DNA of 51,059 nt from Streptomyces fulvoviolaceus (GTDB lineage: Bacteria; Actinomycetota; Actinomycetes; Streptomycetales; Streptomycetaceae): assembly GCF_000718165.1 (NCBI RefSeq), contig NZ_JOEY01000058.1:1-51059 (forward strand). Reading direction: 5' to 3'. A program made the position numbers and the translations under genes. Under the pieces are notes generated by a model. It ran no database searches. It saw only the letters and a program-made list of their open reading frames with translations, and had not been told where the DNA came from. Of the stretch, positions 1 to 51,059 are shown piece after piece (within the stretch, counting starts at the first letter, position 1; each line of letters starts with the position of its first letter).

Positions 1-31
1 ACCGTCCAGGCCGACCGGCGTGCCCTCGGGC

Positions 32-193
32 GTGAGGGACCCCGCCCCCGCATCCCCGGACCACGGACACGATCCGTGCCGCCGGACCGCGGAGCGAACA
101 CGGGCAACCAGAACGCCCAACACCGTTCGGAGCGTTCGGCTGAGCATGAATCCTGGCAACAGGACTCACTCCCGCTCAGTCCTTAGGAACGGT
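32..193 (-). repeat. Left copy of the terminal inverted repeat
   Basis: Read on the minus strand, this 162-bp stretch matches 50898-51059 on the plus strand with 10 substitutions and no gaps (my manual alignment). It contains three hairpins also present in the other copy: TCCTG/CAGGA around a TTGC loop inside CTGAGC/GCTCAG, GAACGCTC/GGGCGTTC, and CACGGA/TCCGTG. An ATG at 147 (minus) opens a frame to the window edge starting MLSRTLRTVL, but most differences from the other copy change amino acids, so I do not call it a gene. The sequence runs 31 bp further to the window edge. Likely a multicopy genomic repeat at which an assembly stopped; identity not recognised. Confidence 0.85.
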
Positions 194-202
194 GCGCGTC
201 CT

Positions 203-931
203 TCAGGAGAGCCAGTCGGCGTAGTGGGTGGGGGCGAGGTGAGCGTCCTTGTCGGTGAGGACGTCACCCTTGACGACGGCGAACATGCCGGCGGTGGGGT
301 CGGTGACGACCGTACGGCTGTCGCCCTTGTGGGACAGGGTGATCCGGCCCAGCTCGTCCAGGGCGAAGACCTCGGGGCCGCCGATGTTGCGCATGCCGTT
401 CAGCGGAGTGCCCGCGGCGACGTCCGTCACCGCCGCGGCCACGTCCTTGGCCGCGATCGGCTGGATCGGCGTGGCGGGCAGCCGGACGGTGTCGCCGTCG
501 GCGGTCCAGGACAGGACGGCGTCGATGAACTCCATGAACTGCGTCGCCCGGACGATCGAGTAGGGGATCGGCCCGGCTGCGAGGAGGTCCTCCTGGAGCA
601 CCTTGGCCCGGTAGTAGTCCAGCTCCGCCACCTGGTCCGCGCCGACGATCGAGAGGATGACGAAGTGGCCGACGCCGCCCTTGTGGGCCGCGGCCAGCAG
701 GTTGTCCATCGAGGCCTGGAAGAAGGCCGGGGAGGCTTCGTCGAAGGTCGGGGAGTTCGTCAGGTTGACGACGACGTCGGCTCCCGCCACCGCCTCTTCC
801 AGTCCCTGGCCGCTGATGACGTCGACGCCGGTGGACTGCGAGTGCGGTACCGCCTCCTGTCCTGCGGCGTTCAGGTTCTTGACGACCTGCGACCCGATCA
901 GTCCGGTGCCGCCGATGACTGCGAACTTCAT
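203..931 (-). CDS. NmrA-like atypical SDR, NAD(P)-binding
   Basis: A 242-aa protein with an N-terminal Rossmann motif GGTGLIG (residues 7-13) and an SDR-like YxxxK pair (Tyr106, Lys110). Proteins of this type (NmrA/atypical SDR) bind NAD(P)H and either reduce small substrates or sense redox state; the substrate cannot be read from the sequence. The ATG at 931 is preceded by GAAAGG about 7 nt upstream. The frame stays open further upstream, but that part lacks family character and would overlap the nitroreductase. It lies 29 bp downstream of the nitroreductase on the same strand, so the two probably form a cytoplasmic redox operon. Confidence 0.9.
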   Translation of the reverse strand: MKFAVIGGTGLIGSQVVKNLNAAGQEAVPHSQSTGVDVISGQGLEEAVAGADVVVNLTNSPTFDEASPAFFQASMDNLLAAAHKGGVGHFVILSIVGADQVAELDYYRAKVLQEDLLAAGPIPYSIVRATQFMEFIDAVLSWTADGDTVRLPATPIQPIAAKDVAAAVTDVAAGTPLNGMRNIGGPEVFALDELGRITLSHKGDSRTVVTDPTAGMFAVVKGDVLTDKDAHLAPTHYADWLS

Positions 932-960
932 GGCATGCCTTTCGTCAGGATTGTTCGAAT

Positions 961-1626
961 CTAACCGTCGATGAAGGTGACCGTCTCGTCGAGCGGAGCC
1001 CGGCCCGTGCGGGCGTGACCCACCGAGTCGTCCTCGAACCCGATCGACATGCCACAGAAGAGGAGGAGCTCGTCCGGGGGTGCCAGGACCTCCGCAACGG
1101 TCCTGCGGTACTTCGCCCACGCCATCTGCGTGCAGCTGTGCAGCCCTTCGGCGCGGAGCAGCAGCATGACGGTCTGCAGGAACATGCCGACGTCGGACCA
1201 CTGGGCCGGGCCCAGGTCGCGGTCGATGTAGCAGAACAGCGCGGCGGGCGCGCCGAAGCAGTCCCAGTTCGCGGAAGCGGCCCGCTGGCGCGCCTCCACG
1301 TCCTCGCGCGGAATACCGAGTGCGCCGTAGCGCTGCTCGCCGAAGGCGGATCGGCGTTCACGGTACGGGGACTTCAGGGCAGGCGGGTACATCTCGTACT
1401 CCGGCTCGTCCCATGGGTCGCCGGCGGTCAGGCGCTCGCCGGCGCGCTTCTTCAGTTCGGCCAGCGGCGCGCCCTTGAGCACGTAGGCGCGCCACGGCTG
1501 GATGTTCGATCCGGACGGCGCCCAGGCCGCGGTGGACAGCACACGTTCCAGCGTCTCCCTCGGGACATGCCGGTCGGTGTATCCGCGCACCGCCCGTCGG
1601 CTCGTGACCGCCTCATAGACGTCCAA
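961..1626 (-). CDS. Nitroreductase family oxidoreductase
   Basis: A 221-aa FMN-dependent nitroreductase-fold protein. The N-terminal SRRAVRGY segment (residues 9-16) and AWAPSGSNIQPW (34-45) are the usual FMN phosphate/ribityl-binding elements. The family reduces nitro groups, quinones or enones with NAD(P)H. The start is a TTG at 1626 with GGGAGG about 9 nt upstream. First gene of a two-gene minus-strand operon with the SDR, divergent from an azoreductase, with a 26-bp dyad between them. The true substrate is unknown; a role in quinone/electrophile detoxification is inferred from the neighbours. Confidence 0.92.
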   Translation of the reverse strand: MDVYEAVTSRRAVRGYTDRHVPRETLERVLSTAAWAPSGSNIQPWRAYVLKGAPLAELKKRAGERLTAGDPWDEPEYEMYPPALKSPYRERRSAFGEQRYGALGIPREDVEARQRAASANWDCFGAPAALFCYIDRDLGPAQWSDVGMFLQTVMLLLRAEGLHSCTQMAWAKYRRTVAEVLAPPDELLLFCGMSIGFEDDSVGHARTGRAPLDETVTFIDG

Positions 1627-1673
1627 GACCGCCTACCTCCCATGTGCTCGATGCGTCCATCGTCGTTACACTC

Positions 1674-1699
1674 GAGATAGTATCACTCAATACCATCTC
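1674..1699. promoter_or_regulatory. Candidate operator dyad between nitroreductase and azoreductase
   Basis: Arms GAGATAGTAT and ATACCATCTC are separated by CACTCA and pair at 9 of 10 positions. The site sits midway in the divergent intergenic region, 47 bp from one start and 74 bp from the other, where a repressor could control both. Its GATA/TATC elements resemble the palindrome in front of the marR gene at 3002-3014, so that MarR protein is the natural candidate. Binding is inferred only. Confidence 0.5.
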
Positions 1700-1773
1700 G
1701 TGTTTAACTATCACCGAGGGCCAATCCTCACCCCCTGGCTCCCCGCCTCGGGCACTGCTCTTTGGAGAAAGCC

Positions 1774-2424
1774 ATGGCCACGCTGCTGCACATCGACTCG
1801 TCCGTACTCCCCGGCGAGGCGTCCTCGTCCCGTTCGGTCGCGGACGCCTTCCGCAAGGCCTGGGAGGAGCAGCACCCGCAGGGCACGGTGATCTACCGCG
1901 ACCTCGCCGCCGACCCCGTCCCGCACATCACCGCTGTCGCCTGGTCCGCCGGTTTCGCCGCCCCGTCCGAGCGCACCCCGGAACAGTCGGCCGCGTTCGC
2001 CGCGCGCGTGCAGCTCATCGAGGAGCTGGAGCAGGCGGACGCCGTCCTGATCGGCGCCCCCATGCACAACTACTCGATCCCCTCGACCCTCAAGGCATGG
2101 CTGGACAACGTGCTCCTGCTCGGCCGCACCGCGGGCGAGACGCCCTCCGCCCAGGGCACCCCGGTCGTGGTCGTCGCCAGTCGCGGCGGCTCCTACGCGC
2201 CGGGCACGCCGCGCGAGGGCTACGAGTTCGTGCAGAACTACCTCGAGGCCGTCCTCAAGGGCACCCTCGGTCTGGACCTCGACTTCATCGTCCCGGAACT
2301 CACCATGGCCCCCCGCAACCCGGCCATGTCCGAACTCATCCCGCTCTACGAGGCCTCCCGCGAGCGCGCCTTCGCGGACGCGGCCACCAAGGCCAAGGAA
2401 CTCGCGGAGCGCGTCGCCGCGTAG
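1774..2424 (+). CDS. azoR: FMN-dependent NADH-azoreductase
   Basis: A 216-aa flavodoxin-fold protein of the AzoR family. The N-terminal MATLLHIDSS strand and the SSSRS segment (17-21) form the FMN phosphate loop, and PMHNYSIPSTLKAWLDNV (95-112) is the family's flavin/substrate segment. The family reduces azo dyes and, physiologically, quinones by two-electron transfer from NAD(P)H. The ATG at 1774 has GGAGAAA directly upstream at 1764-1770; a TTG four codons earlier overlaps that site and is rejected. Divergent from the nitroreductase and convergent with marR, with a strong terminator between it and marR. Confidence 0.93.
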   Translation: MATLLHIDSSVLPGEASSSRSVADAFRKAWEEQHPQGTVIYRDLAADPVPHITAVAWSAGFAAPSERTPEQSAAFAARVQLIEELEQADAVLIGAPMHNYSIPSTLKAWLDNVLLLGRTAGETPSAQGTPVVVVASRGGSYAPGTPREGYEFVQNYLEAVLKGTLGLDLDFIVPELTMAPRNPAMSELIPLYEASRERAFADAATKAKELAERVAA

Positions 2425-2446
2425 CCTCCGGGCCGCCATGGACACC

Positions 2447-2477
2447 GTGTGACGCCCCTTCCCCCAGGGCGTCACAC
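2447..2477. terminator. Bidirectional terminator between azoR and marR
   Basis: Perfect 11-bp arms GTGTGACGCCC and GGGCGTCACAC with a 9-nt C-rich loop, lying between the two convergent stop codons. No U tract follows, as is common in Streptomyces. Confidence 0.85.
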
Positions 2478-2487
2478 GGCTGCGCGC

Positions 2488-2973
2488 CTACTCCTCGCCG
2501 CCTGCAGGATGGGCGAACCGCGTCAGCAGATCCATCAACCGCTCGGGCTCACCGGGCCCCAGTCCGGCAGCCAGACGTTCGGCCAGCGGCTCCGCCGCCA
2601 CATGAGCCGCGTCGAAGAGCTCGAGTCCCTGCGGCGTGATCTCCACCGCGCGCACCCGCCGGTCCCCCGGAACCGCCTTGCGTACGGCCAGCCCCTTACG
2701 CTCCAGGTCGTCGACGACCCGCATGATTCCCGCCTTGTCCGACCCCGTCGCCGTCGCCAGGTCCCGCTGCACCGTGGGCCCTTGGTTGACCAGCACGATC
2801 AGCACGGCGAAATGCCGCAGCTCGACGCCGAGCGGCCGGAGCGCCTCCGTCATCACCGTGGCCGCGTGCCAGTGCGCCCGGCGCAGCAGCAGGCCGAGAG
2901 CGAAGGGCGATTCATCCCCGGGGCGGTCGGTCGCACGCGGGGCTGTGGTGTGGCGAGGAACGTCGGCGGTCAT
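2488..2973 (-). CDS. MarR-family transcriptional regulator
   Basis: A 161-aa protein with a winged-helix core (about residues 40-130): dimer helix around LRPLGVELRHFAVLIVL, recognition helix region DLATATGSDKAGIMRVVDDLERKG, and the wing DRRVRAVEITPQG. MarR proteins are dimeric repressors released by phenolics, quinones or thiol oxidation. The gene is convergent with azoR. A palindrome (3002-3014) lies 29 bp upstream of its start, consistent with autorepression, and related dyad elements lie in the azoR/nitroreductase intergenic region. The regulon is inferred from position and motif similarity. Confidence 0.93.
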   Translation of the reverse strand: MTADVPRHTTAPRATDRPGDESPFALGLLLRRAHWHAATVMTEALRPLGVELRHFAVLIVLVNQGPTVQRDLATATGSDKAGIMRVVDDLERKGLAVRKAVPGDRRVRAVEITPQGLELFDAAHVAAEPLAERLAAGLGPGEPERLMDLLTRFAHPAGGEE

Positions 2974-3001
2974 GAGGTCAGACTACCGCCGTCCGTTCAT
3001 T

Positions 3002-3014
3002 CGATACGGTATCG
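3002..3014. promoter_or_regulatory. Candidate MarR autoregulatory operator
   Basis: The palindrome CGATAC-G-GTATCG lies in the marR promoter region. It shares GATA/TATC character with the dyad at 1674-1699. Confidence 0.45.
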
Positions 3015-3108
3015 TTTGACACTAGCGGCGACGCGTCATCCGGGAGATCGAAGACCAGAAGATCACCGAGCCGGCAGCCGTTCGATCAGGTCGCGGAGGA
3101 ACCCCGAA

Positions 3109-3987
3109 GTGCCGCAGCGAACCGCACCGTCCATTCCTCCGGCCGTTGCCGAATGGCTGCAGGTCACGGGACACGGCAAGGCCACCGACATCGAGCAGTT
3201 GCACGGCGGGGCCATCAGTTCCACCACCCGCATCACCGGCTCCTCCGGCACGAGCTGGGTCCTCAAGCAGTCCGCCAACGCCCCCGCCGACCTCTACCGC
3301 CGGGAGGCCGAGGGCCTACGGCGTCTCGCCGCGGCCGGAGCCCTGCCCATACCGAAGACGCAGCTGTGCGCAGAGCAGTACCTGCTCCTGGAGGATCGCG
3401 GGAGCCACGCCTTCACCCGTGACACCTGGGTACAGCTCGGCCGGGGGCTGGCCCGGCAGCACCAGGTCACGAGCGAGCGTTTCGGTTACGACACCGACAA
3501 CTACATCGGCCGGATGGTGCAGCGGAATCCCTGGACCGACGACGGCCACGCCTTCTTCGCCGAACACCGGCTGCTGTCCTGGCTGGACGCACCCGCCTGC
3601 GCCCAGGCACTGGGCCAGAAGAACCGGGCACGCCTGGAACGCCTCGCGCACCGGCTCCCCGACCTGATCCCGCGGCAGCCCGCCGCGCTGCTCCACGGCG
3701 ACCTGTGGCACGCCAACATCCTCCCGAGCCACTACGGGCCGCCCTCCCTGTGCGATCCGGCCGTGCATTACGGCTGGCCCGAGGCGGAGCTGAGCATGCT
3801 GTACGGATGCGGCCCGGTTCCGGAGGATTTCTCGGCCGCGTATGAGGAGCTCCACCCGCTGGAAGACGGCTGGCGGGATCGGCTGCCCATCCTCCACCTG
3901 CGTGAACTCCTCAGCGTGCTGGCGCACTTCGGCGACAACGACGAGACGCTCCACAGGATCACCGAAGTCCTGGACGTCTACACCTGA
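3109..3987 (+). CDS. Fructosamine kinase family protein
   Basis: A 292-aa protein-kinase-like fold of the fructosamine/ketosamine-3-kinase group. Visible elements are the ATP-contact VLKQ (51-54) with Glu68, the catalytic loop HGDLWHANIL (196-205) and the metal-binding DPAVHYG (216-222), the family's version of DFG. These enzymes phosphorylate sugar adducts on protein amines, leading to deglycation; related bacterial proteins may use other substrates. The start is GTG 3109 with GGAGGA at 3095-3100. The frame extends upstream into DNA that encodes marR on the other strand, so earlier starts are unlikely. It stands alone between marR and a GNAT gene. Confidence 0.9.
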   Translation: MPQRTAPSIPPAVAEWLQVTGHGKATDIEQLHGGAISSTTRITGSSGTSWVLKQSANAPADLYRREAEGLRRLAAAGALPIPKTQLCAEQYLLLEDRGSHAFTRDTWVQLGRGLARQHQVTSERFGYDTDNYIGRMVQRNPWTDDGHAFFAEHRLLSWLDAPACAQALGQKNRARLERLAHRLPDLIPRQPAALLHGDLWHANILPSHYGPPSLCDPAVHYGWPEAELSMLYGCGPVPEDFSAAYEELHPLEDGWRDRLPILHLRELLSVLAHFGDNDETLHRITEVLDVYT

Positions 3988-4011
3988 GCCGGACCCCGGC
4001 CCCACCTTAAA

Positions 4012-4069
4012 GAAACGCTTGCGTTTCGCTCGGGCCCCACGTAACGTATAGGTACGAAACCGTTTCGTA
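4012..4069 (+). promoter_or_regulatory. Promoter flanked by two palindromic operators
   Basis: GAAACGC-TT-GCGTTTC (4012-4027) overlaps a -35-like TTGCGT (4019-4024). A 17-bp spacer leads to TAACGT (4042-4047), and a second palindrome TACGAAA-CCG-TTTCGTA (4053-4069) follows. Both carry GAAAC/GTTTC half-sites as used by LacI- or TetR-type repressors. The promoter would serve the GNAT gene at 4147. No regulator of those families is encoded nearby. Confidence 0.55.
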
Positions 4070-4146
4070 TCGATGTGCGCCCCGGCCGCGCCGCACCGGA
4101 CAGCACCCCCAGTACCGGGCCCGCGGCCCACCCGGGAGAACACGCA

Positions 4147-4794
4147 ATGACAACTCTGCAGCTGCACCCCCGCACCACCGTGCGCGCGGCGGGACTGGTG
4201 GACGTACCAGCCGTTGTACGTCTCTTCGCGCCGCCCCCGGCCTCGCCCCGGCTGACCGTGTCGGACCCGGACAGCCCCGCCGTCGACTGGGAGCAGGCTC
4301 AGCGCGCCATGCGGCTGATGCTGGCCCACCACGCACTCGAAGAGGGCCAGGTGTGGGTGGCCGAACGCGCGGACGGCGCGCTCCTCTCGGCCGCGATCTG
4401 GCTGCCGCCCGACATCGGGACCGGGTCTCCCGACCCACGCATCAGCAGCCTTCTCGCCCGTGAACTCGACATCTCCCTGCCCGAGCGCCCGGTCCTGTCC
4501 ACGGCGCTGGGGGCAGCCGGACCCGACGCACCGCATTGGACATTGGTCACCGTTTGCGCGCCGGACGACGCGGAAGCCTGCGACCGTACCGTGGTCGCCG
4601 AATTGCTGACCACGGGACTGGGCGCCGTGGACGGCGAGGACGCCACCGCCGTCGCGATCACGCTCTCCGCCCACCACGCGAACCAGTTGCGGCCGCTCGG
4701 GTTCCGCGGGCCGCGAGAAGTCCCCCTCGTGCCGGGCGCGAGCGTGTGGTTGACGACCCGTCACGGGCGGTCCGGCCGTGCGGACCGCGGCTGA
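4147..4794 (+). CDS. GNAT-family N-acetyltransferase (putative)
   Basis: A 215-aa protein whose layout (N-terminal RAAGLVDVPAVVRLF, a central WVAERADGALLSAAIWL strand pair, and a late ANQLRPLGFRGPREV segment) fits the GNAT fold. The acetyl-CoA loop is poorly conserved, so substrate and even activity are uncertain. The ATG at 4147 has GGGAGAA upstream; the frame is open earlier but lacks a ribosome site there. It is preceded by a promoter with two operator palindromes, implying tight repression, and followed by a small basic-protein gene on the same strand. Confidence 0.7.
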   Translation: MTTLQLHPRTTVRAAGLVDVPAVVRLFAPPPASPRLTVSDPDSPAVDWEQAQRAMRLMLAHHALEEGQVWVAERADGALLSAAIWLPPDIGTGSPDPRISSLLARELDISLPERPVLSTALGAAGPDAPHWTLVTVCAPDDAEACDRTVVAELLTTGLGAVDGEDATAVAITLSAHHANQLRPLGFRGPREVPLVPGASVWLTTRHGRSGRADRG

Positions 4795-4858
4795 GCCGCC
4801 CCACGCAGGGTAGGCGTCATCAGGCAGGCACACGCGCCGGCCCGAGGGAAGGAATCAC

Positions 4859-5005
4859 ATGTCAGGCATCCTGGAACGCATCAAGCGGTTCGCGAGGAGC
4901 CCGCAGGGGCGACGCACCGTCGAGCAGGCCCGGCGGGCCGCGGCCGATCCCCGACGCCGGGCCCAGGCCCAGCGCCTGATGGGGAGGCTCCGCGGCCGCC
5001 GCTGA
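4859..5005 (+). CDS. Small basic hypothetical protein (48 aa)
   Basis: Short gene with a strong AGGGAAGGA site just before its ATG. The product starts MSGILERIKRFARSPQGRRT and ends in arginine-rich helices (RRAAADPRRR, LMGRLRGRR). It has no membrane segment or cysteine, is probably all-helical and carries many positive charges. I have seen proteins of this general form in Streptomyces but cannot name a function. It lies 64 bp after the GNAT gene. Confidence 0.7.
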   Translation: MSGILERIKRFARSPQGRRTVEQARRAAADPRRRAQAQRLMGRLRGRR

Positions 5006-5164
5006 CCTCATCCCACCCCGACGAGTTCGCCCGGCGTCCTCACGACGGTCGTTTTCGTCACCCGGGGTACGGCCGTCGTGTTGCCCGGATCACCGGCGGA
5101 GCCGGACGTAGCTTGGTGTGCGGCGTACGCCAGTACACGCGACGGCGAATCCCCTGGTGGCGTG

Positions 5165-5794
5165 ATGTGTTGGAGTGCGACGGCCGATCTCGTGGCGGGC
5201 ACCGCCATCGCCGGTGTGGGGGTGGCCTGTGTGGCGCGCGTGCGCAGTGGCCGGGACCTTCCGCTTGCCGCACTGCCGCTGCTGCTCGGGACCCATCAGA
5301 TCGTCGAGGCGGTCGTCTGGGAATCGGGGGGTGGTAGCGGCTCCGCCACCCATGCGTGGGCCGTCATCGCGCTGCCGCTGCTGGCGGTGTGGGTGCCGGC
5401 GGGAGTGCTGTGTGCCGCCCCGCCGCACGCCCGGCTCCGGCTGAGCCTCCTGCTCGCCCTCGGAGCCGTGACGGCCTCGATGCTCGCGTACGGGCTCGCC
5501 ACCGGCCCGGTGACGGCCGATATCCGCGGTCACACGGTCGGCTACGCGTTCACCCTGCCCCACACGTCGCTGCTCATCGCGGGCTACCTCGTGGCGACAG
5601 TGGGCTCGTTGCTGCTGTCCGGTGACCGGCGGCTGCTCGTGCTGGGGGTGCTGGTCGCCGTGGGCGGATTGGGCTGTTGGGCTCTGTGGCGGCTGGAGTT
5701 CGTCTCGACGTGGTGCGCGTTCGCGGCCATGTGCTCGGTGGTGTTGTTCCGTTGGGTTCTCGCACGGCAACGGGTCTCCAGCGCGGGTCGATGA
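5165..5794 (+). CDS. DUF6629-like integral membrane protein
   Basis: A 209-aa protein opening with MCWSATADLVAG, which resembles the DUF6629 family, followed by about six to seven hydrophobic segments and a short basic tail. Function unknown. The ATG at 5165 directly follows a GTG at 5162, either of which could start translation; upstream coding potential is poor. The stop is 24 bp before the next gene, suggesting co-transcription with the prenyl-synthase-like gene. Confidence 0.75.
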   Translation: MCWSATADLVAGTAIAGVGVACVARVRSGRDLPLAALPLLLGTHQIVEAVVWESGGGSGSATHAWAVIALPLLAVWVPAGVLCAAPPHARLRLSLLLALGAVTASMLAYGLATGPVTADIRGHTVGYAFTLPHTSLLIAGYLVATVGSLLLSGDRRLLVLGVLVAVGGLGCWALWRLEFVSTWCAFAAMCSVVLFRWVLARQRVSSAGR

Positions 5795-5818
5795 TCTCGT
5801 ACGCCTACGATGCGGCCC

Positions 5819-6727
5819 ATGAGCGCGTGGAATCAGAGCCTGGCCGCAGCGGGAATCCGTGAGCCGGAGTTGCGGAGTGACTACGACAGCCAGCGGCACC
5901 TGGTGACGCGCTTCCGCCGTGGCGCATACCTGGCAGGACGGGTGTTGCTGCCACGGCCGGTGCTGCCCCACGTGGTGGCGGCGACGGCCGTGATGCACCA
6001 CGGGGACAACCTGCTCGACACCGGACCGAAGGCACAGCGCGAAGCGGCGTGGGCGGACTGGGAGCAGCGAGTACGCAAGGCCCTGGTCACCGGGCTGAGC
6101 GATGATCCACTGATCCGCACGCTGCTGCACACCATTGCCGCGTATCCGCGGCTTCGGGCGGTGATGGAGGCGTATCTGGCCACCGCCACAACCGAGTTGG
6201 AGTTCGACGGCTTCGCCACGGAAGCCGATTTCCAAGCCTATGTCGATGCCTACTCACTGCCCGCATTCCTGTTGGTCGGCGCGTTGCTGGGACCGGAAGC
6301 CGACGACGGACGTTTCCGGGCCGCGTGCCGCACGCTCATGGAGGGCAGCCAGCGGCTGGACTTCGTCAACGACCTGGCCGAGGACCTGAGGGAGGGGCGG
6401 CTGGGCATCCCCGAGGACACACTGGAACGCTTCTCGGTCACGTGGGAGGACCTGGCGGCAGGCCGTGAGACAGCGGGCGTCCGGAAGTTGGTGGAGGACC
6501 AGGTCGAGACGGCCCGCACCGCGTTGCAGGCGGCCAAGAGGCTGCCCGCCCTCGCCCCTGCCCCCAACAGGGCACTGCTCGGGGCGTTGATCGAGATCGA
6601 GCTCCTGACCGCGGACGCCGCACTGGCGCGGGGCGCCACGTTGCTGCGTGGCTCGGCGACGCCACCCTTGGTCGGCACGGTGCGGCTGCTGCTGGGCGCC
6701 CGCCGACGGGCACGCAAGGAGCGCTGA
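5819..6727 (+). CDS. Squalene/phytoene synthase-like protein
   Basis: An all-helical protein of about 302 aa in the trans-isoprenyl head-to-head synthase superfamily. The first aspartate motif is DNLLD (63-67) and the second is DLAED (185-189) inside NDLAEDLREGR. Both match the DxxxD Mg2+/diphosphate-binding motifs of squalene/phytoene synthases. It stands apart from any visible carotenoid or hopanoid cluster, so the product is unknown; divergent relatives act in other prenyl reactions. The start is ATG 5819 or ATG 5810; neither has a clear ribosome site, so a leaderless transcript is possible. Confidence 0.78.
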   Translation: MSAWNQSLAAAGIREPELRSDYDSQRHLVTRFRRGAYLAGRVLLPRPVLPHVVAATAVMHHGDNLLDTGPKAQREAAWADWEQRVRKALVTGLSDDPLIRTLLHTIAAYPRLRAVMEAYLATATTELEFDGFATEADFQAYVDAYSLPAFLLVGALLGPEADDGRFRAACRTLMEGSQRLDFVNDLAEDLREGRLGIPEDTLERFSVTWEDLAAGRETAGVRKLVEDQVETARTALQAAKRLPALAPAPNRALLGALIEIELLTADAALARGATLLRGSATPPLVGTVRLLLGARRRARKER

Positions 6728-6801
6728 TCAGCTCGCCCTGCCGCTGCTGGCAGGGAAGCCTCCCGCGCTCCGACCGTTGGGTGAACAGCACAGCAGACCA
6801 G

Positions 6802-6844
6802 CAGGTCGTTCGACCTGTCGGACATTGTTCGAAACCTCTTGACG
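6802..6844 (+). promoter_or_regulatory. Candidate regulatory region of the GH43 gene
   Basis: Palindrome CAGGTCG-TT-CGACCTG (6802-6817), then TGTTCGAAAC (6826-6835), then a -35-like TTGACG (6839-6844). TGTTCGAAA matches 8 of 9 bases of the half-site in the perfect palindrome of the GH10 xylanase promoter. No good -10 box is visible. Confidence 0.35.
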
Positions 6845-6991
6845 CTGCACCGCACCCCGTTTGACACTCTCGCAACACGACGTCACACAGCCGAAATGAC
6901 GGGCGCCCTTGGCCGAGGCGCCCGTTCTCGGCCCACTCCCCCTTGCCTTGCCACGTCCCCCGTCAGCCATGCCTCAGCAGGGAAACCCCAC

Positions 6992-9900
6992 ATGACGTAC
7001 ATCGCACGTCCGCGCAGCCGCGCGAGACGCTGGGCGGGCCGTCTCGCCGGCCTGACCGCCGCGTCGCTGTTCCTGGGCCTCGCCGCACCTGTCGTCCCCG
7101 CGCAGGCGGCGGACACCGCGGACGTCACCGATGGGCTGGCCCTCTGGTACAAACTCGACGGCGCCTCCGGCAGCACCGTCACCGACGCCTCCGGCAACGG
7201 CCGCGACGGCACGGTGAACGGGACCGCCGGCTGGTCGGACACCGGGCAGGGGCTCGCCTTCAACGGCTCCGACACCTACGTCAAGGTGCCGGACGACGTC
7301 ATGAAGGGCATGGACGCGATCACCGTCTCGACGGACGTGCTGATCGACTCCGCCCAGAGCACGCCGTACTTCGTCTACGGCTTCGGCAACTCCAGCGGGA
7401 GCAGCGGGAACGGGTACCTGTTCACCACCGGCAACTCCCTGCGCACCTCGATCGCGACCGGCAACTGGTCGACTGAGCAGACCACCAAGCCCGCCGACTC
7501 GCACAACCTGACCCGCGCGGTGTGGAAGCACCTCACCTACACCCAGACCGGCACCACGGGTGTGCTGTACGAGGACGGCGTCGAGGTCGCCCGCAACACG
7601 GCGGTCACCATCACGCCCGGCGACATCGGCTCGGGCGCCACCACCGCCAACTACATAGGCAAGTCGGTCTACTCCGGCGACAAGCTCTTCAAGGGCAGCA
7701 TCCGCGACTTCCGGGTCTACGACCGGGCCCTGGACTCCTCCGAGGTCGAGCAGCTGGCCCTCCCGGTCGCCACGCAGGGCGTCGCCGACGACAAGGAGGC
7801 GCTGAGCCTCGGCGACACCAGCGCGGTCACGGCCGACCTGGACCTGCCGAAGACCGGGACGGCCGGCGGGTCCACGATCAGCTGGGCCAGCGACAACGCC
7901 TCCGTGGTGTCGGACAGCGGCAAGGTCACCCGCCCCGCCGCCGGTGAACCGGACGGCCACGCCACGCTCACGGCGACCCTGACGAAGGGCACCGTGACCG
8001 CCACCAAGACCTTCGACGTCACGGTGCTGCCCGACTTCGACGACGAGACGGCCACCGACCAGGCCGCCCAGGCCCTCACCGTCCACAACCTCGACGACGT
8101 GCGCGGCAACCTGACCCTCCCGGCGACCGGTTCGTACGACACGGAGGTCGCCTGGACCTCGGCGAACCCGGACGTCGTCTCCGCCGAGGGCGTGGTCCAC
8201 CGCCCCGCGCACGGCGACGGCACCACGACCGTCGAGCTGACCGCGACCGTCACCAAGGGTGACGCGAAGACGACCCGCGCCTTCACCGCGAAGGTCCCCG
8301 AACTCCCCCAGCAGGAAGCCCTCAAGGGCTATATGTTCAGCTACTTCACCGGCGAGGGCACCTCGGACGGCGAGCAGCTCTACGCCGCGCTCAGCAAGGG
8401 CAACGACCCGCTCAAGTGGCGGGAGTTGAACGACGGCAAGCCGGTCCTGACCTCCACGCTCGGCGAGAAGGGCCTGCGCGACCCGTTCATCATCCGCTCC
8501 CCCGAGGGCGACAAGTTCTACCAGATCGCCACCGACCTGAGGATCTACGGCAACGGCGACTGGGACGCCTCGCAGCGCACCGGCAGCAAGTCCATCATGG
8601 TCTGGGAGTCCACCGACCTGGTGAACTGGACCAACCAGCGCCTGGTCAAGGTCTCCCCCGACAGCGCGGGCAACACCTGGGCGCCGGAGGCGTTCTACGA
8701 CGCGCAGCTCGGCGAGTACGTGGTCTTCTGGGCGTCGAAGCTGTACGACAACGAGGCCCACTCCGGCGACACGTACAACCGCATGATGTACGCGACGACC
8801 CGTGACTTCTACACCTTCAGCGAGCCCAAGGTCTGGGTCGACCGCGGCTACTCGGTCATCGACTCCACGGTCATCCAGCACGACGGCACGTACTTCCGCC
8901 TCTCCAAGGACGAGCGGAACAACACCTCCTCCACGCCCAACAGCAAGTTCATCTTCGAGGAGAAGAGCGACTCGCTCCGCAACCTCTCCTGGACCTCGGT
9001 CGCCGAGGGCATCGGCAAGGGTGAGATGAGCGCGGCCGAGGGCCCGTTGGTGTTCAAGTCGAACACCGAGGAGAAGTGGTACGCGTTCCTCGACGAGTTC
9101 GGCGGTCGCGGCTACATCCCCTTCGAGACGACGGATCTGGCCTCCGGGGTCTGGACCCCGTCCACCGGCTACGACCTGCCGTCCAAGCCCCGGCACGGCA
9201 CGGTGCTCCCGGTCACCCAGGCCGAGTACGACCGGCTGCTGAAGACGTACCAGCCGGACCAGATCATCACGGGCGTCGAGGACGTCAAGGTCGAGACGCG
9301 CATCGGCCAGGCCCCGGTCCTGCCTGCCACCGTCATCGCCGAGTCCGCGGACGGTGTGAAGCGGCCCGTCGCCGTCACCTGGGAGGACGTGGCCGAATCG
9401 CAGTACGCGCAGGCCGGCACCTTCCCGGTGAAGGGTGACCTGGCGGGCGACTCCGCGATCGACGTCAGCGCCGAGGTCACGGTCTCCGCCGAGGGCCCGG
9501 ACGTCCCGGCCGACCTGCTCCTGCACTACGACTTCGACGAGACCGGCGGCAGCATCGCCCGCGACTCCAGCGGCCACGGCTACCACGGCACCTACGTCCG
9601 TACGCCCGACTTCGGCACCGGTGTCGAGGGCGGCTCGTTCAAGATGTCCGGCGGCAACAGCAGCTCCAGCTCGCCGTACGTCAAGATCCCGGGCGGCGTG
9701 CTGAAGGACACGAACAGCGTCACCGTCTCCACGTACGTCAAGTGGAAGGGCGGCGACAACTTCCAGTGGCTGTTCGGACTCGGCCCGGACAGCAACAAGT
9801 ACCTGTTCGCCACCCCGTCCAACGGCGCCGGCAAGCTGTTCTCCGCGATCACCAAGGCCACCTGGTCCGGCGAGAAGCAGATGATCGGCGGCTCCCGGCT

Positions 9901-12202
9901 CACCGCCGGCGAGTGGCAGCACCTCACGGTCACCCTGGACGGCGCGACCGAGACGGCGATCCTCTACGTGGACGGCGCCGAGGCGGCCCGGGTCAACGGG
10001 GTCACCGTCAAGCCGTCCGAGCTGTACGACTCGGCGAAGGACTACTCCGGCTACATCGGCAAGTCCCTCTACTCCCCCGACCCGTACTTCGGTGGCGAGG
10101 TCGACGACTTCCGGATCTACAACCGGGCCCTGACGCCCGCCGAGGTCCTGGAGATCAGCGGCAACACCACCGGGATCGCGGGGGCGACCCACCCGGCGCT
10201 GAAGACCGACGCGATCATCACCGACAAGAGCAGCAAGATCGTCCTGCCGCTCACCCCGGGCAGTGATGTCACCGCCCTGGCACCGGAGTTCACCCTCGCC
10301 CACGGCGCGAGCATCAGCCCCGCCTCCGGCACCCTGCGCGACTTCACCAAGCCGGTGACATACGAGGTCACGGGGTCGGACGGCAAGAAGCGCACCTGGA
10401 CGGTCTCGGCGGCGGTCATGAAGAGCCCGGTCCTGCCCGGTCTCAACGCCGACCCGAACGTGGTCCGCTTCGGCGACACCTTCTACATCTACCCGACCAC
10501 CGACGGCTTCGAGGGCTGGAGCGGCACGCAGTTCAAGGCGTACTCCTCCAAGGACCTGGTCCACTGGACCGACCACGGCGTCATCCTGGACCTGGGTCCG
10601 GACGTCTCCTGGGCGGACAGCAGGGCCTGGGCGCCGGCCATGGAGGAGCGGAACGGCAAGTACTACTTCTACTTCTGCGCCGACGCGAACATCGGTGTCG
10701 CGGTCTCCGACTCACCCACCGGCCCGTTCACGGACGCGCTCGGCAAGCCGCTGCTGAAGGCCGGTGACCACACGGGCCAGATGATCGACCCGGCCGTCTT
10801 CACCGACGACGACGGCACGTCGTACCTGTACTGGGGCAACGGCCGCGCCTACGTGGTCCCGCTCAACGACGACATGGTCTCCTTCGACGCCTCGAAGGTC
10901 ACCGACATCACGCCGAGCAACTACAACGAGGGCTCCTTCGTCATCAAGCGCAAGGGCACCTACTACTTCATGTGGTCGGAGAACGACACACGTGACGAGA
11001 ACTACCAGGTCGCCTACGCCACCGGCTCCTCGCCCACCGGTCCCTGGACCAAGCAGGGCGTGATCCTGGAGAAGGACCTCTCGCTCGGCATCAAGGGCCC
11101 CGGCCACCACTCGGTGGTCCACGTCCCGAACACCGACGACTGGTACATCGTCTACCACCGCTTCGCCATCCCCGGCGGTGACGGCATGCACCGCGAAACC
11201 ACCATCGACAAGCTGGAGTTCGACGCCGACGGTCTCATCAAGAAGGTCGTCCCGACACTGACGAGCATCGACCCGGTCACCATCGTCCACGCCGGCCCCG
11301 ACGCGGACGGCACCGAGGGCGACGCGATCCAGCTGAACGGCACGCTCTCCGGAGCGGGCAGCCCGAAGTGGACGGCCGAGGAAGGGGCGCCCTGCACCTT
11401 CGCCGACGCCGGAGCGGCGAAGACCACGGTCACCTGCACCGACGACGGCACCTACGAGGTCACCCTGACCGGCAGCCGCAGCAGCGACACGGCGACCGTC
11501 GAGGTCGCCAACGCGGCGCCGGCCCTCACGTCCGCCACAGGGCCGAAGTCCCCGGTCGCGGTGGGCAAGCGGGCGGTCGTCACGGCCGAGTTCACCGACC
11601 CGGGCACGAGCGACACCCACACCTGTGCGGTCGACTGGAAGGACGGCACGGAGCCGACCGACGGCACGGTCACCGGCACCGGCTGCGAGGCCGAACACAC
11701 CTACACCAAGGCGGGCATCCGTCACCCGGTGATCACCCTCACCGACGACGACGGCGCCTCGGACAGCGAGACGCTCCCCGAGCTGATCGTCTACGACCGC
11801 TCCGCCGGGCCCGCACTCGGCACCGGCGTCTTCACCTCCCCGGCCGGTGCCTTTCCCGCCAAGCCGGACCTGACCGGCAAGGCCGCCTTCTCCTTCACCG
11901 CCTCCTACCCGAAGGGGGCAACGCTTCCCGTCGGAAACGTGTCCTTCGACTTCGGTCCGGCGAAGCTGAAGTTCCGCTCGACCGGCTCCGACTGGCTCGT
12001 GGTCACCGGCTCCCAGGCCGTGTACCAGGGATCCGGCACGGTCAACGGCACCGGCGGCTACGGCTTCCGTGTCACCGCCGCCGACACCCCGGACACCTTC
12101 CGCATCAAGATCTGGAAGAAGTCCGGCGGAGAGGTCGTCTTCGACAACATCACCAGCCCCAAGCTCACCGGCATCGTGACGATCGGCGATCGCCGACGGT
12201 GA
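6992..12202 (+). CDS. Secreted protein with two LamG-GH43 glycosidase units
   Basis: 1,736 aa with a signal peptide ending AQA near residue 37. In order: LamG-like lectin (about 47-253), two atrophied Ig-like modules (256-440), GH43 five-blade propeller (444-752), Ig-like module (754-833), second LamG (836-1056), linker module (1068-1144), second GH43 (1146-1425), PKD/Ig-like modules (1433-1603) and a C-terminal beta domain. Candidate GH43 triads are Asp497, Asp624, Glu683 and Asp1154, Asp1266, Glu1313. GH43 enzymes remove arabinose or xylose from plant arabinan/arabinoxylan. The ATG at 6992 follows AGGGAAA. A strong terminator follows; the short remnant beyond it is on the other strand. Exact linkage specificity of either unit is unknown. 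Confidence 0.9.
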   Translation: MTYIARPRSRARRWAGRLAGLTAASLFLGLAAPVVPAQAADTADVTDGLALWYKLDGASGSTVTDASGNGRDGTVNGTAGWSDTGQGLAFNGSDTYVKVPDDVMKGMDAITVSTDVLIDSAQSTPYFVYGFGNSSGSSGNGYLFTTGNSLRTSIATGNWSTEQTTKPADSHNLTRAVWKHLTYTQTGTTGVLYEDGVEVARNTAVTITPGDIGSGATTANYIGKSVYSGDKLFKGSIRDFRVYDRALDSSEVEQLALPVATQGVADDKEALSLGDTSAVTADLDLPKTGTAGGSTISWASDNASVVSDSGKVTRPAAGEPDGHATLTATLTKGTVTATKTFDVTVLPDFDDETATDQAAQALTVHNLDDVRGNLTLPATGSYDTEVAWTSANPDVVSAEGVVHRPAHGDGTTTVELTATVTKGDAKTTRAFTAKVPELPQQEALKGYMFSYFTGEGTSDGEQLYAALSKGNDPLKWRELNDGKPVLTSTLGEKGLRDPFIIRSPEGDKFYQIATDLRIYGNGDWDASQRTGSKSIMVWESTDLVNWTNQRLVKVSPDSAGNTWAPEAFYDAQLGEYVVFWASKLYDNEAHSGDTYNRMMYATTRDFYTFSEPKVWVDRGYSVIDSTVIQHDGTYFRLSKDERNNTSSTPNSKFIFEEKSDSLRNLSWTSVAEGIGKGEMSAAEGPLVFKSNTEEKWYAFLDEFGGRGYIPFETTDLASGVWTPSTGYDLPSKPRHGTVLPVTQAEYDRLLKTYQPDQIITGVEDVKVETRIGQAPVLPATVIAESADGVKRPVAVTWEDVAESQYAQAGTFPVKGDLAGDSAIDVSAEVTVSAEGPDVPADLLLHYDFDETGGSIARDSSGHGYHGTYVRTPDFGTGVEGGSFKMSGGNSSSSSPYVKIPGGVLKDTNSVTVSTYVKWKGGDNFQWLFGLGPDSNKYLFATPSNGAGKLFSAITKATWSGEKQMIGGSRLTAGEWQHLTVTLDGATETAILYVDGAEAARVNGVTVKPSELYDSAKDYSGYIGKSLYSPDPYFGGEVDDFRIYNRALTPAEVLEISGNTTGIAGATHPALKTDAIITDKSSKIVLPLTPGSDVTALAPEFTLAHGASISPASGTLRDFTKPVTYEVTGSDGKKRTWTVSAAVMKSPVLPGLNADPNVVRFGDTFYIYPTTDGFEGWSGTQFKAYSSKDLVHWTDHGVILDLGPDVSWADSRAWAPAMEERNGKYYFYFCADANIGVAVSDSPTGPFTDALGKPLLKAGDHTGQMIDPAVFTDDDGTSYLYWGNGRAYVVPLNDDMVSFDASKVTDITPSNYNEGSFVIKRKGTYYFMWSENDTRDENYQVAYATGSSPTGPWTKQGVILEKDLSLGIKGPGHHSVVHVPNTDDWYIVYHRFAIPGGDGMHRETTIDKLEFDADGLIKKVVPTLTSIDPVTIVHAGPDADGTEGDAIQLNGTLSGAGSPKWTAEEGAPCTFADAGAAKTTVTCTDDGTYEVTLTGSRSSDTATVEVANAAPALTSATGPKSPVAVGKRAVVTAEFTDPGTSDTHTCAVDWKDGTEPTDGTVTGTGCEAEHTYTKAGIRHPVITLTDDDGASDSETLPELIVYDRSAGPALGTGVFTSPAGAFPAKPDLTGKAAFSFTASYPKGATLPVGNVSFDFGPAKLKFRSTGSDWLVVTGSQAVYQGSGTVNGTGGYGFRVTAADTPDTFRIKIWKKSGGEVVFDNITSPKLTGIVTIGDRRR

Positions 12203-12220
12203 ACTGGGTTATGTAGACAG

Positions 12221-12265
12221 TGACTTGACCCCTGGGGGCGGATACCGCCACCAGGGGTCAAGTCA
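12221..12265. terminator. Strong bidirectional terminator after the GH43 gene
   Basis: Perfect 15-bp arms TGACTTGACCCCTGG and CCAGGGGTCAAGTCA, capped by an inner GGCGG-ATA-CCGCC hairpin. Its right arm contains the stop codon of the minus-strand glycosidase remnant, so it once served both genes. Confidence 0.9.
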
Positions 12266-12521
12266 TCCCTGCACCACGTCCTGGACGTACGGCACCAGCC
12301 GTACCGGGCCGCATGAGCCCGTATGCCTGGCGGGCAGAGACGCCGAAGACGGCCCGCTGGGAGACCCTGAGGCGGTTGATGAGCGGGGTCGCCACCTCGA
12401 CCTCGATCACGTTGGCGCCACGCCGTAGGTGTCCGCCCAGGTCGACGACCGGGTGGAGGCGGTCGGCGGGGGCCGGCCGGGTCACCGTCGACGGCACCCG
12501 GCGAGTGCTGTCCGCGCCGGT
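12263..12521 (-). pseudogene. C-terminal remnant of a glycoside hydrolase (frameshifted)
   Basis: The minus strand encodes VVDLGGHLRRGANVIEVEVA and then TPLINRLRVSQRAVFGVSARQAYGLM, the kind of terminal jelly-roll seen in large GH2/GH106-type (alpha-L-rhamnosidase-like) enzymes. After GLM one extra base shifts the frame; skipping it gives GPVRLVPYVQDVVQG and a stop at 12263, exactly at the terminator. An in-frame TAG lies at 12522-12524 and no upstream enzyme body exists. Family assignment is from memory of such C-termini and is tentative. Confidence 0.65.
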
Positions 12522-12610
12522 CTACAGCTGACCTCACCTTCGGGGGAATAGCCCGACCCGTCATCGGCGGGGCATCCGTGCGATGCCCCGCCGATGCCTG
12601 TCGACACTCG

Positions 12611-13966
12611 TCACCGCAGTCCGGTGAGGAACGGTGCGAGGGTGTGGGTCAGGGTGTTGTGCCGGGCGGCGGCGAACAGCGGGTCGAGATGGTTCATCCC
12701 GTCGTCCGTCTCGTATCTCCCGTAAGGGATACGGGAGTTGGCCGCGACCTCGCGGGCGGACGACACGATCGTCCCCTTGGCGTAGCTCGTCTCGAAGGCG
12801 TAGAGCGGAACGTCCAGGTCCGCGGCGTGCCGCAGTCGCAGCCCCAGTGAGCGGGCCAGGTCGGTGTCGGCGTAGGGATCGACGACGTCGAGGTCCACCG
12901 ACAACCGGGACGGCCAGTACCACTCCCACACGGCCGGCTCCGGGCCACCCGCGTACGCCGTGGCGACCCGGCTGATGGGGGTGATGCCCGTGTCGACCCA
13001 GCCGCGCACGTCGCCGCTGTCGGCGAGGTGCCCCGAGTGGACGCTGATGTCATTCGGCCAGCCGAATCCGGTGTCCACCAAGGTGCCCAGCAGCCCGGCG
13101 TTGGTGACGGGATACGGCGGTCGCAGCGCTTCGGGCATCCGGGGCTGGAGGACCGAGCGGCCGTCCGGGTCGTGGCGTGCGTACCAGCCGGCGAGCTGGT
13201 ACCAGATCTGTGTGCTCTCCGCCCGGGCGCCCAGCCCGACTCCGCTCAGGGTCATGTCGAAGACCGCCCCGTCGCCGATGGCCGCCAGCCGCTCCCGGAC
13301 CTCCTCCGGTGCGTTGTGCACCGGCTGCCCGGTTCCCTCGAACGCCCCGCGCACGCCACCGTCGACGAGGACGAGCGCGGTGAGGTCCCGGTGGCCGGGG
13401 CGGCCGTCGAAGTCCCAGGCGGCGTAGGCCATCGCGGTGGTGGCGCCCCAGGAATGGCCGCCGAGCACCACCCGCCGCCGGCCGCCGCGGGCCGCGGCCT
13501 GGACGACCGTGCGCAGGTCCTCCACGGTGCGGGCAAGGCCCCAACGGGCGGCGAAGGCGGACGCTGCGGGGTCCTGCGTGCGGTAGTGGCCGTCCAGGTA
13601 GTAGGCGGCCGGATCCGCGGTGGTGAAGCCCGAGCGGTCGGCCAGGTTCTCCTCGCGTCGGTCGAACGCCCACACCTGCACACCGGGCACGGCCCGGACG
13701 AGGTCCCGGGCGAGCAGCCGGAAGTCGCCCGCGGCCCCGAACATCCCCGGCACCAGCACCATCACGGTGTGCGCCGTGTCCGGACCGACCCGGAGCACGT
13801 GGACCCGGTCCGATCCTGCCGGACCACCCCCGCCGGACACCGCCAGCGGCACGTACGGCTCGCGATCCCGCCCGGCGGCGACAACCGGACCGACCGGCAG
13901 GGACGTGAGGGCGAGCCCGCCGACGAGCCCGCCCAGCACCGCCCTGCGGGGCAGGCCTCCCGTCAT
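12611..13966 (-). CDS. Secreted alpha/beta hydrolase
   Basis: 451 aa starting MTGGLPRRAVLGGLVGGLAL, an export signal with two arginines (Tat-like). The nucleophile elbow is GHSWG, a PGMFG oxyanion-type loop lies upstream, and a C-terminal GMNHLDPL supplies the likely catalytic histidine. Substrate unknown; esterase or lipase activity is plausible. The start ATG overlaps the stop of the upstream jelly-roll gene by 4 bp (ATGA at 13963-13966), so translation is coupled. The pair likely forms a small extracellular degradation operon. Confidence 0.85.
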   Translation of the reverse strand: MTGGLPRRAVLGGLVGGLALTSLPVGPVVAAGRDREPYVPLAVSGGGGPAGSDRVHVLRVGPDTAHTVMVLVPGMFGAAGDFRLLARDLVRAVPGVQVWAFDRREENLADRSGFTTADPAAYYLDGHYRTQDPAASAFAARWGLARTVEDLRTVVQAAARGGRRRVVLGGHSWGATTAMAYAAWDFDGRPGHRDLTALVLVDGGVRGAFEGTGQPVHNAPEEVRERLAAIGDGAVFDMTLSGVGLGARAESTQIWYQLAGWYARHDPDGRSVLQPRMPEALRPPYPVTNAGLLGTLVDTGFGWPNDISVHSGHLADSGDVRGWVDTGITPISRVATAYAGGPEPAVWEWYWPSRLSVDLDVVDPYADTDLARSLGLRLRHAADLDVPLYAFETSYAKGTIVSSAREVAANSRIPYGRYETDDGMNHLDPLFAAARHNTLTHTLAPFLTGLR

Positions 13967-14748
13967 GAGGCGCACCCGCCCACCCGCTCGGTGCTCAGCG
14001 CCACGTCGTCCATGCGGACGTCGTACGACGACGGCGTGGGGTCGGACTGGTACAACTGCCAGCCCAGCTTGAGTGTGTCGAAGCGCGGGAAGACGAAGTC
14101 GTCGGCCGTACCGCCGTGTTCCTTCGTGGACACCGTCAACTCGGGCTGTTCCTCGCCGTCCAGGTAGACGGTGACCCGGTTGTCACTCGCGTCGAGGTGG
14201 AACTCGACGCACTGCCATGTCGCGGCCGTGGCGGGAGCGGAGGTCTTCCAGGCGGTCCAGTCCCCGGTGGGGCCCAGGTCGGAGCCGACTCCCCAGAAGT
14301 TGGCCTGCGAGGTGGGCACGTACTGGCCGCCCAACGGGCGTACCAGCGTGGGGACATCGGAACCGGAGGCCTCCGCGAGAGTCCAGTGCGCCCAGTCCGG
14401 GGCCGTGGGGAAGTCGTCCACGCGCAGCCGCAACCGGGCCCAGAAACTGTTGCCGGGAGGCGCGAGGTCGGACAGCGCGAGGAAGGCCCGGCCGTTGCCC
14501 TCGGTGTGGAGCCGTAGTTCGCGGCCGTGGCCGGCGGTGCTGGGTTCGACGGTCAGCGAACCGTCGGCGGTGTCGGCGGTCCAGCCGCGGCCCGCGGTCA
14601 CCGGGCCGAGAGGGAGGCGGTCGAAGCTTTCCCTGAAGAGGGTTGTGTGCGGTGTCGGGTTGGGGGTGGCGGAGGCGGTGGGGGGTATCGCGAGCAGGGC
14701 GGCCGATGTGGCTAACAGAGCGGCGGCGATCTTCCTCGTGCGCGTCAT
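13963..14748 (-). CDS. Secreted jelly-roll protein, Cip1/polysaccharide-lyase-like
   Basis: 261 aa with a classic signal peptide (MTRTRKIAAALLATSAALLA, cleavage after SASA). The mature part is a single beta-rich domain. LFRESFD and a terminal YDVRMDDVALS are typical of concanavalin-like jelly-rolls, and NSFWARLRLRVDDF resembles the Cip1/glucuronan-lyase-like group. Whether it cuts or only binds polysaccharide cannot be told. Start chosen at ATG 14748; the six-codon extension above it has no signal character. Translationally coupled to the alpha/beta hydrolase that follows. Confidence 0.6.
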   Translation of the reverse strand: MTRTRKIAAALLATSAALLAIPPTASATPNPTPHTTLFRESFDRLPLGPVTAGRGWTADTADGSLTVEPSTAGHGRELRLHTEGNGRAFLALSDLAPPGNSFWARLRLRVDDFPTAPDWAHWTLAEASGSDVPTLVRPLGGQYVPTSQANFWGVGSDLGPTGDWTAWKTSAPATAATWQCVEFHLDASDNRVTVYLDGEEQPELTVSTKEHGGTADDFVFPRFDTLKLGWQLYQSDPTPSSYDVRMDDVALSTERVGGCAS

Positions 14749-14776
14749 GCGGTCAGTCTGCAACATCCGTCACAGC

Positions 14777-14804
14777 GGTCGCACAGGCAGGTCCGGGTGC
14801 GACC
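14777..14804 (-). terminator. Terminator after the ECF42 sigma gene
   Basis: Arms GGTCGCAC and GTGCGACC, perfect 8 bp with a 12-nt loop, immediately after the sigma-factor stop at 14807 on the minus strand. Confidence 0.6.
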
Positions 14805-14806
14805 CG

Positions 14807-15964
14807 TCAGCGACTCCGGCGGGCGTTGAGGCGGGCGGCCTGGCGCGTCAGGTGGGCGCGTTCGGCGAGGTTGGGTGCCTTTTGGGCCGCCTCGGCGTAC
14901 AGCCGTGCCGCCGTCGCCAGGTCGCCGTCGCGCTCGTGGAGGTACGCCGCCACCGCGGCGTGACGGGGCAGTGCGTCGTCCAGCACCGCGAGTGCCGCGA
15001 GGCCGGCGCGCGGTCCGTCGGCCTCGCCGACGGCCACCGCGCGGTTGAGCCGGACGACCGGGCTGTCGGTCAGGCGCGCGAGTTCGTCGTACCACTCGAC
15101 GATCTGCACCCAGTCGGTCTCCTCGGCGGTGGGTGCGTCGGCGTGGAGGGCGGCGATGGCGGCCTGGGCCTGGAACTCGCCCAGCCGGTCGCGGGCGAGG
15201 GCCGCCTGCAGGATCTCGACGCCCTCAGCGATCGACTTCGTGTCCCATCGGCCGCGGTCCTGCTCGGCGAGCGGCACCAGGCTGCCGTCGGGCGCCGTCC
15301 GGGCGGCGCGCCGGGCGTGGTGGAGCAGCATGAGGGCGAGCAGTCCCGCCACCTCGGGGTGGTCGATCGCGGCCGCGAGCTGCCGGGTGAGCCGGATGGC
15401 CTCGGCAGCGAGGTCGATGTCGCCGGAGTAGCCCTCGTTGAAGACCAGGTAGAGGACGCGCAGCACGGTGGCGACGTCGCCGGGCTGGTCGAACCGGACA
15501 TCGGAGACGGTGCGCTTGGCCCGGCTGATGCGCTGCGCCATGGTCGCTTCGGGCACCAGGTAGGCCTGGGCGATCTGGCGGGTGGTGAGTCCGCCGACGG
15601 CGCGCAGGGTGAGCGCGACCGCGGAGGACGGCGTCAGCGAGGGGTGGGCGCACAGGAAGTATAGCTGGAGCGTGTCGTCCACCGTGGGCGCGGGCCCGGG
15701 CGCCGGCTCCTCGTCGACGAGATCCTCACGCCGGCGGCGGGCAGTGTCCGCCCGGGTCGCGTCGAGGAACTTGCGCCAGGCCACGGTGACCAGCCAGCCC
15801 TTCGCATCACGCGGAGGGTCGGCCGGCCACACGCGGACCGCCTCGACCAGCGCGTCCTGCACGGCGTCCTCGGCCGCCGCGAAATCAGCTCCGCGGCGGA
15901 CGAGGATCCCGAGCACACTCGGCGTGAGGCTCCTCAGCAGGACCTCGTTCACCTCAGCGGTCAC
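14807..15964 (-). CDS. ECF42-group RNA polymerase sigma factor
   Basis: 385 aa: sigma region 2 (about residues 10-75, with EDAVQDALVEAVRVWP), region 4 (about 115-175, with LTTRQIAQAYLVPEATMAQRISRAKRTV), then a long C-terminal TPR-like domain of about 200 aa ending PNLAERAHLTRQAARLNARR. This architecture, with DPPRDAKGWL and a DGPF-type partner next door, defines ECF42. No anti-sigma factor is expected; the C-terminal extension is thought to control activity. The GTG at 15964 overlaps the stop of the YCII gene (GTGA), so the two are coupled. Regulation is probably through the promoter at 16421-16447. Confidence 0.93.
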   Translation of the reverse strand: MTAEVNEVLLRSLTPSVLGILVRRGADFAAAEDAVQDALVEAVRVWPADPPRDAKGWLVTVAWRKFLDATRADTARRRREDLVDEEPAPGPAPTVDDTLQLYFLCAHPSLTPSSAVALTLRAVGGLTTRQIAQAYLVPEATMAQRISRAKRTVSDVRFDQPGDVATVLRVLYLVFNEGYSGDIDLAAEAIRLTRQLAAAIDHPEVAGLLALMLLHHARRAARTAPDGSLVPLAEQDRGRWDTKSIAEGVEILQAALARDRLGEFQAQAAIAALHADAPTAEETDWVQIVEWYDELARLTDSPVVRLNRAVAVGEADGPRAGLAALAVLDDALPRHAAVAAYLHERDGDLATAARLYAEAAQKAPNLAERAHLTRQAARLNARRSR

Positions 15965-16368
15965 TCCGTGACCGTGGGCTGCACGCCGTAGAAGGGACGC
16001 AGCTCGAGCCACTCGTGGATCGGCTTCCCGCCCGCCCCGGGGGCGGCCGACAGTTCCCCGGCCAGCTCGACGGCGCGCTCGTAGCTGTCGACGTCGATCA
16101 CCATCCAGCCGGCGATGAGGTCCTTGGTCTCGGCGAACGGTCCGTCGGTGACCGGCGGGCGACCCTCGCCGTCGTACCGGACGAACGTCCCCTCGGGGGA
16201 GAGCGCCTGACCGTCGACGAACTCGCCGGTCTTCTCGAGCCGGGCCGCGAAGTCGTTCATGTACTGCACGTGGGCCGTGATCTCCTCCGGCTTCCACTGG
16301 TCCATGGGAACGTCGTTGACCGCCGCCGGCGCGCCGCGGTAGTGCTTGAGCAGCAGGTACTTGGCCAT
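15961..16368 (-). CDS. YCII/DGPF-domain protein, ECF42 partner
   Basis: A 135-aa single-domain protein starting MAKYLLLKHYRGAP and carrying the hallmark DGPFAETKDLIAGWMVIDVDS segment. Proteins of this family accompany ECF42 sigma factors throughout Actinobacteria. Their biochemical role is unsettled (small-molecule binding or oxidoreductase-like activity has been proposed). The ATG at 16368 has AGGAG 6 nt upstream. First gene of the two-gene operon. Confidence 0.93.
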   Translation of the reverse strand: MAKYLLLKHYRGAPAAVNDVPMDQWKPEEITAHVQYMNDFAARLEKTGEFVDGQALSPEGTFVRYDGEGRPPVTDGPFAETKDLIAGWMVIDVDSYERAVELAGELSAAPGAGGKPIHEWLELRPFYGVQPTVTE

Positions 16369-16420
16369 GGTGGTTCTCCTCGGTGCTGGTGCGACCCATT
16401 GTGGTCGCGTTCACTGCGGG

Positions 16421-16447
16421 GACGGAGCCAGGCACGGGTTCTCGACA
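16421..16447 (-). promoter_or_regulatory. Candidate ECF42-dependent promoter of the YCII-sigma operon
   Basis: On the minus strand TGTCGA (16442-16447) is followed by 17 bp and CGTC (16421-16424), about 53 bp before the YCII start. As I recall the published ECF42 work, targets carry TGTCGA at -35 and CGA/TC at -10, so this fits autoregulation. The motif is short and was found by eye. Confidence 0.5.
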
Positions 16448-16525
16448 TCACCGTCCGAAATTTTTTTGAAGACCCTCTCTGCGGCTCGGGCGACGGGCCC
16501 TGGAGCACATTCCAGAACGGTGCGA

Positions 16526-17101
16526 TCAGAAGGACGCAACGAGGCGGGCCAGTGGCTCGGGCGCCTGCCCGGCCGGCAACGCGTCGACGAGCAGCCGCGC
16601 GTATCGGACCTTGTTGCCGCTGCGTCCCCCGAAGAACCGGCGCAACTGCGCTGTTGTCGGCCGCCCTCGCTGTGCCGGCTGGCGTTGGAGGATCCGGAAC
16701 GAGGCGAGCTCGCCCTGAGCCGCGATGATGTCGAGCACGGCGTCGGCCCCGAGGCAGCGGATGAGTTCGTCCTCCAGGTCGGCGTGACAGACGTGGAACC
16801 CCAGCTCGGCCAGGGAACCGGACCCGACACCTGCCCGGGTGAGCGCACGGGCGATGACACTCGACTCCCCCGCGTCGCACAGGCCGAGCAGCCGGTGGTC
16901 CGCACCGCCCGGGCCGTAGCGGTCCAGGAAGTGGACGATGCTGGTCGCACCGCCCATCGGCACGACCGTCACCCGCTCGGCTGCCAGATCACGGCCGACG
17001 CGACGGGCCAGCGTCTCGACCGCCACCCGGTCGCTCTCGCCCTCGACCAGCACCGTCGTCGCCTGCACAGCACCACCGTTCACCCGGATCGGCCGCGTCA
17101 T
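16526..17101 (-). CDS. Stand-alone TOPRIM-domain protein (OLD nuclease-like)
   Basis: 191 aa. LVEGESDRVAVETL places the TOPRIM glutamate at Glu20, and GLCDAGE (74-79) supplies the acidic Mg2+ site; a helical C-terminal part with FFGGRSGNKVRYARLLVDAL follows. This is the TOPRIM half of OLD-family nucleases without the usual ABC ATPase domain. Metal-dependent nucleic-acid cleavage is plausible but unproven. Its ATG overlaps the stop of the VOC gene (ATGA), so the two are coupled. No ATPase or helicase lies nearby to complete an OLD/Gabija-type system. Confidence 0.8.
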   Translation of the reverse strand: MTRPIRVNGGAVQATTVLVEGESDRVAVETLARRVGRDLAAERVTVVPMGGATSIVHFLDRYGPGGADHRLLGLCDAGESSVIARALTRAGVGSGSLAELGFHVCHADLEDELIRCLGADAVLDIIAAQGELASFRILQRQPAQRGRPTTAQLRRFFGGRSGNKVRYARLLVDALPAGQAPEPLARLVASF

Positions 17102-17820
17102 CGGGGGGTCAGCACACAGAACTCATGGCCGTCGGGATCGGCCATCACCACCCAGCTGACCTCGCCCTGGCCGATGTCGACGCGAGTCGCCCCGAGGGAG
17201 ACGAGACGGTCGACCTCCGCCTGCTGATCACCGTCCGCAGGTGGAGCGAGGTCGAAGTGCAGCCGGTACTTCCCGGTCTTCGGTGCCAGTGGCGGACCGC
17301 CCCACGTGACCTTCGGACCACCGTGCGGCGAGCGGATCGCGGTCTCCTCGTCCTGGTCCCAGACCAACGGCCAGCCCAGCGCCCGGCTCCAGAAGTACCC
17401 GACCTCCTGCGAACCGTCGCACGCGAGGGCTCCGACGAATCCGCAGTCGGCAAGAAACTTGTTCCCCGGCGGGATGACGCAGAACTCATTGCCCTCGGGG
17501 TCGGCGAGCACCACATGATCCGCATCCGGGCCTTGACCGATGTCGATGTGCCGGCCGCCGAGTCCGAGCGCCCTCGCCACAACCTCCTGCTGGTCGTCGA
17601 GAGACGTGCTCGTCAGATCGAAGTGCATCTGGTTCTGGCCCGTCTTCTCCTCCTGCGTCGGAAGAAATCGGATCCGGAACCCGGTGTCGTCGCTCGGTAG
17701 GAGCGCGATGCCGTCATGGGGGTCGTCGACCGACTCCCAGCCCAGGACGCCGGCCCAGAAACGCGCGAGACCCTGGGGGTCGTTCGCATCGAAACAGAGC
17801 GCGTGAAGGTGAGAAGTCAT
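17098..17820 (-). CDS. VOC-family protein with two glyoxalase-like domains
   Basis: 240 aa made of two tandem vicinal-oxygen-chelate domains (about 1-115 and 125-240). Each ends with the same signature: VVLADPEGNEFCVI in the first and VVMADPDGHEFCVL in the second. Two half-domains can form one metal site. The family covers glyoxalases, dioxygenases and resistance proteins; no substrate can be assigned. Start chosen at ATG 17820 (MTSHLHALCFDAND) with GAGG upstream. Coupled to the downstream TOPRIM gene. Confidence 0.85.
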   Translation of the reverse strand: MTSHLHALCFDANDPQGLARFWAGVLGWESVDDPHDGIALLPSDDTGFRIRFLPTQEEKTGQNQMHFDLTSTSLDDQQEVVARALGLGGRHIDIGQGPDADHVVLADPEGNEFCVIPPGNKFLADCGFVGALACDGSQEVGYFWSRALGWPLVWDQDEETAIRSPHGGPKVTWGGPPLAPKTGKYRLHFDLAPPADGDQQAEVDRLVSLGATRVDIGQGEVSWVVMADPDGHEFCVLTPR

Positions 17821-17931
17821 CGCCTCGGCATCTCCGATCTGCTGACTCACAGCCGCAGACAGGGCATGTCCTCCCCGCCCATGAAGACAGCAACGCTAAG
17901 TGCCCGGGAACTGCCACGCAACGCAAATTAA

Positions 17932-18318
17932 TCACCCCCGGCCCGCAGTCCCCCCGCCGAGAGCAACGGTCTTCTCGGCGCCCGAGAAGATGACGCCGGG
18001 GTCGGCCGGGGCCTGGTTGAGGACCCAGAGGCCGATCAGCGTGGCCAGCGTGAAGACGACGGCGATCAGGACGGCGAGGACGAGCCGGCGGCGGCGTTCG
18101 CGGCGCAGCCAGTCGCCGCGGGCCGTGCGGTAGGCGTCGGGCGCGGCCTGCACTCCCCCGGCCAGCGCCTCCAGGGCCTCGCGCAGTTCCCGCTCCGTGC
18201 GGCCCACGTCCGTGAGACCGTCCGGCATCCCTCCGCGCTCGTGTTCCATGCGGTTCTTCTCCGTACGGTTCTTCTCCGTGCGTTCGTCGTCTGTACGGCC
18301 CCGACCGGTGTCGTTCAT
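17932..18318 (-). CDS. Small single-pass membrane protein, possible anti-sigma factor
   Basis: 128 aa: a charged N-terminus with a repeated RTEKN block, a cytoplasmic helix region (LREALEALAGGVQAAP), a basic stretch RRERRRR, one transmembrane segment (79-100) and a short outer tail. The start overlaps the sigma-factor stop by 4 bp (ATGA) and has GGAGG upstream. Its place directly after a SigE-family sigma gene and its topology fit a membrane-bound modulator, but no zinc-binding ZAS motif is visible, so anti-sigma activity is only inferred. Confidence 0.75.
   Translation of the reverse strand: MNDTGRGRTDDERTEKNRTEKNRMEHERGGMPDGLTDVGRTERELREALEALAGGVQAAPDAYRTARGDWLRRERRRRLVLAVLIAVVFTLATLIGLWVLNQAPADPGVIFSGAEKTVALGGGTAGRG
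18251..18280. repeat. 15-bp tandem duplication in the membrane-protein gene
   Basis: Two copies of CGGTTCTTCTCCGT plus one variable base, in frame, encode the repeated RTEKN of the small membrane protein. Looks like replication slippage in a disordered N-terminus. Confidence 0.85.
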
Positions 18319-18902
18319 CGCCGGGCCTCCATCGCATGGCTCAGGGCGGCGATACCGCGGGAGGTGTGGGTCTTGACCGAGCCGCAGGAGATGCCCATCG
18401 CGGCGGCGATCTCGCTCTCCTTCAGCCCGAGCCAGTGGCGCAGCACGAGCGCCTCGCGCTGCCGGGCGGGCAACTGCTGGAGTGCGTCGATCAGGACGCG
18501 TTGGTCGTCGTGGAGGAGGGCGGTGCTCTCGGCCGAGGCGACGCTCTCCTCCGGCGGGTTCTCCACGTGCTTGCGGGCCACTTGGAGGTGACGTATGCGC
18601 ATCCGCGTCAGATTGCAGACGGTGGAGCGCAGGTAGGCCTCCGCCGCCTCGATGTCCCTGAGCCGCCGCCACTTGCGGTAGATCTGGTAGTACGCCTCGG
18701 CCACCACGTTCTCCGGGTCGTCCGCGCCCAGCAGCACGGCCAGCCGCAGCATCGAGGCGTAGTGCAGCTCGAACAGGCGGGCCAGGGCGGCTTCCCGCTC
18801 CAGGTCGGCCGGGTCGCTCACAGCGGGCGCGAGGGGATCGGCCGGGGCTGCGGGCCCCGGCACGGGCGGCAGCGTGAGGGGGGTGTCCGGTCTGCGTCTC
18901 AC
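18315..18902 (-). CDS. SigE-family ECF RNA polymerase sigma factor
   Basis: 195 aa. Region 2 spans about 30-95 (LFELHYASMLRLAVLLG, then VVAEAYYQIYRKWRRL), and region 4 about 130-185 (QLPARQREALVLRHWLGLKESEIA, then GSVKTHTSRGIAAL). This pattern matches the actinobacterial SigE-like family (TIGR02983 type). GTG 18902 overlaps the symporter stop (GTGA), and its own stop overlaps the start of the small membrane protein. Sigma synthesis is thus tied to translation of a transporter, which is unusual. Confidence 0.92.
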   Translation of the reverse strand: MRRRPDTPLTLPPVPGPAAPADPLAPAVSDPADLEREAALARLFELHYASMLRLAVLLGADDPENVVAEAYYQIYRKWRRLRDIEAAEAYLRSTVCNLTRMRIRHLQVARKHVENPPEESVASAESTALLHDDQRVLIDALQQLPARQREALVLRHWLGLKESEIAAAMGISCGSVKTHTSRGIAALSHAMEARR

Positions 18903-20461
18903 GGGTTGTTCGCTCCCGTCTCGGGGCGCCGCCTGATGGCGAGGCGGGTCGGTAGGTCGGTGAGGTCGGCGCCGCGCGGGACCCTCAGGCGTTCCAGGGC
19001 CCCGGTGGCGATCACGGCGACGGTCAGGTTGAGCAGAAGGGCGACGAGGCCGGCGTAGATCTCGACCGGCCGGTCGCCGAGGCCGACCGGTACGACGGAG
19101 GAGAAGCCCTCTCGCACCACGAGGACCGTTCCGGTCGCCATGCCCACAGCCCATCCGGCGAGCAGCGCCCGGGGGTGCAGTCGCCCGGTGAACAGCCCGA
19201 CGGCGACGGCCGGGAAGATCTGCAGGATCCAGACGCCGCCGAGCAGTTGGAGGTTGATCGCGTCCTGGTCGCGCAGTCCGAACACGAACGCGACCGCTCC
19301 CACCTTCGCCGTCAGCGACACCACCTTGGCGATGCGCACCTGCCGCTTGGGCGTGGCGGTCGGGTGGACGTACTCGACGTACACGTTCCGTACGAAGCTG
19401 GTGGCGGCGGCGATGGACATCACGGCGGCCGGGACCAGTGCCCCCACGGTGATCGCGGCGAACACCAGGCCGGCCAGCGGTGCCGGCATCAGCCGGTCGA
19501 CCAGCATCGGTACGGCGGCCTCGGCGCCGCCCTTCGGTGCGCGCACGCCCGCCGCGAGTGCGGCGATGCCCAGGAAGCCGAAGAGCGCGAGCAGCCCCGT
19601 CCAGGCGGGCAGCGCGACGGAGACCTTGCGCAGGGTGCGTGGGCCGTCGGCGGCGAACCCGGCGGTCAGGACGTGCGGGTACATCAGCAGGGCCAGCGCG
19701 GATCCGAGGGCGAGCGTGGCGTAGGCGGGCTGCTGGGCCGGGGACAACAGCAGTGCGGAGTGCGCCACATCCGTCCCGCCGAGCCGCCGGGCGGCTCCCT
19801 CGAAGACGGGGCCGGGGCCGCCGAGCCGGTCGAGGACCAGCCAGCAGACGGTGGTGAGCGAGACGAACACGGCCACCGCCTTGAGCGCGGAGATCACGGT
19901 GGGGGCGCGCAGCCCGTGCCGGTAGGTCGCCACGGCGAGTCCCGCGAAGAGCGCCACCAGCACCAGGTCTCCGGCCGCGCCGCGCGGATACACGCCCCCG
20001 GCCGTCAACACCGCTCGTATGCCGAGGAGTTGCAACGCCAGATACGGCATCGTCGCGAGGATCCCGGTCAGCGCGACCACCAGCGCGAGCGGCGGCGACC
20101 CGTAGCGGCCCCGGACGAAGTCGGCGGCGGTGATGTAGCCGTGCCGGCGGGCCACCGTCCACAGGCGGCTCAGCAGCACGAAGGCGAGCGGGCAGACGAT
20201 GATCGTGTAGGGCACGGCGAAGAACGCGGGGGCGCCGTTTCCGTAGGCCAGTCCGGGGACGGCGGTGAAGGTGTACGCGGTGAAGATCGTGCCGCCGAGC
20301 AGGAACCAGGTCCACACGGGGCCGAGGCTGCGGTCGGCCAGTGCCCAGCCTTCCAGGGAGGGCAGCCGGTCGCTGGGGTGCAGGCGGCGCGCGGTCACGG
20401 CGAGCAGCGACGCCCCGCCGATCACGGCGAGGAACGTCGCGGTCATGGCTCCGTCGGCCAT
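18899..20461 (-). CDS. Sodium:solute symporter, monocarboxylate (MctP-like)
   Basis: 520 aa with about 13 transmembrane segments and SSS-family features: an N-terminal YFLGDRSLG-type motif here reading WALADRSLGPVWTWF, GGTIFTAYTF, and PHVLTAGFAADGPRTLRK. The closest group I recognise is monocarboxylate/pyruvate permeases of the MctP type. The ATG at 20461 is preceded by AAGGACGG; ATG 20446 is an alternative. First gene of a three-gene operon with a sigma factor and a membrane protein, and divergent from cstA, another carboxylate transporter. Lactate/pyruvate/acetate as substrate is inferred. Confidence 0.88.
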   Translation of the reverse strand: MADGAMTATFLAVIGGASLLAVTARRLHPSDRLPSLEGWALADRSLGPVWTWFLLGGTIFTAYTFTAVPGLAYGNGAPAFFAVPYTIIVCPLAFVLLSRLWTVARRHGYITAADFVRGRYGSPPLALVVALTGILATMPYLALQLLGIRAVLTAGGVYPRGAAGDLVLVALFAGLAVATYRHGLRAPTVISALKAVAVFVSLTTVCWLVLDRLGGPGPVFEGAARRLGGTDVAHSALLLSPAQQPAYATLALGSALALLMYPHVLTAGFAADGPRTLRKVSVALPAWTGLLALFGFLGIAALAAGVRAPKGGAEAAVPMLVDRLMPAPLAGLVFAAITVGALVPAAVMSIAAATSFVRNVYVEYVHPTATPKRQVRIAKVVSLTAKVGAVAFVFGLRDQDAINLQLLGGVWILQIFPAVAVGLFTGRLHPRALLAGWAVGMATGTVLVVREGFSSVVPVGLGDRPVEIYAGLVALLLNLTVAVIATGALERLRVPRGADLTDLPTRLAIRRRPETGANNP

Positions 20462-20519
20462 GGGTCACCGTCCTTGGTGTGCCTGTGCCCTCGCCGACTA
20501 GTTGCGCGGACGGCCGGTT

Positions 20520-20569
20520 CGGTTGACGGAAAACGGGCGGGAAATCTTCTGGAAATTCGCTGTCAACCG
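20520..20569. promoter_or_regulatory. Dyad in the symporter/cstA intergenic region
   Basis: Arms CGGTTGAC (20520-20527) and GTCAACCG (20562-20569) match perfectly across 34 bp, a spacing suited to a regulator binding two helical turns or looping. They lie in the roughly 300-bp gap between two divergent transporter genes. Apart from this dyad and AGGAG before cstA, I see no gene in that gap. Confidence 0.35.
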
Positions 20570-20760
20570 GTTCCGGCGGGTGGGCAACTCTTGCACAGAC
20601 CCACAGCGAGCGGGAGAGGAGCGCAGGTCACGGCACGGACCGGTCATCACCGGCTACGGCGCGTCGTGGGCGCCGCGCGGTTCGTGGGAGGGCCGTTCTT
20701 CCCCGATCGCTGATCTTCACGCACTTCCTGTTGCACACCATCCCCAGGCGAGGAGCCGCC

Positions 20761-22908
20761 ATGCCTACGTCAGTCCTGCCCGAAACCGGCCCCGAAGTGC
20801 CGGAAAAGTCACGAATGCGGTCCATTGTGCTGTGGACCACTGTCGCGTTGCTCGGCGCCGTCGCCTGGGGCGTTCTCGCGCTGGCCCGCGGGGAGGAGAT
20901 CTCCGCGATCTGGCTGGTGGTGGCCGCGCTCGGTTCGTATGCCATCGCCTACCGCTTCTACTCGCGCTTCATCGCCCGCCGCGTGCTGAAGCCCGACGAC
21001 CGCAGGGCCACCCCCGCCGAACGCCTCGACGACGGCGTCGACTTCCAGCCGACGGACCGCCGGGTCCTGCTCGGCCACCACTTCGCCGCGATCGCCGGCG
21101 CCGGGCCGCTGGTGGGACCCGTGCTCGCGGCGCAGATGGGATACCTTCCCGGCACGCTGTGGATCGTCGCCGGGGTGATCTTCGCCGGAGCGGTGCAGGA
21201 CATGGTCGTGCTGTTCCTGTCGATGCGGCGGGACGGCAAGTCGCTGGGGCAGATGGCCCGCGACGAGATCGGCCGGGCGGGCGGCGGCGCCGCTCTGATC
21301 GCCGTCTTCACCATCATGATCATCCTGTTGGGGGTGCTGGCGCTGGTCGTCGTCAACGCCCTCGCCCACTCCCCGTGGGGCACCTTCTCGGTCGCGATGA
21401 CCGTGCCCATCGCCCTGTTCATGGGCTTCTGGATGCACCGCATACGGCCGGGCCGGGTCGTCGAGACCAGCCTGATCGGCGTGGCACTGCTGCTGCTCGC
21501 GATCGCGGGCGGCGGCTGGGTGCAGAACTCCTCGCTGGCCGACACCTTCACCCTGAGCCCGACGACCCTCGTCTTCTGTCTGATCGGATACGGCTTCGTC
21601 GCCTCCGTCCTGCCGGTGTGGATGCTCCTCGCGCCGCGTGACTACCTGTCCACCTTCATGAAGATCGGGACCATCGCACTGCTCGCGGTCGGCGTCGTGG
21701 TCGCCGCCCCGGTGATGCGCGCGGACGCGGTCAGCGAGTTCGCGACCTCGGGCGCGGGTCCGGTCTTCGCCGGATCCCTCTTCCCCTTCCTCTTCATCAC
21801 CATCGCCTGCGGCGCCCTGTCCGGCTTCCACGCCCTGGTCGCCTCGGGCACCACCCCGAAGCTGATCCAGAAGGAGTCCCAGGTCCGGATGATCGGCTAC
21901 GGCGCCATGCTGATGGAGTCGTTCGTCGCGATCATGGCGCTCATCGCCGCGGCCACCCTCGAACCCGGCCTGTACTACGCGATGAACGCACCCGCCGGAC
22001 TCCTCGGCACTACGGCGGAGTCGGCCTCGCACGCCGTGGCCGGGCTCGGCTTCACCATCACACCCGACCAACTCACCCAGGCCGCCAAGGCAGTTGAGGA
22101 GCAGACCCTGATCGCCCGCTCCGGCGGCGCGCCCACCCTCGCGGTCGGCATGTCGGAGATCTTCTCCGGGATCTTCGGCGGCACGGCGATGAAGGCCTTC
22201 TGGTACCACTTCGCGATCATGTTCGAGGCGCTGTTCATCCTCACGACGGTCGACGCGGGCACCCGGGTCGGGCGCTTCATGCTCCAGGACATGCTGGGCA
22301 ACGTGTGGAAGCCCATCGGCCGGGTCAACTGGAAGCCGGGCATCTGGCTGTGCAGCGGACTCGTCGTCGCCGCGTGGGGCTACTTCCTCTACACCGGCGC
22401 CACCGACCCGCTGGGCGGGATCAACCAGCTCTTCCCCCTCTTCGGCATCGCCAACCAGCTGCTCGCCGCCATCGCCCTCACCGTCTGCACCACGATCCTG
22501 GTCAAGTCCGGCCGCCTGCGCTGGGCCTGGGTGACGGGCGCCCCGCTGGTCTGGGTGGTCGCGGTGACCTTCACCGCGGGCTGGCAGAAGGTCTTCTCCG
22601 ACGACCCGAAGGTCGGCTTCTTCGCCCAACGGGCCCGGTACGCCGACGCCTTGGACGCCGGTCAGGTCCTGCCGCCCGCCAAGACCCTCGACGACATGCA
22701 CACCGTGGTCACCAACTCGACCGTCGACGGTGTCCTCATCACCCTCTTCCTGCTGCTGGTGACGGTCGTGATCGTCAACGCCGCGGTGGTGTGCGTGCGT
22801 GCCGTACGGTCCCGCTCTCCGCTGCCGACCACCGAGACGCCGTACGTCGAGTCACGCATCGACATGCCCGAGCAAGCCGACGAGCCGCTGGCGGGAGCCC
22901 GCCTGTGA
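20761..22908 (+). CDS. cstA: CstA-family carbon starvation / pyruvate transporter
   Basis: 715 aa, about 16-18 transmembrane helices. Conserved CstA blocks are visible: HHFAAIAGAGPLVGPVLAAQ, then MGYLPGTLWI, VDAGTRVGRFMLQDMLGN and GGINQLFPLFGIANQLLAAI. The family imports pyruvate (BtsT/CstA in enterics) or peptides. The ATG at 20761 has AGGAG 7 nt upstream; an open extension above it lacks a ribosome site. GTG of the YbdD gene overlaps its stop, the standard cstA-ybdD arrangement. Divergent from the symporter operon. Confidence 0.96.
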   Translation: MPTSVLPETGPEVPEKSRMRSIVLWTTVALLGAVAWGVLALARGEEISAIWLVVAALGSYAIAYRFYSRFIARRVLKPDDRRATPAERLDDGVDFQPTDRRVLLGHHFAAIAGAGPLVGPVLAAQMGYLPGTLWIVAGVIFAGAVQDMVVLFLSMRRDGKSLGQMARDEIGRAGGGAALIAVFTIMIILLGVLALVVVNALAHSPWGTFSVAMTVPIALFMGFWMHRIRPGRVVETSLIGVALLLLAIAGGGWVQNSSLADTFTLSPTTLVFCLIGYGFVASVLPVWMLLAPRDYLSTFMKIGTIALLAVGVVVAAPVMRADAVSEFATSGAGPVFAGSLFPFLFITIACGALSGFHALVASGTTPKLIQKESQVRMIGYGAMLMESFVAIMALIAAATLEPGLYYAMNAPAGLLGTTAESASHAVAGLGFTITPDQLTQAAKAVEEQTLIARSGGAPTLAVGMSEIFSGIFGGTAMKAFWYHFAIMFEALFILTTVDAGTRVGRFMLQDMLGNVWKPIGRVNWKPGIWLCSGLVVAAWGYFLYTGATDPLGGINQLFPLFGIANQLLAAIALTVCTTILVKSGRLRWAWVTGAPLVWVVAVTFTAGWQKVFSDDPKVGFFAQRARYADALDAGQVLPPAKTLDDMHTVVTNSTVDGVLITLFLLLVTVVIVNAAVVCVRAVRSRSPLPTTETPYVESRIDMPEQADEPLAGARL

Positions 22909-23093
22909 ACGCCCGGCAGTGGGCACGGGCGGTGCGCTGGTACCTGCGCGAACTGACGGGCGAGGCCGACTACGACCGCCACTGCGAGCGGCACCGACGC
23001 CACCACCCGCTCGCACCGGTACCGACCCGCCGCGAGTACGAGGTACAGCGCACACGCCATCGGGAGACCCATCCCCAAGGCCGCTGCTGCTGA
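22905..23093 (+). CDS. YbdD/YjiX family protein (CstA partner)
   Basis: 62 aa with the family core: RQWARAVRWYLRELTGEADY, then YDRHCERHRRHHP and PVPTRREYEVQRTRHRE, ending GRCC. These small cytoplasmic proteins are nearly always encoded after CstA and are needed for efficient uptake, by an unknown mechanism. GTG 22905 overlaps the cstA stop by 4 bp. Confidence 0.94.
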   Translation: MNARQWARAVRWYLRELTGEADYDRHCERHRRHHPLAPVPTRREYEVQRTRHRETHPQGRCC

Positions 23094-23110
23094 CCGCATG
23101 GAGACCGGGA

Positions 23111-23150
23111 GGTGCCGGCGGGGCTGTGTGTGACAGCGACCGCCGGCGCC
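23111..23150 (+). terminator. Terminator after cstA-ybdD
   Basis: Arms GGTGCCGGCGG and CCGCCGGCGCC (one G-U) with an inner GCTGT/ACAGC hairpin, 17 bp after the ybdD stop. Confidence 0.75.
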
Positions 23151-23188
23151 AAGCCCGTCGTGATCACCGCCGGGCTATCTTCTCCGCT

Positions 23189-23515
23189 ATGGATCCACTC
23201 GCATTCGACTACGAGAACCTGCACCTGCGCGTGGACCGCGGGGTGTTCGAGCTGTTCGACCTGGACGCCGCCGAGCACACGTTCCGGGTTCCGTTGCGCC
23301 GGCTCGGGGTGTTGGCGCACTACAAGAAGCCGGACAAGCCCGGCGAGTTGCTCTTCGGCGTCGTACGCGATCCGGATGCCGCGCTCTACGGCACAGACCG
23401 GGTCGCCTTCAAGTTCAGCAGCTCGCAGGCGGTCCGGGTACCGCCCGGGGACGAGCCGTTGTTCCGCGAGCACTTCGCCCAAGTGGCCGCGCTCGCCGAC
23501 CGGCGGGTGGTCTGA
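23189..23515 (+). CDS. Hypothetical protein, first of a tandem paralogous pair
   Basis: 108 aa, soluble, no cysteine cluster or signal. Core HLRVDRGVFELFDLDAAEHT followed by FRVPLRRLGVLAHYKK and LLFGVVRDPDAALYG. It aligns along its whole length with the next gene: HLRVDRGVFELF against HMRVDHGIFELF, VPLRRLGVLA against TPLSWVKVRA, and DEPLFREHFAQVAAL against DEPLYRAFFAELALL. Predicted mostly beta with a C-terminal helix. Function unknown. The ATG at 23189 has no clear ribosome site (the sequence before it is CTATCTTCTCCGCT), so a leaderless start is possible. One base separates it from its paralogue. Confidence 0.75.
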   Translation: MDPLAFDYENLHLRVDRGVFELFDLDAAEHTFRVPLRRLGVLAHYKKPDKPGELLFGVVRDPDAALYGTDRVAFKFSSSQAVRVPPGDEPLFREHFAQVAALADRRVV

Positions 23516-23516
23516 C

Positions 23517-23837
23517 GTGGAATCAAAGATCTTCGAGCACGACAGCGTCCATATGCGGGTCGATCACGGGATCTTCGAGCTGTTCCGGCGGAATCGCATC
23601 ATCGGGTCGTACCGGACTCCGCTGAGCTGGGTGAAGGTACGCGCCGAGGCGCGCAAGGGCGGCTTGACCCGGCTGCACTTCGGCAACGTCGAGGAGCTCG
23701 ACGAACCGATCTACGCGAGCACGACGAGCTCCAGGCATCTGCTCGTCACCGTCGAGATCCAGACCACCGACGAGCCCCTCTACCGTGCCTTCTTCGCCGA
23801 GCTCGCCCTTCTGTCCGAGCGTCCGATCGCCTCGTAG
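23517..23837 (+). CDS. Hypothetical protein, second of a tandem paralogous pair
   Basis: 106 aa starting at GTG 23517 directly after the first copy's stop. Core VHMRVDHGIFELFRRNRIIG, YRTPLSWVKVRAEARKGG, then DEPLYRAFFAELALLSERP. It has diverged far from its neighbour (roughly 30 % identity by eye), so the duplication is old and both copies have been kept, hinting at a heterodimer or two related ligands. No known domain recognised. The decayed resolvase begins just beyond its stop. Confidence 0.75.
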   Translation: MESKIFEHDSVHMRVDHGIFELFRRNRIIGSYRTPLSWVKVRAEARKGGLTRLHFGNVEELDEPIYASTTSSRHLLVTVEIQTTDEPLYRAFFAELALLSERPIAS

Positions 23838-23859
23838 TGGATCTGTTCTTCCCGGAGGG

Positions 23860-24324
23860 TACCGGCCCTTCTTCGCGCCTGTGGTGATGACGAGCCGCTT
23901 GGCGATGTCGCGCAGGCTCATCTCCTGATCGCGGAGGTGGAGGGCCATGGACAGCATGGACTCGTCGGTGACGCCCGCGCCGTCGATGGTCTTGCCGCGC
24001 TCGCGGGCCGACTCGTGGCCTTCGAGGGTGCGGTCGCGGAAGTCCTCGCGCTCCATACCGGACATGGCCGCGAGCACGGTGAACACGATGCCGGAGAGGT
24101 CGTGTGATCCCTTCAGCTCCCCGGTGAGGAACTCCAGGGCGACGTCGTTCGCCTTCAGCTCCTCAGCGGGCATGGCGAGTTCGATGCCGCGGCCGAGTCG
24201 TTCGTGTTCGTGGACGACGAGGGTGACGCGCACGCCGGAGGAACGGATCTCCCCGGCAAGCTGGGAGTCGAGCTGCGCGTCCAGGGACTGCTGTGCGGTC
24301 GAGGCACGCGTACCCGAGGCGGAC
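23860..24324 (-). pseudogene. Serine recombinase/resolvase, truncated and frameshifted
   Basis: The minus strand encodes VRLGYA (24307-24324), then after a 2-base deletion STAQQSLDAQLDSQLAGE and a long stretch typical of TnpR-like resolvases (ELKANDVALEFLTGELKGSH, LAAMSGMEREDFRDRTLEGH, MSLRDIAKRLVITTGAKKGR). The frameshift falls exactly where the catalytic serine segment (YARVS) should be. The HTH tail is cut off near 23860. Marks an old transposon or integrative insertion. Confidence 0.8.
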
Positions 24325-24540
24325 GTGCCCGACGGGCTCGGTGCCGGCGCTCACCGGCCGGGGCAGCTCGATCCACGCCGACCCCGGCTTGCGCACGGCC
24401 GGGGTCGGCACGTTCGACACTTTGGCGAGTTGAGGCACGAGCCGGAACCGGGCGGTGTGGTACTGAACCGCCACCCTGCCCTTGCCGGTCCGGCACGGGG
24501 AGCCCGCCGGGGCGGATGTGGAAGCGTCCTATCGTCAGAG
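24325..24540. other. Decayed spacer, no gene seen
   Basis: Between the resolvase remnant and the MarR fragment. The minus strand stays open upstream of VRLGYA (WIELPRPVSAGTEPVGH) but I recognise no family. Confidence 0.5.
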
Positions 24541-24819
24541 CCGTTGAGTGTCCGCGCCGCTGCCAAGGTGTTCGAGTCGCGGCGAAAGGAGCGCATCGGT
24601 CCCCTGGTCGCCCTGGCCGGTCAGCTCGACCCGCACCACCGGCATGCGCTCGCCGCGTCGCTGCCCGCACTCCTCGAAATGGCCCGGCTCACCGCCCAAC
24701 CACCCGACAGGCCGACGACACCGCTTCCTCTACCCAGTAAGGAACCACGCCATGGCCACCCCTCGCGCCTTCCCCCTGGAGCCCACCCCGATCCACGTGT
24801 CCGACAAGGTCCTCGATGA
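24541..24819 (+). pseudogene. C-terminal fragment of a MarR-type regulator
   Basis: PLSVRAAAKVFESRRKERIG followed by PLVALAGQLDPHHRHALAAS and LPALLEMARLT resembles the dimerisation C-terminus that follows the wing in MarR proteins. No winged helix precedes it, and similarity ends near 24700 although the frame runs to a stop at 24819, inside the epoxide-hydrolase gene. Probably the former regulator of that gene. Confidence 0.55.
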
Positions 24820-25987
24820 CCTGCGCGCCCGTCTCACGCTGACCCGTCCGCCGCTGGACGAAGGGAATGCGGACTGGTCCTACGGCGTCCCGGACAGCTA
24901 TCTCCGTGAGCTGGTCGCCTACTGGCGGGACGGTTACGACTGGCGCAAGGCCGAGGCCGCCATCAACGTCCACGAGCACTACCAGGTGAGCGTCGCCGGT
25001 GTCCCGGTGCACTTCATGCGCAAGCCCGGCCGCGGCCCCCGCCCGATCCCGTTGATCCTCACCCACGGCTGGCCGTGGACGTTCTGGCACTGGTCGAAGG
25101 TGATCGACCCGCTCGCCGACCCGGCCGCGTTCGGCGGTGACCCCGCCGACGCGTTCGACGTCATCGTGCCGTCCCTGCCCGGCTTCGGTTTCCCCGGCCC
25201 GCTCACCGGCTTCTCGGACGTCAACTTCTGGAAGGTCTCCGACCTCTGGCACACCCTGATGACCGAGACCCTTGGATACGAGAAGTACGCCGCCGGGGGC
25301 TGCGACATCGGCGGGATCGTCTCCAGCCAGCTCGGCCACAAATACGCCGACGAGCTGTACGGCATCCACATCGGCTCCGGGCTGCCGCTCACCTTCTTCA
25401 CCGGTCCCCGCGCCTGGGACTTCGCCCGGAACCAACCCCTCACCGACGACCAGCCCGCCGACGTCCGCTCCCGCATCATCGAGCTGGACCACCGCTGGGC
25501 GTCCCACCTCGCCGTGCACATGCTCGACGGCGCCACCCTGGCCCACGGGCTGAGCGACTCGCCCGCCGGACTGCTCGCCTGGCTGCTGGAGCGCTGGAAC
25601 GCCTGGAGCGACAACGGCGGTGACGTGGAGTCCGTCTTCGCCAAGGACGACCTGCTCACCCACGCCACGATCTACTGGGTGAACAACTCCATCGCCACGT
25701 CGATGCGTTACTACGCCAACGCCAACCGCTACCCCTGGGCTCCCGCCCACGACCGCACCCCGGTCGTGCAGGCCCCGGTCGGCCTCACCTTCGTCACGTA
25801 CGAGAACCCGCCCGGCATCCACACCGCCGACGAGCGCGTCCGGGCGTTCAAGACCGGCCCGCTGGCCGACTGGTTCAACCACGTCAACATCAACGCCCAC
25901 GACCACGGCGGCCACTTCATCCCCTGGGAGAACCCCGACGCCTGGGTGAGCGACCTGCGCCGCACCTTCCACGGCCGCAGGCCCTGA
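24752..25987 (+). CDS. Epoxide hydrolase (EHN-type alpha/beta hydrolase)
   Basis: 411 aa. An N-terminal EHN cap-like part (about 8-115, with DLRARLTLTRPP) precedes an alpha/beta-hydrolase core. Oxyanion motif HGWP (105-108), nucleophile Asp185 in GCDIGG, and catalytic His388 in DHGGHFIPWE are all present, so it looks active. Such enzymes open epoxides to diols. The ATG at 24752 follows AAGGA. It sits between a truncated MarR regulator and a truncated P450, which may once have supplied the epoxide; the intact state suggests it is still useful. Confidence 0.92.
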   Translation: MATPRAFPLEPTPIHVSDKVLDDLRARLTLTRPPLDEGNADWSYGVPDSYLRELVAYWRDGYDWRKAEAAINVHEHYQVSVAGVPVHFMRKPGRGPRPIPLILTHGWPWTFWHWSKVIDPLADPAAFGGDPADAFDVIVPSLPGFGFPGPLTGFSDVNFWKVSDLWHTLMTETLGYEKYAAGGCDIGGIVSSQLGHKYADELYGIHIGSGLPLTFFTGPRAWDFARNQPLTDDQPADVRSRIIELDHRWASHLAVHMLDGATLAHGLSDSPAGLLAWLLERWNAWSDNGGDVESVFAKDDLLTHATIYWVNNSIATSMRYYANANRYPWAPAHDRTPVVQAPVGLTFVTYENPPGIHTADERVRAFKTGPLADWFNHVNINAHDHGGHFIPWENPDAWVSDLRRTFHGRRP

Positions 25988-26388
25988 GCGACCCTGCGGG
26001 CTCGTCCGGCGAGGGGCCAGGCGAGCGTTGCCTGGCGGGGGCGTGCGCGTCGGCCGACCGGCCCGCACCGCCCGCCACGCCGTCTGCCTGAGCCGGTCTC
26101 CCTGCGGGGACCCGCTCGCCGCCACCCTCGCGGGAGCCCTGTCATGCCCACCGCCCGACCGTTCCGTCAGCGGGCCTCACCATCAACGCCGTGCTGCTCC
26201 TGCTCACCGCTCTGGCGGCCAAGGCCCTCCCGTCAGCCGTGCCCGCCACGGGGCCTCGTTCATCCTCGGTCGGTGAGGTCCTGGAAGTCCTTCACTGCGT
26301 CTCCGTACGCGATCGGTCGGCGGTGTCCGCCGGGGGGCGGGGGCGGGGCACGGCGGCAGCCGGCCCCCGGTCGAGGCGCTTGTCCGTT
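25988..26388. other. Gene-poor, degraded stretch before the P450 stub
   Basis: An open plus frame contains SGLTINAVLLLLTALAAKAL and VLEVLHCVSVRDRSA, but I recognise no protein family and codon use looks irregular. Most likely scrambled remains joining epoxide-hydrolase and P450 DNA. Confidence 0.45.
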
Positions 26389-26778
26389 GGCGCCCCCTCC
26401 GCCCTCAACGAGATCGTGCGGATCGAGAGCCCCGTCCAGGTCTTCTCCCGGGTCACCACCCGCGACGTCGACCTCGGCGAGGAGGTCGTCATCCCGTCGG
26501 GCGCCCGCGTCCTGCACAGTTACGGCGCCGCCAACCGCGACAAGCGGCACTTCCCCGACCCCGACCGCTTCGACATCACCCGCAACCCCGTCGACCACCT
26601 CGGCTTCGGCTACGGCAACCACGGCTGTGCGGGCCAGGGCCTGGCCCGCCTCGAAGTCCACGCCGTCCTCAAGGCCATGGCCGCCCGAGTGCAGCGCATC
26701 GAACTCGCCGGCGAGCCGGTCCCCGCCCTCAGCAACATCACGCGCGGCTTCCGGAACCTGCCGGTGCGCGTCAGTTGA
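26389..26778 (+). pseudogene. Cytochrome P450 C-terminal stub
   Basis: About 130 codons equivalent to the last third of a bacterial P450: ExxR within NEIVRIESPVQVFSR, then SYGAANRDKRHFPDPDRFDI, and the haem-binding loop FGYGNHGCAGQGLARLE with its cysteine. The N-terminal two thirds, including the oxygen-binding I helix, are absent, so no activity is possible. The stop overlaps the 3' end of the convergent ATPase gene by 8 bp. Confidence 0.85.
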
Positions 26779-27346
26779 CTCCCGCGTCGGCGACCCATGA
26801 CGCGTGCCGTGCGATCGCCGAGGTGACGGCCGAAACGCGGCGGGACAGGTCGTCGGCAGGGATGTCGATGAGTTCGTAGCCGAACAGGCGGTAGCTCTGT
26901 TCGTGGATCTTCTCGAAGACCAGCGACTCCTCGAAGCTGATGCGACGCGCGCTGGTGGGCTCGCAGAATCCCAGATGGCGAACGAAGAGGACCTGCCGCT
27001 CGTAGGTCTCCTCGGCGGTGATCCGCTCGATCTCCGCCGTCAAGGCGCGGGATACCGGCAGTCCGAGGTAGGTGGCCAGTGCGTGCGTGCAGATCGGCGA
27101 ACGGTCGAACACCTGGGCAGGGGCCGTGGTGGAGGGGTGCGCTTCCCGTTGGCGTTGTCGCTGCAGCACGACGATGTCGTCGATGAAGGACGCCCTTTCC
27201 CACGGTTCCATGTCGCCCTGCGTCTGGGCCCGGGCGATGACGGCAGTGGCCGCCTCCTCGACGACCGGATAGCCGAGATCGGCCAGGCGGCGCAGGATCG
27301 ATGTCTTGCCCGCGCCCGGTGTGCCGGTGAGAACGAATCGTCGCAT
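26771..27346 (-). CDS. Predicted P-loop ATPase/kinase (AAA_28-like)
   Basis: 191 aa with an N-terminal Walker A, GTPGAGKTS (8-16). An early PVVEEAATAVIARAQTQGD segment and FDRSPICTHALATYLGLP resemble small nucleotide-kinase-like ATPases of the AAA_28 group. Substrate unknown. ATG start at 27346. Divergent from a phosphotransferase gene across 162 bp. Its 3' end overlaps the P450 stub by 8 bp. Confidence 0.85.
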   Translation of the reverse strand: MRRFVLTGTPGAGKTSILRRLADLGYPVVEEAATAVIARAQTQGDMEPWERASFIDDIVVLQRQRQREAHPSTTAPAQVFDRSPICTHALATYLGLPVSRALTAEIERITAEETYERQVLFVRHLGFCEPTSARRISFEESLVFEKIHEQSYRLFGYELIDIPADDLSRRVSAVTSAIARHASWVADAGVN

Positions 27347-27508
27347 GGTCAGGAGCCTTTCGTGCGCTGGAGGACGGGCACGGTTGAGCTGGGAGTGAAG
27401 GAAAGAGGCGAGTCAGGGATAGGGTCCTCGAACGGCGTTCATGCCGGAGATGTCCCGTGACACAGAGGGAACAGGGCTCAATCTTAGAGCAGTTGGAGAG
27501 GCATCCAC

Positions 27509-28489
27509 ATGCAGAGCACGGGGGACTTCATCGCGGACACCTATGCGCTCGGCAGTGGACTGTGGACGATGGCCCCCGTCACGCGCGGCGCTCTGGGGCA
27601 GATCTGGAAGCTGTCCGCGAACGGCTCCTCGTGGGCGGTGAAGGAGCTCCTGTTCGGCTGTGACGAGCGGCAGGTGGAGCGGGAAGCCGCACTGCGCAAC
27701 GCCGCGGAGAAGCTGGGTGTTTCCGCTCCCCGGCTCTTCCCGGATCGCACCGGCGCCCATGTCGCACAGCTCCCCTCCTCGCTGGGCGGGTCGTTCGTGA
27801 AGCTGTACGACTGGATCGACGGGACTCAGGCGGACCCGTCCGATCCGGAGATCCTGGGCTGGTGCGGGCGGACCCTGGCCATCCTGCACAGGGCCGGGGA
27901 GGGCGCGAACATGCAGCCGAGCTCCTGGTACGAGCGCTGTCCCCAGCCGGCCGAATGGGAAACGCTGCACAAGGAGGTCCGCCGGGCCGGTATGCCGTGG
28001 TCAGAGGCGCTGGGCCGGTTCATCGCCACGCCGGCGGCCGAGCTGGCGGCTCATGTCACGCCGTCCGCTCCCGGTGATGCGGTGACGTCGCATCTCGACA
28101 TGCAGCCCCAGAACGTTCTCGTCGGTTCGGCCGGACCGGTTCTCCTCGACTGGGACAACGCCGGGCCCATATCGGCAGAGCGCGAGCTCGCGCGTGCCGT
28201 GTACATGTGGTCGGGCGGGAATGACTTCCGTGCCGATTCCGCGCGGCAACTGGTGCGCGCGTATCTCGATGCCGGGGGCCGCGCCGTCATCAAAGGCGTG
28301 GACTCCTTCTCGATGCTTTTCGCGACAGCTCTCAACTTCGTTTACGTACAGGCCGAATGCGCCGTCGACCCGGCCGTGACCGATGCGCAGCGCGCGTTCG
28401 GAAGCGACCAGGTCGTCGCCTCCCTGCAGAGCCTGCCGGAGCTGACCGCCGTCTCCCGGCTGACCCAGGCCCTCGATGCCGAGTGGTGA
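27509..28489 (+). CDS. APH-family phosphotransferase
   Basis: 326 aa with aminoglycoside-phosphotransferase fold: WAVKEL lysine in the N-lobe, catalytic loop HLDMQPQNVLV, and metal-binding LLDWDNAGP. The family includes antibiotic and homoserine/choline kinases; nothing here fixes the substrate. The ATG at 27509 has GGAGAGG about 7 nt upstream. Convergent with the ABC binding-protein gene, only 5 bp between stops and no visible terminator. Confidence 0.88.
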   Translation: MQSTGDFIADTYALGSGLWTMAPVTRGALGQIWKLSANGSSWAVKELLFGCDERQVEREAALRNAAEKLGVSAPRLFPDRTGAHVAQLPSSLGGSFVKLYDWIDGTQADPSDPEILGWCGRTLAILHRAGEGANMQPSSWYERCPQPAEWETLHKEVRRAGMPWSEALGRFIATPAAELAAHVTPSAPGDAVTSHLDMQPQNVLVGSAGPVLLDWDNAGPISAERELARAVYMWSGGNDFRADSARQLVRAYLDAGGRAVIKGVDSFSMLFATALNFVYVQAECAVDPAVTDAQRAFGSDQVVASLQSLPELTAVSRLTQALDAEW

Positions 28490-28494
28490 CCGGC

Positions 28495-29472
28495 TCAAGA
28501 GAACAGGGCGTCCAAGTCGGGCTTCTTGCCGCCGAAGAGACCGTCCTCCTCGCCGAGCGCGGCCAGCTTCTCCAGGGATGCCATGTCGACCTCGGCCGGC
28601 CAGCTGGGCAGCGTGAGGTTCTTCAGGACGTCGCCGCTGATCTTGGTGTAGGTGGTGAGGACCTGGCGGGCCTCGTCCGGGTGGTCGGAGGCGTACTGCA
28701 GGGACTCGGTCATCGCTTCGGTGAACTTCTTCACCAGTTCGGGGTTCTGCTGCACGGTCTGCGTCGCGGTGAAGTACGTCGCCACGGTGAGCTTCGGGTC
28801 CGTCTCGGCGAACGGCGAGGCCACGATGCGGGCGCCCTGCGCCTTGGCGATGGTCTGCGCGGGCTCGCCCATCCAGGCGGCGTCCACCTGCCCGCCGTCG
28901 AGAGCGGCCGGCATCTGGTCGAACGGGATCTCGGCGAACTTCACCTTGGACGGGTCGCCGCCCGCCTTGCGGACCGACTCGCGCACGGTGGTGTCGCCGA
29001 TGTTCTGCAGCGTGTTCACCGCCACCGTGCGCCCGACGAGGTCCTTGGCCGTCTTGATCGGGCTGTCCTTCTTCACCGCGATGCCGGTGACGTCGCCGCC
29101 CACCTTGCCGTTGGAGGCCGCGCCGTTGACCACGGACTTGACCGGAACTCCCTTGACCTGGGCCACCATCAACGAGGTCGTGTTGCTGAACCCGAACTGG
29201 AACTGCCCGCTCACCACACCGGGAATGATCGCCGCGCCGCCCTGGGCGCTCACCATCTCCAGCTTCAGGCCCCGGCTGCTGAAGAACCCCTTTTCCTGCC
29301 CGAGATAGAGCGGGGCGACGTCGACGATCGGAATGATGCCGACCTTGACCGTCGTGGTCTTGCTTCCGCCCGAGGCCGACGCACCGCTCGTGCCCGAGTC
29401 CGAAGACCCGCATCCGGCCACACCGACAACGGTGATCAGTACTGCGCCAAGCCCGAGAATGCGCCTTTGCAT
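28495..29472 (-). CDS. ABC transporter substrate-binding lipoprotein (NMT1/SsuA-like)
   Basis: 325 aa with lipobox VAGC (Cys21), a Ser/Gly-rich linker, then a two-lobed binding fold: VKVGIIPIVDVAPLYLGQEK, GFFSSRGLKLEMV, and LDGGQVDAAWMGEPAQTIA. The family carries sulfonates, nitrate or thiamine precursors; the ligand is not readable. ATG 29472 has AGGAGGG upstream. No permease or ATPase gene adjoins it, so it must use a transporter encoded elsewhere. Confidence 0.92.
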   Translation of the reverse strand: MQRRILGLGAVLITVVGVAGCGSSDSGTSGASASGGSKTTTVKVGIIPIVDVAPLYLGQEKGFFSSRGLKLEMVSAQGGAAIIPGVVSGQFQFGFSNTTSLMVAQVKGVPVKSVVNGAASNGKVGGDVTGIAVKKDSPIKTAKDLVGRTVAVNTLQNIGDTTVRESVRKAGGDPSKVKFAEIPFDQMPAALDGGQVDAAWMGEPAQTIAKAQGARIVASPFAETDPKLTVATYFTATQTVQQNPELVKKFTEAMTESLQYASDHPDEARQVLTTYTKISGDVLKNLTLPSWPAEVDMASLEKLAALGEEDGLFGGKKPDLDALFS

Positions 29473-29684
29473 GGGCCCTCCTGACGGAAAGTGCTTGTGA
29501 AAGGTGCGACAAGACAGCCGAGTCGATGTTGTGCATATTCGTGACGGCCGCAATCTACAGGCCTAATTTTGCGCTGTCAGTACTCCGGACAAGGGTGGTT
29601 GCGACGGCTCTGCGCACTGCTCGTCCGCGGCCGATCCACCTCTGACAGAATGATCAACACCCGCGCCCCGACCCGGCATTGGAG

Positions 29685-30458
29685 ATGACGGTGCTGATAG
29701 CCCACGTGAGCGACATACACATCGGCGGCAGCGAGCAGAGCGCGGAACGGGCCATGCGGGTGCGGGACTACCTCAACGGGCTCCCCTCCCCCGTCGACGC
29801 CGTCGTGGTCACCGGGGACATCGCCGATCACGGCCTGGTGGAGGAGTACGAGATCGCGCGGGAGGCGATGCGCTACGACGCACCCACCGTCGTCTGTCCC
29901 GGAAACCACGACTCACGGCCGGAGTTCCGCAAGGTGCTCCTCGACCCGGCAGGCGAGAGCGAGTCGGACGAGGCCGGGCCGGTGAACCGGGCGCTGCAGC
30001 TCGACGGGCTCACGATCCTGCTGTGCGACTCCAGCATTCCCGGGCGGCACGACGGCTACCTGGACGACGAGACGATCGGCTGGCTGGAGGCGGAACTCTC
30101 CCGGGGCGACGGGCCCGTGTTCGTCGGGATGCATCACCCGCCGATCGCGCTGGGCCTGCCTTCGGTGGACGCGATCAGGCTGACCGCTCCGGAGCGGCTG
30201 GAGCGGGTCGTTCGCGCCCATCCCCGGGTGAAGGCCGTACTGGTGGGGCATGCGCACACAGCGGCCTCGGCGGTCTTCGCGGGACTTCCCCTGGTGGTCG
30301 CGCCGGGAGTGGTGTCGACGCTGATGATGCCCAGTGAGCTGGTGCTGCCGGCGGACTGGACCGAGGACGACGCCCTGAACTTCGACCTGCCGCCCGCCAT
30401 CACGCTGCATGTCTTCGACGGCGACCGTCTCGTCTCGCACACGCGCGTCATCCTGTGA
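29685..30458 (+). CDS. Metallophosphoesterase (CpdA/class III PDE-like)
   Basis: About 257 aa with every calcineurin-like metal motif: SDIHIGG, TGDIADH, GNHDSRPE, GMHHPP and GHAHTAAS. This set matches class III cyclic-nucleotide phosphodiesterases and related phosphoesterases; both metal sites appear intact. ATG 29685 abuts GGAG (29681-29684), which is too close; GTG 29691 (VLIAHVSDIH) has ideal spacing and may be the true start. Single gene, convergent with the methyltransferase. Confidence 0.9.
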   Translation: MTVLIAHVSDIHIGGSEQSAERAMRVRDYLNGLPSPVDAVVVTGDIADHGLVEEYEIAREAMRYDAPTVVCPGNHDSRPEFRKVLLDPAGESESDEAGPVNRALQLDGLTILLCDSSIPGRHDGYLDDETIGWLEAELSRGDGPVFVGMHHPPIALGLPSVDAIRLTAPERLERVVRAHPRVKAVLVGHAHTAASAVFAGLPLVVAPGVVSTLMMPSELVLPADWTEDDALNFDLPPAITLHVFDGDRLVSHTRVIL

Positions 30459-30506
30459 GACGTGTGTCCGGGGCCTGTCGGGCGCGACCTGCCGGCCGTT
30501 TGTGCG

Positions 30507-31280
30507 TCACACGGTGCACTCGACGTACAGGGCGTGCGGGATCTTGAGGTAGTTGGCCCAGTGGGCCTCGCCGTACGCGGTGACGCCCTCGGCGGAGACC
30601 CGGGGGTGGACCCAAGTGACGGTGGTGAAGCCCGCCGAGTTCAGGGCGTCCTCGTATGTCCGGCGCGACCAGCGGAAGGGGCGCAGGGGGAACTCGTCGA
30701 AGCCGGGTACCTTCATCACCGCCGGGGCCTCGGCGCCGTCCTGGGTGGCCGGGCCGATGGTGAAGTCGATGCCGTAGTGGGTGTACCAGCCGGGTTCGAC
30801 GGCAACGTCGGGGTTGAGCGTCGCGAAGACGAACCGGCCGCCCTCGGGGCGCAGGGCGCGGCGGGCGGTGCGGCAGAAGCCGGTCAGCGCCTGGCGGGTG
30901 GGCGCGTAGCACAGCACGTAAACGGAGGACACCAGGTCGAAGCGGCCGTCGAGTTCGGGGTCGCCTTCGGCGGGCGGGTCGGTGGCTTCACGCGCCAGGT
31001 AGGTGATGTCGAGGTGCTCGGCGGCCGCACGGCGCCGGGCGTGGTCGAGCATGCCGCCGGAGCCGTCGATGCCGGTGACGGTCGAGGCTCCGATCTCGCG
31101 GAACCTGCGGGTGTACAGGCCGCTGCCGCAGCCCAGGTCGAGGACGGCCCTGCCCCTGATGTCGCCGAGGAGCGCGAACAGGGTGTGGGCCTCGATGTGT
31201 TCCCGCAGCGGCAGCGCGGTGGCCATGCGTTCGTAGGCCTCGGCCAGGTCGTCGAAGTCCGTGCCGTGGGCCTCGTCCAT
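30507..31280 (-). CDS. Class I SAM-dependent methyltransferase
   Basis: 257 aa. SAM motif I is VLDLGCGSG (46-54), motif II includes VTGIDGSGGMLDHAR, and the post-I region DLVSSVYVLCYAPT follows, then a C-terminal lid (YEDALNSAGFTTVTWVHPRV). Acceptor unknown; the shape resembles ubiquinone/tocopherol-type methyltransferases. ATG 31280 has AGGAGG 7 nt upstream; an extension above it is open but lacks a site. Confidence 0.9.
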   Translation of the reverse strand: MDEAHGTDFDDLAEAYERMATALPLREHIEAHTLFALLGDIRGRAVLDLGCGSGLYTRRFREIGASTVTGIDGSGGMLDHARRRAAAEHLDITYLAREATDPPAEGDPELDGRFDLVSSVYVLCYAPTRQALTGFCRTARRALRPEGGRFVFATLNPDVAVEPGWYTHYGIDFTIGPATQDGAEAPAVMKVPGFDEFPLRPFRWSRRTYEDALNSAGFTTVTWVHPRVSAEGVTAYGEAHWANYLKIPHALYVECTV

Positions 31281-31396
31281 GCTGTGCTCCTCCTGCTTGG
31301 CGGTCCGCTCCAGAGGGCTTCGGACAGGGTGGCGCACGGTCATGCTAGCGAGGTCCGCGTCTTCCAACTCACCTCAGACATACGGCAGTTCGTGGT

Positions 31397-33088
31397 TCAG
31401 CCGGTCGGCGCCTCTGCCCCGCCGCAGCAACCGGGCGCCTCGGAGGCGGTGTCGAGGCGGCAGAAGCACGACGCCTCGATCGGTACGTCGGCCATCGCGG
31501 CGGCGATGCGCAGCTGTTGGGCGACGATCTGCGCCTCTCCCGTCCCACCCCGGCGTACGAGGCACTCGTGGAGGCCGTGCAGGGCCCAGACGTTGCCGGG
31601 GTGCTGCAACGCTCGCGGCAGCGTGTCGTCGAGGCCGAGGTCGGCCCGGTAGACGGCCTCGGCCTCGACGACGCGGCCCTGTTCAAGGAGGAGGGCTCCG
31701 TAGGCGTGGCGGGTGGGCTGCATCCATCCCCACGGCTCGTCGTAGGGGAGGTTGTCGTCCAGTTCGATCGACCGTTCCAGGGCGGCGAAGGCCGCGTCGA
31801 AGTGGCCCTTGCGGTACTCCAGTTCACCGTCGAGCATCGCCGAGGCGATCGCGAGGATGTCGGCGCAGGTGTTGTTGAACAGCATGCGGGTTTCGGGGAC
31901 TTGGGCGACCGCCTCGCGGAACAGGGCTCGTTCGGCTTCCGCCTCGGTGACGCGGTGGGTGGCGGAGAAGGCGACGCCGCGGGCGTAGTGGAGCATCGCG
32001 GTCGTCACGCAGTACAGCTGCGGGTCGGCGGGCATCGGCAGCCGCAGGATGTCGGCCCAGCGGCCGAAGCGGATCAGGACGTGGACCCGCATGGCGAGGA
32101 AGCCCTCCAGCCAGTCGGCCATGGGCGGGCTCGGTACGCGCAGCAGTTCCTCCGGGATGGACGCCTCGAGTTGCGCGGCGGTCTCCAGGGCGGCCTTCGA
32201 CTGGCCGAGGAACATCGCACCGTAGATCTTGAAGTGGTAGTTGTGCGACCGGTAGAGCGTGTAGAAGTTCATGGCGCCGGCCCGTGCCCGGTATTTCTCG
32301 TCGGCGACGATCGCCACGCTGTTGTCCGACACCACCCGCCGGTAGTCGCCGCAGAGCACCTCCAGGTGGGAGGGCATGTGGCGGAGGTGGCCGGCGTCGG
32401 GCACCAGGCCGCGCAGCCGGTCGGCGACGGACAGGGCCGCCTCGGGGGTGGGCGACATCTCCATCAGGTGGATGTAGAGGTGCAGGATGCCCGGGTGCTC
32501 CCGGCCGGTGTCGGTGGTGAGCGCGCGGTCCAGCACGGCCTTGGCCTCGAGCGTGCGGGATCCGTCGGCGGGTTCGCCGGTGTGCAGGTTCCACAGCTGC
32601 CAGGGGGTGAGATTCATCAACGCGTCGGCGTACAGGGTGACGACGTCCAGGTCGTCGGGGGCGAGTTCGTGGACGGCTCGCATGCTCTCGGCGTAGGGCC
32701 CGTTCCACACCGCGCAGTCCTTCACCGGCTTCGCCTGCGGATAGCGGGCACGCAACGCGCCGATCAGTGCACGTTCCACAGGGGTGGCGTCGGCGGCCTT
32801 CTCGTGGGCCAGTTCGACGGCGGCGTGGGTGCGGTCGACGGTCCTCGCCAGGTCCTGGTCGTCGAAGAACTCCCAGGGTTTGTTGTAGTTGGGGCCGAGC
32901 GCGTAGGCGATGCCCCAGTGGGCCATGGCGCAGTCGGGATCGGCGGCGGCCGCCGCCTCGAAGCAGGCGACGGCCTCCTCGTGGTGGAAGGCATACGTCC
33001 ACACCAGCCCGCGGTCGAACCACAGTTGGGCGTCGGAGGACGAGGTCGTCACGAAGCGGCTGTGGGAGCCGAGGTCGTAGTACTCCAT
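31397..33088 (-). CDS. Tetratricopeptide-repeat protein (563 aa)
   Basis: Cytoplasmic helical-repeat protein. TPR-like units are seen at the N-terminus (AQLWFDRGLVWTYAFHHEEA then VACFEAAAAADPDCAMAHWG) and C-terminus (FAALERSIELDDNLPYDEPW, YGALLLEQGRVVEAEAVYRA), with a central part containing HPGILHLYIHLMEMSPTP and HLRHMPSHLEVL. The tail has a CFCRLD...GCCGG cysteine cluster that could bind metal. Close relatives occur widely in bacteria but I know no function. ATG 33088 has AGGAG upstream. Ends 117 bp before the methyltransferase gene. Confidence 0.85.
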   Translation of the reverse strand: MEYYDLGSHSRFVTTSSSDAQLWFDRGLVWTYAFHHEEAVACFEAAAAADPDCAMAHWGIAYALGPNYNKPWEFFDDQDLARTVDRTHAAVELAHEKAADATPVERALIGALRARYPQAKPVKDCAVWNGPYAESMRAVHELAPDDLDVVTLYADALMNLTPWQLWNLHTGEPADGSRTLEAKAVLDRALTTDTGREHPGILHLYIHLMEMSPTPEAALSVADRLRGLVPDAGHLRHMPSHLEVLCGDYRRVVSDNSVAIVADEKYRARAGAMNFYTLYRSHNYHFKIYGAMFLGQSKAALETAAQLEASIPEELLRVPSPPMADWLEGFLAMRVHVLIRFGRWADILRLPMPADPQLYCVTTAMLHYARGVAFSATHRVTEAEAERALFREAVAQVPETRMLFNNTCADILAIASAMLDGELEYRKGHFDAAFAALERSIELDDNLPYDEPWGWMQPTRHAYGALLLEQGRVVEAEAVYRADLGLDDTLPRALQHPGNVWALHGLHECLVRRGGTGEAQIVAQQLRIAAAMADVPIEASCFCRLDTASEAPGCCGGAEAPTG

Positions 33089-33600
33089 GGGCCGCTCCTG
33101 ACTCGTGTCTTGGAGTTGATTCTTCCTGAAGGCGGGCTTCTCTGACGGTTCCTGTGGAAAAGTGTCGGTCCCACTGACCGTCGGCCCACATTGCGCATGC
33201 GAGGGGGCGGGATGCCGCGGTGTACGGGCCGCGGTTGCGGGCGTCTCCGGTGCGCGGGTTTCTGGCGTGGGGCGAGTTGAGCGGTGCGGCGTTGCGCCGG
33301 CTGCTGGGGTAGGCGGTTCGTGGTGGGGACCGGGTTGCCGGTCGCCGGGGGCGCCGAAACGCCCGGCGCGGGGACCTCCGAAGGAGTCGACGCGGGCACG
33401 TCCGAGGGCGTCGACGGCGACAGCGCCGGGGGCACCGGCGGAGATACGTCCGACTCGGCCGGTCTCACCGACGGAGTGGACGGGACCTCCTGAACCGGCG
33501 CGGACCCGCTCGCCGATCGGGTCCGCGTCGCCGCACGTACGCCGGCGCTACTCGGGAAACTCGTTTGCGGATGTCGGAACCGCCCCGGGACCCTGACCCC
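33089..33600. other. 512-bp region without a convincing gene; low-complexity repeat
   Basis: At 33360-33493 imperfect repeats of about 24 bp read TSEGVD...TSEGVDG on the plus strand and a Pro/Ser/Thr-rich frame (SPSTPSDVPASTPSEVP) on the minus strand. Neither frame has a clear start, ribosome site or domain. On the plus strand near 33220-33310 another frame reads RASPVRGFLAWGELSGAALR before a stop and may be a gene tail. The region also holds the TPR gene promoter. Confidence 0.4.
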
Positions 33601-34527
33601 ATGTCCCCTCTCCTGCGCCCTGCCGCTCTCACCGACGCCCCGGTCGTCACCGACCTCCTCAACGAGATCGACCGGATCGAGATCGGCCGGGCCGAGACTG
33701 ATCTGCACACGGTGGAGGCCGACCTCAAGCATCCCGAGCTCGACCTCGAACGCGACTCCTGGCTCGCTTTCGAGGGACAACGGCTCGTGGCGTACGGACT
33801 GTTGTGGGACGACTCGCAGGGCGAGCGGATCGACGCAGACCACTATGTGCTGCCCGACCATCAGCGGGCCGGGGAACTCATTCTGGAGGCGATGGAGGCC
33901 AGGGCACTGGAGAAGGCGCGAGCCAACGGCGCGGAGCGGGCGGTGGTGCATCTGCACCTCAATGCGGAGCCCACGACCGACCTCGCGCTGCTCCGCGGGC
34001 GGGGCTGGTCCGTCGTACGGCGCTATCACGTGCTGCAGCGGGCTCTGCGGTCCGGTGAAGAGCCGGCTCCCCAGCCGCCCGCGGGGGTTCGGGTGCGGGC
34101 GTGCGGCAGCGAGGCGGACCGAGAGCGTGTGCACGCGTTGTACCAGTCCTCCTTCGCCGAGCACTTCGACTTCCAGCCGCGCGAGTACCGGCCGTGGCTG
34201 CACGACGTCGGCGCCGACCTGCTCGACTGGTCCCTGGTGTGGATCGTCGGCACCGAGGATCTCGGGGATGTGGGGTTCCTGATCGCCCGCGACGATCGCG
34301 AGGCCATGGGGTGGATCCGGAGCATCGGCGTCGTACGCGAGGCACGCGGCCGGCAGCTCGGCGGGCTTCTGCTGCGGCACGCCTTCGCGGCCTTCGCCGC
34401 CCGGGGCCGGGACACCGTCGGCCTCGGTGTGGACACCTCGAACGCGACCGGGGCCCCCGAGCTGTACGCGCGCAACGGAATGACCGTCCACTACGCGGTC
34501 GACACCTGGGAGATCGTGGTGAGTTGA
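33601..34527 (+). CDS. Double-GNAT acetyltransferase
   Basis: 308 aa made of two GNAT domains in tandem (about 1-150 and 165-308). The second has the acetyl-CoA loop region IGVVREARGRQLGGLLLRHA and the terminal NATGAPELYARNGMTVHY segment. The first is degenerate (LPDHQRAGELILEAM) and probably structural. This layout recalls mycothiol synthase MshD and other two-domain GNATs, but I cannot assign a substrate. Start chosen at ATG 33601 (MSPLLRPAAL). Convergent with the serine hydrolase, 13 bp apart. Confidence 0.85.
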   Translation: MSPLLRPAALTDAPVVTDLLNEIDRIEIGRAETDLHTVEADLKHPELDLERDSWLAFEGQRLVAYGLLWDDSQGERIDADHYVLPDHQRAGELILEAMEARALEKARANGAERAVVHLHLNAEPTTDLALLRGRGWSVVRRYHVLQRALRSGEEPAPQPPAGVRVRACGSEADRERVHALYQSSFAEHFDFQPREYRPWLHDVGADLLDWSLVWIVGTEDLGDVGFLIARDDREAMGWIRSIGVVREARGRQLGGLLLRHAFAAFAARGRDTVGLGVDTSNATGAPELYARNGMTVHYAVDTWEIVVS

Positions 34528-34540
34528 GGACGGCGGCCGC

Positions 34541-35722
34541 TCAGTGGTCGCCGCGCAGCACCGCGCACACGAAGTTCTCCTGAATGGCGCGCAGCTTCCG
34601 CAGGCGTGGGGCGTCCCGGGACTCGTTGATCTGGCTGGTGACGGAGAACGTCAGGGAACGCCGGCCGTCCGGGGTCGCCGCGATCAGCTGCGTGTAGCCC
34701 GGGAAGTTGCCGGTGTGGCCCAGGACGACGCCGCACCGCGTCTCGTAGCGGAAGATCGCCAGTCCCGCGGTGTTGCGCCCAGGTCCGGCGGGTTCGGACG
34801 CGCCCTCGATCCACTGCCGCTGCTCCCGTACGACGTCCCTGCCGTAGAGCCGTCCGCCGGCGTAGCCGCGAACGAAGCGGGTCATGTCGGCGGGCGTGGA
34901 GACGATGCCTCCGGACGCCCACACGCCCGAGGCGCTGAGGATCTCGCTGACGTCCTCCGCGGGCGCGGGCGGGTCCACGTCGTAGCCGTGCAGGTAGGGC
35001 TCGGGCAGCCGGTAGCCCTGCGGAAGGCTGGTGGCGCGCAGGCGGAGCGGCGCGTCGACCAGCTTGCGCAGCAGTTCTTCGTACGGGGTGCGGGTGGCCG
35101 CTTCCGCCATCAGGGCGACGGCGATGTTGTCCGAGTTGGAATAGAGGTACCGGGAGCCCGGTGTGAAGCGCAGGGGCTCGTCGGCCACGTAGTCCAGCAG
35201 GCGGCGGGAGTCGAAGTGGTGGCGCGGGTCGGCTCTCAGCTCCTTCAGGAAGCCGGGGGCCTCTGAGAAGTCCGGCAGGCCACTGGTGTGGTTCAGGAGC
35301 TGGCGCAGGGTCACGTCACCCCAGGCTTCGGGCAGGCGTGGCAGGCGCTTGCGCAGGGTGTCGTCCAGGCGCAGGGCGCGGTGGTCGACCAGCGTGAGCG
35401 CCACGGCGCCGCTGAAGGCCTTGGCCGTGCTCGCGATGCGCATGTGGTCGTCGGCGTGGGGCGGCCGGCCCGTACGGAGATCGGCGACTCCGGCTCGTAG
35501 GACTCGGCTCTCCTTGCCGCGCCGCAGCACGGCGATGAGTCCGGGCGGGCCTCCCGGACTCCGTACGAACCGGTCGATCTGTTGCTGCAGCGCGTGGTCG
35601 CCGGCCGGTTCCGCTCCGCCATCGGCGGCATTGCCGACGGCGGCCGGGGCCAGTGCGGACAGACAGACCGCGACGACGGACACCGCCCGCAGTCGTGGCC
35701 GGAGGGTGTGACGGAGGGGCAT
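34541..35722 (-). CDS. Exported serine hydrolase, beta-lactamase/DD-peptidase fold
   Basis: 393 aa with a signal peptide (cleavage near NAADG, residues 31-35). Class C-type motifs are intact: Ser98-x-x-Lys101 in ASTAK, Tyr194-Ser-Asn196, and HTG in GHTGNFPG. Family members are D-alanyl-D-alanine carboxypeptidases or esterases; the similarity (LNHTSGLPDF, RFTPGSRYLYSNSD) is to Streptomyces R61-like DD-peptidases. Acts outside the membrane, probably on peptidoglycan. ATG 35722 has GGGAG upstream. Followed on the chromosome by the DUF1996 gene on the same strand. Confidence 0.9.
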   Translation of the reverse strand: MPLRHTLRPRLRAVSVVAVCLSALAPAAVGNAADGGAEPAGDHALQQQIDRFVRSPGGPPGLIAVLRRGKESRVLRAGVADLRTGRPPHADDHMRIASTAKAFSGAVALTLVDHRALRLDDTLRKRLPRLPEAWGDVTLRQLLNHTSGLPDFSEAPGFLKELRADPRHHFDSRRLLDYVADEPLRFTPGSRYLYSNSDNIAVALMAEAATRTPYEELLRKLVDAPLRLRATSLPQGYRLPEPYLHGYDVDPPAPAEDVSEILSASGVWASGGIVSTPADMTRFVRGYAGGRLYGRDVVREQRQWIEGASEPAGPGRNTAGLAIFRYETRCGVVLGHTGNFPGYTQLIAATPDGRRSLTFSVTSQINESRDAPRLRKLRAIQENFVCAVLRGDH

Positions 35723-35843
35723 CGAGGCTCCCGGGGGGGGTGGGCGATGTGGCAGATCAAGCTCACCGCCCGGGAAAGCCTCGTGCCCCTCGTGCTGCTG
35801 CATACGGCCCAGTGCATTCAGGGTGAACGCACGCCGGGCGCAC

Positions 35844-37820
35844 TCACATGTGTCCGCGCCTGGTGCGCCGTAGCAGCAGGAAACCGGAGATGAGGAGGAC
35901 CGCTCCGATCGCGGCCGGCCACAGCTGGGTGCCGGTCTCGGCGAGGCTGCCCTGGCTGCCCTGCGGTGCGGTCTCCGCACCGGCGGGAGGCTGCGCCACG
36001 GCACCGGTCGACTCGCTGTCGTCCTGAGGGCGGGTCCAGGGGGAAGGCGAGGCGATGCTCTGTGCGGGTGAGGGCGTCGTGTCGCTCTTGGGAGCGTCGT
36101 CGCCGGGCGGGGTGGAGGCCGGTGTGCCGGTCTCGGGCTGCGCGGTCGGCTCGCCGACGGAGCCGCCGGGCTGCGGCTCGTCGTTCCCGCCGGTCGGGGC
36201 CTCGGAGGTCGGTGTCGGCTGCTCCTGCGGCTCGTCGTCGGATCCGGGGTCCTCGTCCGAGCCGGAACCGGAGCCATTGTCCGGGCCCCCGCCGGAACCG
36301 GGCTCCTGGTCCGAGCCCGCGCCGCACTGGCGGCCGTCGTTGACGCAGTCGACCATCTCGCCCATGAGGTCTTCGTCGAAGACGTTGATGAAGTCGCCGT
36401 GGTCGGTGACGGGCTTGTGCTGCTGCTCGGGGAAGGAGTCCACGGCGAAGAGCGGCACGGTGCGGCCGCCGTCCTCGAGACTCGGGGCGTCGACGTCGTA
36501 GACGATGCGCTGCACGAGCTGCGGGATGGCCTGGAATCCGGCCGGGCAGGCGCCGTCCGCCTGGCCGAACGCCACATGCGTGCGGTGGTTGGCGCTGTCG
36601 ATGTTGCGTCCGTCCCAGCAGCTCTGGAACCTGAACGTGCGGACCACGTCGCTGCCCTGCGGGCAGAGCGGGTACTTGTCCTTCAGCTGCCGGTCCTCGA
36701 AGCCGGTGCAGCTCCAGGACGCGTTGGCGTTGGCGGTTCCGTTGACGAACGCCTTGGCGTCGCCGGTGATGATGCGAAGCAGCCGCGGCATGGCCGTGAC
36801 CTTGCTCTGCGGGTTGCCCACGAACGTGAGGGTCGCCTGCTCGGGCGTGACGATCTCACCGGCGTTGCCCTCGGTGGCGCCGCCGGGCGCGTTCGCGTCC
36901 TGCTCCTGTGTCCCGTTCTGCAGCCTCAACACGGGCCAGAAGTACGAGGACTTGTCGCCCTGGTCCACACAGCTGGTGTCGCCGTTGGCCAGGTCCTCGT
37001 CGCTCGCGAAGGCGTCGTTGGCCTGGTTGCCGACGTAGTCGTGGAAGTGGTGGGCGCCATTGGAGACACCCGGGGCGACGATCACGTTGTCCGAGTTGAA
37101 CACGCCGTTCGCGTTCACGCCGCAGCTGGTGACGAAGGTGCCGCGGGAGGCGTCACCCTCGGGCGCCGGGTTCTGGACGTTCGGCTGGACGGTGGTGATG
37201 TCGGCGAAGTCGGCGGCGACGGGGCCGTTGCCGGCCTGCCCGCCGTTGCCCGACTGCTGCTCGTTCCCGCCCTGCTCGTCGTCGCCCTGTCCGTCCTCGC
37301 CTTGGTCGTTGCCCTGCTGCCCGTCCTGGGCGTCGTTCGCGTCGCCGTTCTGGTTCTCGGATGCGCGCAGTGTGCACGCGGCCAGGGCGTCGAGGCCTTC
37401 GGGGCGGGCTCCCACGCGGTCGAGGGCGGCGGCGATGCGTGCGATCGTCGCGGTCCGCTCCTCGTTCAGCGGATCGACGATCTCGCTGTCGCGCTCCGCC
37501 GCCCGCGCCGGATCCTGCAGTTGCTGGTAGGCGGCGGCTATCTGCTGGTCCAGCAGGGCCAGTTCCTTGTCGACGTCGGCCCTCGCGCCGTCCGGCACGG
37601 TCGTCAACGCGGTGCCGACGTCCGGGCAGTCGATCGTGGTTCCCCAGGCGGAAGAGGCTCCGTCGTCCGCCTGCCGGGTCGTGTAGGCGTCCGAGCCGCC
37701 TTCGGTCGCCGAGGCGTACACATTGGCAGCCACCAGCCCACCACCACCCAGCATCAGGGCTACTGCGGCAAAGGTCGCACGTCGTGCGCCTGTTGGGCGT
37801 CTGCGGTTGCTGCGTCCCAC
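35844..37820 (-). CDS. DUF1996 cell-wall protein with LAETG sortase signal
   Basis: 658 aa: N-terminal signal/anchor, a helical part ([20 protein letters not shown]), a Gln/Asn/Gly/Asp-rich linker (about 155-200), the DUF1996 domain (about 205-510, with [40 protein letters not shown] and several cysteines), a long acidic Pro/Ser/Thr region, then LAETG (626-630), a hydrophobic segment and RRTRRGHM. LAxTG is the signal used by Streptomyces class E sortases, so the domain is probably displayed on the wall. GTG start with AGGAG 7 nt upstream. DUF1996 function is unknown; the conserved HHFHD suggests metal binding. Confidence 0.9.
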
Positions 37821-38029
37821 GGAAGTACTCCTGCGCGTGTCGGCCGTCCGGGCATGGAAATCCCTCGCCCCATACGGACGCGAGACCCCGAGTGTTCAAC
37901 CGAATCAGAAATTCACAGCACCCTCATATGAGATTCGGGTGTCTTCGGACGCCTCCGGGCCCTTTCGGCGCCGTGGCCAGGCAATCCAGGCGCCGTGGAG
38001 CGCGAGCGGCTTCTGTCACTCTGTGCCGC

Positions 38030-38470
38030 ATGACACACGAATCCGTGCCCGGAGTCGGCGACAGCGCCCCGGCCTCCTCCCTGACCGTGGCCGCCGCTGT
38101 GATCATCGACGCCGGCCGCCTGCTCGTCGTCAGCAAGAAGGCGGCGCCGGACGTCTACTACCTGCCGGGAGGCAAGCCCGATCCGGGCGAGACCCTGGAG
38201 GCGGCGCTGCTGCGCGAGCTGCGGGAGGAGCTCGGTCTCGTTCCCGTCGACTGGCGTCTCCTGCAGGTGGTCGAGGCGGTCGCGGCGCTCGAGGGGGTTC
38301 CGATGACGATGACGGTGTACGAGACGACCATCGCCGGCGTTCCGCGCCCCGCCGCCGAGTTGGCGAGCATGCGCTGGGTGACGGGACGCGAGGCCGATCT
38401 CACGCTGGCGCCCGCGGTGCGGGACCATGTCGTGCCGCTGCTCCGCTCCAGGAACGCCCTGGCTGCATGA
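38030..38470 (+). CDS. Nudix hydrolase
   Basis: 146 aa with a complete Nudix box (47-69): GGKPDPGETLEAALLRELRE followed by ELGL, matching GX5EX7REUXEEXGU. It hydrolyses a nucleoside-diphosphate-linked compound; YYLPGGKPDPGE is common in broad-specificity or 8-oxo-dGTP-type members. ATG 38030 chosen; the frame extends upstream without a ribosome site. Followed after 63 bp by a lipoprotein gene on the same strand. Confidence 0.92.
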   Translation: MTHESVPGVGDSAPASSLTVAAAVIIDAGRLLVVSKKAAPDVYYLPGGKPDPGETLEAALLRELREELGLVPVDWRLLQVVEAVAALEGVPMTMTVYETTIAGVPRPAAELASMRWVTGREADLTLAPAVRDHVVPLLRSRNALAA

Positions 38471-38533
38471 CCCCTTTCTCCCCCGCCTACTCTGACGGTT
38501 CTGAGATTCGCTGTTCGAAGGGGAGAGACTGCA

Positions 38534-39214
38534 ATGCAGGTCAGGGTGGGGAACACCTGGCGCCCATGGGCCCATGTGGCGCTGTTGGCGGGTGTGTTGA
38601 CGGGGTGCTCGGAGGCCTCTGAGGGGGAGGCGGAAACCTCTTCCCGTACGTCGGCCACGGCTGATGCGAGCGGTCGGAGCGACGGGAAGGCCCGAAGCGG
38701 GGGCACCATCGGTGCCGCCGGCTCGGCGTGCGAACTCCCCGTCACCTTCGACATCGCCGAGGACTGGACGGCTGAGGCGGTCGAGAACAGTCCCTCCTCG
38801 GACGGCACCGGGGAGACGGAGGACGAACTCGCCGACCTCGTCCTGCGTCAGGGACCGGTCGCCCTCGTGTGCGAGGTCGACGCCAAGCCCGCGGGCAACA
38901 TCGGCTACCTCCGCGTGTGGACCGGCGAGCCGGGCGACGCCGACGCGCGCACGGTGCTGGAGGAGTTCGTGGCGGCCGAGGGCGATGTGAGCAAGGAGCA
39001 GTACCGCTCGTTCCAGACGGGGGATCTCAAGGGTGTGGAGGTGGATTACCTCTACACCAGCGAGCTTCTGGAGGAGACGCAGCAGGAGACCGCGCTCGCC
39101 GTCACCACGCCGCAGGGCCCGGTCGTCCTCCATCTCGGCGGGCTGGACAGCGAGGAGCACGAGGCGATGCTCCCGGCGTTCGAGCTCGCGAAGAGCAGTC
39201 TGAGCGTCGGTTAG
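38534..39214 (+). CDS. Secreted lipoprotein of unknown function
   Basis: 226 aa. Signal peptide with lipobox LTGC (Cys25), a Ser/Thr/Glu-rich tether to about residue 60, then one domain containing ACELPVTFDIAEDWTAEAV, LVCEVDAKPAGNIGYLRVWT and HLGGLDSEEHEAMLPAFELA. This resembles LpqN/PsbP-like folds, but only loosely. GGGGAGAG precedes the ATG. A strong terminator follows immediately. Confidence 0.85.
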   Translation: MQVRVGNTWRPWAHVALLAGVLTGCSEASEGEAETSSRTSATADASGRSDGKARSGGTIGAAGSACELPVTFDIAEDWTAEAVENSPSSDGTGETEDELADLVLRQGPVALVCEVDAKPAGNIGYLRVWTGEPGDADARTVLEEFVAAEGDVSKEQYRSFQTGDLKGVEVDYLYTSELLEETQQETALAVTTPQGPVVLHLGGLDSEEHEAMLPAFELAKSSLSVG

Positions 39215-39219
39215 GTGCC

Positions 39220-39250
39220 GTGCCCGGCACCACGGGTCGGTGCCGGGCAC
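39220..39250. terminator. Bidirectional terminator, lipoprotein/GH10
   Basis: Perfect 12-bp arms GTGCCCGGCACC and GGTGCCGGGCAC with a 7-nt loop, between the convergent stops at 39214 and 39268. Confidence 0.9.
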
Positions 39251-39267
39251 GATGTGTCGCCGAGCGG

Positions 39268-40710
<1,443 letters not shown>

Positions 40711-40744
40711 TCATGGTCCATCGCAATTGGCCAAAGGAGACCCA

Positions 40745-40798
40745 ATGGGAAGCGACGGTCTCGCGACGCCTCTTGCGTTACCGGCTCGCCCCGCTTAG
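40745..40798 (+). CDS. Possible 17-aa peptide with TTA codon
   Basis: A strong AAAGGAG (40734-40740) sits 4 nt before an ATG that encodes MGSDGLATPLALPARPA and stops at TAG 40798. One leucine is TTA, the rare bldA-dependent codon in Streptomyces. The frame is divergent from the xylanase, on the far side of its promoter. It could be a leader or small peptide, or a chance match; nothing downstream on the plus strand is an obvious target. Confidence 0.3.
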   Translation: MGSDGLATPLALPARPA

Positions 40799-40802
40799 AT
40801 TC

Positions 40803-40839
40803 GGCGAACATTCGCCTACAGCTTCGAATGTTTCGAAGC
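40803..40839. promoter_or_regulatory. Distal palindromes upstream of the xylanase gene
   Basis: GGCGAA-CA-TTCGCC (40803-40816) and GCTTCGAA-TGT-TTCGAAGC (40821-40839). The second is a close relative of the palindrome at 40633-40651, about 180 bp away, suggesting cooperative or looping repression. Confidence 0.55.
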
Positions 40840-40853
40840 CTCTGCGCCGAGAC

Positions 40854-41486
40854 CTACGAGCCCGTATAGGCCCCGATCGTCGCCGCGGTCGTGGCCGCCA
40901 CCGTCTCCGCGTCGGCACCCGAGGCGGCGTACGCGGCACCCCATTCCTCGCCCGACCTGGTCATGTACTGCTTTGCCTCGGGGGAGTTCTGCCAGGCCTC
41001 GGCGTCCCCCTTGGTGATGTCGCCGCCCGCGAGGTGTTCGCCGAGGCCGAGGAAGGCCAGGTCCCAGCCGATACCGACCGCCCCGGGCCCGAACTGCCCC
41101 CAGAACTCCTCCGGCACCACGGCCACATGCTCCAGTTCGAGCACCGTCCGCTCCTCACCCTCCGGGGCGAGGCGCAGCTCGACCTCGCTGAAGCCCGGGT
41201 CCGGTCCGTACAGCCAGCTCACCCGCAGCCGCGTCGGCTCGGTGCACTCGAGGATCTCGCCGCCCGCATTGCCCTCGAGCTGGTAGCGGCCGCCGACCTT
41301 GAACTCGCCGCTCACCGGCAGGAACCACCGCGGGATCCGCTCGGGCGAGGTCACCGCGTCCCACACGTCGGCGACTTCGGCGTCGTAGGTCCGGCGCAGC
41401 AGCACCGTGCGGGCCTCGCCCGCCTCGACCTGCCGGATGCCGACTTCCCGGTGCAGCCGGTTGATCTCGTCGACGATGTCACTCAT
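40854..41486 (-). CDS. SRPBCC/AHSA1-domain protein
   Basis: 210 aa: an AHSA1-like START fold (about 25-150, with LLRRTYDAEVADVWDAVTSP, RIPRWFLPVSGEFKVGGRYQ and GWDLAFLGLGEHLAGG) and a short helical tail. Such proteins bind hydrophobic ligands or act as co-chaperones. Its start overlaps the ArsR gene's end by 8 bp, the common ArsR-SRPBCC pair, so expression is probably set by that regulator. Confidence 0.9.
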   Translation of the reverse strand: MSDIVDEINRLHREVGIRQVEAGEARTVLLRRTYDAEVADVWDAVTSPERIPRWFLPVSGEFKVGGRYQLEGNAGGEILECTEPTRLRVSWLYGPDPGFSEVELRLAPEGEERTVLELEHVAVVPEEFWGQFGPGAVGIGWDLAFLGLGEHLAGGDITKGDAEAWQNSPEAKQYMTRSGEEWGAAYAASGADAETVAATTAATIGAYTGS

Positions 41487-41841
41487 CGCCGGCTCCTTCC
41501 TCTCTCAGTCTGCGTTCGCGCCTGCCTCGCGCGAGTTCCGTCCCGAGCGCGTCGAGCCGCTGCTCCCAGAAGCCCCGGAACCTGTCCAGCCAGGCGTCCA
41601 CCTCGCGCAGCGGGGCGGCCTCGACGGCGTACAACCGGCGGGTCCCCTCCGCCCGGACGGACGCGAAGCCGCTCTCCCGCAGCACCCGCAGGTGCTGCGA
41701 CACGGCCGGCTGGGAGATCCCGAACTCCTGACGGATGACGGCGCTGACCTCGCCCGACGCCTGCTCGCCCGAGGCGAGCAGCTCCAATATCCGGCGCCTG
41801 ACCGGATCCCCGAGTACGTCGAAGGCGTGCACGTGACCCAC
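41479..41841 (-). CDS. ArsR-family transcriptional regulator
   Basis: 120 aa winged helix: HAFDVLGDPVRRRILELLAS, then EFGISQPAVSQHLRVLRESG (recognition helix) and VRAEGTRRLYAVEAAPLREV (wing). No metal-binding ELCVCDL-type cysteines, so this is the non-metal SRPBCC-associated subgroup. GTG start at 41841. The palindrome CTTATATAAG just upstream may be its operator. First gene of the two-gene operon. Confidence 0.92.
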   Translation of the reverse strand: MGHVHAFDVLGDPVRRRILELLASGEQASGEVSAVIRQEFGISQPAVSQHLRVLRESGFASVRAEGTRRLYAVEAAPLREVDAWLDRFRGFWEQRLDALGTELARGRRERRLREEGAGDE

Positions 41842-41855
41842 TGTGCCACCGCTCG

Positions 41856-41865
41856 CTTATATAAG
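41856..41865 (-). promoter_or_regulatory. AT-rich palindrome before arsR
   Basis: CTTATATAAG, 15 bp upstream of the regulator start in otherwise GC-rich DNA; candidate -10 region and/or autoregulatory operator. Confidence 0.4.
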
Positions 41866-41940
41866 GCAAGGCTTAAACAGGACGCCGGTGCCGCGCAGAG
41901 AGCAGAGAGAGGTTGTGCGGCCCCGGGTCGTCCTTCGGTC

Positions 41941-43368
41941 TCACACGTGCGGCCGGTGCCCCCGCTCCTGGCGCGGGAAGGTCTGGTCCGCTCCCGGCAG
42001 CGTGGGCTTCGGCAGGGTGGCCACCTCCTCCTTCGCCTTCTCCAGCTGCTCCGCCGTGTCGTCGGGCAGGCGGGGCGGGCGCGGGCGGGTGTCCGCGAAG
42101 CGGAAGGCGGAGGAAAGGTCACCGAAGGCCGAGCGCCGCCAGTCGCTGACGTTCGGTTCGCCGACGCCCGTGAACCGCTCCAGGAACTGCAGGGCGGAGG
42201 TGTGGTCGAAGGCTTCGGAGGCGACCCAACCGCCCACCGTCCAGGGCGAGATGATGATGGCCGGGACACGGAAGCCGCCGCCGATCGGCAGCCCCTGGAC
42301 GAACTCGTCCGGCGTGCCCGCGGGCGGGGTCGGCGGGGCCACGTGGTCGAACAGGCCGTCGTTCTCGTCGTAGTTGAGGATGAACGCGGTCTTGCGCCAC
42401 ACCTTGGGGTTCGAGGCGATCGCCTCGATCTTCGACGCCACGAAGTCGGCGCCCGCGGCCGGGAGATAGTCGGGGTGCTCCGACTGGTAGCTGGTCGGCA
42501 TGATCCACGACACCGCCGGGAGACGGTCGTTGCGTGCATCGTCCTCGAAGGTGCCCTCCGGCTGCGGCCGCACGCCCCGCTCGTACAGGTCGGAGCCGGG
42601 CTGCGCGTTCTTGAACGTCGCGAACTGCTCCAGCATGTTGCAGCCGTAGTCGTCGTCCTGCTGGTACACCTTCCAGCTGACACCGGCCGCCTGCAGCCTT
42701 TCGGCGTACGTCGTCCAGCGGTACGGCGTCGGAGCGACGTTGCTGAGGATGGGACCGCCCTGCGTGCCGCCGGGGTCGATGCTGCCGGTCATCCACATCA
42801 GGCGGTTCGGCCAGGTCGGGCCGAACACCGAGCAGAAGTAGTTGTCGCAGACGGTGAAGGTCTCGGCGAGGGCGAACTGGAACGGGATGTCCTCGCGCGT
42901 GTAATAGCCCATCACGTACGGGCCGTTGACGCCGTCGGCCTTGCGGTGCGCCGGCAGCCACTGGTCCATCTTGCCGCCGTTCCACGCCTCGTGCTGCACG
43001 GACCAGGCGTGCGAGGTGGACGGGATGGCCTGCGCGCTCGACGTGTGGGTGTCGAGGTGGAAGGGCAGGAGGTAGCCCTTGGGGTTCTCGGCGTCCGGCT
43101 GGTAGAAGACGGACCGTCCGTTGTCGAGCCGCAGCGCGTCCGGGTCGGCGAAGCCGCGGACGCCGGACAGCGTGCCGAAGTAGTGGTCGAACGACCTGTT
43201 CTCCTGCATCAGCAGGACGACGTGCTCGATGTCCTGCAGCGAACTGTGCCTGGGCGGTTCGGCCGCGACGGCCTTCTGCACACTGGGCGGGAGGAGGGAG
43301 AGTGCCGCGGCGCCGCCCAGCGCCCCCGCGGCGGAGCCCAGGAGTCTACGACGAGTCAACTCGGCCAT
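41941..43368 (-). CDS. Exported phospholipase C / phosphoesterase (Tat substrate)
   Basis: 475 aa with a twin-arginine signal (LTRRRLLGSAAGALGGAAAL) and the phosphoesterase-family core: HVVLLMQENRSFDHYFGTLSG, SVFGPTWPNRLMWMTGSID, ILNYDENDGLFDHVAPPTPP and GFRVPAIIISPWTVGG. These are the metal and catalytic blocks of non-haemolytic bacterial phospholipase C (PF04185 type). It would hydrolyse phosphatidylcholine-like lipids outside the cell, for phosphate supply or lipid attack. ATG 43368; the sequence before it, TTCTTGAGAAGGGGCAATC-like on the minus strand, has AAGGGG. Confidence 0.92.
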   Translation of the reverse strand: MAELTRRRLLGSAAGALGGAAALSLLPPSVQKAVAAEPPRHSSLQDIEHVVLLMQENRSFDHYFGTLSGVRGFADPDALRLDNGRSVFYQPDAENPKGYLLPFHLDTHTSSAQAIPSTSHAWSVQHEAWNGGKMDQWLPAHRKADGVNGPYVMGYYTREDIPFQFALAETFTVCDNYFCSVFGPTWPNRLMWMTGSIDPGGTQGGPILSNVAPTPYRWTTYAERLQAAGVSWKVYQQDDDYGCNMLEQFATFKNAQPGSDLYERGVRPQPEGTFEDDARNDRLPAVSWIMPTSYQSEHPDYLPAAGADFVASKIEAIASNPKVWRKTAFILNYDENDGLFDHVAPPTPPAGTPDEFVQGLPIGGGFRVPAIIISPWTVGGWVASEAFDHTSALQFLERFTGVGEPNVSDWRRSAFGDLSSAFRFADTRPRPPRLPDDTAEQLEKAKEEVATLPKPTLPGADQTFPRQERGHRPHV

Positions 43369-43837
43369 GATTGCCCCTTCTTGAGCGGAGAGAAGCTCTT
43401 CTCGGTGGCGGTCGGCCCGCGTTGAGAAGCGGACCGCCGATCACTCTCCGCCCGGCCCGGCGCAGGGCATCAGGGGCACGTGATGAACATGTGGCCAACG
43501 CGCGGAAAGGGGTTGGCCAAGCCATGACCTGCGTGGTCGCGTCGTTGCCGGGGGGTTGCCCCGCCTTGGGAGAAAGGCGGCGGCTTCATGGATCGGAGGG
43601 CCCGACGGCTTCGCGCGGCGGCCCGCCTTTCCTGGCCGGGACGCGGCTCGGTCCGCGCGCTTCCCGGCATTCGGGCGGCCGGTCGCCTCATCCCCGAGAG
43701 CGGATGCCTGTGCGCACCCGTCCCGTGAGAGCGCGGCCGTATACACGCGATCTCGCCCGTCCAGGTGCGGTCGGGGCCCCTGGTGGCGCATTCTTGCTGT
43801 GTCGCCCGCGTGACGGCGTATGGACGAGGTAGGGCCG
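43369..43837. other. 469-bp intergenic region between plc and the first PP2C gene
   Basis: No gene seen. It holds the divergent promoters and a hairpin with perfect 8-bp arms TGGCCAAC (43492-43499) and GTTGGCCA (43512-43519). Open frames on both strands here lack starts and family character. Confidence 0.55.
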
Positions 43838-46357
43838 ATGACTGGGAGCGTCGAGGACGCACACCCGACGCCCGGGCGGCTGGCGGCGTTGCTGATCGAC
43901 GCCTCGACGGAGGCGATCAGCACGGCCGGCGGCCACGCGGGAGGGGTCTATCTGCGCTCCGGCACGCCCGGACTGCTACGGCTGGCCGTGCTCTCGGGGC
44001 TGCCGGGACCTTTGTTCCGCCCCTGGTGGCGGCTGCACACGGACAGCCCTTTCCCGGTAGCGGACGCCTATCGGCTGGGCGTGCAGGTGGTGCTTCCGAA
44101 CGCCACGGAGACGATGCGCCGCTACCCCCAGTTCGCGGCCGGTCTGCCGTTCCAGTTCGGGTCCCTGTACGTGCCGGTCGTGAGCGGATCGACGACCTTC
44201 GGCGTGCTGACCGTGCTGCGCCCGGCCGTCGCGGACGCCGCCGAGGTGCTGCCCGACCGAGATCGCGTGGTGCGGCTGGCCCAGGATCTGGGGGCGGCCC
44301 TGCGGGGCCTGGAGGACGGGGATGCGCCCCCGGTCGCCTGGGACGGCGAGCCCCTGTGCCTGCGGCCGCCGTCCACTCCCCCGTCGGTCGGGCGCATCGG
44401 GCGTTTCGCCTGGGATCCGGGCACGGCCGTCCTGACCCTGGACGAGGATCTGCAGGCCCTGCTGGGCGTGGCGCCGACGCAGTGCGCCGGAACCGCGGAG
44501 GCGTTCGCGGACGCCGTGGCGCCCTCCGACGCGCACCGGATCCTGGCCGCGCTGCAGGAGACGTCCGGCGGGCGCCCGCCACCGCTGCCCCTGTATCTGC
44601 GGGCCGCGGACGGGGCGCTCCGGCTGCTGGACCTCTGGAGCGCCTACGAGCCGCCCGCCAAGCCGGCGGTGCGGGGCATCGTCCATGATCCGGGACCCGG
44701 CGCCACGGCCGACGCGGCGGCCGACCTGCTCCCGGACGGCGTGTTCTGCCTGGACCGGCTGGGACTCGTCGTCTACGCCAATCCCCGCGCCGCACAGCTT
44801 CTGGGCGTGCCCCGCGCCGAGCTCGTCGGCCGTGCCCTGTGGGAGGCCGTGCCGTGGCTCGCCCGGCCCGACTTCGAGGACCATCTGCGGGCGGCCCTGC
44901 TGTCACCGGATCCGGTGCACTTCCATGCCGTACGGCCTGCCGCGCACGCCCCCGAGTCCGCGCCGCGGCCGTACGAGGGCGACTGGCTGGCCCTGTCCGT
45001 CCATCCCGGTCCCGACCGGCTGACCTGCACGGTCCGCCCCGCCAGTCGCGTCGCGAACGGTCCTGCCGACGCGTCCGGGCACGAGGCGGCCGAGGTCGCC
45101 GAGGCGCCGGAGTCCGGCCTGGTCACGCCCGGTGTCACCTCGTCCCGCTACCGGCCCATCATCCTCGCCATCGCCCTGACGGAGGCGGCCACCGCGCGGC
45201 AGGTGTCCGCCGTGGTGATGCGTGAGCTGCTGCCCGCCTTCGGCGGCCGCCGGCTCGCGATCTACCTGCTCCAGGAACGGCATCTGTACCTGGCGTGGGA
45301 GACCGGCTTCCCGAAGGGGTTCCTCGCGCCCTTCGAGGGCGTCGGGCTGGACGCGCGGCTACCCGGCGTCGAGACCCTCACCACCGGCCGCCCGATGTTC
45401 TTCGACTCGATGGAGCAACTGACCACCGCCTATCCCGGGATCGCGCTGGACGCTACCGAGGGCGCCCGTGCCTTCCTGCCGCTGATCGCCTCCGGGCGGC
45501 CGGTCGGCTCCTGCATCCTCGGCTTCGACCGCCCCCGCAGGTTCAGCACCGAGGAACGCACGGTGCTCACCGCGCTGGCCGGGCTCATCGCCCACGCCAT
45601 GGAGAAAGCGCAGCGCTACGAGACCGAGACCGCGCTCGCCCGCGGCCTGCAGCAGGCCCTCCTCCCCCGGCGGCTGTCGGCGCACCCACAGGTGGAGACG
45701 GCAGGGCGCTATCTGCCGGGGACCGAGGGCATGGACGTCGGCGGGGACTGGTACGACGTCGTCGAGGCCGGCGACGGCCTGGCCCTGGTCATCGGCGACG
45801 TACAGGGGCACGGGGTGCAGGCGGCGGCCACGATGGGTCAACTCCGTACCGCGGTCCGGGCCTTCGCGCTCGGCGACCGGCCGCCGGACGAGGTCATGAG
45901 CAACACCAACCATCTCCTCGTCGACCTCGATCCCGGCCTGTTCGCGAGCTGCTGCTACATCCGGCTGGACCCCGGAACCGGGCTGGCCCTGGCGGTCCGG
46001 GCCGGGCACCCACCGCCGCTGCTACGCCGCGCGGACGGCCGCACCACGGTCCTGGACCTGCCCGGCGGGGTCGTGCTCGGCGTGGACCCGCGCGCCCGCT
46101 ATCCCGTGACGGAGCTGCAGATGGAGCCCGGTGCCATCCTGGCGCTCTACACGGACGGACTGGTCGAACGGCCCGGCGGCGACATCGACGAGGGCATCAC
46201 CGCGCTGCGCGTGGCGCTGGCCAAGGCCGGGGCGCCCGCCGCGCGCCCGGGCGGCCGTTCGCTCGCGGGAGTGGCCGACCGGCTCACCGCGATCGCCCGG
46301 CACGCCCTGGACCGGCCCGACGACATCGCACTGCTGCTCGCCACCCGGCGCTCGTGA
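43838..46357 (+). CDS. SpoIIE-type PP2C phosphatase with GAF and PAS domains
   Basis: About 839 aa, soluble. GAF-like domain (about 10-160), PAS-like domains (about 175-290 and 297-400, with DGVFCLDRLGLVVYANPRAA), second GAF (about 434-594) and a C-terminal SpoIIE/RsbU PP2C domain (600-838) with GMDVGGDWYDVV, IGDVQGHGVQAAATMGQLR and DDIALLLA, all metal-binding aspartates present. Such proteins dephosphorylate anti-anti-sigma factors after a signal. No ATPase or STAS domain is present. Start taken at ATG 43838 (GAGG upstream); ATG 43820 is in frame. A second PP2C gene follows after 88 bp. Confidence 0.92.
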   Translation: MTGSVEDAHPTPGRLAALLIDASTEAISTAGGHAGGVYLRSGTPGLLRLAVLSGLPGPLFRPWWRLHTDSPFPVADAYRLGVQVVLPNATETMRRYPQFAAGLPFQFGSLYVPVVSGSTTFGVLTVLRPAVADAAEVLPDRDRVVRLAQDLGAALRGLEDGDAPPVAWDGEPLCLRPPSTPPSVGRIGRFAWDPGTAVLTLDEDLQALLGVAPTQCAGTAEAFADAVAPSDAHRILAALQETSGGRPPPLPLYLRAADGALRLLDLWSAYEPPAKPAVRGIVHDPGPGATADAAADLLPDGVFCLDRLGLVVYANPRAAQLLGVPRAELVGRALWEAVPWLARPDFEDHLRAALLSPDPVHFHAVRPAAHAPESAPRPYEGDWLALSVHPGPDRLTCTVRPASRVANGPADASGHEAAEVAEAPESGLVTPGVTSSRYRPIILAIALTEAATARQVSAVVMRELLPAFGGRRLAIYLLQERHLYLAWETGFPKGFLAPFEGVGLDARLPGVETLTTGRPMFFDSMEQLTTAYPGIALDATEGARAFLPLIASGRPVGSCILGFDRPRRFSTEERTVLTALAGLIAHAMEKAQRYETETALARGLQQALLPRRLSAHPQVETAGRYLPGTEGMDVGGDWYDVVEAGDGLALVIGDVQGHGVQAAATMGQLRTAVRAFALGDRPPDEVMSNTNHLLVDLDPGLFASCCYIRLDPGTGLALAVRAGHPPPLLRRADGRTTVLDLPGGVVLGVDPRARYPVTELQMEPGAILALYTDGLVERPGGDIDEGITALRVALAKAGAPAARPGGRSLAGVADRLTAIARHALDRPDDIALLLATRRS

Positions 46358-46445
46358 GATCCGCGGCCTGGCCGGCCTGTCGATGATCTGTCACGCCGTG
46401 TGACGCCTCTCGCCTCCTGAGGCCCGGCAGTGTAGACATGGGCTC

Positions 46446-49232
46446 ATGGTCCGACTCTTGGGTCGATCCGGGGCCCGGTCGACCCTTCGCTCCGGCGGTC
46501 TGCGCGCGCGGCGCGCGCCCGATCGCGCCCAAGAGGCCCAAGTGCCGGGCGCCTCGTCGACCCGAGTACAACGGGATGCGGGTCGGTCGCGGCGGACGCC
46601 CGCAGCCCCCCTGCGGTCGGCACTCGGCGGCCGCAGCGTGGCCGGGCAGGTGTTCGTCCTCCAAGTGGTGATCGTGCTGCTGCTGGTCGTGGCCGCCGTG
46701 GTCGCTCTCGTGCTGCAGGTGCGGCACGACGCCACGACGGAGGCACGCAACCGCTCGGTCGCCGTGGCCGAGGCCTTCGCCAACGCACCGGGCACCATCG
46801 AGGCGTTGCGCAGCCCCGACCCCTCGGCGGTCCTGCAGCCTCGCGCCGAAGCCGCCCGTGAGGCGACGGAGGTGGACTTCATCGTCGTCATGAACACCGA
46901 CGGGATCCGCTACACCCATCCCAAGCCGGACCGCATCGGCAAGAAGTTCGTCGGGACCATCGCCCCCGCCCTGGCCGGTCAGGTCGTGACCGAGGACATC
47001 ACGGGCACCATCGGGCCGCTGGTGCAGGCCGTGGTTCCGATCAAGGACGACGACGGGAAGGTCGTGGGCCTGGTGTCGGCCGGCATCACGACCGCGAACC
47101 TGGGCGGCACCGCCGACCGGCAACTGCCGCTGCTCCTGCTCGCCGCCGCCGTGGGACTCGCCCTGGCCACGGGCGGCACGGCGCTGGTGAGCAGACGGCT
47201 GCTGCGTCAGACGCACGGACTGGGCCCGCACGAGATGACGCGCATGTACGAGCACCACGACGCCGTGCTGCACGCCGTGCGCGAAGGCGTCCTCATCGTC
47301 GACGGCGAGGGCCGGCTGCTGCTCGCCAACGACGAGGCGCACCGGCTGCTCGACCTGCCCGCCGACGCCGAGGGCCGGCATGCCCTCGACCTCGGCCTCG
47401 CCCCCGACACGGCCGGCCTGCTGGCCTCCGGCCGGGTCGCCACCGACGAGGTGCACCGGGTCAAGGACCGGCTCCTCGCGGTCAACCAGCGGCCCACGGA
47501 CATCCAGGGCGGCCCGCCGGGCAGCGTCGCCACGCTGCGCGACTCGACGGAGCTGCGCGCCCTGTCCGGCCGGGCCGAGACTGCGCGCGAACGCCTCGAC
47601 ATGCTGTACGACGCCGGGGTGGGCATCGGCACGAGCCTGGACGTCACCCGCACCGCGGAGGAGCTGGCGGAGCTGGCCGTTCCGCGGTTCGCGGACTTCG
47701 CCACCGTCGACCTCTTCGACGCCGTGCTCAGCGGCGGACAGCCCGAGGCGGCGACCACCCTGCGCCGTGCCGCGTTCAGCGGGATCCGCAAGGACGCCCC
47801 GCTCTACCAGGTCGGCGAGCAGATCCGCCTGGTCGACTCCACTCCGCAGGCCCGCAGCCTCAGCAGCGGCCAGGCGGTCGTCGAGCCACACCTCACCGAG
47901 GCCCGCGGCTGGCGCGCCCAGGACCTCGAGCGCTCCGCGCAGATCGTGGAGTACGGCATCCACTCGCTGATCGCCGTGCCGCTGCGCGCGGGCAGCCTGG
48001 TCCTCGGCGTGGTCAACTTCTGGCGCTCCGAGAAGCCGAACCCCTTCGACACGGACGAGGTGGCCCTCGCCGAGGAACTGGTCGCCCGCGCCGCGGTCTC
48101 CATCGACAACGCCCGCCGCTACACCCGCGAACACACCATGGCGGTGACGCTGCAGCGCAGTCTGCTGCCCCGCAACCTGCCCGAGCAGGACGCCCTGGAC
48201 ATCGCCTACCGCTACCTGCCCGCACAGGCCGGCGTGGGCGGCGACTGGTTCGACGTACTGCCACTGTCCGGCGCCCGCGTCGCCCTCGTGGTCGGCGACG
48301 TCGTCGGCCACGGCCTGCACGCCGCCGCCACCATGGGACGACTGCGCACCGCGGTGCACAACTTCTCCGCCCTCGACCTGCCGCCCGACGAACTCCTCTC
48401 CCTGCTCGACGAGTTGGTCGCACGCATCGACCAGGACGAGACGGAGGACGACGGCAACGCACCCGTCACCGGCGCGACCTGCCTGTACGCGATCTACGAC
48501 CCGGTGTCGCGGCTGTGCACGATCGCCCGCGCCGGGCATCCGCCGCCCGCCCTCGTCCACCCCGACGGCAGCGTCGAGTTCCCCGACGTGCCCGCCGGTC
48601 CCCCGCTGGGCCTGGGCGGCCTGCCGTTCGAGACGGCCGACCTCGAACTCGCCGAGGGCAGCCGTCTCGTCCTCTACACCGACGGGCTCGTCGAGGACCG
48701 GGAACGGGACATCGACGTCGGCCTCGAAATGCTGCGCTCGGCGCTGGAGGGGGCCGGCCGGTCTCCCGAGGACACCTGCCAGGCCGTACTCGACGCCCGG
48801 CTTCCGGCCCGGGCCACCGACGACATCGCGCTGATCGTGGCCCACACCCGGGCGCTGGCCCCCGACCGGTTCGCCGAGTGGCAGGTGCCCGCCGATCCGG
48901 CCGCCGTCGCGGAGGTGCGCGCCCGGGTGACCCGGCAGCTGGCCCAATGGGAGCTGGACGACCTCTCGTTCACGACCGAGCTGATCCTCAGCGAGCTCGT
49001 CACCAACGCGATCCGGTACGGCGGGGACCCCATCCACGTCCGTGTCCTGTACGGCCGCAGCCTGATCTGCGAGGTCTTCGACAGCAGCAGCACCTCGCCA
49101 CATCTGCGGTACGCGGCGATGACGGACGAGGGCGGACGCGGCCTGTTCCTCGTCGCCCAGCTCGCCGAGCGCTGGGGCACCCGGTACACACCGGCGGGCA
49201 AGGTGATCTGGGCGGAGCAGAACCTGCCGTAG
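46446..49232 (+). CDS. Membrane sensor PP2C phosphatase with anti-sigma kinase domain
   Basis: 928 aa: basic N-terminus, TM1 (68-92), extracytoplasmic Cache-like sensor (93-225, with VDFIVVMNTDGIRYTHPKPD and GKKFVGTIAPALAGQVV), TM2 (226-248), PAS (about 266-375), GAF (400-560), SpoIIE PP2C (565-800, with GVGGDWFDVLPLSG and VGDVVGHGLHAAATMG) and a C-terminal HATPase_c of the RsbW type (811-926; ELVTNAIRYGG, GGRGLFLVAQLAERWG). Kinase and phosphatase of a partner-switching pathway are thus in one chain. The sensor is like that of DcuS/CitA kinases, so a carboxylate ligand is possible. The first 60 Arg-rich residues are doubtful; a later start may be used. Confidence 0.92.
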   Translation: MVRLLGRSGARSTLRSGGLRARRAPDRAQEAQVPGASSTRVQRDAGRSRRTPAAPLRSALGGRSVAGQVFVLQVVIVLLLVVAAVVALVLQVRHDATTEARNRSVAVAEAFANAPGTIEALRSPDPSAVLQPRAEAAREATEVDFIVVMNTDGIRYTHPKPDRIGKKFVGTIAPALAGQVVTEDITGTIGPLVQAVVPIKDDDGKVVGLVSAGITTANLGGTADRQLPLLLLAAAVGLALATGGTALVSRRLLRQTHGLGPHEMTRMYEHHDAVLHAVREGVLIVDGEGRLLLANDEAHRLLDLPADAEGRHALDLGLAPDTAGLLASGRVATDEVHRVKDRLLAVNQRPTDIQGGPPGSVATLRDSTELRALSGRAETARERLDMLYDAGVGIGTSLDVTRTAEELAELAVPRFADFATVDLFDAVLSGGQPEAATTLRRAAFSGIRKDAPLYQVGEQIRLVDSTPQARSLSSGQAVVEPHLTEARGWRAQDLERSAQIVEYGIHSLIAVPLRAGSLVLGVVNFWRSEKPNPFDTDEVALAEELVARAAVSIDNARRYTREHTMAVTLQRSLLPRNLPEQDALDIAYRYLPAQAGVGGDWFDVLPLSGARVALVVGDVVGHGLHAAATMGRLRTAVHNFSALDLPPDELLSLLDELVARIDQDETEDDGNAPVTGATCLYAIYDPVSRLCTIARAGHPPPALVHPDGSVEFPDVPAGPPLGLGGLPFETADLELAEGSRLVLYTDGLVEDRERDIDVGLEMLRSALEGAGRSPEDTCQAVLDARLPARATDDIALIVAHTRALAPDRFAEWQVPADPAAVAEVRARVTRQLAQWELDDLSFTTELILSELVTNAIRYGGDPIHVRVLYGRSLICEVFDSSSTSPHLRYAAMTDEGGRGLFLVAQLAERWGTRYTPAGKVIWAEQNLP

Positions 49233-49350
49233 TCGCGGAGCAGTCCCTGCCTCGGCTCGGTGCGCCCGGCCGAAGATCGGTGTGCCCGGCCGACGGGGCA
49301 CAAGTCATAAGCTCGGTTTATGAGGTCATTGATCGGACCCGCGTACTGAC

Positions 49351-49371
49351 TTAGGGCTGCCTTAGTTTAGG
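49351..49371 (+). promoter_or_regulatory. TTAGG-rich site upstream of fprA
   Basis: TTAGGGCTGCCTTAG followed by TTTAGG, 44 bp before fprA. It loosely recalls the TTAGGTTAGGCTAACCTAA iron box of Streptomyces DtxR-type regulators, with several mismatches. Confidence 0.25.
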
Positions 49372-49414
49372 CTTCCGTCGAGTCGATCTATCGCCACTCG
49401 AAGGGAACCTGATC

Positions 49415-50779
49415 ATGCCCCGCCCCCTGCGGGTAGCCATCGTCGGAGCCGGCCCCGCCGGGATCTACGCCGCCGACGCGCTGCTCAAGTCCGATGTGGC
49501 CACCGAACCCGGTGTCTCCATCGACCTCTTCGAGCGGATGCCGGCCCCGTTCGGACTGATCCGTTACGGCGTGGCCCCGGACCACCCCCGGATCAAGGGC
49601 ATCATCACAGCCCTCCACCAGGTGCTCGACAAGCCGCAGATACGCCTCTTCGGCAATGTCGACTACCCGACCGACATCAACCTGGACGACCTGCGCGCGT
49701 TCTACGACGCCGTGGTCTTCTCCACGGGCGCGACGGCCGACCGCGAACTGCGGATCCCGGGCATCGAGCTCGACGGCTCGTACGGCGCGGCGGACTTCGT
49801 CTCCTGGTACGACGGTCACCCGGACGTGCCGCGCACCTGGCCTCTGGAGGCCGAGAAGGTCGCCGTCCTCGGCGTCGGCAACGTCGCACTCGACGTGGCG
49901 CGCATCCTCGCCAAGACCGCCGACGAGCTGCTCCCGACGGAGATCCCGCCGAACGTCCACGAGGGGCTCAAGGCCAACAAGGCCCTGGAGGTCCACGTGT
50001 TCGGCCGCCGTGGCCCGGCGCAGGCGAAGTTCTCCCCGATGGAGCTGCGGGAGCTGGACCACTCCCCCAACATCGAGGTCATCGTCGACCCCGAGGACAT
50101 CGACTACGACGAGGGCTCGATCGAGACCCGGCGCGGCAACAAGCAGGCCGACATGGTCGCCAAGACCCTGGAGAACTGGGCGATCCGCGACGTCGGCGAC
50201 CGCCCGCACAAGCTGTACCTGCACTTCTTCGAGTCGCCCACCGAGATCCTCGGCGAGGACGGCAAGGTGGTCGGCCTGCGCACCGAGCGCACCGCCCTCG
50301 ACGGCACCGGCAACGTCAAGGGCACCGGCGAGTTCAAGGACTGGGACGTCACCGGGATCTACCGCGCGGTCGGCTACCTCTCCGACAAGCTCCCCAAGCT
50401 GCCCTGGGACATCGACTCGGGCACGGTCCCGGACGAGGGCGGCCGGGTCATCCAGGAGAGCGGCGAGCACCTGCAGTCGACGTACGTCACCGGCTGGATC
50501 CGGCGCGGCCCCGTGGGCCTCATCGGCCACACCAAGGGCGACGCCAACGAGACGGTCTCGAACCTGCTGAACGACCACGCGAACGGCCGTCTGCAGACCC
50601 CCGCCTCGCCCGAACCCGAGGCCGTGGACGCGTTCCTCGCCGAGCGGGACGTCCGCTTCACCACCTGGGAGGGCTGGTACAAGCTGGACGCCGCCGAGAA
50701 GGCGCTGGGCGAGCCGCAGGGCCGTGAGCGCGTGAAGCTCGTCGAGCGTGAGGACATGCTCCGCGAGAGCGGCGCCTGA
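49415..50779 (+). CDS. fprA: Ferredoxin--NADP+ reductase (FprA, adrenodoxin-reductase type)
   Basis: 454 aa. FAD motif VAIVGAGPAGIYAADALL (8-25), the family stretch APFGLIRYGVAPDHPRIK, NADP motif VAVLGVGNVALDVARILA (about 149-166), FGRRGPAQAKFSPMELREL and a C-terminal second FAD contact GWIRRGPVGLIGHTKGDA. Transfers electrons between NADPH and ferredoxins, which feed P450s and other oxidases. ATG 49415 has AAGGGA upstream. Single gene with its own terminator. Confidence 0.95.
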   Translation: MPRPLRVAIVGAGPAGIYAADALLKSDVATEPGVSIDLFERMPAPFGLIRYGVAPDHPRIKGIITALHQVLDKPQIRLFGNVDYPTDINLDDLRAFYDAVVFSTGATADRELRIPGIELDGSYGAADFVSWYDGHPDVPRTWPLEAEKVAVLGVGNVALDVARILAKTADELLPTEIPPNVHEGLKANKALEVHVFGRRGPAQAKFSPMELRELDHSPNIEVIVDPEDIDYDEGSIETRRGNKQADMVAKTLENWAIRDVGDRPHKLYLHFFESPTEILGEDGKVVGLRTERTALDGTGNVKGTGEFKDWDVTGIYRAVGYLSDKLPKLPWDIDSGTVPDEGGRVIQESGEHLQSTYVTGWIRRGPVGLIGHTKGDANETVSNLLNDHANGRLQTPASPEPEAVDAFLAERDVRFTTWEGWYKLDAAEKALGEPQGRERVKLVEREDMLRESGA

Positions 50780-50787
50780 CGTAACGG

Positions 50788-50833
50788 ACGCCGGTCGTGC
50801 CGCGCCGCCGAGGCTGCGCGGTACGGCCGGCGT
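50788..50833 (+). terminator. Terminator of fprA
   Basis: 18-bp arms ACGCCGGTCGTGCCGCGC and GCGCGGTACGGCCGGCGT pair fully with two G-U pairs and a 10-nt loop, 9 bp after the stop. Confidence 0.88.
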
Positions 50834-50897
50834 TCTGTGTCCGCGGGAGCGGCGGGGCGGGCTTGCGCGACGGCAGGTACCTCCGCCGGTCCGTGGA

Positions 50898-51059
50898 ACC
50901 GTTCCTAAAGACTGAGCGGGGGTGAGTCCTGTTGCCAGGAGTCATGCTCAGCCGAACGCCCCGAACGGTGTTGGGCGTTCTGGTTGCCCGCGTTCGCTCC
51001 ACGGTCCGGCGGCACGGATCGTGTCCGTGGTCCGGGAACGGGAGGGCGGGGTCCCTCAC
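50898..51059 (+). repeat. Right copy of the terminal inverted repeat
   Basis: Matches 32-193 in inverted orientation with 10 substitutions in 162 bp. Hairpin 1: TCCTG-TTGC-CAGGA (50927-50940), extended by TGA/TCA and enclosed by CTGAGC (50912-50917)/GCTCAG (50946-50951). Hairpin 2: GAACGCCC/GGGCGTTC (50954-50980). Hairpin 3: CACGGA/TCCGTG (51013-51029). An ATG at 50944 opens a frame starting MLSRTPRTVLGVLVARVRST to the window edge. AGGAG lies only 3 nt before it, too close to act well. The repeat is cut by the end of the window. Confidence 0.85.

Follow-up and report, generated by a model that had tools for sequence, protein, structure and literature searches.

The ends of a 51-kb Streptomyces fulvoviolaceus contig appear to be right ends of an IS607-type TnpB-like element that encode a folded guide RNA

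According to the part of PMC10711439 that treats IS607 elements such as ISXfa1, these elements cross over at a GG, include a right-flanking base in the scaffold of their guide RNA (reRNA), use a GGG TAM and have a pseudoknot, which in ISXfa1 takes in both the crossover GG and the fixed base; in the same part, a zinc ribbon is present in "many", not all, TnpBs. A second group, IS607 TnpBs with RAGATH-18 RNA (e.g., ISFba1), has a G-rich TAM (AGGAG or GAGGG in the ISFba1 type) and an reRNA that the pertinent passage of PMC11061315 calls totally independent of the coding sequence. In the IS200/IS605 elements, TnpB is an RNA-guided nuclease with a right-end RNA (e.g., ISDra2; PMC8612924), this RNA overlaps the coding sequence (PMC11061315), TnpB processes its own mRNA into guide RNA (PMC10278001), the transposase is of the Y1 type and the scaffold ends at the element boundary (PMC10711439). 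IS1341-like elements carry tnpB without tnpA, and the definition quoted from PMC9956272 removes elements with serine-recombinase remnants.

The element described here shares with ISXfa1 and other IS607 elements the GG crossover, the fixed right-flanking base, the G-rich site before the guide, a putative right-end reRNA and a possible pseudoknot at its 3' end that likewise takes in the crossover GG and the fixed base, and some of its relatives carry an IS607 TnpA beside tnpB. However, its TnpB-like protein of ~543 aa lacks a zinc ribbon, its scaffold lies inside the tnpB frame, and most relatives have no tnpA motif upstream. It resembles the RAGATH-18 systems in its IS607 TnpB and G-rich TAM, whereas its scaffold is nested in the coding sequence. 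With IS200/IS605 TnpB it has in common a predicted RNA-guided nuclease with a right-end RNA, and the overlap of RNA and coding sequence, but its transposase would be a serine recombinase and its scaffold would run past the element boundary into the fixed base. Like the IS1341-like elements it may have tnpB without tnpA, whereas relatives in its TnpB family carry an IS607 tnpA. This is an ordinary kind of mobile element in a variant form, with a TnpB-like protein that has no zinc ribbon, a frame-nested scaffold and tnpB-less copies that fit the RNA model. Among the titles listed by literature searches for this lineage and for a frame-nested scaffold, none concerned a Streptomyces TnpB of this kind.

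The window, that is, the whole stretch of 51,059 nucleotides analysed here, is the whole of one contig (C58) in a genome of 11.58 Mb and 263 contigs. An earlier note on this DNA had described an inverted, gap-free pair of 162-bp sequences of about 94 % identity at the window ends, and this is borne out: positions 32-193, compared with 50898-51059 in reverse complement, agree at 152 of the 162 bases, and a blastn self-comparison of the window gives the pair E = 5e-65. The accompanying statement that the rest of the 51 kb is unshared very nearly holds; besides the end pair, the sole self-match at E <= 1e-5 is a weak direct repeat of 99 bp and 76.8 % identity (7651-7747 and 10051-10147). The 162 bp are not, however, an entire element: the edge at 193 / 50898 is the right end of an element, and the other edge is a contig break. 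The left copy extends to window base 1; the right copy is truncated where the contig stops. The length of 162 bp is an assembly boundary on one side, because five contig ends (the right end of C58, C97, C35, C56 and C89) stop at the same element base; others stop further inside. Searched with Rfam at gathering score, the window gave no match, and a tRNA scan of it found none.

A DNA search of the same genome returned 19 rows from 18 matching places, with one copy giving two rows. Eleven of the 18 matches lie 7 bases or less from a contig end (both ends of C58 and of C126, and C97, C35, C56, C89, C122, C19 and C38), five are internal (C44, C33, C43, C62 and C16), and those in C92 and C117 are on contigs that start inside the element and retain tnpB remnants upstream of the right end. 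The 5' part of the element was found at seven more contig ends (C43, C62, C61, C11, C116, C20 and C117), and a covariance model of the right end, described below, detects at least 24 right ends among the window and 29 other loci of this genome, the window's two included. The genome therefore holds many copies, as had been proposed, and not only the two that the earlier note had named as the outcome that would speak against its reading; the proposal that the assembly collapsed on them is supported by the 11 matches at contig ends. The near-identical copies are probably the cause of the assembly breaks there.

Table 1. Positions of the right-end copies and their predicted parts in the window
Feature	Coordinates	Strand	Evidence
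Copy 1: right end of an IS607-type TnpB-like element, with the 3' part of its putative reRNA scaffold	1..193	+	Covariance model hits 29-193, 170.8 bits, E = 1.1e-36
Copy 1, bases 1-28	1..28	+	Align to the same right-end family
Covarying helix 111-118 with 130-137, plus loop	111..137	+	Helix 6: both partners changed in 5/8 pairs, pairing in 95.8 % of cells
Possible pseudoknot loop, ACCGTTC, able to pair with the terminal GAACGGT (187-193)	122..128	+	Pairing counts in 78 named-genome copies
3' terminal hairpin of the putative reRNA	141..178	+	Fold of 141-181: -14.6 kcal/mol, z = -2.73, 4/200 shuffles as good
TAG, the tnpB stop codon in most relatives	184..186	+	tnpB ends there in 64/80 named-genome loci; frame in the window predicted
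Crossover GG and fixed right-flanking T	191..193	+	29/30 empty-site alignments continuous at the joint; GGT in 77/78 right ends
Predicted guide of copy 1 in the unique flank (taken as 20 nt)	194..213	+	First flank base evenly distributed, 78 copies
Right end and putative reRNA scaffold, copy 2, 5' side cut by contig end	50898..51059	-	Covariance model, 165.2 bits, E = 2.1e-35
GGT (50900-50898) and TAG (50907-50905) of copy 2		-
Predicted guide of copy 2 (20 nt assumed)	50878..50897	-	Sequence after GGT, minus strand

Each end of the window is very probably the right end of an IS607-type insertion element that carries a TnpB-like gene, and the two belong to different copies. Besides the tnpB-less copies treated below, such a gene lies upstream of the right end wherever the upstream sequence is readable, in this genome and in relatives. 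For the left window copy, tnpB would be expected upstream, past the contig end, and we infer its frame for that reason. One open, full-length tnpB of 543 aa was read in this genome (C33), and the C44 copy is broken into different frames. Complete relatives are mostly ~1.8 kb long and consist of a left end, tnpB and a right end, some with an IS607 serine-transposase gene in front; a left end was recognised in 49 of 78 named copies, and 39 of these 49 span 1793-1856 bp from GG to GG. The 80 named-genome loci used throughout were chosen by the rank of their protein match, which biases them towards intact copies. Right-end matches occur in 99 of 246 genomes of the genus, this genome included, the weakest of them near the threshold; three candidates were scored per genome, so this is a count of genomes rather than of copies.

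The TnpB-like protein has 5707 homologues at E <= 0.001 among 7995 scored candidates. Among the matches listed, 98 of 120 homologues are 540-550 aa long, many are named "IS200/IS605 family accessory protein TnpB-related" or transposase, and the named ones come mostly from Streptomyces. Even so, the protein falls below the cut-off of every curated family that it matches, namely NCBIfam guided_TnpB NF040570 (E = 6e-12, 45.5 bits, cut-off 100), TIGR01766 (30.5 bits, cut-off 32) and PF07282 (14.2, cut-off 26.3), as does the protein of a relative; thus, we refer to it as TnpB-like, although many homologues carry TnpB-related names. Solved Cas12f/TnpB chains match it weakly (best E = 0.024). The catalytic D-E-D of RuvC is present: in an alignment of 37 sequences, D311 and E372 are invariant and D449 is found in at least 90 %. 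Going by motif, we take these residues to belong to RuvC I, II and III. Between RuvC II and III, homologue alignments show no CxxC of a zinc ribbon in the consensus VDPAYTSxWGAQHW..RHDAAAVAIGRRA. In the same genome, 18 matches to the Cas12f1-like TNB domain (PF07282) exceed the cut-off, and the intact C33 copy is not among them; judging from these matches, other TnpB lineages coexist with this one.

An IS607-type serine recombinase, TnpA, is present for the family. One relative has a TnpA gene followed by tnpB, and this TnpA (L134, 2961-3572) matches the NCBIfam IS607 transposase NF033518 at 194.7 bits (cut-off 110). The C-terminal TnpA motif occurs no more than 900 bp upstream of tnpB in 13 of the 80 named loci and is absent in 67. 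The S. fulvoviolaceus genome has a single, truncated match to TnpA (residues 29-199 of 203). Contig C71 (L091, ~3740-4700) holds an IS607 tnpA remnant together with the start of a tnpB, and the search of the genome for relatives of this TnpA gave no other.

To look for empty sites, 246 genomes of the genus were searched with the joined flanks of seven insertions, with two candidates scored per genome, and uninterrupted relatives were present for four of the seven among the matches listed; for the other three (L175, L189 and L213), the same search, with its two candidates per genome, had no uninterrupted relative among the matches listed. When the exact joined flanks were aligned to 30 fetched loci (23, 2, 1 and 4 for the four sites), all alignments but one, which has a gap within 10 bases, were continuous across the joint, placing the crossover at GG|T without target duplication. 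The core of the empty site is GG in 23 of these relatives and CG (3), AG (1), GA (2) or TG (1) in the other seven, so the GG of the occupied site is sometimes missing from the relative. The four sites comprise two tnpB-only elements, one with tnpA and tnpB and one without tnpB; thus, all element forms share the same junction. At left junctions, G stands at -1 in 45 and at -2 in 38 of 49 copies. The T to the right is fixed, as its sole exception among 78 copies fits a misplaced right end in the parse of L209, and the first base after GGT is evenly distributed (G 20, C 19, A 18, T 21). Because the search patterns themselves required GG, the evidence on the target is limited to the outer Gs and the T. 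For the left window copy, the flanks in relatives are too diverged for this comparison to show an empty site. One database record (L147, NZ_QUAC01000058.1) repeats the right-end junction beside an N, probably through misassembly.

The right end looks like a TnpB guide RNA, with strongly covarying helices, a possible pseudoknot and a unique flank in the place of the guide. In an alignment of 45 copies (43 of 74 named-genome references plus the two window copies), 20 of 42 predicted pairs have changes on both sides. For the 32 pairs counted, 96.3 % of cells are paired, compared with 78.3 % in shuffles, and the covariation score is 0.453, compared with 0.146 in shuffles and at most 0.093 in slid controls; these comparisons are biased towards the structure, since it had been predicted from this very alignment. 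The covariance model was built from 40 named-genome copies with the window excluded, and it recovers both window copies (Table 1); in helix 6 of the left one, positions 117 and 131 form a non-standard C/A pair. Of the seven pairs in the possible pseudoknot, which includes the crossover GG and the fixed T, the first five are possible in all 78 named-genome copies, the sixth is possible in 61 and broken in 17, and the seventh is possible in 74; five of the seven are almost invariant and hence offer no covariation support. The 3' hairpin beats its shuffles in four of five folded sequences (the window and four relatives), the exception being L193. Another helix (alignment columns 27-35 with 45-53) occurs in many complementary versions, such as CACACG/CGTGCG, CTGCTC/GAGCAG, ACGACG/CGTCGT and others, between almost invariant flanks, and the versions sometimes differ between otherwise close copies. 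A claim that this helix is a "hypervariable barcode" was dropped: among the closest copies its fraction of changed pairs was 0.19, with 0.34 and 0.16 in two control helices, and the corresponding figures were 0.55 versus 0.29 and 0.28 at intermediate distance and 0.61 versus 0.50 and 0.49 for copies further apart.

Most copies of tnpB end on the TAG of TAGGAACGGT or a close variant of it (60 loci have it exactly), and this stop lies 7 nt before the guide; all of the scaffold but its final 7 nt is thus inside the reading frame. The region might be conserved since it also encodes a functional C-terminal tail of TnpB, and tnpB is indeed open across it. Among the copies ascertained by protein and parsed for frame (78 of 80 loci), the length of the tail is a multiple of 3 in 74, and a misplaced right end accounts for one of the four exceptions; among those found by right end alone (26 of 29 loci parsed), it is a multiple of 3 in 24, with no in-frame stop in any of the 26. 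New stops in frame 0 are also rarer than expected, with 1 instead of 22-36 in 51 copies and 0 instead of 5-14 in 30 others. However, the tail shows no amino-acid constraint: in the 51 copies, all with a 243-nt tail, substitutions ignore codon position (192/176/221), unlike those in the adjacent body (208/159/515), and on this evenness we reject protein dual coding as the main constraint. Moreover, frame 1 is stop-depleted as well (5 versus 20-23 expected in the 51 copies, 1 versus 7 in the 30 others) and open in 64 of 78 copies, frame 2 is not (29 versus 21-35 and 4 versus 6-10, respectively), and the near-constant tail length leaves few indels by which to test the frame. On balance, a coding function of the tail is improbable as the reason for its conservation; the constraint appears to be on the RNA first, with a possible benefit of the open frame. 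Another idea, which we regard as unlikely, is that the frame is kept open without amino-acid constraint since translation itself matters: ribosomes would unfold the scaffold, a transcript would serve as either message or guide, and tnpB-less copies would supply untranslated guides in trans. If true, the element would have a built-in switch between making TnpB and arming TnpB.

Copies without tnpB bear on the question of what the repeat is. Seven copies in this genome have no detectable tnpB in the loci read (C43, C62 and C35, each internal, and C16, C34, C17 and C18). They match the RNA model at 90-117 bits (L022, L023, L024, L098, L099, L100 and L101), four of them have a left-end candidate 283-366 bp from the right end, and by these matches they look like guide-only elements; the one in C16 is inserted in what we take to be an oxidoreductase gene. 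Read by themselves, such loci would fit a small independent repeat of the MITE or REP-like sort, unrelated to any gene-carrying transposon. We give this reading hardly any credence, and for the element family it is already contradicted: the right end is attached to tnpB in C33, C44 and the copies of relatives, C92 and C117 carry tnpB remnants upstream, the five 162-bp matches end at a contig boundary rather than at an element edge, and the tnpB-less copies are diverged, three being 70-73 % identical to the window copy and the other four 70-78 % identical to the C44 copy over the matched part. The inverted end pair could also be taken, as the earlier note had suggested, as recombination arms that invert the 50-kb interval, given its orientation and high identity and the fact that complete elements, at their usual length, are long enough for homologous recombination, although both window copies are cut by contig ends. 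Synteny is consistent with some rearrangement: in 3 of 18 relatives (G007, G009 and G026), the stretch matching ~49415-50779 is followed, after 127-142 bp, by sequence found here near the start of contig C20, and in another relative, G001, this counterpart lies ~1.15 kb further. It thus seems that an ancestral adjacency was lost at an element, whether through an insertion, a deletion or copies recombining with each other. Yet deletion, insertion or recombination between other copies explains the broken adjacency equally well, and with at least 24 such ends the window pair is not special; inversion between its two members is doubtful. Synteny likewise suggested that the right window end and C20 are the two sides of one insertion, a candidate that we rejected: the C20 counterpart is preceded by a left end and the C-terminal portion of a further gene, and since the flank of C20 is the interior of that gene, no simple empty site could be shown. 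In the three relatives, the gene at 49415-50779 is followed by a small secreted-protein-like gene, and this arrangement is interrupted here (window 50780-50897; L094, contig C20, 1-1093). The interrupting sequence consists of an element end and the C-terminal part of what we take to be an FAD monooxygenase.

For two right ends of an IS607-type element, the following mechanism may be proposed. The serine transposase TnpA would excise and insert the element by exchange at GG in a G-rich target (~GGGG|T) and would leave no duplication of the target. The element's final ~250 nt would be transcribed as the guide-RNA scaffold, with the host DNA beside the right end as the guide. TnpB and reRNA would then cut the restored empty site (G-rich TAM, fixed T, guide), which would favour re-copying of the element. 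Sequence comparison provides the identity of the ends, the copy number, the empty sites, the covarying structure and the IS607 TnpA beside tnpB in some relatives; we infer that the scaffold is transcribed and enters an RNP, that this RNP recognises a TAM and cleaves, and that copies lacking tnpA move in trans.

In practical terms, right ends of this element family break Streptomyces assemblies, and contig ends that fall in them call for caution. Beyond that, an apparent oddity of assembly leads to a right end that seems to specify a structured guide RNA for a predicted DNA-cutting, Cas12-like protein. The predicted RNA-guided system belongs to a large family of TnpB-like proteins that lack a zinc ribbon and have the guide RNA nested within their own coding frame. 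For a GC-rich host, it supplies guides and a G-rich TAM that can be tested.
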